A DNA stretch of 28,918 nt from positions 1-28,918 of the IMG/VR virus record IMGVR_UViG_3300020371_000044. One strand, 5' to 3'. Below the pieces are notes generated by a model. That model was not told where the DNA came from and searched no databases. It worked only from the letters and a program-made list of their open reading frames with translations. Below are positions 1 to 28,918 of this stretch, piece after piece (within the stretch, counting starts at the first letter, position 1; the number at the start of each line of letters is the position of its first letter). The DNA comes from a virus. A program made the position numbers and the translations under genes.

Positions 1-2070
1 ATTGAGATTGATACACCTGCTGTTAGAATGGGTGTAGCGACCGATTTTGAGGGTCTCACGGAGTCTACAACTCCTACCCATTTCGCGTTCGATTACCCTG
101 TATATCTGGAGAATGATTCCGAATATGCGTTGGTAATTGAAACCGATTCAACGGATTATGAACTATGGTCTTCTAAGTTAGGAGAGACTGATCTTTCTAC
201 TAGCACTGTTATCACAACCCAACCATCTCTTGGATCTCTTTATAAGTCTCAAAATACTGAAAACTGGACAGAAGATCTAGATCAAGATCTTAAGTTCACA
301 TTATATCGTGCTGAGTTTGATATTTCAAGACCTTCTGAGTTACTACTCAAGAATGTAAATCTTGGTTATGAACTTCTTGAAATGAATCCAATTCAAACTG
401 ATGCAACTTCCGAGTCTATCGCTACTTCCAAGTTGTTTAAGAATAACAATAGCATTATCAAGATTAACCATAGAGACAACGGATTTGAGGATAGTGGAAA
501 ATCTTATGTCTTCTTCAGAGGCGCTGATGAGACAGGTGCTATTCCATCAGAAACTTTCAATACTAACTTATTCCAAGTTATGAACTCTGGTGTTGATTCT
601 TATAACATCAGAACAATCACTCAGGCGGCAAGCAGTTCAGTTGGTGGTGGACATGTTTATGCCACTTACAATAGAAAGTTTGAAACATTGTATCCACAAG
701 TACATTACTTAACTGTCTCTGGTACAACACTAAACACTTCCGTCAAAACCACTAATATCATTCCTGTTGATTCATCTACAACAAATTACACTTCATATTC
801 ACAAACTGATTTTGAGAAGACATTCTTGAATGAACCACATTATTTTGATAACCAAAAAGTCATCGCATCTGAAATTAATGAAACTCTAAACAGTCTCGCA
901 AGATCTTTGACTTATAAGATGGAGTTGTCTTCTACATCATCTCATTTGTCACCTGTTATTGATCTTTCAAGTGCTTCTGTCAAAACTGTATCAAACAGAA
1001 TTGAAAATGCCGAAGGACAGGAAAACAGATATGGAAGAAGAGAGCAATTGATTGAATTCTATCCTGTGTATTCATTCTCACTCTCTACTTTAACAACTGG
1101 TGTTACTTACCAGAACAACCAAAGCATCAAAGGAAAAACCTCTGCTGCTAATGGTACAATTGCTAAAGTCGATGGTAATCAAATTTGGGTTAAAGTTAAA
1201 ACCAAGCAAGGGTTTAGCATTGGTGAAGAAGTTGAATTAACACAGTATGCCAATACACAATCTGCACCTACTGTTACTATTGGTTCTACACCATCTTTAG
1301 TAACTCCTATCATTAATAGTTCCACTCAATCTGCTGCTGGTGAGTCAATTACTATCGTTGCTCGTAATCCAGTTGAATCTAAGATTCTTGAGACTTATGA
1401 TAATAGAATTACTGGTAAGTCAGTTATCTGGAACAGAACAACCAGAGTATTGACTCTAAGAACTGACATTCAACCAATTAATGATGATTACACTGCTAGA
1501 ATCATTGATAGCAATCTATATGCTAGAGCGAATGAAGTAACAGATCAGATTGCTGATATCTTCCGTGTTGGTGATATTATTTCATATCCAAACCAACCAG
1601 ACGATGAAGCATTCTTTATGGAAGTAGCGAAAGTAGAGTATAGTTCTGGTGTTGATTTCGTTGCTGAAGATACTTCTAAGAATAGTTCTTCTATCGCAAA
1701 GTATGTCACTAAGGAAGTATACATTACAAATCCTGCTACAGCAATTGATGTTCATCTACTTGCTAACGTTAAGAATATCGAGAACATCGAAGTTCTTTAC
1801 AAGTATAAGAGAGCATCAAGTCAAGAAAACTTCGAAGATGCTGAATGGTTCTACTTCAATGATAATGGTCAACCAGATTCACTAGAGATTGCTAGTGCTG
1901 AAAACACCATTTCAAGTATTGTTGAGAAGCAATCAGCGTATCAAGATCTTAAGTATAGCGTATCTGGATTGCCTGAGTTCTCTTCATTCGCAATTAAACT
2001 TGTAATGAAGGGAGTAGATCCAGCATACGTTCCTAAGATCCAAGATATCCGTGCTGTTGCCGCATTCTAA
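1..2070 (+). CDS. Large baseplate/tail structural protein, C-terminal part (5' truncated)
   Basis: The reading frame is open to the left edge: codons IEIDTPAVR precede the first ATG at 28, so that ATG is probably internal and the start lies outside the window. About 689 residues are visible, rich in Ser, Thr, Asn and beta-strand-like segments with no catalytic motif. The early segment YPVYLENDSEYALVI and the ending VPKIQDIRAVAAF resemble, from memory, large virion structural proteins of T4-like cyanophages, where a C-terminal beta-sandwich closes the protein. In the T4 gene order this position corresponds to baseplate wedge and fibre-attachment genes. I infer a baseplate or tail structural role but cannot assign a T4 gene number. 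It ends 9 bases before the next start, consistent with co-transcription. Confidence 0.75.
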   Translation: MEIDTPAVRMGVATDFEGLTESTTPTHFAFDYPVYLENDSEYALVIETDSTDYELWSSKLGETDLSTSTVITTQPSLGSLYKSQNTENWTEDLDQDLKFTLYRAEFDISRPSELLLKNVNLGYELLEMNPIQTDATSESIATSKLFKNNNSIIKINHRDNGFEDSGKSYVFFRGADETGAIPSETFNTNLFQVMNSGVDSYNIRTITQAASSSVGGGHVYATYNRKFETLYPQVHYLTVSGTTLNTSVKTTNIIPVDSSTTNYTSYSQTDFEKTFLNEPHYFDNQKVIASEINETLNSLARSLTYKMELSSTSSHLSPVIDLSSASVKTVSNRIENAEGQENRYGRREQLIEFYPVYSFSLSTLTTGVTYQNNQSIKGKTSAANGTIAKVDGNQIWVKVKTKQGFSIGEEVELTQYANTQSAPTVTIGSTPSLVTPIINSSTQSAAGESITIVARNPVESKILETYDNRITGKSVIWNRTTRVLTLRTDIQPINDDYTARIIDSNLYARANEVTDQIADIFRVGDIISYPNQPDDEAFFMEVAKVEYSSGVDFVAEDTSKNSSSIAKYVTKEVYITNPATAIDVHLLANVKNIENIEVLYKYKRASSQENFEDAEWFYFNDNGQPDSLEIASAENTISSIVEKQSAYQDLKYSVSGLPEFSSFAIKLVMKGVDPAYVPKIQDIRAVAAF

Positions 2071-2079
2071 TTTCCGCGC

Positions 2080-2286
2080 ATGAGTTACATTAAAGTTGAA
2101 GGGCATGATGGTCTCGTTAGGGACGAGACCACAGGTGCCATCTTGAATCACGATAGTTCTGCTATTGAAGCAAGGCGTAAATTGAAGCATCTTAATTCCG
2201 CGTTGGAAGACATAAATATGTTGAAGGATGAAATCTCTGAAATTAAATCCCTACTTAGAGAGTTAGTAAAAAATGCCAGCAATTAA
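2080..2286 (+). CDS. Small coiled-coil protein, unknown function
   Basis: A 68-residue charged protein. The N-terminal part (MSYIKVEGHDGLVRDETTGA) looks like a short beta-hairpin. From about residue 29 to the end there is a heptad-like amphipathic helix with Leu/Ile spacing (LKHLNSALEDINMLKDEI and onward), predicting a coiled coil. Similar short proteins sit between structural genes in T4-like cyanophages, but I know of no assigned function. Its end overlaps the next gene by 14 bases (start at 2273), so the two are probably translationally coupled. A trimerising or chaperone role for the giant fibre downstream is possible and unproven. Confidence 0.75.
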   Translation: MSYIKVEGHDGLVRDETTGAILNHDSSAIEARRKLKHLNSALEDINMLKDEISEIKSLLRELVKNASN

Positions 2287-5200
2287 CGTCGCAAGAACAG
2301 ACACCTTTGAGACACAAAGGGTAAAAATTAATGAGATTGGAACTCAAGTATTTGCTATTACCCAAGGTGGTAGCGATCTTGCTACTGGTAACCTAAAATT
2401 GGGAGATGGCATTAGAACTGCTCCATCTCTAGCATTTACCTCTGATAATACTCTCGGTATTTACAAATCTGGAGAAAGTCAATTTGGATTTGTTGCATCT
2501 GGAAGAAAATTAGTTGATATTCAGTTAGAATCTAGTTTCTTTTATAAAGATGTTGTTGTACAAAAAAATCAGTTATTCACTGATGGAACTTCATTTTCTA
2601 GTGGTGGTTCTGGTTATGACCCAGGCGATTATAGCCAGATTTTACTTTCTGGTGGAACTGGCGGTGGTGCGTTAGCTACAATTAAAGTAGAAGAATATGT
2701 TGGTTCAGTTACAAATAGTGGAGTAAATTATAATCAAGGATCATTTTCAGATATTTTACTGATTGGAGGATCGGGAACTGGTGCTAGAGTTGAATTTACA
2801 ATTGCTGGGATAGAGGGAAATATTACTGCTGGATCTGGATATATTCCTGGTAATTACACTGGTGTATCTTTAACGGGTGGATCTGGTACTGGAGCTATAG
2901 CAGATATAACTATTACTGGGAATGTCGTTACTAGCGGATCTATTACAAATCCTGGATCTGGATATTCTAATGGAACATTTCAAGGTGTTTCCGTTGTAAA
3001 TGATCCAATTCAAACTTTTGTTTTAACGACAACTGCAAATCCTGGAACTCCGCCACCAAATAACGTATACCAAGTAGATGGAAATACTCAGCAGGTACTG
3101 AATTTTGTCATAGGAAATACATATAGATTTGATACTTCAGATCCTAGTTTAGTTGGTCATCCTCTTGGAATTGTAGACTCATCGGATCAACCATTGGGGT
3201 CTGAATTTGTTTATATTCAAAAAGGACCATTTGGACAAGTTGGATCTTTTGTTGATATTGTAATTAAACCAACAGCACAAGTACAAACTGCAAAGTATGT
3301 TTGTTTCAACCATGCTGGCATGGGTGCTAACATAAACATTATTTCTGGTACTGCTGGTCAATATGGTCATAACCTCAATGCTAACATTCAAGTAGACTTA
3401 GCTGGTCAAGTTTCAGACTTTGAAATTGTAGATTCTGGTGATGGATATCAAGTAGGTGATGTTCTTACTGCTTTTGTTGGAGATGTTGGTTCCACTGGAT
3501 CTGGATTTGAGTTTACAATTTCACAAATTAATTATCAAGGTCAAATCACAAATGTCCAAATTACAGATAATGGACAGAATTATATTCTTGGAGACACATT
3601 ATCTGCATTAAATACTGACTTATCTCCATATGGACAAGCAATCGGATCTTCTTTTTCGTATGAAATTACTTCAGAAGTAGGAAAAATAACTGAAGTTGAA
3701 TTTGCTTCTAAGGGATCTAATTATCAAACTGGGGATACATTAGCATTACCTCAACAACAAACAAATATCTCAACAACACTTCCTGGTGAAGTTACTGGAG
3801 TATCGACTACACTAAGCACAGCAACAGCACAAATAACAGTTGCTTCTACTACTGGAATTATCCAGGGAATGAATGTAATTAATAGTGGTTCTGATGTTGG
3901 AAACCTAGCACAAAACACAACTGTTTCGTCTGTTGATAGTGCAACACAAATTACACTGTCAGCAAATCCAACAATTGATGGTGCTGCTTCTCTAACATTT
4001 AGATCTCCTTCTTTAGATACAATTCAAGTAACTTCAACATCAAATATTATTATTGGTTCTACGATAGAAGTTACTTCTGGATCAGGTCAACTTAGTTCTG
4101 GAACTACAATTAATGATGTAATTGATTCAACAACTCTTAGAATTTCTGCAACTCCAGATCTAGCGGGATCAGCAGTTGTTACTATTATTCCACCATATGG
4201 AAATCCAACAACAGACTTTGAATATACTGTTGGAGATCTTGGAGTAGTAACAGAATATTCTATTACTGATGGTGGAAATGGTTACTCACTGCAAGATTCA
4301 CTTTCTGTAAATCCAACTGACCTAACACAACAGATAGTATATACTGTTGTCAATAGACAAATTGGAAAAATTGACTTTACTTCAACTTATAATTCTTCCG
4401 AATTTTCCTTATCCGATACCCTAAAGAAAAAAGATGGGGAAGTTCAAAATATTACACAAGTTTCATATCCATTAGTATCTCCAACTACAATTAGTGGTCT
4501 TACAACCACATTATCTGATGCAACTGCTGTTATCACGGTATCCAGTACAACTGGAATAGTTGCAGGAATGTTAGTTACTCAAGGCGGAGGGGATGTTGGT
4601 GTATTATCACAAGGTACAACAGTTCTTAGCGTAGATAGTGCTACTCAGATCACACTTTCTGCAGTTCCTAGTGTTGCTGGATCCGCAACTCTGGATTTCA
4701 CCACAGATGAAACTGGAGTTTATGTTGGTGTTGCTAGCACAACTTCTGGAAATGGTGTTGGAGCAACATTTGATGTACAAAGAAATTCTTTGGGTTTAGT
4801 CACCAGCGTAGCAATAAATTCTGCTGGATTTTTCTATGAAGGTGGAGATACAATAACCATTAGTGGATCTCTAATTGGAGGATCTTCTCCAACACATGAT
4901 TTAGAAATTGAAGTTGGTTCTGTAACTTTCGAACAACCAAGGGAAATTTACAAAATTGTTTTAGATGGTTCTGATATTGATTATCTAATTTTAGATCCCT
5001 CTGGATATTCTGATGGGGATGTACTAGTAAAATCTGGAACAACATCTCCAGAATACACAATCAATTCAATTACAGCAGAAGCAAATAGATTTTTCATCGA
5101 TACTGGTTCTGGATATGAGATTGAACCAAATATAACATTATATTCTGGTAACATTTATAATTTCGATTATTCAGATTCCACAAATACTGGTCATATTTTC

Positions 5201-7600
5201 AGTCTCAGTCGATATAGAGATGGTGTTTGGTATCCAAGTTTCTATGAGAATGTATCTACTACTTTAGATATATCATCCAAAACTATTACTATTGCCGATA
5301 CAACTGGAATATATCCAGGAATGACTGTAAATGTTTCATCTGGTGATGGAGCACTAGTTGCAGGCACCACAGTAGAATCAGTAGATAATTCAACCACACT
5401 TACATTATCAAGATTTCCTCTAACTTCTGGAACAGCATTATTAACAATTAGTGGTGTTGAATATACAGAAGGTGTTACTAGATCTGCTGGTTCTCTTGTT
5501 ATTAAAGTTACCGATCTAACTCCAACATTATACTACTATTGTGCTTCTCCAGCAGATGTTCATCAAAATGAAGGTGGATATGATAATGAAGAGGTACAGA
5601 TTACCATAGATCTTAACAATCCAAAAGTTTTTGGAAGTGGATTGGAAATTATTGTTGCCGATCTGACGACCACGAATGTAATTACTGCAGATGTAGATAC
5701 AGGAGATCTAACATCAATAACTGTTGCATCACAAACGGCTACATTTGGAAATGCTACTATCTCAAATAATTTGACATGTCCATTGATTACTGGACAAAAT
5801 GCAATATTTACTGGAATAACCTCAACTGGATTGACGGTATCTTCACCATCAACAACCATAAATGGCAATATTGCTGTTGGATCTACTATTACTGTCGATT
5901 CTACAACTGGCAATATTACAAGTTCTGGTGTTATAAAGTCAACATCAGCATTCAATTCTAATGATTATTTGAATATTCAAAACAATAATATTTCCTCAAC
6001 ATCTGGAAATGATATTGTTCTAACACCTTCCCCAAATAGAGTAGCAAAAGTAAACTCGACATCTGCTTTAATCATTCCTGCTGGAGATTCTTCTGCAAGA
6101 CCATCTGCTGGAGTTGTTGCCAACGGTGCTATTCGTTTCAATACCGATAGTGGTCAGTATGAAGGTTATAACGCTTCTACTACTTCATGGTCGTCTCTTG
6201 GAGGTGTACGAGACCTTGATGGTAATACTTACATCGCAGCAGAAGCTTCTGTTGGAGCAAATGACAACACCTTATACTTCTTCAATGATGGTAACAATAC
6301 GGTAAGTGTTACTCCAAACTACTTACAGTTTGTTAATGTCAAAAAGATTCGTTCTATCAACACGACTGCACCAGCATATACAGAGTATGCTACAAATACT
6401 CAGGTTACAATTGGTGATTATTTAAAATATAGAAATAACATTTATGAGGTAACCCAAACTGGTCAAACAGGAACCTCTGGTAACGAACCTACTCACACCA
6501 GCGGAGCAGCATCAAATGGAACTGCCGAACTAACTTGGTATTCTACAGCAGTTGCTCCAATTACATTTGAAGAAACTGACGAGGTTAGAATTGATCCTCT
6601 TGGATTTACGGATCTGGTTGTCAATGCTGAACTAAGATTTAGTAACAATGTAATTTCTACAGATCTCAATGATCTTATTGTTAGACCAAACACTGGTAAA
6701 AAAGTAACTATTGATACTAACACATCTCTAGTCTTGCCAGTAGGTGATACGAACCAAAGAGGTGTTGCTGCTCAAGGTTCTGTTCGTTTCAATACCACCA
6801 ACTCTACTTATGAGGGTTATGACGGAACGAACTGGGGATCTCTTGGTGGAGTAAAAGACGTTGACCAAAATACTTACATCATTCCAGAACTTTCCGCTGG
6901 ATCCGATGAAAATATTTTGTACTTCTATAATAATGGTACAAACACAATGCGTCTTTCTGAAAGCGCATTAGACTTTACCAATATTGATAGTATCACCAGT
7001 CAAAATAATAATCTAGACATTGAAGCACAAACTGTTACATTCAATAGTCTTTCTGCTACTATTGATACATCAGGAACTTCAACATTTATCCATACAACAA
7101 AGGATAACTTAGATCTTGGTTTGGCAGTTGGTATTAATGTCGATCCTTTACTGAGACTAGATACTAATGGCGATATCTATGTTAACAAAGCGTTTGGAAC
7201 AGGATCATTTGATGGACTAAAACTCATCAATAGTTCTTTTGATTCTTTTGAACTCCTTGATCTTAGAATTGACACTCAAGATATTCAACTTATCAAGGGT
7301 GGAACCAATGCTGGTGCAGCAGTTCTTTATGATCCAACATCTGATACTGGTTCTAGAGTAACAGTTTCTGTTCACAATCAGACGACTGGTGACAAGGAAA
7401 TGATTGAGTATCATGTTACCGATAAAGGAAGTGATATTTTCCACACCGATATTAGTAACCTGAACACTGGAGTAAATCAAGTGACTTCAGTATTTGACTT
7501 TGACGCTCAAAACAAAGTAAGAGTTACATTTACACTTACAGATTTGACCATTGGTGATGTTGTAAATATTACAGTAGTAACAAACACATTCAAGAAGTAA
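2273..7600 (+). CDS. Giant modular tail-fibre protein (1775 aa) with cupredoxin-like domain
   Basis: A fibre-like protein rich in Gly, Ser, Thr and Asn. The conserved-looking start is MPAINVARTDTFETQRVKIN. Residues about 105-240 carry GSGY...GGSGTGA beta repeats. Residues about 266-360 form a cupredoxin-like domain with His296, Cys344, His347 and Met350, the ligand set of a type-1 copper site. Residues about 509-1061 contain four copies of a TT(L/A)...I.V..TTGI..GM...V.S repeat, and a second, degenerate cupredoxin-like segment spans about 965-1105. Residues about 1276-1325 and 1496-1540 are two RP/QR...G.(I/V)RFNT...EGY...W.SLGGV..D.NTYI modules about 220 residues apart, separated by a TGTSGNEPTHTSG module. 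No signal peptide or catalytic motif is visible. I infer a long virion fibre; copper binding is a prediction. It ends one base before the next ATG. Confidence 0.85.
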   Translation: MPAINVARTDTFETQRVKINEIGTQVFAITQGGSDLATGNLKLGDGIRTAPSLAFTSDNTLGIYKSGESQFGFVASGRKLVDIQLESSFFYKDVVVQKNQLFTDGTSFSSGGSGYDPGDYSQILLSGGTGGGALATIKVEEYVGSVTNSGVNYNQGSFSDILLIGGSGTGARVEFTIAGIEGNITAGSGYIPGNYTGVSLTGGSGTGAIADITITGNVVTSGSITNPGSGYSNGTFQGVSVVNDPIQTFVLTTTANPGTPPPNNVYQVDGNTQQVLNFVIGNTYRFDTSDPSLVGHPLGIVDSSDQPLGSEFVYIQKGPFGQVGSFVDIVIKPTAQVQTAKYVCFNHAGMGANINIISGTAGQYGHNLNANIQVDLAGQVSDFEIVDSGDGYQVGDVLTAFVGDVGSTGSGFEFTISQINYQGQITNVQITDNGQNYILGDTLSALNTDLSPYGQAIGSSFSYEITSEVGKITEVEFASKGSNYQTGDTLALPQQQTNISTTLPGEVTGVSTTLSTATAQITVASTTGIIQGMNVINSGSDVGNLAQNTTVSSVDSATQITLSANPTIDGAASLTFRSPSLDTIQVTSTSNIIIGSTIEVTSGSGQLSSGTTINDVIDSTTLRISATPDLAGSAVVTIIPPYGNPTTDFEYTVGDLGVVTEYSITDGGNGYSLQDSLSVNPTDLTQQIVYTVVNRQIGKIDFTSTYNSSEFSLSDTLKKKDGEVQNITQVSYPLVSPTTISGLTTTLSDATAVITVSSTTGIVAGMLVTQGGGDVGVLSQGTTVLSVDSATQITLSAVPSVAGSATLDFTTDETGVYVGVASTTSGNGVGATFDVQRNSLGLVTSVAINSAGFFYEGGDTITISGSLIGGSSPTHDLEIEVGSVTFEQPREIYKIVLDGSDIDYLILDPSGYSDGDVLVKSGTTSPEYTINSITAEANRFFIDTGSGYEIEPNITLYSGNIYNFDYSDSTNTGHIFSLSRYRDGVWYPSFYENVSTTLDISSKTITIADTTGIYPGMTVNVSSGDGALVAGTTVESVDNSTTLTLSRFPLTSGTALLTISGVEYTEGVTRSAGSLVIKVTDLTPTLYYYCASPADVHQNEGGYDNEEVQITIDLNNPKVFGSGLEIIVADLTTTNVITADVDTGDLTSITVASQTATFGNATISNNLTCPLITGQNAIFTGITSTGLTVSSPSTTINGNIAVGSTITVDSTTGNITSSGVIKSTSAFNSNDYLNIQNNNISSTSGNDIVLTPSPNRVAKVNSTSALIIPAGDSSARPSAGVVANGAIRFNTDSGQYEGYNASTTSWSSLGGVRDLDGNTYIAAEASVGANDNTLYFFNDGNNTVSVTPNYLQFVNVKKIRSINTTAPAYTEYATNTQVTIGDYLKYRNNIYEVTQTGQTGTSGNEPTHTSGAASNGTAELTWYSTAVAPITFEETDEVRIDPLGFTDLVVNAELRFSNNVISTDLNDLIVRPNTGKKVTIDTNTSLVLPVGDTNQRGVAAQGSVRFNTTNSTYEGYDGTNWGSLGGVKDVDQNTYIIPELSAGSDENILYFYNNGTNTMRLSESALDFTNIDSITSQNNNLDIEAQTVTFNSLSATIDTSGTSTFIHTTKDNLDLGLAVGINVDPLLRLDTNGDIYVNKAFGTGSFDGLKLINSSFDSFELLDLRIDTQDIQLIKGGTNAGAAVLYDPTSDTGSRVTVSVHNQTTGDKEMIEYHVTDKGSDIFHTDISNLNTGVNQVTSVFDFDAQNKVRVTFTLTDLTIGDVVNITVVTNTFKK
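3797..5455 (+). repeat. TTG-I repeats in the 1775-residue fibre
   Basis: Four copies, at residues about 509-578, 581-640, 740-810 and 994-1061, of a 60-70-residue unit. The common core is I.V.(S/D)TTGI..GM followed by TTV.SVD.(A/S)T..TLS..P and a final strand. Copies 1 and 3 are closest (SVDSATQITLSA in both). They are probably beta-sandwich spacers lengthening the fibre. Copy 2 is the most diverged. Confidence 0.75.
6098..6897 (+). repeat. Tandem RFNT-SLGGV modules in the 1775-residue fibre
   Basis: Two copies start at residues 1276 and 1496, 220 residues apart. Each reads (RP/QR)...G.(I/V)RFNT....YEGY......W.SLGGV.D.D.NTYI. They are relatives of the N-terminal anchors of the short fibres. 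Confidence 0.7.
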
Positions 7601-7601
7601 A

Positions 7602-8108
7602 ATGGCAGTAAATCTAAGAACTTACGATTCAGTTGGCGGATTTTCTGTCAACAACACAACTCTCGTCAATGATCTCAAAGACGTTAAGAACGTAAATAGT
7701 TTAGAAGTAAAGAATAGTTTTTTCTCTGATGCTTCCGCAACAAAGTATATTTTAAGAGGAACAAATACCGCTATTCTTTCTTCCAATGATACGGGAGAAC
7801 AGATTATTCTTCCATCATCCACACTCAGTTTTATCACCAGTCATATTGTTGGTGTTAATGCTAGCGGCGGTGGTAGTTTATCTTTGAAAATTGAAAGTGC
7901 TGTAACAACTTCATCCGCTGGAGATGTTCAGGTTTTGTCATCAATGACTACGATTATTAATGATACAATCCCAACAGGTGAAACATGGGATGCTGTAACA
8001 TATGATAGCGGAGCAGCAAATAGGTTTAGTTATTCTACCACAAGAGCTGGAACTACAGTAGAAATTAACTGGGTGGCATCAGTAGAGGTAGTCACTGTTT
8101 CTTGGTGA
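7602..8108 (+). CDS. Small virion structural protein, unknown (168 aa)
   Basis: The start ATG lies one base after the stop of the giant fibre gene, with AAGAAG just upstream as a possible ribosome-binding site, so the two genes are likely co-translated. The protein is Ser/Thr/Asn-rich and beta-like. The N-terminus MAVNLRTYDSVGGFSVNNTTL resembles, in style, the anchor segments of neighbouring fibres (compare MSILSVHDIQGFSAYNNT at 16415). The C-terminal half (TIPTGETWDAVTYDSG to the end, with TRAGTTVEINWVASVE) has the alternating pattern of a small beta-sandwich. No enzymatic motif is seen. It is probably a small fibre, a fibre tip or an adaptor; I do not recognise a named family. Confidence 0.75.
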   Translation: MAVNLRTYDSVGGFSVNNTTLVNDLKDVKNVNSLEVKNSFFSDASATKYILRGTNTAILSSNDTGEQIILPSSTLSFITSHIVGVNASGGGSLSLKIESAVTTSSAGDVQVLSSMTTIINDTIPTGETWDAVTYDSGAANRFSYSTTRAGTTVEINWVASVEVVTVSW

Positions 8109-8113
8109 TATAA

Positions 8114-8120
8114 CTAAATA
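8114..8120 (+). promoter_or_regulatory. Putative T4-type late promoter box (CTAAATA)
   Basis: CTAAATA sits in the only gap (8109-8158) between the 168-residue gene and the 2751-residue fibre gene. It matches the core of the T4 late promoter (TATAAATA) as used in T4-like cyanophages, which depends on the phage sigma factor gp55 and the sliding clamp gp45. The start would fall roughly 6-13 bases downstream. Assignment rests on motif and position only. Confidence 0.6.
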
Positions 8121-8142
8121 GATAAAGGTTATAAACTAAGGC

Positions 8143-8147
8143 GGGAG
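8143..8147 (+). promoter_or_regulatory. Ribosome-binding site for the giant fibre gene
   Basis: GGGAG within GGCGGGAGCACC lies 11 bases before the ATG at 8159. It is one of the clearest Shine-Dalgarno-like sites in a window where most genes have weak ones, and it supports this start. Confidence 0.5.
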
Positions 8148-8158
8148 CACCTAGTACA

Positions 8159-11100
8159 ATGAGTTTTAAGTTCAACTCTGACAGGGAAAGAATTCACGGC
8201 GATAATACTAGAATCGTAGGAACTAACGAAACTACGTTTAGAATTGGTAGCGGCGCTAGTGAAAAAGAAGTTTTAAGGATTCAAACGGATCCTGTTAATA
8301 ACTTAGCTCGTATTGGTCTTAATAGAACTGGAAGAAAAGTAGAAACTATTACCATCAATGAGAATCAAGGTGGTTCTGGATATACTCTTGCTCCTGATGT
8401 AACACTAAGTGCTCCCGATCTTAGTGATGGTGTTCAGGCGCAAGCTACTGCTTTAATTAACAATGGATCTGTAATTGCTATTGTTGTTGACAACGCTGGT
8501 GATGGTTACACTTCTCCACCTACAGTAACTATTTCTGGTGGTAATGGTGCAGGTGCTCAAGCAACTGCTAAACTTGATACTGTTGATTTTGAATTAGATG
8601 TTAATGGTGCTATCAGAACATCAACGTCTATTATCTCTGATACGGCAAAAATTCTCAACCTAGATATTGAGAATTTAATTACCCCAGACGCTGATATACG
8701 AGCTCCATTCTTAAAAACATATGCTAATGGAACAGGAGTTGTTTGGGTTCCTAATGTTATTTTACAGAAAGGTGCTTATAGATATTTCGGCAGTAACGTT
8801 TATGAAGCACTAAATGCTGGACAAACAGGAACCACAGGTCCAACTCATACAAGTGGCGCTGTATTAAATGGAGAAGTTCAGTTAAATCATATTGGTTATA
8901 GAGTTAATGATCCTAATGCTCCTCACTATGGAATTACTGGAGATAGTGGAGCATTTCCAAGATCAGTTACTCCACAATTAGGTGATAAATCAAATGCTGT
9001 TGCTACCACAGAATATGTTCTCAATCTAGCAACGAATGACGTTGGTGGTCGTATCTACGTTTCCCAACAGATTGGTAGTGATGATAATGATGGTCGTTCT
9101 GCTGTTAACCCAGTTAGAACAATCAAGAAAGCAGCGCAGTTAGCATGGGCAACTCCTGGCGTTAAAGAAACACTGATTGTTTCTGGTGGTGATTATGTAG
9201 AAGATAACCCAATTTCACTACCACCAGACTGTTCTATTGTTGGTGATAACCTTCGTCTGGTAATTGTTAGACCAGCGAATCCCCGCAAACATATGGTTAA
9301 GTTTGGGGACAAAAACTATGTTATTGGTGTAACATTTAGAGATGCTATTGATAGTGCGGGTGATCCAGTCCACACTTGGGACTTTGCTATGGTCTTTGAC
9401 GACAAGCAAAGAATTTATTATGATTCGACTACTGGTGGAGAATATGAAAGAAGATTCCCAATCGGTCATCAAATTTTTGGACCAGATAAGATTAGAGTTG
9501 ATTTTCAATCCAATACTGGATTATCAAATTTAGTTAATGGACTGCGAGTTCGTGGTGTCAACACTGGTTCTGTTGCTGATATTACTGATGTTAGATTCAC
9601 AACAATTACAGGAGCAAGCGCATATACATCAGGATCCGTAGATGCTGATATTGTAAGTGGTTCATTCAATACAGGTGAAACATTTCAATATGGCGGAGCT
9701 GGAACACTAGTATGGGAAGCTTCTACAGCATATACCCTAGGTCAAGTTGTTTGGGCGAATGATTATGTATATACAGTAACTGCTGCTGGTACATCTGGAA
9801 CTGGATCGCCAAACCATAGTAGTGGTACTGCTACAAACGGAACTGTAGATTTTGAATATCTAAGAGATGCGTATGAGTTTGTATCAACAGATATTCGTTC
9901 TATCAGAGCAGAAGGTGAAGTTGTATCTATTGATGAAGATTTAACTACAACCTTACCAATTTCTAGAATCAACTTTGCTTTACAGGGAACTACTGATGTA
10001 GTGACTGGTGGTTACCAGTCTTCTCAATTTGGCAATGCGGAAGATCTTGGCGGCATTGTTTTCTACACCAATGATTTGGTTGGAAGACAAAATACACACG
10101 AATTTAAAGCAGGACAAGAAATTGTAATCTCTGGTCTACCTACATCTAACCCAGATCTTTCCGCACTTAACGGAAAACAAAGAATTTATAAAGTATTTGA
10201 AGATGCTGACGGAAGAGCAAGAAGGTTTGTTATTCCTAAAAAATTCCCATCAATTTCTGACGCAAATTTAGATCCTGGACAATTTGCTACTGTTTCTTCA
10301 TTCGAGAAGTCAATTACGTTATCACTTCTCAACTCACCAAATAAGTTTTCGATGGCAACTCCTACAGAAAGGAGATACCAAGATGCTTGTCTATTAATTC
10401 GCAATAACATTGATTTTATTGCTGATGAATCATATTTACGTTTAGTATCAGAGTTTCCAAATTTAGTTGTTCCTGGTGGTCCTGCCAAGTGTAAGAGAGA
10501 CATTGGACATTATATCAATTCTATTCTAAGAGACCTTCAATTTGGAAGCAACTATAATGTAATTGAAGGCGCAGAATATTATATCCAAGGAACACAAATT
10601 GGATATGTCGATTCAGAAATCATCGAGACTGTAAGAGCATTTGAATATGCTAGAGAGTTGATGATTTACGCAATGCGTAACTGGAGAACTGCTAATGGTT
10701 TAGTATCCGATCCCATCTACACTCCACAGTATTCATCCGAAGCAAGATACTTTGATGATACTGTAATTACAACTACTGCTGGCAATCCCGCATGTGACGA
10801 TGTAAGAGCTGCTATTGATACTTTAGCATACTTATTTGTAGATGTTCTAACTAATAACGCTTCTGGAACTGTTTTAGATGGTGCTTATTTGATTGCTAGA
10901 AACGAAACCTTTATTGCTGAAGAAGCACTTGGTTTTACGGAAGCACAATATCCTGCGTTGGGACTGACTGTTGCTAATCAAGATAAGTGTAAGAGAGATA
11001 TTGGACTTATTATAGAAGGACTTATTAGAGACCTAGTTCTTGGTGGAAATGCTGGCATTGTCAATGCCGCTGAACAATATTTTACTGGAACTGATCTTAC

Positions 11101-14100
11101 TGGAATTTCTCAAAATGAATTAGGTCCAACTATCTTTGCATTCTCCAAAGTTAAAGAACTTGCCATTTTGGCAATGCGTAACTGGAAAACAGGAGATGGA
11201 ACTGGTCCTGTATACACACCTGTTCACTCCAGCACCTCGTTATTTACTGATTCAACAATTCTGGTAGATGGCACTACACCAATTTGTGCTGGTGTTGAGA
11301 GTGCTATTAATACTGAGATGGCACTTCTAGAAGATATTTTAGATGGAACAATTGCCGCTGGTGCTACTACCAGAACATATGGAACTTTATATAATACTGA
11401 TTCTATTATTAGCTATCCAGATTCAACAATCTATGATGCTGATAATAAGAAGGTAACTCCAAGAGCAGATTATGATGATTACCCAATTATTGAAGCATCA
11501 CCATATACACAGAACTCTTCTGTTATTTCCTTCCTAGGTGGTGGCGGTGCTCTAGTTGATGGTGATAAAGTCAAGCAACCAAACTGTCCTTTCCCTGGTC
11601 TAGAACTAGACGGTTCAGCAACATTCCCCAACCAGGGTAAGTCGATGGTTGCCTCGGCATTCACGATTGTTTCTTTTGGTGGTACAGGTTACAAGGTTAT
11701 CAACGATGGTTACACCCAGTTGGTCTCTGTTTTCGTTATCTTCTGTGAAGATGGTGTACTTGCAGAGTCTGGTGGTTACTGCTCAATTACCAACTCTGCT
11801 ACAAACTTTGGTACGTTTGCTCTCCGTGGTACGGGATATAGAAAAGAGTGTTATTCGTTTGACGTTGGTACAATTACCAATGTCTCAACTACCCCAACAG
11901 GAAGAACTATCTTTACTGTTGATGGACTTGGCAGAGAACCACTAGAGCACTATGTCGTCAAGATTGATGGATTTAGCAACTCAAATCCAAATATTGAGTA
12001 TTTTGTTGAGAGTATCGCTGGAGTAACAGTTGGACCTCCTTTCTCAGCGCAACTAACAATTGATGACGGACAAGGAAACCCTGGTGCTTTCATTGATGAT
12101 TCTACCAATAATGCTGTTTCTACAAATACCGCAACATTCTCTGGTCAGACTCTAAAACTACACAGACCTTCTATCGTTAACTCATCTTCCCACACTTGGG
12201 AATTTGCTGGTTCTGGTACTAATTATAATGCTCTACCTGAGAACGGTGGTACTAAGATCGAAGCAAATGAGCAAGTATCTGAGAACTATGGTCGTGTATA
12301 TGTCTCTGGTACTGACGAACTAGGTGACTTTAAGGTTGGTACGTTCGCTAGAATTGAGAACAGAACTGGTGCTATTACCTTCACAGGTACGGTTACCATC
12401 TCTGAAGTTGAATTCTTGAAACTGAAGGGTGGCGACGTTGTTGTCACTGGTTTCTCTGCTGATAATACACTTGGTGGTGCTCAGTCTTCTGATGGACAAC
12501 TACCTACTCAGAAGGCAGTTAGAGATTACATCACTAACAACCTCGGTCCTTACATTAACAAACCATACTCTACGAACGCTGTTCCTAGAGCACTGGTCGA
12601 ACTTACCGATTCTGGTAAGATCTCGGTTGATCAAATCCCAGCACTCAGACCTTTCCAAGTCTACACTGTTGCTGACCAGACAGCAAGAACTTCTATTGAA
12701 GGAGCACTTGCTGGTGATATCGCAATTCAACAGGATACCTCAACATCGTTCATTCTTAATAATGATAACGATAGTTTGTTCTTGGCATTTAATGTTGATA
12801 CAAACTTAGCGTTTACTGTTGGAAATATCTTTACTGGAGATGTAACTGGTGGTCAAATTCAAGCAACTGAATATAGAGAAGGTGTCTTATATCAGATTAA
12901 CCTAACTTCTGGTGGTTCTGGATACACTACTCCACCAACAGTTACTATTTCTGGGGGCAATCCACAAGCAGGAGCAGTTCAAGCTGCCGCTACAACTACT
13001 ATTGCTAATGGTCAAGTCGTTACAATTACTATTGTAGACTTCAATGGATATCTTGGCGGTAAGGGGTATACTACAGTTCCTACTATCACAATCACTGGTG
13101 ATGGAAGTGGTGCTACAGCAACTGGTTTTATTGAGAGCAGGCTGTATGGCGACATTGTAAACCAAGTCAAGATTGTAGATACTGATGATATTGAAGACAG
13201 CACTGCTGCTCCAAATACAAACACTGTTGATCTGACTAGAGTTGTCAATACTTCTTCGTTTGATAACGCTAACTGGGTATCTCTATCATCTAACCAAGTT
13301 GCTGCTTCTGACATTACATCTGGTGTTATTGAAACAGATAGACTTGCAACGGGTGGTGCTGCTAACTCATTCACATTCTTACGTGGTGACCAGAACTTCG
13401 CACTAGCAGTTCAGTCTATCAAGGGTGCTGAGACAAGATACTTTGCTATCCTTGACGCTCAAGCAAACACTGGAAGTGATCAAATGATCTTCCCAACCAA
13501 TGGCGATATGCTCATTGGTCATGATGTAGTTGCTAATGTAACTGGTATTCAAGCAAATACCACAATTTCAAATATTGTTTCTGCCTCTGGTCAGACTACT
13601 ATTACATTAAGTAATGCCTTAACATCAGATATTACTGCGGGAACTGTAATCCAATTCGGTAGGGGTGCTTCTCCTCTGCTTCTAGAATCAACATATACTC
13701 AAGGTAACTTCATTGACGACGTTATCATTGTCAATGGTGGATCTGGATTTACAAACAATCAATACTTTGATGTTGGTTTGTCTGGTGGTGCTGGAACAGG
13801 TCTCAGAGCAAACCTCGTTGTTTCAGGTGGATCAGTTACATCAGTTGTTGTAACAGACGGTGGTACTGGATACAATGCTGACTTTAATGTTACAAACGCA
13901 CCAACAGAAATTGGTGCTGGATCTTCTCTAGTTCTTGCTGCTAAAGTCTCTACCGTTAATAGACAGTATGCTAACACTTCTATTGACGTTCTAAGAGTCA
14001 CCGCAAATACAATTTCTGCGGATGACTTTGGTACGGTTGGTGTTGCTAGATTTGATAAGTCACAATTTGATATTGGATTACAGGGCAATGGTTCTGTAAG

Positions 14101-16414
14101 ACTCAAGACTGGTGCTGACAGTGGTTTGGATGCTGACTTACTTGACGGTGCCCAAGGTTCTTTCTATCTAAACGCAGGAAACCTAAGTTCTGGTACACTA
14201 CCAACAGACAGACTTGCTGGTACATATAACATTGCTATCTCTGGTCAATCTGGTAACACACTACGTTTGATCAGTGGTACTAGTAACCCAACATCAAACC
14301 CCGCACCAAATGCATTCTCTACTGGTGTTATTGCTGATACCAGAAATAACGCTGCAGATAGTTTGAATGATGGAGGTAGTAAGCATTTAACTTTAACTCT
14401 CAGAAATGGTGGTTCTGGCACCGATGCTACTTTTGGTGGTGTAAGACAACTAGCATTCACCGACAATGATAATATGTGGATCCGTGGTTCTGGATCTACA
14501 TTATCTACGTTTGGTACGTGGTATAAAGTCTTCCACTCTGGAAATGATGGTCCTGGAACAGAACTAGATGCTGACCGTTTAGACAATCGCCAAGGAACAT
14601 GGTATCAAAATGCTCTAAACATCAACTATGGAACTCTTAGCAACAATCGTCTTCCAACATACCAGACTGCTAAGGACTTCAACAATGAAGTAAGAATTCT
14701 TACTACCACCAGTCAACAAAGAGTTGATATCTACATCATTGATCAAGTTCTCACAGCATCACCTTTCTTAGTCAGTCAAACTGTCAATCTTTATGAGATT
14801 GATGGTGTTACATCTCCTGGAACTCTACTGATTACAAATGTTGTAACTAATGTAGATGTAAATGATACTTTCAATAACTACACTATTATTAGTGGAACAC
14901 TAACTAGTGGCAACCCAGGTAATGCTGTTAAGATTGGTACTGCTAGCAATCAAGTTTTCTTCCAAGATTACACTATCAATGATGGAGGAACATTTGAAAC
15001 TGCATCACTACAAAGTGATTCAGGAACAGCAAGATTAGTTCTTGGAAGATTTGACGGCAGCGCATCTAACCCAACTCTTGACTTTAGGTCAAGCACCTTA
15101 GCTGCTTCTGATTACAATGTCAGACTTGAAGCTTCAGGAGGAGATGCTACAAATGGTAGTGGTTCTCTAAATGTAACTGTCGCATCTACCAATGACTTTA
15201 AAGTCAATAATAATATTGTTTGGAACGCAGGCAATATTACATTCCAGTCTTCTAATGTAGCAAGCACTGGTGTCATTCGTGATTCTTCTGGTAACTTCTC
15301 CGCTGGCACAATCACCGCTTCAATCACGGGTGCTTCTTCGCTCAACGTATTGAAGTCAGGAGATACCATGACAGGTACTCTAACCTTGACTGGTGGTTCT
15401 TCTAATCTAATCGTTGGTGGTACAGGTGGATTTACTGGTGCTTTATCTACAAGTAGTAATCTAACTGTTAATGGTAATATTACTGCTGGTGTGTTTGGAT
15501 GGAATACATCAAACCAGACTCTTAGTATTTCTAGAACATCTGCTGGTCGAGCTCTGGAAATTGATGGAACTATTAGACTAGATGGTCAGTGGAGTGATAG
15601 TGGTTCACAACTCAATCTTGGTTGTGCCTCTAATGGTTACGGAAAACTAGCAGTATATGCTTTACACATCCTCACTGGAGCAAACAACTCAAGAAGTCAG
15701 AAGTTCATATTCACCAACGATGGCAAACTTGGCGTAGGTGTTACTAATAACTCAGTAAATTACACCCTTGATGTTAGAGGATCAATTGGAGCAGACACGA
15801 GCATTACAATTGGTGATGCTTCTGGTAACTCTGGTGCTCCAATCGTTTTTGCTGGTGCCTCTGGATATAAGAACTTCAGAATTGGTAACCAAGTAGCAGG
15901 AAATGATCTGTTTGAAATTACCCCATCTACTGGTAATGGCAACACCACATTCAATCTATCAACTGCTGCTGGTCTCTTGATGGATGGTAGTGGTAACACT
16001 GCTATTGGTAAGACATCTATTGATACCACTTATAAACTTGAAGTTCAAGGTAACATCAACTTCTCTGGAACTCTATACCAAGGCGGTCAACCATTCGTAA
16101 CTTCTCGTTGGACTGAGACTGCTAATACAACCGATATTTACAGGGGAACTAAGGTTGGTATTAATAAACCAAATAATACCAACCTTACATATGATCTAGA
16201 TGTAACTGGCACGGTTGGAATGACTGGTATTCTACATGCTAACGGTGATAAGCAGTGGTTGGATAGTTACGGTGTATTCAAAGCAAATAGAAATACTATT
16301 GCTGAAAACGTATCAATTCCATCAAATACAAATGCTATGACCGCTGGACCTATCACTATAAATAATGGATATACGATCACTATTGCAGACGGATCTTCTT
16401 GGAGTATCATATAA
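8159..16414 (+). CDS. Giant tail-fibre/adhesin (2751 aa), beta-helix with inserted helical repeats
   Basis: Modules in order: GGSGY beta repeats (residues about 68-135); a GQTGTTGPTHTSG module (about 200-260); a pectin-lyase-like beta-helix starting GGRIYVSQQIGSDDNDG (about 296-440); a second TSGTGSPNHSSG module (about 523-570); an alpha-helical block (about 738-1070) with repeated CKRDIG and MRNW motifs; a resumed beta-helix (about 1100-1260); a LPTQKAVRDYI segment (about 1440); more GGSGY repeats (about 1582-1850); two LDAD.LD..QG..Y phage-fibre repeats (from 1990 and 2136); beta repeats; and a C-terminal AMTAGPITINNG...IADGSSW cap common in marine phage fibres. I saw no S74-type self-cleaving chaperone at the end. 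This is probably the main host-recognition fibre or a very large collar/baseplate fibre. It has its own upstream late-promoter box and a good ribosome-binding site. Confidence 0.88.
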   Translation: MSFKFNSDRERIHGDNTRIVGTNETTFRIGSGASEKEVLRIQTDPVNNLARIGLNRTGRKVETITINENQGGSGYTLAPDVTLSAPDLSDGVQAQATALINNGSVIAIVVDNAGDGYTSPPTVTISGGNGAGAQATAKLDTVDFELDVNGAIRTSTSIISDTAKILNLDIENLITPDADIRAPFLKTYANGTGVVWVPNVILQKGAYRYFGSNVYEALNAGQTGTTGPTHTSGAVLNGEVQLNHIGYRVNDPNAPHYGITGDSGAFPRSVTPQLGDKSNAVATTEYVLNLATNDVGGRIYVSQQIGSDDNDGRSAVNPVRTIKKAAQLAWATPGVKETLIVSGGDYVEDNPISLPPDCSIVGDNLRLVIVRPANPRKHMVKFGDKNYVIGVTFRDAIDSAGDPVHTWDFAMVFDDKQRIYYDSTTGGEYERRFPIGHQIFGPDKIRVDFQSNTGLSNLVNGLRVRGVNTGSVADITDVRFTTITGASAYTSGSVDADIVSGSFNTGETFQYGGAGTLVWEASTAYTLGQVVWANDYVYTVTAAGTSGTGSPNHSSGTATNGTVDFEYLRDAYEFVSTDIRSIRAEGEVVSIDEDLTTTLPISRINFALQGTTDVVTGGYQSSQFGNAEDLGGIVFYTNDLVGRQNTHEFKAGQEIVISGLPTSNPDLSALNGKQRIYKVFEDADGRARRFVIPKKFPSISDANLDPGQFATVSSFEKSITLSLLNSPNKFSMATPTERRYQDACLLIRNNIDFIADESYLRLVSEFPNLVVPGGPAKCKRDIGHYINSILRDLQFGSNYNVIEGAEYYIQGTQIGYVDSEIIETVRAFEYARELMIYAMRNWRTANGLVSDPIYTPQYSSEARYFDDTVITTTAGNPACDDVRAAIDTLAYLFVDVLTNNASGTVLDGAYLIARNETFIAEEALGFTEAQYPALGLTVANQDKCKRDIGLIIEGLIRDLVLGGNAGIVNAAEQYFTGTDLTGISQNELGPTIFAFSKVKELAILAMRNWKTGDGTGPVYTPVHSSTSLFTDSTILVDGTTPICAGVESAINTEMALLEDILDGTIAAGATTRTYGTLYNTDSIISYPDSTIYDADNKKVTPRADYDDYPIIEASPYTQNSSVISFLGGGGALVDGDKVKQPNCPFPGLELDGSATFPNQGKSMVASAFTIVSFGGTGYKVINDGYTQLVSVFVIFCEDGVLAESGGYCSITNSATNFGTFALRGTGYRKECYSFDVGTITNVSTTPTGRTIFTVDGLGREPLEHYVVKIDGFSNSNPNIEYFVESIAGVTVGPPFSAQLTIDDGQGNPGAFIDDSTNNAVSTNTATFSGQTLKLHRPSIVNSSSHTWEFAGSGTNYNALPENGGTKIEANEQVSENYGRVYVSGTDELGDFKVGTFARIENRTGAITFTGTVTISEVEFLKLKGGDVVVTGFSADNTLGGAQSSDGQLPTQKAVRDYITNNLGPYINKPYSTNAVPRALVELTDSGKISVDQIPALRPFQVYTVADQTARTSIEGALAGDIAIQQDTSTSFILNNDNDSLFLAFNVDTNLAFTVGNIFTGDVTGGQIQATEYREGVLYQINLTSGGSGYTTPPTVTISGGNPQAGAVQAAATTTIANGQVVTITIVDFNGYLGGKGYTTVPTITITGDGSGATATGFIESRLYGDIVNQVKIVDTDDIEDSTAAPNTNTVDLTRVVNTSSFDNANWVSLSSNQVAASDITSGVIETDRLATGGAANSFTFLRGDQNFALAVQSIKGAETRYFAILDAQANTGSDQMIFPTNGDMLIGHDVVANVTGIQANTTISNIVSASGQTTITLSNALTSDITAGTVIQFGRGASPLLLESTYTQGNFIDDVIIVNGGSGFTNNQYFDVGLSGGAGTGLRANLVVSGGSVTSVVVTDGGTGYNADFNVTNAPTEIGAGSSLVLAAKVSTVNRQYANTSIDVLRVTANTISADDFGTVGVARFDKSQFDIGLQGNGSVRLKTGADSGLDADLLDGAQGSFYLNAGNLSSGTLPTDRLAGTYNIAISGQSGNTLRLISGTSNPTSNPAPNAFSTGVIADTRNNAADSLNDGGSKHLTLTLRNGGSGTDATFGGVRQLAFTDNDNMWIRGSGSTLSTFGTWYKVFHSGNDGPGTELDADRLDNRQGTWYQNALNINYGTLSNNRLPTYQTAKDFNNEVRILTTTSQQRVDIYIIDQVLTASPFLVSQTVNLYEIDGVTSPGTLLITNVVTNVDVNDTFNNYTIISGTLTSGNPGNAVKIGTASNQVFFQDYTINDGGTFETASLQSDSGTARLVLGRFDGSASNPTLDFRSSTLAASDYNVRLEASGGDATNGSGSLNVTVASTNDFKVNNNIVWNAGNITFQSSNVASTGVIRDSSGNFSAGTITASITGASSLNVLKSGDTMTGTLTLTGGSSNLIVGGTGGFTGALSTSSNLTVNGNITAGVFGWNTSNQTLSISRTSAGRALEIDGTIRLDGQWSDSGSQLNLGCASNGYGKLAVYALHILTGANNSRSQKFIFTNDGKLGVGVTNNSVNYTLDVRGSIGADTSITIGDASGNSGAPIVFAGASGYKNFRIGNQVAGNDLFEITPSTGNGNTTFNLSTAAGLLMDGSGNTAIGKTSIDTTYKLEVQGNINFSGTLYQGGQPFVTSRWTETANTTDIYRGTKVGINKPNNTNLTYDLDVTGTVGMTGILHANGDKQWLDSYGVFKANRNTIAENVSIPSNTNAMTAGPITINNGYTITIADGSSWSII
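10364..11370 (+). repeat. Alpha-helical tandem repeats inside the beta-helix fibre
   Basis: Two full copies and one partial copy of a helical unit. The unit starts with a Cys-centred helix (Cys744, Cys879 and Cys1043, in QDACLLIRNNI, PACDDVRAAI and PICAGVESAI). It continues with CKRDIG..I......RDL..G (Cys778 and Cys944) and ends with AMRNW. The last two elements recur at 166-167 residues. The similarity extends to DNA: gcaatgcgtaactgga is identical at 10670 and 11171. The third copy stops after the first helix. Confidence 0.75.
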
Positions 16415-17470
16415 ATGAGTATTCTTTCAGTTCACGACATCCAAGGCTTTTCTGCCTACAACAATACAGTAAGAGTTCCATCAGGTCATTCGCTTGATGT
16501 TGTTGGATCACTTTCAGTTTCTGGAGCACTAAACATGCCCACATGGGCTGATGCTGATTCCAGACCGACAGCGAATCTAACTGTTGGGCAAATTGGTTTC
16601 AATATTGCTGATAATCAAATTGAAATTTATAATGGCGTAAATGATGATAACGAACCAATTTGGATTACATACACGGGATCTGCTCCAGCAGCTGCTGGAT
16701 TTCCACCAGCGTATCAAAATATGATTGATGCTTGGACTGGAAATAAGTATTATGTAGATCCTACTGGTAGCAATTCTGGAGCAGGTGGAGAATCAGCACC
16801 TTGGGCAGATCCAAAATATGCTGTAGAGACTGCTACTGGACCAGCGATGATTGTCGTAAATCCAGGAACATATCAGTTATCTGATGTTATGTATACTGAT
16901 AGTAGTTTTACTCAAAAAGTTTATTGGGATAACAATAAAGAAATTAAATTTGTTTGTGCTCCTGGACAAGTAAAAATTCTTGGAGCTGGAATTGGCGGAA
17001 CGTCCGACCCTGGTTGGAGAGATTATAATATGCTTATACAAACTAATGCTAGTTCTCACATTTACGGTGCTATTTTCTATCGTGATAATAATGGAAGAAC
17101 CACAAACTATAACGTAGCGATGTTTGGATATCCATCTCCAGGAGCAAATGTTGGAGATGCTAGCAATACATTTTTTAGAGAAATAAATTCTACAGGTTGG
17201 TCATTACACTATGATAATCCAAATAATCACACTTGGATTGCTACAAATTGTTCTTTTATGGGAACTTGGCACGGATCAAATTATTCTGGAGGAAGCAGCA
17301 GCACATGCGTAAATTGTGCTGGCGAAGGATCATGGTCTTCATCTGGAACAAATACAAACGGACTCACATCTGCTTCATTCTCAAGTGATTTTAGCACTTC
17401 TTCATCAACTCAGGGAGTATATGGTGGAACATATGCCTGGGATGCATCACAAGTAACACAAACATTATAA
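16415..17470 (+). CDS. Beta-helix tail spike/fibre, paralogue of the 21869 fibre (351 aa)
   Basis: The ATG follows directly on the TAA of the 2751-residue fibre. Residues 50-83 form the RPTANLTVGQIGFNI...W anchor shared with the other fibres. From about residue 97, FPPAYQNMIDAWTGNKYYVD leads into a right-handed parallel beta-helix-like region (YYVDPTGSNSGAG...IVVNPGTYQL). Short, turn-rich coils follow, with small cysteine-containing segments (CVNCAGEG). The C-terminus GVYGGTYAWDASQV matches GVYVGTYAWDETMV of the 602-residue fibre, and 16 bases are identical there, so the two genes are paralogues. It is probably a short spike or receptor-binding protein. I see no active-site motif for depolymerase activity, although many beta-helix spikes are depolymerases. 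Confidence 0.8.
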   Translation: MSILSVHDIQGFSAYNNTVRVPSGHSLDVVGSLSVSGALNMPTWADADSRPTANLTVGQIGFNIADNQIEIYNGVNDDNEPIWITYTGSAPAAAGFPPAYQNMIDAWTGNKYYVDPTGSNSGAGGESAPWADPKYAVETATGPAMIVVNPGTYQLSDVMYTDSSFTQKVYWDNNKEIKFVCAPGQVKILGAGIGGTSDPGWRDYNMLIQTNASSHIYGAIFYRDNNGRTTNYNVAMFGYPSPGANVGDASNTFFREINSTGWSLHYDNPNNHTWIATNCSFMGTWHGSNYSGGSSSTCVNCAGEGSWSSSGTNTNGLTSASFSSDFSTSSSTQGVYGGTYAWDASQVTQTL

Positions 17471-17480
17471 AATAGTTACC

Positions 17481-18176
17481 ATGAAATTATATAATACCAG
17501 TGAAGTTTTTGAAATAAATGAAGAACTAGATTGCGACTTAATCAAAGAAGAATGGGGTTCTTATATTAGAGTAAAAAATTTTTGGAAGAATCCAGAAAAG
17601 GTTAAAGAAGTATTTTTGAATTCTCCATGCCATCCTCTTTCTGGAGCATGTTATGCTACAGAAAATGGCACAAAATATTTTGATGGTAGAAATGAAATTT
17701 GTTTCATGGATCAACCACAATTCTCAAATGTTGTTTTTTATATTATTTGTAAATACTTCAATATAGATAATCGATTTTTAGATTTGAAATGGAAGTTGCC
17801 AACTATTTTATTTGGTAATGTTTTTCAAATGTATGATAGAAATTCAAATCCATTTGACACACATTACTATGCTCCACACAGAGATGGTTTGAATCAAATT
17901 GCATGTACATGGTATATGAATGAAAATTATGTTGATGGGGAAGGAACCTCCATATATGATAAAAGCATTTCCGAGACAGAAGAATGCTACCTAAATATCA
18001 TTGACAGTCCGTGGACTAAATCTGTTGAAAGAGTAGGGCACATCCAAGCAGAATACAATAGTTTGGTAATCTATGATGGAAGCATTCCCCACGGTCAGTC
18101 AGTTACAGAAAGATGGTTTTCAGAACCTCGTCTCTCCTTAGTTCAATTTTTTATTGATAAAAGAGTTTATAAGTAA
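17481..18176 (+). CDS. Putative 2OG/Fe(II) oxygenase, DUF6445-like
   Basis: A 231-residue protein with the double-stranded beta-helix oxygenase pattern: an HxD metal motif at His133-Arg-Asp135 (APHRDG), a distal His204 (SIPHG) and a likely 2-oxoglutarate-binding Arg217 (EPRLSL). The N-terminal VKNFWKNPEKVKEVFL resembles the start of DUF6445/prolyl-hydroxylase-like proteins as I remember them. Such enzymes couple oxidation of 2-oxoglutarate to hydroxylation of a substrate. It follows a fibre gene by 10 bases, and its stop overlaps the next start by one base (TAATG). The start lacks a clear ribosome-binding site. The substrate is unknown; the adjacent fibre, a nucleobase or a host metabolite are all possible. 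Confidence 0.78.
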   Translation: MKLYNTSEVFEINEELDCDLIKEEWGSYIRVKNFWKNPEKVKEVFLNSPCHPLSGACYATENGTKYFDGRNEICFMDQPQFSNVVFYIICKYFNIDNRFLDLKWKLPTILFGNVFQMYDRNSNPFDTHYYAPHRDGLNQIACTWYMNENYVDGEGTSIYDKSISETEECYLNIIDSPWTKSVERVGHIQAEYNSLVIYDGSIPHGQSVTERWFSEPRLSLVQFFIDKRVYK

Positions 18177-18841
18177 TGACAATTGAAGTGAATTGGTGTC
18201 GCCTCACGGCAGATGCTACTTATCCATACATTCATCATAAAGCTGATGGAAAATATCCTCTGATGTTTGAACCAGAGGAAGTAAAGTATCCAAATTCAAA
18301 AGCAAGATATCATGCTTGTCCATCATTTGGATCAGTTCAACAGTATCTGATCAAATCTCCATTTTATGGAACGATGGAGTTTGATAAGCAAGGTGTGAGA
18401 TTTCCAAATTCAGAACACTTACAACAACTTGTTAGGTTCTCTGACGAACCACATCATGTTTTGACAACTCCATATTTTCAATTCAACGTCACATATCTGT
18501 TCTGGTCTAAAGAAGAAACTTATTTGTGGGTAGAAGATTCCCCCAGAATGTATGATAAAAACTATAGAGAATGGTTTGTGATAAAAGGAATGGTTCCAAT
18601 CCATGAAGTTTATAGACCAGTGCATCCTGCTATTGTTATGAAAGATTTCAATTCAAAATTTACAATTGACAGGGAAGATCCTCTTTTTTCTGTAACTCTT
18701 TTTAGTCCAAAAGGAAGAATAAAATTGATAGAAAAAGAACCTTCCGAGGATGTTTTAGCAAAAAGTATTAGCAGCACTAAAGCAAGTTCGTTTTGTCCAT
18801 ATAAATGGTCAACATCACTATTCAAAAAATGGTTTAAGTAA
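18176..18841 (+). CDS. Conserved-looking phage protein of unknown function (221 aa)
   Basis: The start overlaps the preceding oxygenase stop by one base. It is a compact soluble protein rich in aromatics, with strand-like segments (YFQFNVTYLFWSKEETYLWV) and a central EDSPRMYDKNYREWFVIKG stretch. A DFNSKFTIDREDPLFSVTLF segment follows, then a basic aromatic tail (FKKWFK). The layout faintly recalls the DUF6065 family as I remember it, but I would not assign it. It lacks a clear HxD...H metal triad. Being sandwiched and overlapped between two oxygenase-like genes suggests a joint function, for example a partner subunit or substrate carrier. That is inference from position only. Confidence 0.7.
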   Translation: MTIEVNWCRLTADATYPYIHHKADGKYPLMFEPEEVKYPNSKARYHACPSFGSVQQYLIKSPFYGTMEFDKQGVRFPNSEHLQQLVRFSDEPHHVLTTPYFQFNVTYLFWSKEETYLWVEDSPRMYDKNYREWFVIKGMVPIHEVYRPVHPAIVMKDFNSKFTIDREDPLFSVTLFSPKGRIKLIEKEPSEDVLAKSISSTKASSFCPYKWSTSLFKKWFK

Positions 18842-18843
18842 TT

Positions 18844-19470
18844 ATGTCATACTCGATAAAAAATGTGCCTTTGTTTCCAACTCTTATTCATGAGAGTCAT
18901 GGAATGTTCAAAGATGAATATATTGAAAAACTTATAACAACCTGCAAGTCTTTAGAGTTTATTTCGGGAAATTATGACGTAAAGCAATCGATTGATAGTT
19001 ACTTACATAGAGATGATAGATTTATCAAAATTTGTATGTATGTAAAAGCTTTATTGAGATCAATAAAAATTGCCGAAGTCTATGATACTACAGATTTTGA
19101 AATTTCTCAAATGTGGGTGAATGTTTGTGAGAAGGGAGTAGCACATCATCAACATTGGCACGCAAATTCATTTTTCAGTGGAATTATTTACTTGACAGGT
19201 GGAGCACCAACTGTATTTTATGATCCAGTTATTGGTAGGCAGATGTCTTCTTTAAATGTTTGGGCAGAGACAACACAACCAGCAATTTCTTTAGAATCAA
19301 AACCTGGGTTAATTCGTATTTTTCCAAGTTATCTCCAGCATAAAACTTTACCAAACGATGGTGATGAAGATAGAATTAGTATTAGTTTCAATGCAATCCC
19401 AGTTGGTGAAGTGAATACAAGAAATCCATACACTCGATTATCTCAATTAAAGATTTCACAAACGGAATAA
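18844..19470 (+). CDS. Putative 2OG/Fe(II) oxygenase (TIGR02466/PF13759-like)
   Basis: A 208-residue protein matching the pattern of the small 2OG-Fe(II) oxygenase family annotated TIGR02466/PF13759. It has MWVNVCEKG, then His104-Trp-His106 followed by an NSFFSG turn, then VFYDP, then GLIRIFPSYLQH with His166, and Arg177 eleven residues later in DRISISFN. The HxH in place of HxD is shared with the 21268 and 25084 genes. The order of these residues supports the fold; activity is not proven. It starts two bases after the preceding stop. Its TAA stop lies inside an AATAAATA late-promoter box for the next fibre. Confidence 0.78.
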   Translation: MSYSIKNVPLFPTLIHESHGMFKDEYIEKLITTCKSLEFISGNYDVKQSIDSYLHRDDRFIKICMYVKALLRSIKIAEVYDTTDFEISQMWVNVCEKGVAHHQHWHANSFFSGIIYLTGGAPTVFYDPVIGRQMSSLNVWAETTQPAISLESKPGLIRIFPSYLQHKTLPNDGDEDRISISFNAIPVGEVNTRNPYTRLSQLKISQTE

Positions 19471-19473
19471 ATA
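19466..19473 (+). promoter_or_regulatory. Putative late promoter box (AATAAATA)
   Basis: AATAAATA contains the stop codon (19468-19470) of the upstream oxygenase gene and lies 31 bases before the ATG of the next fibre. It resembles the T4-type late promoter core. It would let the 19505 fibre-sulfotransferase-oxygenase group be transcribed independently. Confidence 0.55.
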
Positions 19474-19504
19474 GAATTTAGCATCCGCCTTAGATTATAG
19501 AATA

Positions 19505-20485
19505 ATGGCAAGTAAACTAAAAGTAGATCAACTAACCACAACTTCTGAGTCAGGGACTTTGGAGATTGTTGGTGATGTTGCTATCGATGCTTCATCTTCA
19601 ACATCAGCTCTTACTCTGCCAACTGGCACTACGGCACAACGACCTGCCTCACCAGCAGCGGGAATGATTCGTTATAACACTGAATCTGGATATCTAGAAT
19701 TTTATGATGGGACGGATTGGTTTGAAGTTGGTGCAGCAAAAGCACCAGCAGGAACTGCTGCAGATCCATTCCTATTCCCAAATCAATTACTTCTCAATAC
19801 TTCCATTACGGCAGACGAAGGAACTGCTTACTTCAAGACTGGTAGTGCTACTTCTAGAAATCTAAGGTGGATTAGAATGACCCATGGTGGAACTGCCAGG
19901 GTGTGGGTAATTGTTTGTGTTAGAAATAAAAACGCATCAGATCTGTTCACAAACAGTGGTGTCAGCGAAGGATCTTCCGATAGTTCAAACCACTTTAAAT
20001 TAGCAGATAGTGAAGTTGAATATTTAACAAATCAAACAAACAACGCAGAGAGATATGGATTAGCATATTTCCCAGCAATTTCAAATACCTCTGCTGTTTC
20101 TATGACCAAATCATTATTCAATAACGCTGATGCTAACATTTGGAGACATGTTGATTGGGGATCAACAAATGGTGGTATTCCTATTGGATACAGTACAACT
20201 AATGCTTCTTCTTTGACACCATCGATGAGAGCATCCGCTACAACTGATTTTTCGGGTGCTCTTCCAACATCGTTCAACGGTCAATCTGATAGTAACTCTT
20301 ATTGTTCTGGAACCCAAATTCTTTCAAACTGGGATGACACTGGAGAAGATCTCTGGTCTGCTCGTTTCAACTCTGCTGGTGGTTGTGCATACTGTGGAGA
20401 AAACTCAGGAACATATTCCGATCCAAACGGAGTAGGTGGTGGTGGAAACTATGCTAGTTGGGTTCATGTTCTAATGGTTTCGTGA
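19505..20485 (+). CDS. Tail-fibre/adhesin protein (326 aa)
   Basis: The N-terminus MASKLKVDQLTTTSESGTLE followed by a short repeat resembles cyanophage fibre anchors. Residues 46-72 hold the shared RPASPAAGMIRYNT...W module ending in FEVG. The C-terminal two thirds form a globular domain of a different type from the other fibres in this island, starting near WIRMTHGGTARVWVIVC. It ends with a Gly- and Cys-containing tip (GGCAYCGENSG, then YASWVHVLMVS). The closing pattern loosely recalls fibrinogen-like or lectin-like tips, but I do not claim a family. It is probably an exchangeable receptor-binding module on a common anchor. A late-promoter box precedes it, and its stop lies 3 bases before the sulfotransferase start. 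Confidence 0.75.
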   Translation: MASKLKVDQLTTTSESGTLEIVGDVAIDASSSTSALTLPTGTTAQRPASPAAGMIRYNTESGYLEFYDGTDWFEVGAAKAPAGTAADPFLFPNQLLLNTSITADEGTAYFKTGSATSRNLRWIRMTHGGTARVWVIVCVRNKNASDLFTNSGVSEGSSDSSNHFKLADSEVEYLTNQTNNAERYGLAYFPAISNTSAVSMTKSLFNNADANIWRHVDWGSTNGGIPIGYSTTNASSLTPSMRASATTDFSGALPTSFNGQSDSNSYCSGTQILSNWDDTGEDLWSARFNSAGGCAYCGENSGTYSDPNGVGGGGNYASWVHVLMVS

Positions 20486-20488
20486 TGT

Positions 20489-21271
20489 ATGAATAAAACT
20501 TACTTTTTTATGTCTGGTCTTCCCCGATCAGGGAATACCTTATTGTCTTGTATTCTAAATCAAAATCCAGATCTTCACGTTAGTCCAAACTCCCCAGTAT
20601 CATACCTCACGTATCAACTCAATAGAGTTATACGAATGAGAGAGGAGTATATTGGATATCCAAAACCCAATTTTGTGGGTGACATGATTGTCTCAGTAGT
20701 AGATAATTACTATAAAGATATTGATAAAAAATATATTATCGATCGTTCTGGCACTTGGGGTGTCATGGATAATCTACAGATTGCTAAAGATTTTATAAAT
20801 CCAAAACCAAAAGTTATTTGTCCAGTAAGAAATATCACAGATATACTAACATCTTTTATTTCTCTCTGCGATAAAAATCCAGATAATTTTATTGATAAAA
20901 GGATTGTTTCCCCATCTAATGAAAACCGATGTGAGTTCCTGATGAAGAAAGGATCTATGATTGATGTTTGCTTAGATTCTTATTTGTCAGCACTATTTCC
21001 AGATTTTGAAAATTGTTTTCTTTTCTTGGAGTATGACGATATTGTTTTTAATACAAGTCAAACTTTAAAAAATATTTACGAGTTCTTAGATTTAGATTTT
21101 TATAATCATGATCTAAAAAACATATCATCATATGGTGGATATAATGATTCTATATTTGGAATGCCTCTACATGAGGTAAGATCTAACATAGAAAAGAAAT
21201 CAAAAAATCCAAAGGAAGTTTTGGGAGAAAAATTGTTTTTGAAGTATAGTAATTTAGAGAACTGGAAATGA
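20489..21271 (+). CDS. Sulfotransferase, PAPS-dependent (P-loop family)
   Basis: A 260-residue protein with both cofactor motifs of sulfotransferases. The 5'-phosphosulfate loop is SGLPRSGNTLL at residues 9-19, and the 3'-phosphate motif has Arg114 and Ser122 eight residues apart in CPVRNITDILTSF. These enzymes move sulfate from PAPS to hydroxyls or amines of glycans, tyrosines or small molecules, so the phage would use host PAPS. The DRSGTWG segment before the second motif matches the layout of the PF13469 branch. No membrane anchor or signal peptide is seen, suggesting cytoplasmic action. It starts three bases after a fibre stop and overlaps the next oxygenase by four bases (ATGA). The acceptor is unknown; nearby fibres are the obvious candidates by position. 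Confidence 0.88.
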   Translation: MNKTYFFMSGLPRSGNTLLSCILNQNPDLHVSPNSPVSYLTYQLNRVIRMREEYIGYPKPNFVGDMIVSVVDNYYKDIDKKYIIDRSGTWGVMDNLQIAKDFINPKPKVICPVRNITDILTSFISLCDKNPDNFIDKRIVSPSNENRCEFLMKKGSMIDVCLDSYLSALFPDFENCFLFLEYDDIVFNTSQTLKNIYEFLDLDFYNHDLKNISSYGGYNDSIFGMPLHEVRSNIEKKSKNPKEVLGEKLFLKYSNLENWK

Positions 21272-21840
21272 GTGAAGTTAAATTAGGATGTAGTTTGATT
21301 CATAGATTTGAATATAATTTCACTGAAGAGTATATAAAAAATATTGTAGGCAAACTAAAATTTACTTCTATTCCTCTAGAGACTGGAACAGCAGCTTCTT
21401 CTGTAAATGATCCTGAGTGTAAACCACATGAAATTGAAGAGAACGCAGATTTTCTGGAATGGTTAAATGAAAAGATAAGGGAAGTTTTCATAGATTGGGA
21501 GTACCCATCTAGACTACCGTATCATGTTTATAGTTCTTGGGCAAATGTTCATCATAAAACTGGACAAACAGAAGAACATAATCATGCCCTAACAAATATG
21601 GTAGTATCTTGTTATTTGAAATGTCCAGAAAATTCAGGTAACATTCTGTTTAGAGATCCAATACATGACTATAGATCTATGGAACCTATTATGTCTGGAA
21701 GTAATCCATGGAGAGAAATAAAAGTAACAACTGGAGATGTTTTGATATTTCCTGGGTGGTTGTACCATAAAACACAACGAAGTTCTACTGATGAATCTAG
21801 GATTGTATGCACTTACAATATAAAAGCAGATTTCAAATAA
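21268..21840 (+). CDS. Putative 2OG/Fe(II) oxygenase (TIGR02466/PF13759-like)
   Basis: A 190-residue protein with the same layout as the 18844 gene: SWANVHHKTGQ, then His104-Asn-His106, then NILFRDP, then GDVLIFPGWLYH with His167, and Arg178 eleven residues later in ESRIVCTYN. The near-identical residue positions of the metal and cosubstrate candidates argue that the two are paralogues or members of one family. It overlaps the sulfotransferase by ATGA, implying translational coupling. Its TAA stop is part of a late-promoter box for the next fibre. The substrate is unknown. The tight coupling hints that sulfation and hydroxylation act in one pathway, which is inference. Confidence 0.8.
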   Translation: MSEVKLGCSLIHRFEYNFTEEYIKNIVGKLKFTSIPLETGTAASSVNDPECKPHEIEENADFLEWLNEKIREVFIDWEYPSRLPYHVYSSWANVHHKTGQTEEHNHALTNMVVSCYLKCPENSGNILFRDPIHDYRSMEPIMSGSNPWREIKVTTGDVLIFPGWLYHKTQRSSTDESRIVCTYNIKADFK

Positions 21841-21843
21841 ATA
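21836..21843 (+). promoter_or_regulatory. Putative late promoter box (AATAAATA)
   Basis: AATAAATA includes the stop codon (21838-21840) of the upstream oxygenase gene and lies 25 bases before the ATG of the 602-residue fibre. The core matches T4-type late promoters. Confidence 0.55.
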
Positions 21844-21868
21844 CCATTTAGGTCTTTGATTCCAAGAT

Positions 21869-23677
21869 ATGTCTAGTGTAGTTGTGGGAACGGCAAAACC
21901 GTGGAGAGGAATTGGAGTCGCTAATTTTGTTACTGCTACAAGACCAGCTGCGCCAACTACGGGACTGATAATTTATAATACAGAAACAGAGCAAGTTGAG
22001 TGTTGGGACGGTGAAAAGTGGTTTGAAGTAGGAGTTATTCCACCCCCACCCCCACCGCCAGATCTTCCTGCGGCATACAAAGCACTTGTGGATGCTGCGG
22101 CTGCTGCTGGAACATTGTTGTATGTTGATAGTGTTACTGGTACTGATAGTAATAATGGTGCCACATATGATAAACCTTTGGCATCTATCTCAAAAGCTGT
22201 CGAACTGGCATCAAATGGACACACAATTTATGTGATGCCAGGAAGACATATTAATATGGACAACACTTATTTGAAAACTGGAAGATCATATGGTCATGGT
22301 CATTTAGATGATTATGGAAAAGAAATAACATTTATTGCTTACCCTGGAAGAACTATTATTGGTGATGTTGATCCATTTGGTTGTACTAATGGAGCAGACA
22401 GTTATTGCGGCAACTCTGCATATGGTCCATATTGTGGTGGTATGATTAATGCTAATAGTAAAGCAATTGGATTTATTGTAGAGAGAAATAGACCAGGACA
22501 AACTAGTGCTGTTGCTGGCAACGCAATGTTTTCACAAGACGCTGGTGGTTATACATCACCAAGTGGTCTAAGAGGAGAATATTTGAATTGTGTATTCAGA
22601 AACATCACAAATAATGCTGGTGATGGAACATATAATAATGGAACCACATATGCTTTCCAATTTAATAATGGAATTTTTGAATGTCCATTTACTGGAAATA
22701 ATTATCGAACTGGTAATAGTGGATCTACTATGTCAGCAGTTGGTTATACCAGAGATGCCTTTCCAACATCTGGCATGGGATCAATATCTCAAACATCAGT
22801 AACTCTTGACGCACAATGGAAATCTTCCAACACTTCATATGGTGTTTATGTTGGTACATATGCCTGGGATGAAACCATGGTTCTTCCGTATCCTGGTGCA
22901 ACTTCACCAACGATATATTCAGAATCTACTGGTGGTGGTGGCAACACTGGTGGCAACAGTAGTTCAGAAAACTATTATGATGGTGGAGGTCTCTACCCTA
23001 GCACCACCACCTATAGCACATATGGAACAGTTGTAGAAGATGTTACAACAACCTTACCATACTCTAATTCAGACTGGGCTCACTATGGTGGAAAGGCTAG
23101 AGACCTACAGAATGGTGGATTTAAAATTACTTTCTCGGACAACCAAGCTGCTCAAGATTTCTTCATGGGATGTTGGGTCAAGTTTGATAATTACCAAACA
23201 TCAAGACAGATGGGTATCAATTTGTCTGGCAACTATGTTTACTGGGAAACTCTATCAAACGGCAACGTTGCTATCAGACATGTCGGTGGTAGCAGGCAAG
23301 ACACTACTGGTGGAACAGGTATTGATGATGGTAACTGGCACTATATTTCTTTATCTAGATCGGGTAATACCCTAGCTGGATGTGTTGACGGTACTGCCGT
23401 GATCACTACTACTAATGGTGTTAGTGGCAATAGTGTCCCTGCTAATGCAGACTTCTGGTTCTTTGGTGGTAGTGGAACTTCTTATAATATCGATGGTAAA
23501 ATTTTAGATCCCATTATTGCCGTTAATAATGGTAATGCTGGTAGCACATTTGTGCCATCTAAACCACTAATTGATAGTTCTCTCAATTTTAATAATGGTA
23601 ATAGTGGAACTGGTCCATTCGGATTAAACCCTGGTTGGAGTTATGCTTCTCCTGCTATTTCACTTGGCGGTAACTGA
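21869..23677 (+). CDS. Modular tail fibre: anchor, polyproline linker, beta-helix, LamG-like tip (602 aa)
   Basis: Residues 25-51 form the shared RPAAPTTGLIIYNT...W anchor. A run of seven prolines (residues 58-64) follows, then DLPAAYKALVDA. A pectin-lyase-like beta-helix comes next, with YVDSVTGTDSNNGATYDKPL and IYVMPGRH, like many phage spikes. A GTYAWDETMVLPYPG boundary at about residues 330-345 matches the C-terminus of the 16415 fibre. A Gly-rich linker then leads to a C-terminal LamG/concanavalin-like domain (MGCWVKFDNYQ, DDGNWHYISLSRSG, LAGCVDG). The fibre looks like the 16415 protein plus an added glycan-binding-type domain. It is probably a receptor-binding fibre. The proline run is also a plausible substrate for a prolyl hydroxylase. 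Confidence 0.83.
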   Translation: MSSVVVGTAKPWRGIGVANFVTATRPAAPTTGLIIYNTETEQVECWDGEKWFEVGVIPPPPPPPDLPAAYKALVDAAAAAGTLLYVDSVTGTDSNNGATYDKPLASISKAVELASNGHTIYVMPGRHINMDNTYLKTGRSYGHGHLDDYGKEITFIAYPGRTIIGDVDPFGCTNGADSYCGNSAYGPYCGGMINANSKAIGFIVERNRPGQTSAVAGNAMFSQDAGGYTSPSGLRGEYLNCVFRNITNNAGDGTYNNGTTYAFQFNNGIFECPFTGNNYRTGNSGSTMSAVGYTRDAFPTSGMGSISQTSVTLDAQWKSSNTSYGVYVGTYAWDETMVLPYPGATSPTIYSESTGGGGNTGGNSSSENYYDGGGLYPSTTTYSTYGTVVEDVTTTLPYSNSDWAHYGGKARDLQNGGFKITFSDNQAAQDFFMGCWVKFDNYQTSRQMGINLSGNYVYWETLSNGNVAIRHVGGSRQDTTGGTGIDDGNWHYISLSRSGNTLAGCVDGTAVITTTNGVSGNSVPANADFWFFGGSGTSYNIDGKILDPIIAVNNGNAGSTFVPSKPLIDSSLNFNNGNSGTGPFGLNPGWSYASPAISLGGN

Positions 23678-23703
23678 AATCTATAATAGAACACAAAGCT
23701 TCT

Positions 23704-23711
23704 AATAAATA
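23704..23711 (+). promoter_or_regulatory. Putative late promoter box (AATAAATA)
   Basis: AATAAATA lies in the 54-base gap between the 602-residue fibre and the glycine-rich adhesin, 20 bases before the latter's ATG. The core matches the T4-type late promoter. Confidence 0.6.
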
Positions 23712-23731
23712 AAAATAAACGAGTATAGAAG

Positions 23732-24850
23732 ATGTCATCTCTAAATGTTGGAAGTATCATAACTTCTGTTGGAGTTCAGTTGCCAGTTTATACCAACGCA
23801 TCAAGACCAACAACTGCCGATGTTGGTTTTATGATATTCAATTCCGATATTGGAGATGTTGAAATTTATGGTAGCACTGGTTGGAAACCAGTTGGTAAAG
23901 GTGCTTTTGGAACAGAGTTTTCAGTTACATCTGTTTTGGAAGGCGGAACTGGAGTTGGAAATTACGATCTATCAAATGGTTCGGTTACATTCCTATCATC
24001 TGGATACTATGTAATGAATGCTCCAACATCTATGAAAATTAAAGTTCAAATGTGGGGTGCTGGTGGTGGCGGAGCAAACTCTGCTACACCAAACCATGGT
24101 TCCGCTGGTGGATATACAGAGGGAATTTTAGAATTAGATGCTGGAAATTATACCTTTATTGTTGGTAAAGGTGGACAAGGTTTAGGAACTGGTAAAGTTG
24201 GTGGATATCCAGATGGTGGTGATGGTGGAACATCTGGAGCAAACTCAGCCGCTGGTGGTGGATCTACAAGATTTGGTCCAGAGGTATCAGAATCGAATAA
24301 AAATGCTTCATCTACTCAGTATTATTTGATTGCTGGTGGTGGCGGTGGTGGATGTAACTGGGCATACACTAGCGAAGTAAATGCTACTGATGGAGGTGGA
24401 GAAGGTGGTGGTACTACTGGTGGTCGTGGATCATATCACTATCTAAACTATGAAAATATTTACACTTTAGGATTAGGTGGAACTCAAACTGCTGGCGGTG
24501 AAGGTGGCGGAACTTACAATAATGGTGTAGTTGGTCGTTTAGGAAACGGAGATTCTGGAGCAAAATACCAGGGAGGAGACGGCACTGGCGGCGGTGGCGG
24601 TGGCGGTTACTACGGCGGTGGAGGCGCTAGAGGTTATTATTCATCTGGTGGTGGTGGATCTGGTTATGTAGCAAGTGTTTCTCAAGTTCAAAGTGGAAAC
24701 ACTTACCGAGGTGGTACTGGATTTGGTTTGGAATACTATGAAGCAGGAGCTCCTAGTGGAATCTCTGTTCCAAGTGGAGTCGCTGATGGAGGAACAAACA
24801 GTGGTGGCAATGGCGGTGATGGTGCTATAATTATTAGCGATGCTCAGTGA
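23732..24850 (+). CDS. Glycine-rich adhesin with ALK-type Gly-rich domain (372 aa)
   Basis: Residues 25-51 carry the anchor RPTTADVGFMIFN...W. From residue 107 the MWGAGGGG motif opens a long region of Gly runs (GGGGGG, GGYYGGGGARG, SSGGGGSGYV) separated by strand-like pieces such as YTFIVGKGGQG. This resembles ALK/LTK-type glycine-rich domains, whose structures pack polyglycine-II helices. The same packing occurs in the gp38 adhesins of some T-even phages (for example S16), which sit at fibre tips and bind receptors. It ends in DGAIIISDAQ, a typical final strand. I infer a tip adhesin or receptor-binding protein on the common anchor. It is preceded by a late-promoter box, and GAAG lies just upstream of the ATG. 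Confidence 0.82.
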   Translation: MSSLNVGSIITSVGVQLPVYTNASRPTTADVGFMIFNSDIGDVEIYGSTGWKPVGKGAFGTEFSVTSVLEGGTGVGNYDLSNGSVTFLSSGYYVMNAPTSMKIKVQMWGAGGGGANSATPNHGSAGGYTEGILELDAGNYTFIVGKGGQGLGTGKVGGYPDGGDGGTSGANSAAGGGSTRFGPEVSESNKNASSTQYYLIAGGGGGGCNWAYTSEVNATDGGGEGGGTTGGRGSYHYLNYENIYTLGLGGTQTAGGEGGGTYNNGVVGRLGNGDSGAKYQGGDGTGGGGGGGYYGGGGARGYYSSGGGGSGYVASVSQVQSGNTYRGGTGFGLEYYEAGAPSGISVPSGVADGGTNSGGNGGDGAIIISDAQ

Positions 24851-24854
24851 TGAG

Positions 24855-24862
24855 CATAAATA
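24855..24862 (+). promoter_or_regulatory. Putative late promoter box (CATAAATA)
   Basis: CATAAATA lies four bases after the stop of the glycine-rich adhesin and 27 bases before the ATG at 24890. It resembles the TATAAATA late promoter with one change and would serve the two-gene group that follows. Confidence 0.5.
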
Positions 24863-24889
24863 TTACACACACTATTACATGTGATTACT

Positions 24890-25087
24890 ATGGATCCCAC
24901 AGCATTAAAGAAAAACTTTGAAGAGCAAATTGCTACTACAGAAAAGCAAATTACAGAACTAGAAGAAAATCTCAAGAAAGCAAGAGAGTATAAAATCAAA
25001 CTACAAGGTGGTCTTGAGACTTTAGGTCTCCTAGAAAGCGAAGGAGCAGAACCAGAAGCACCCTCAGAAGAAATTTCTGGTGAATGA
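24890..25087 (+). CDS. Small coiled-coil protein (65 aa), unknown function
   Basis: I chose the ATG at 24890 (MDPTALKKNFEEQI) over the GTG nine bases upstream because ATG is the usual start here. Residues about 8-45 are an uninterrupted charged helix with heptad spacing (TTEKQITELEENLKKAREYK), a clear coiled coil. It ends in an acidic Pro/Glu tail. Short proteins of this style accompany fibre genes in marine T4-like phages. A fibre-trimerisation or assembly-chaperone role is possible and unproven. It overlaps the following oxygenase-like gene by four bases (ATGA). Confidence 0.72.
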   Translation: MDPTALKKNFEEQIATTEKQITELEENLKKAREYKIKLQGGLETLGLLESEGAEPEAPSEEISGE

Positions 25088-25611
25088 ATTACAAAATTTA
25101 CAAATCAAATGTAATTTGTAATAACCAAGAAGAAATTATAAAAATTATAGACAAATCCTATTCTATTCACCAAGAAATATTTCCTGGTGAAGACTTTACT
25201 TGGTCGTATAAAAAATACAATACTTTTGGATTGACCTCATCAAATGAATTGTTTTACGATTTGTTTTGTGAACTAAAAACTTTTATATATGATTATCTTG
25301 ATTATGATCGATTGTGGTTACAGTCTTGGATAAATTATCACAGTTCGGACAAAGTTCTTGGGTGGCACAATCACGACTATCCTTTTCATGGGTATATTTG
25401 TGTAAGACCTCACGAAACGACAACAGTATTTTCCGACTACAGAATTAAAAACGAAATAGGAAATGTTTATATTGGTCCAGGAGATATCGAACATAAAGTA
25501 GTTGTTGATAAACCATATGAAAATCCAAGAATTACCATTGGATTTGATATATTGACAAAACCAGATAAAGATATTTCTTACAATATAGGTTGCATACCAT
25601 TGCCTAAATAA
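25084..25611 (+). CDS. Putative 2OG/Fe(II) oxygenase-fold protein (175 aa)
   Basis: The motif order matches a small 2OG-Fe(II) oxygenase: SWINYHSSDKVLGWHNHDYP with His95-Asn-His97-Asp98, GPGDIEH with His137, and Arg149 twelve residues later in PRITIGFD. The HxH pattern, a G.H..V turn and a trailing Arg mirror the 18844 and 21268 genes, although overall identity looks low. It could be active or a degenerate family member. Translation is coupled to the coiled-coil gene by ATGA overlap. A terminator hairpin follows its stop, so it closes the fibre/modification island. Confidence 0.72.
   Translation: MNYKIYKSNVICNNQEEIIKIIDKSYSIHQEIFPGEDFTWSYKKYNTFGLTSSNELFYDLFCELKTFIYDYLDYDRLWLQSWINYHSSDKVLGWHNHDYPFHGYICVRPHETTTVFSDYRIKNEIGNVYIGPGDIEHKVVVDKPYENPRITIGFDILTKPDKDISYNIGCIPLPK
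25604..25610 (+). promoter_or_regulatory. Late-promoter-like box at stop codon (CTAAATA)
   Basis: CTAAATA ends within the stop codon (25609-25611) of the 25084 gene. It fits the late-promoter core but is followed at once by the terminator hairpin. The box in the hairpin loop is the better candidate for driving gp13. Confidence 0.3.
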
Positions 25612-25613
25612 CG

Positions 25614-25651
25614 AAATCCCTTCTTCCTAAATAGGTAAGAAGGGATTTTTT
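25614..25651 (+). terminator. Intrinsic terminator hairpin
   Basis: A perfect 12-base-pair stem (AAATCCCTTCTT at 25614-25625 with AAGAAGGGATTT at 25637-25648) is extended inward by CCT/AGG around an AAAT loop with one bulged T. It is followed by a T run to 25651. It lies between the last gene of the fibre island and gp13. The structure fits a Rho-independent terminator for transcripts entering from the left. Confidence 0.85.
25627..25633 (+). promoter_or_regulatory. Late promoter box inside the terminator loop (CTAAATA)
   Basis: CTAAATA occupies the apical part of the hairpin. A T4-type start would fall about 25640, so the transcript would carry only part of the 3' arm and could not refold the terminator. 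It would supply gp13 to gp16. Confidence 0.6.
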
Positions 25652-25658
25652 GTGTGTA

Positions 25659-26459
25659 ATGGCATCTCCAAATTCAAGAGCTGAACTCATCACATATTGT
25701 AAGAGACAGCTTGGTGAGCCTGTCCTACAAGTGAACATTGACGACGAGCAGGTAAACAACGTTATTGATGACACGTATCAGTTCTTCCAAGAAAACTGCT
25801 ACAACGGCATGGAGCGTGCATATCTATTCCACGAAATCACTGCTGACGATAAAACAAGGTTTGCTGCTAGTGTAACAACATCTAGTGGCACAACTGACTG
25901 GAAAGAAACCACTAATTACATTCCAGTTCCAGATCATGTAGTTGGTATTACTAGAGTATTTGGTTTAGTCAGCAATTCAATCCGTTCTAACCTTTTTGGT
26001 GTTGAGTATCAATTGTTCTTGAATGATCTCTATGCATTCGGATCACTTGATATCCTCAACTATTATATGAATAAACAGTATCTAGAAACACTAGATATGG
26101 TTCTGAACAATGGAAGTTTCCAGCAGTTCAGATATACAATGCGTCGTGATCGTCTCTATATGGATCTAGACAAAGACTTTCTCAAAGAGGGAACTAATCT
26201 TCTTATTGAATGTCATCGTTTGTTGGATCCTACAGATGCTACAGAAATGAACAATGATATGTTTGTCAAGAAATACGCTACTGCTCTTATGAAGAGACAG
26301 TGGGGTCAAAACTTGATCAAGTATAATAACGTTCAGCTTCCTGGCGGTATTACACTTAACGGTAGAGAAATCTACACAGACGCACTTGCAGAGATTGAAA
26401 AAATTGAGTCTGAAGTTCTCAGCAAGTACGCAATTCCACCAATGGATATGATCGGATAA
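25659..26459 (+). CDS. gp13: Neck protein gp13 (head completion)
   Basis: The 266-residue protein starts MASPNSRAELITYCKRQLGE and continues VLQVNIDDEQVNNVIDDTYQFF, matching T4-like gp13 of marine phages from memory (T4 gp13 is 309 residues). With gp14 it forms the neck that closes the filled head and joins it to the tail. The ATG at 25659 is preferred over an upstream in-frame TTG at 25650 that lies inside the terminator T run. No strong ribosome-binding site is present; AAGAAGGG in the hairpin arm is about 15 bases away. One base separates it from gp14, and the order gp13-gp14-gp15-gp16 is conserved. Confidence 0.92.
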   Translation: MASPNSRAELITYCKRQLGEPVLQVNIDDEQVNNVIDDTYQFFQENCYNGMERAYLFHEITADDKTRFAASVTTSSGTTDWKETTNYIPVPDHVVGITRVFGLVSNSIRSNLFGVEYQLFLNDLYAFGSLDILNYYMNKQYLETLDMVLNNGSFQQFRYTMRRDRLYMDLDKDFLKEGTNLLIECHRLLDPTDATEMNNDMFVKKYATALMKRQWGQNLIKYNNVQLPGGITLNGREIYTDALAEIEKIESEVLSKYAIPPMDMIG

Positions 26460-26460
26460 A

Positions 26461-27582
26461 ATGCCTACCAGTCCTTACTTTCCAACTTACTACGCAGGTC
26501 ACAGTGGCGAACAGGGTCTCGTTCAGGATCTTGTGGATGAGCAAATCAAACTGTTTGGTTCAGACATATACTATATCCCTAGAGTAGTTCTACAAGACAG
26601 CACTTTGGATGAAGTTAGATTCTCCAAGTATCAGGAGCAGTTTCAAATTGAAATGCTTCTACAGAACGTCATGGGGTTTGGTGACAACTCTGAGTTTGTC
26701 AGTAAATTTGGTCTCCGCATCACAGATGAAATCATCTTCCGTGTCTCTACAAGACGTTGGGATGAAGAAGTAGCAGAACACAATCCCAATCTTACAATTG
26801 ATAGCAGACCAAATGAAGGAGACTTACTATACTTTCCTTTAACAAAAGATATTTACGAAATTAAATTCGTTGGTAAAGAAGAACCATTCTTCCAGTTTGG
26901 CAAGATTCAATTCTATGCTATCACCGCTGAAATCTATGAGGTTGGTCAGGACGACTTTGATACAGGAGTTGCTGAGATTGATAATATTGAACAACTCTTC
27001 GATCCTGCTATCAAACTCTTCATGGATCCTGGTGGATCTGGAGACTTCCAAGTTGGCGAAGAAGTCGTTGGCGATGAGTTCTTGGCAAAAGCTACAGCAA
27101 CTTTAACAGGAGATGCTGTTACCAGTATAACTATTACTGATGGAGGATCTCATTATAAGCAAGGTACTCCACCTTCAGTAACCATTACAGGAGACGGAAG
27201 TGGTGCTACAGCGACTGCTACAGTTAGTAGCACTGGCATTGTTAACGGCATTACTATCACAAGTGGTGGTAGTGGGTACAATTCTGTACCTACTGTCGTC
27301 ATTGACTACTCCCCCAAAGATAACAGAGCAGAAGTCAAGTCTTGGGATAGCACAACCAGAGCTCTCCAAGTTATCAACAGAACAGGAACCTTTACTACTG
27401 ATGAAGTAATTACTGGTTTGACTTCGGGTGCCAAGTGGAGTCCTGAGACATTTGACACTCTAAATAATACGAACAGCACTTACGATCAAAATAGACAGAT
27501 CGAAGATACTGCTGACGATATTATTGACTGGACTGAGGGCAACCCATTCGGTGAGTATGGTAACTTTACGGATAGCATCTGA
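26461..27582 (+). CDS. gp14: Neck protein gp14 with inserted beta repeats
   Basis: The N-terminal MPTSPYFPTYYAGHSGEQGL, VQDLVDEQIKLFGSDIYYIPR and FGLRITDEIIFRVS segments identify gp14, the neck partner of gp13. It is 373 residues long against 256 in T4. Part of the excess is residues about 212-288, two GGS.Y...P.V.ITG.GSGATATA beta repeats of the kind found in the giant fibres. They sit between FLAKA and RAEVKSW, which would otherwise read through as one domain. The C-terminus (TEGNPFGEYGNFTDSI) looks intact. The insert probably projects from the neck surface. The stop overlaps gp15 by one base (TGATG). Confidence 0.92.
   Translation: MPTSPYFPTYYAGHSGEQGLVQDLVDEQIKLFGSDIYYIPRVVLQDSTLDEVRFSKYQEQFQIEMLLQNVMGFGDNSEFVSKFGLRITDEIIFRVSTRRWDEEVAEHNPNLTIDSRPNEGDLLYFPLTKDIYEIKFVGKEEPFFQFGKIQFYAITAEIYEVGQDDFDTGVAEIDNIEQLFDPAIKLFMDPGGSGDFQVGEEVVGDEFLAKATATLTGDAVTSITITDGGSHYKQGTPPSVTITGDGSGATATATVSSTGIVNGITITSGGSGYNSVPTVVIDYSPKDNRAEVKSWDSTTRALQVINRTGTFTTDEVITGLTSGAKWSPETFDTLNNTNSTYDQNRQIEDTADDIIDWTEGNPFGEYGNFTDSI
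27094..27327 (+). repeat. GGSGY-type beta repeats inserted in gp14
   Basis: Two tandem units (about residues 212-288) with consensus ITDGGS.Y...PPSVTITGDGSGATATATV..G.V. They match repeats at residues about 68-135 and 1582-1680 of the 2751-residue fibre. At DNA level ggaagtggtgctacagc is identical near 13103 and near 27196. Confidence 0.75.
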
Positions 27583-28379
27583 TGTTAGGATCACATTTTT
27601 ATAATCAAATTGTTCGCAAGAACATCATTGCGTTTGGTACGCTTTTCAATAATATTACAATGAAGAGCACTGATCCTGACACAGGAGAAGTGTTAGAAGA
27701 ACAGAAAGTTCCTCTTGCTTACGGACCAAAACAAAAATTCTTGGTTCGTCTTACAGATCAATCATCATCAAAAGTTGCAATCACTCTTCCTCGAATTTAT
27801 TTCGAGATGACATCCATTGATTACGATTCTACCCGTAAGACATCACCTATTCAAAAATACAAAACGATCATTGATGGTAATGGTGATGAGGTCAGAGTTC
27901 AATATGTTCCTGTTCCTTATAATATAGGATTTGAACTAGGCGTTATTGCTAAGTCACAAGATGATGCTCTACAAATTACTGAACAGATCTTACCATATTT
28001 TCAACCATCTTTTAGCATCACTCTTAACATGATTCCAGACATGAATGAGAAAAAAGATGTTGCCATTGTTTTGAATGGTATTAGTAGCGAAGATGAGTGG
28101 GACGATAGTTTTATGAATAGAAGATATATTGCTTATACTTTAAACTTCACTATGAAGTCATATCTCTACGGTCCTTACAACACTGCGGATGTTATTAAGA
28201 AAGCAATCATTCACGAAACTCTTGGTGATCTATCTGTAAATCGTAGATCTATTACTAGAACATATACACCCAAAGCAAAAACAGACATCAATACCGATGG
28301 CGTCATTGATGTCAATGATGATGCACTTCTAGATGCTGGTGATGACTTTGGATTTAATGAAGGAATTGAATTCTTATGA
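27582..28379 (+). CDS. gp15: Tail sheath stabiliser gp15
   Basis: A 265-residue protein (T4 gp15 is 272) beginning MLGSHFYNQIVRKNIIAFGT with LFNNITM, then YGPKQKFLVRL and YDSTRKTSPIQKY, all typical of T4-like gp15. The hexameric protein caps the contractile tail and contacts the neck. The C-terminus is unusual: residues 235-246 read DINTDGVIDVND, fitting the 12-residue EF-hand calcium loop (Asp at positions 1, 5, 9 and 12, Asn at 3, Gly at 6, Ile at 8), followed by DALLDAG as in a dockerin F-hand. It overlaps gp14 by one base and gp16 by ATGA, indicating coupled translation. Confidence 0.92.
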   Translation: MLGSHFYNQIVRKNIIAFGTLFNNITMKSTDPDTGEVLEEQKVPLAYGPKQKFLVRLTDQSSSKVAITLPRIYFEMTSIDYDSTRKTSPIQKYKTIIDGNGDEVRVQYVPVPYNIGFELGVIAKSQDDALQITEQILPYFQPSFSITLNMIPDMNEKKDVAIVLNGISSEDEWDDSFMNRRYIAYTLNFTMKSYLYGPYNTADVIKKAIIHETLGDLSVNRRSITRTYTPKAKTDINTDGVIDVNDDALLDAGDDFGFNEGIEFL

Positions 28380-28780
28380 GTTTAGAAGAGAACATGGAGG
28401 AGATCCTCAACATTAGTGCTGAACCTGTCAGCGAACCAATCAAACCAAAACCACCAGAGGTGGATAGGGACGACCGTGAGAAGGATTACCAATATACCAG
28501 GGGTGAGTTATACTCACTCATAGACAAGGGTCAGGAGGCGGTTAACGGTGCCTTAGAGGTCGCTCAGGAGTCTGGGCACCCTAGAGCATATGAAGTTGCT
28601 GTAGCGGCAATGAAGCACGTCGCAGACATGACTGAGAAACTCCAAGACCTACATAAGAAGATGAAGGATCTTGACGAAGAAAAGAAAGGTCCATCCAAGG
28701 TTACTAACAACGCTATGTTTGTCGGTAGCACTGCTGAGCTACAGAAGATGCTCAAGCAAATGGGCGGGGGCAAACGCTAA
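28376..28780 (+). CDS. gp16: Terminase small subunit gp16
   Basis: A 134-residue, highly charged, helical protein (T4 gp16 is 164). The acidic and proline-rich N-terminus leads to RDDREKDYQYTRGELYSLID and a central helix (AVNGALEVAQESGHPRAYEV) ending AAMKHVADMTEKL, as in T4-like small terminases that recognise DNA and stimulate gp17. A Lys-rich tail closes it. It starts in an ATGA overlap with gp15, the conserved order. Its TAA stop lies within a CTAAATA late-promoter box. Confidence 0.87.
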   Translation: MSLEENMEEILNISAEPVSEPIKPKPPEVDRDDREKDYQYTRGELYSLIDKGQEAVNGALEVAQESGHPRAYEVAVAAMKHVADMTEKLQDLHKKMKDLDEEKKGPSKVTNNAMFVGSTAELQKMLKQMGGGKR

Positions 28781-28783
28781 ATA
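28777..28783 (+). promoter_or_regulatory. Putative late promoter box (CTAAATA)
   Basis: CTAAATA includes the gp16 stop codon (28778-28780) and lies 25 bases before the ATG at 28809. It is a T4-type late promoter core, positioned for the genes downstream of gp16. Confidence 0.55.
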
Positions 28784-28808
28784 AAAGTGTAAACCCTCGT
28801 CGGTTATC

Positions 28809-28918
28809 ATGAGAGATTATAAAGAACTAAAAGAACTCTGTGAAGCAAAGCGTGGTCTCTACGCAAATATCCACGCTAAACGAAAGAGAGGAGAAGCACC
28901 TGCGCGTCCTGGTAGTAA
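28809..28918 (+). CDS. Start of an unrecognised gene, truncated at the window edge
   Basis: The frame opens MRDYKELKELCEAKRGLYAN and continues IHAKRKRGEAPARPGS to the last base. The GLYANIHAKRKRGE...RPG motif recurs, as I remember it, in basic small proteins and protein ends of marine T4-like phages, with no known role. T4 places gp17 (large terminase) next, but this N-terminus does not show terminase motifs. It may be a small gene between 16 and 17, or an unusual gp17 start. The late-promoter box at 28777 precedes it. Confidence 0.5.
   Translation, partial: MRDYKELKELCEAKRGLYANIHAKRKRGEAPARPGS

Follow-up and report, generated by a model that had tools for sequence, protein, structure and literature searches.

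Results

In this study, residues 245–360 of a 1775-aa phage virion protein were confidently predicted to form a cupredoxin domain of the two-sheet Greek-key type, and the placement of four of its residues fits the type-1 copper pattern in the predicted strands, the profile alignment and the conservation among relatives. We believe it fairly probable that this domain is a cupredoxin module grafted into a baseplate or fibre protein, where a bound metal, probably copper, would stabilise it in a spacer or adhesion role.

The carrier protein and its gene neighbourhood

The virus record that forms the window, that is, the whole stretch of DNA analysed, is 28,918 bases long and belongs to a T4-like, cyanomyophage-type phage. 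An ORF without internal stop at 2273..7600 (plus strand) encodes the 1775-aa carrier protein, which matched phrog_6005 ('virion structural protein') with 1895 bits and, as a second family, phrog_32294 ('baseplate wedge subunit'). The protein had 45–47% identity over 94–98% of its length to proteins of the Synechococcus phages S-H9-2, S-H9-1 and ACG-2014h, and the S-CAM4 homologue was likewise 45–47% identical over nearly the full length. In ACG-2014h (S-MbCM7), the gene of the gp7 baseplate wedge initiator is followed, in this order, by a small ORF, T4-GC_350 (the homologue of our ORF), the structural gene T4-GC_512 and a giant gene. The window has the same order downstream of the ORF, with an adjoining phrog_5449 gene followed by a phrog_5342 tail-fibre giant. 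The 98% coverage and the gene order shared with S-MbCM7 place the protein in T4-GC 350 / phrog_6005. The sequence-only reading had called it a tail fibre. This label is loose, because the relatives are annotated as virion structural or baseplate-wedge proteins beside gp7. Given the phrog families and the gene order, a safer description is 'baseplate-region virion structural protein with fibre-like parts'. The protein has three Cys only, and two of them stand at cupredoxin ligand positions (Cys344 and Cys1090).

Other genes of the window were also annotated. Genes for 2OG-Fe(II) oxygenases (PF13759; PF13640 below its cut-off) were found among the tail and neck structural genes at 18844–19470, 21268–21840 and, weakly, 17481–18176. 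A sulfotransferase-like gene (PF00685, E 2e-10) lies amid structural genes at 20489–21271, and 23732–24850 encodes a glycine-rich protein, perhaps a fibre tip, which matched the ALK/LTK glycine-rich domain PF12810 with an E value of 2e-13.

Ligand residues and predicted fold of copy 1

The domain at residues 245–360 (3005..3352, plus strand), here called copy 1, was delimited with AlphaFold2, Foldseek and VIA-align. All four candidate ligands are encoded on the plus strand, and their conservation was counted in a non-redundant set of 47 relatives. His296 (3158..3160), at type-1 ligand position 1, is kept in 46/47 relatives and is followed by Pro, as in the HP motif of multicopper oxidases. Cys344 (3302..3304), at position 2, is kept in all 47, and His347 (3311..3313), at position 3, in 46. 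At the axial position, Met350 (3320..3322) is Met in 44 relatives and Glu in the other three. The numbering of these residues given earlier, with His296 in a GH pair and the other three in CFNHAGM, agreed exactly with the translation of the ORF, and CFNHAGM at 344–350 does form the short amicyanin-type loop C-x2-H-x2-M that had been described. This pattern occurs once in the 1775-aa protein against 7e-5 expected from composition; the motif is more than chance because the relatives keep it.

The AlphaFold2 model of residues 245–360, built with the 47 relatives in the alignment, had a mean pLDDT of 96.6 and nine strands. In this model, the loop preceding strand 54–58 (domain numbering) is predicted to contain His296, strand 94–100 ends in Cys344, and the loop preceding strand 108–113 contains both His347 and Met350. 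A cupredoxin fold had been proposed from the letters, and the model likewise predicts it; at the level of topology, the four residues are placed in the cupredoxin arrangement and not apart. When the model was compared with the PDB by Foldseek, rusticyanin ranked first (E 2.6e-4, 17% identity), and NirK, laccases and plastocyanin were among the further matches. In VIA-align, 100 residues of the N-terminal domain of Hyphomicrobium NirK (2dv6) matched with Z 9.0 and 2.6 Å, and the Z values of small laccases were similar. A Z of about 9 is moderate, and identity in the structural matches was 8–21%; yet nearly all listed matches were cupredoxin domains of copper proteins.

The link of copy 1 to copper proteins by sequence was weak but consistent. 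In a PDB profile search with the copy 1 family, the top match was the copper oxidase 6vox (E 0.005), whose HP motif aligned with the His-Pro at ligand 1; plastocyanins followed at E 0.035 amid antibody noise. The antibody light chains, which matched via a generic 'YYC' strand, were taken as background. The hhalign comparison of the copy 1 family with PF00127-type proteins (60 genomes) reached an E value of 7e-7 and a probability of 92%. With a narrower profile of the pseudoazurin/amicyanin type, all four ligands were in register with the ligands of L201, a protein related to the amicyanin of the PDB, although the match was statistically weaker (E 3e-4). A Pfam search with the whole ORF protein and with the copy 1 domain alone gave nothing above threshold, as did phmmer against PDB sequences. 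The Pfam and NCBIfam search over the 47 relatives yielded sub-threshold matches only, including Copper-bind, rusticyanin, halocyanin and plastocyanin; the gathering cut-off of PF00127 Copper-bind was not reached, and three of the 47 relatives matched it weakly (best E 0.021).

Ligand conservation across copies

The His-Cys-His-Met set (HCHM) was found in 174/182 distinct full copies of the domain. After clustering at 70% identity, conservation was highest at Cys, followed closely by the two His, which tied with Phe42; after clustering at 50%, HCHM was present in 21/24 copies. Because the single pattern of the first scan contained Cys and His, the count was repeated with ligand-free patterns, and HCHM was then found in 96/96 copies (76/76 viral and 20/20 from genome assemblies). 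Chance and ascertainment bias were rejected as the source of the ligand set on the 7e-5 expectation, the clustering and this last count. In one divergent copy-1 domain (L003:4001-4351), both His were replaced together, by Tyr and Asp, with Cys and Met retained.

A second copy with a nested module

A second cupredoxin copy, which the sequence-only reading did not contain, was found in the same protein at about residues 937–1102 (5084–5578). This copy is interrupted. With the inserted module it was modelled as residues 926–1120 (5048..5632, plus strand), with profile matches at 5084–5266 and 5459–5578. The model had a pLDDT of 92, and its structural matches were NirK (Z 8.9, 98 residues) and rusticyanin. 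Alignment with its homologues put His974 (5192..5194), Cys1090 (5540..5542) and His1097 (5561..5563; C-x6-H) at ligand positions 1 to 3, and Glu1100 (5570..5572) at the axial position, all on the plus strand. The insert itself, residues 995–1066 (5255..5470, plus strand), is a phage-decoration-like module of about 70 residues, of which the protein has three further repeats at residues 511–576, 581–638 and 745–809; it matched the virion chain 8eci_1 of Arthrobacter phage Bridgette with Z 8.5 and 1.7 Å over 66 residues at 29% identity.

Copy 2 was compared in 32 homologues, with one row from another repeat left out. His-Cys-His was retained in 23/32. In the other nine, Cys and His2 were lost together in every case (9/9), and His1 was lost in 7/9. 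On a tree built without the ligand columns, Cys and His2 each changed independently at least four times, His1 three times, and the axial residue (Met, Glu and others) at least nine times. Free variation is confined to the axial residue (Met, Glu, Gln), as it is in known type-1 sites. A phylogenetic sign test on the joint loss in copy 2 was not significant, with few independent events, and so we claim only a consistent direction of joint loss. The spacing from Cys to His ranges from 2 to 10 residues (L060:5579-6121, L013 and L057 compared with copy 2 of the window). Three ligands that vary tightly together, beside a loosely kept axial residue, are the pattern that a type-1-like metal site predicts. 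Site-less forms of copy 2 persist in L002, L006, L050 and L059, and some copies in the proteins of about 3500 aa of S-H9-1 and ACG-2014h are without His1. Since site-less copies persist, the metal is dispensable for the fold in some settings.

Distribution in phages and cells

Similar domains had been suggested to recur in marine phage proteins, and this was borne out. A tblastn search with the domain of a relative matched 322/50,697 phage records, all of them Synechococcus, Prochlorococcus, other cyanophage, Pelagibacter, Methylophilales, marine single-cell, metagenome or unassigned phages. The whole-genome profile scan gave 1–5 domain matches each in 13/13 marine phages, and zero in T4. A copy lies in gp7 of P-HM1, others lie in the tail fibres of a pelagiphage and a Methylophilales phage, and Syn9 has copies at the C-terminus of its T4 gp10-like wedge/fibre connector and in the neighbouring wedge subunit. 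Whole-virion proteomics exists for the cyanomyophages S-PM2, Syn9 and S-SM1 (PMC3037559). With regard to an origin from phage plastocyanin, none of the genes under the domain matches listed was annotated as plastocyanin.

A cellular relative was found in a chromosomal SAR86 protein (L095:5380-6321), which begins like a lipoprotein and ends in the cupredoxin domain; the neighbours of its gene encode a ferritin-like protein, a DUF4149 protein and a CGFS-type glutaredoxin. Further SAR86 relatives are L094, L096, L097, L099 and L102. The SAR86 lipoprotein-like gene is possibly the cellular source of the domain, or a parallel use of it. Phage genes present in single-cell or metagenome assemblies may account for several other 'cellular' matches, such as L100, which looks like a tail fibre.

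Discussion

Judging from the conserved ligands and the models, we consider it very likely that the domain binds a metal, and that metal is probably copper. The domain sits in virion proteins of the gp7-like, gp10-like, baseplate-wedge and fibre kinds, and in this context a structural or adhesive role, rather than a redox one, is most likely. We infer that the domain folds as apo-protein in the cytoplasm of the host and that a soft metal, copper being the most likely, is taken up in the infected cell or from lysate or sea water, the loading route being conjecture. Once bound, the metal would fix the loops at one end of the beta sandwich. The baseplate would thus gain a stiff spacer or presentation module that withstands stress, is made without disulfides and is possibly positioned near the receptor-contact surface. 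The analysis gave nothing in favour of the binding to host copper proteins that the sequence-only reading had proposed. Such a metal clamp would suit proteins that have almost no cysteines and are folded in a reducing cytoplasm.

Virion assembly is cytoplasmic, and free copper is very scarce there, which counts against copper as the metal. The same assembly route favours a purely structural site filled in the particle by another metal, for example Zn(II) acquired in the cytoplasm, which has more available zinc than copper. Cupredoxin sites accept zinc when they are produced in E. coli, and the axial Glu that is frequent in copy 2 is unusual for natural type-1 copper. However, copy 1 has Cys, His, His and Met as its ligand set, with the Met kept in 44/47 relatives; such a set is characteristic of copper sites and not of zinc sites, and the SAR86 relatives carry it on an apparently exported lipoprotein; a zinc site is in our opinion rather unlikely. 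The domain might also bind no metal at all and be an Ig-like adhesive or spacer domain of cupredoxin descent, in which packing or recent ancestry has kept Cys, His and Met. Metal-free Ig-like domains are common on phage virions, and the site-less copies described above do exist and persist. Against this stand the rank of the ligands among the most conserved columns at 70% clustering, the 21/24 copies with HCHM at 50%, and the loss of ligands jointly rather than singly; moreover, a retained unpaired Cys in a protein with three Cys is hard to explain otherwise. The chance that the site is metal-free therefore seems slim.

A different possibility is that the site is redox-active. It could be a real blue-copper centre that passes electrons to or from a surface or periplasmic partner of the host while the phage adsorbs or penetrates, or it could sense copper or redox state and trigger a change of the baseplate. 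The full four-ligand set of an electron-transfer site is retained, the nearest structural matches are to electron-transfer proteins or to domains of oxidases, and copper redox matters in the hosts, since cyanophages carry the plastocyanin gene petE (PMC3037559). However, neither a partner, a neighbouring redox cofactor nor an enzyme domain was found in the protein, the domain also occurs in phages of the non-photosynthetic hosts Pelagibacter and Methylophilales, and its spread over many different virion proteins is more in keeping with a building block than with a redox relay. We regard redox activity as quite unlikely. A bolder proposal, that marine phages bear several functional blue-copper (type-1) centres each on their baseplates and fibres for metal- or redox-dependent attachment or triggering, is possible but doubtful; if it were correct, such centres would be a metalloprotein class newly recognised in virions, and infection would be tied to ocean copper.

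Our preferred reading of a metal-stabilised cupredoxin module has consequences of its own. Should the site bind copper, the particles of hundreds of sequenced marine phages, which are related to some of the sea's most abundant viruses, would bear copper centres as an unrecognised class of virion metalloprotein. Copper would then offer a disulfide-free way to stabilise fibres assembled in the cytoplasm, virioplankton would hold a small copper pool, and copper availability might affect adsorption. A domain now annotated as 'hypothetical' or 'virion structural' in public records also gains a testable identity.

Comparison with known systems

Type-1 cupredoxins such as rusticyanin, the N-terminal domain of NirK and amicyanin/pseudoazurin share with the phage domain the fold, as predicted, and the positions of His and Cys-x2-His-x2-Met. 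In contrast to them, the phage domain lies inside a 1775-aa virion protein, falls below the Pfam and NCBIfam cut-offs, and has Pro rather than Asn after His1. Amicyanin has the same C-x2-H-x2-M loop, but it is a small secreted protein with a signal peptide, whereas the phage domain is internal to a protein whose N-terminus (start MPAINVARTDTF) has no signal sequence apparent by eye. Multicopper oxidases share the fold, and the His-Pro at ligand 1 aligns to the HP of 6vox; the phage protein differs in having neither the His-x-His motifs of type-2/type-3 copper, which are absent among all its 11 His positions, nor a Pfam Cu-oxidase match. Virion Ig-like domains and metal-bearing fibre or spike tips are likewise recurrent beta-sandwich modules or cases of a metal stabilising virion proteins, but they belong to another fold family or use other ligands, and their metals are mostly iron or zinc. 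The petE plastocyanin that cyanophages are known to carry (PMC3037559) is also a copper-site fold in cyanophages, but it is a stand-alone photosynthesis gene. No description of cupredoxin domains in phage virions was found in the open-access papers searched. By its predicted fold, the phage domain is a cupredoxin, which lies outside PF00127 at the Pfam threshold and outside amicyanin and multicopper oxidase, and it combines a known fold and site with a setting that is apparently unreported.
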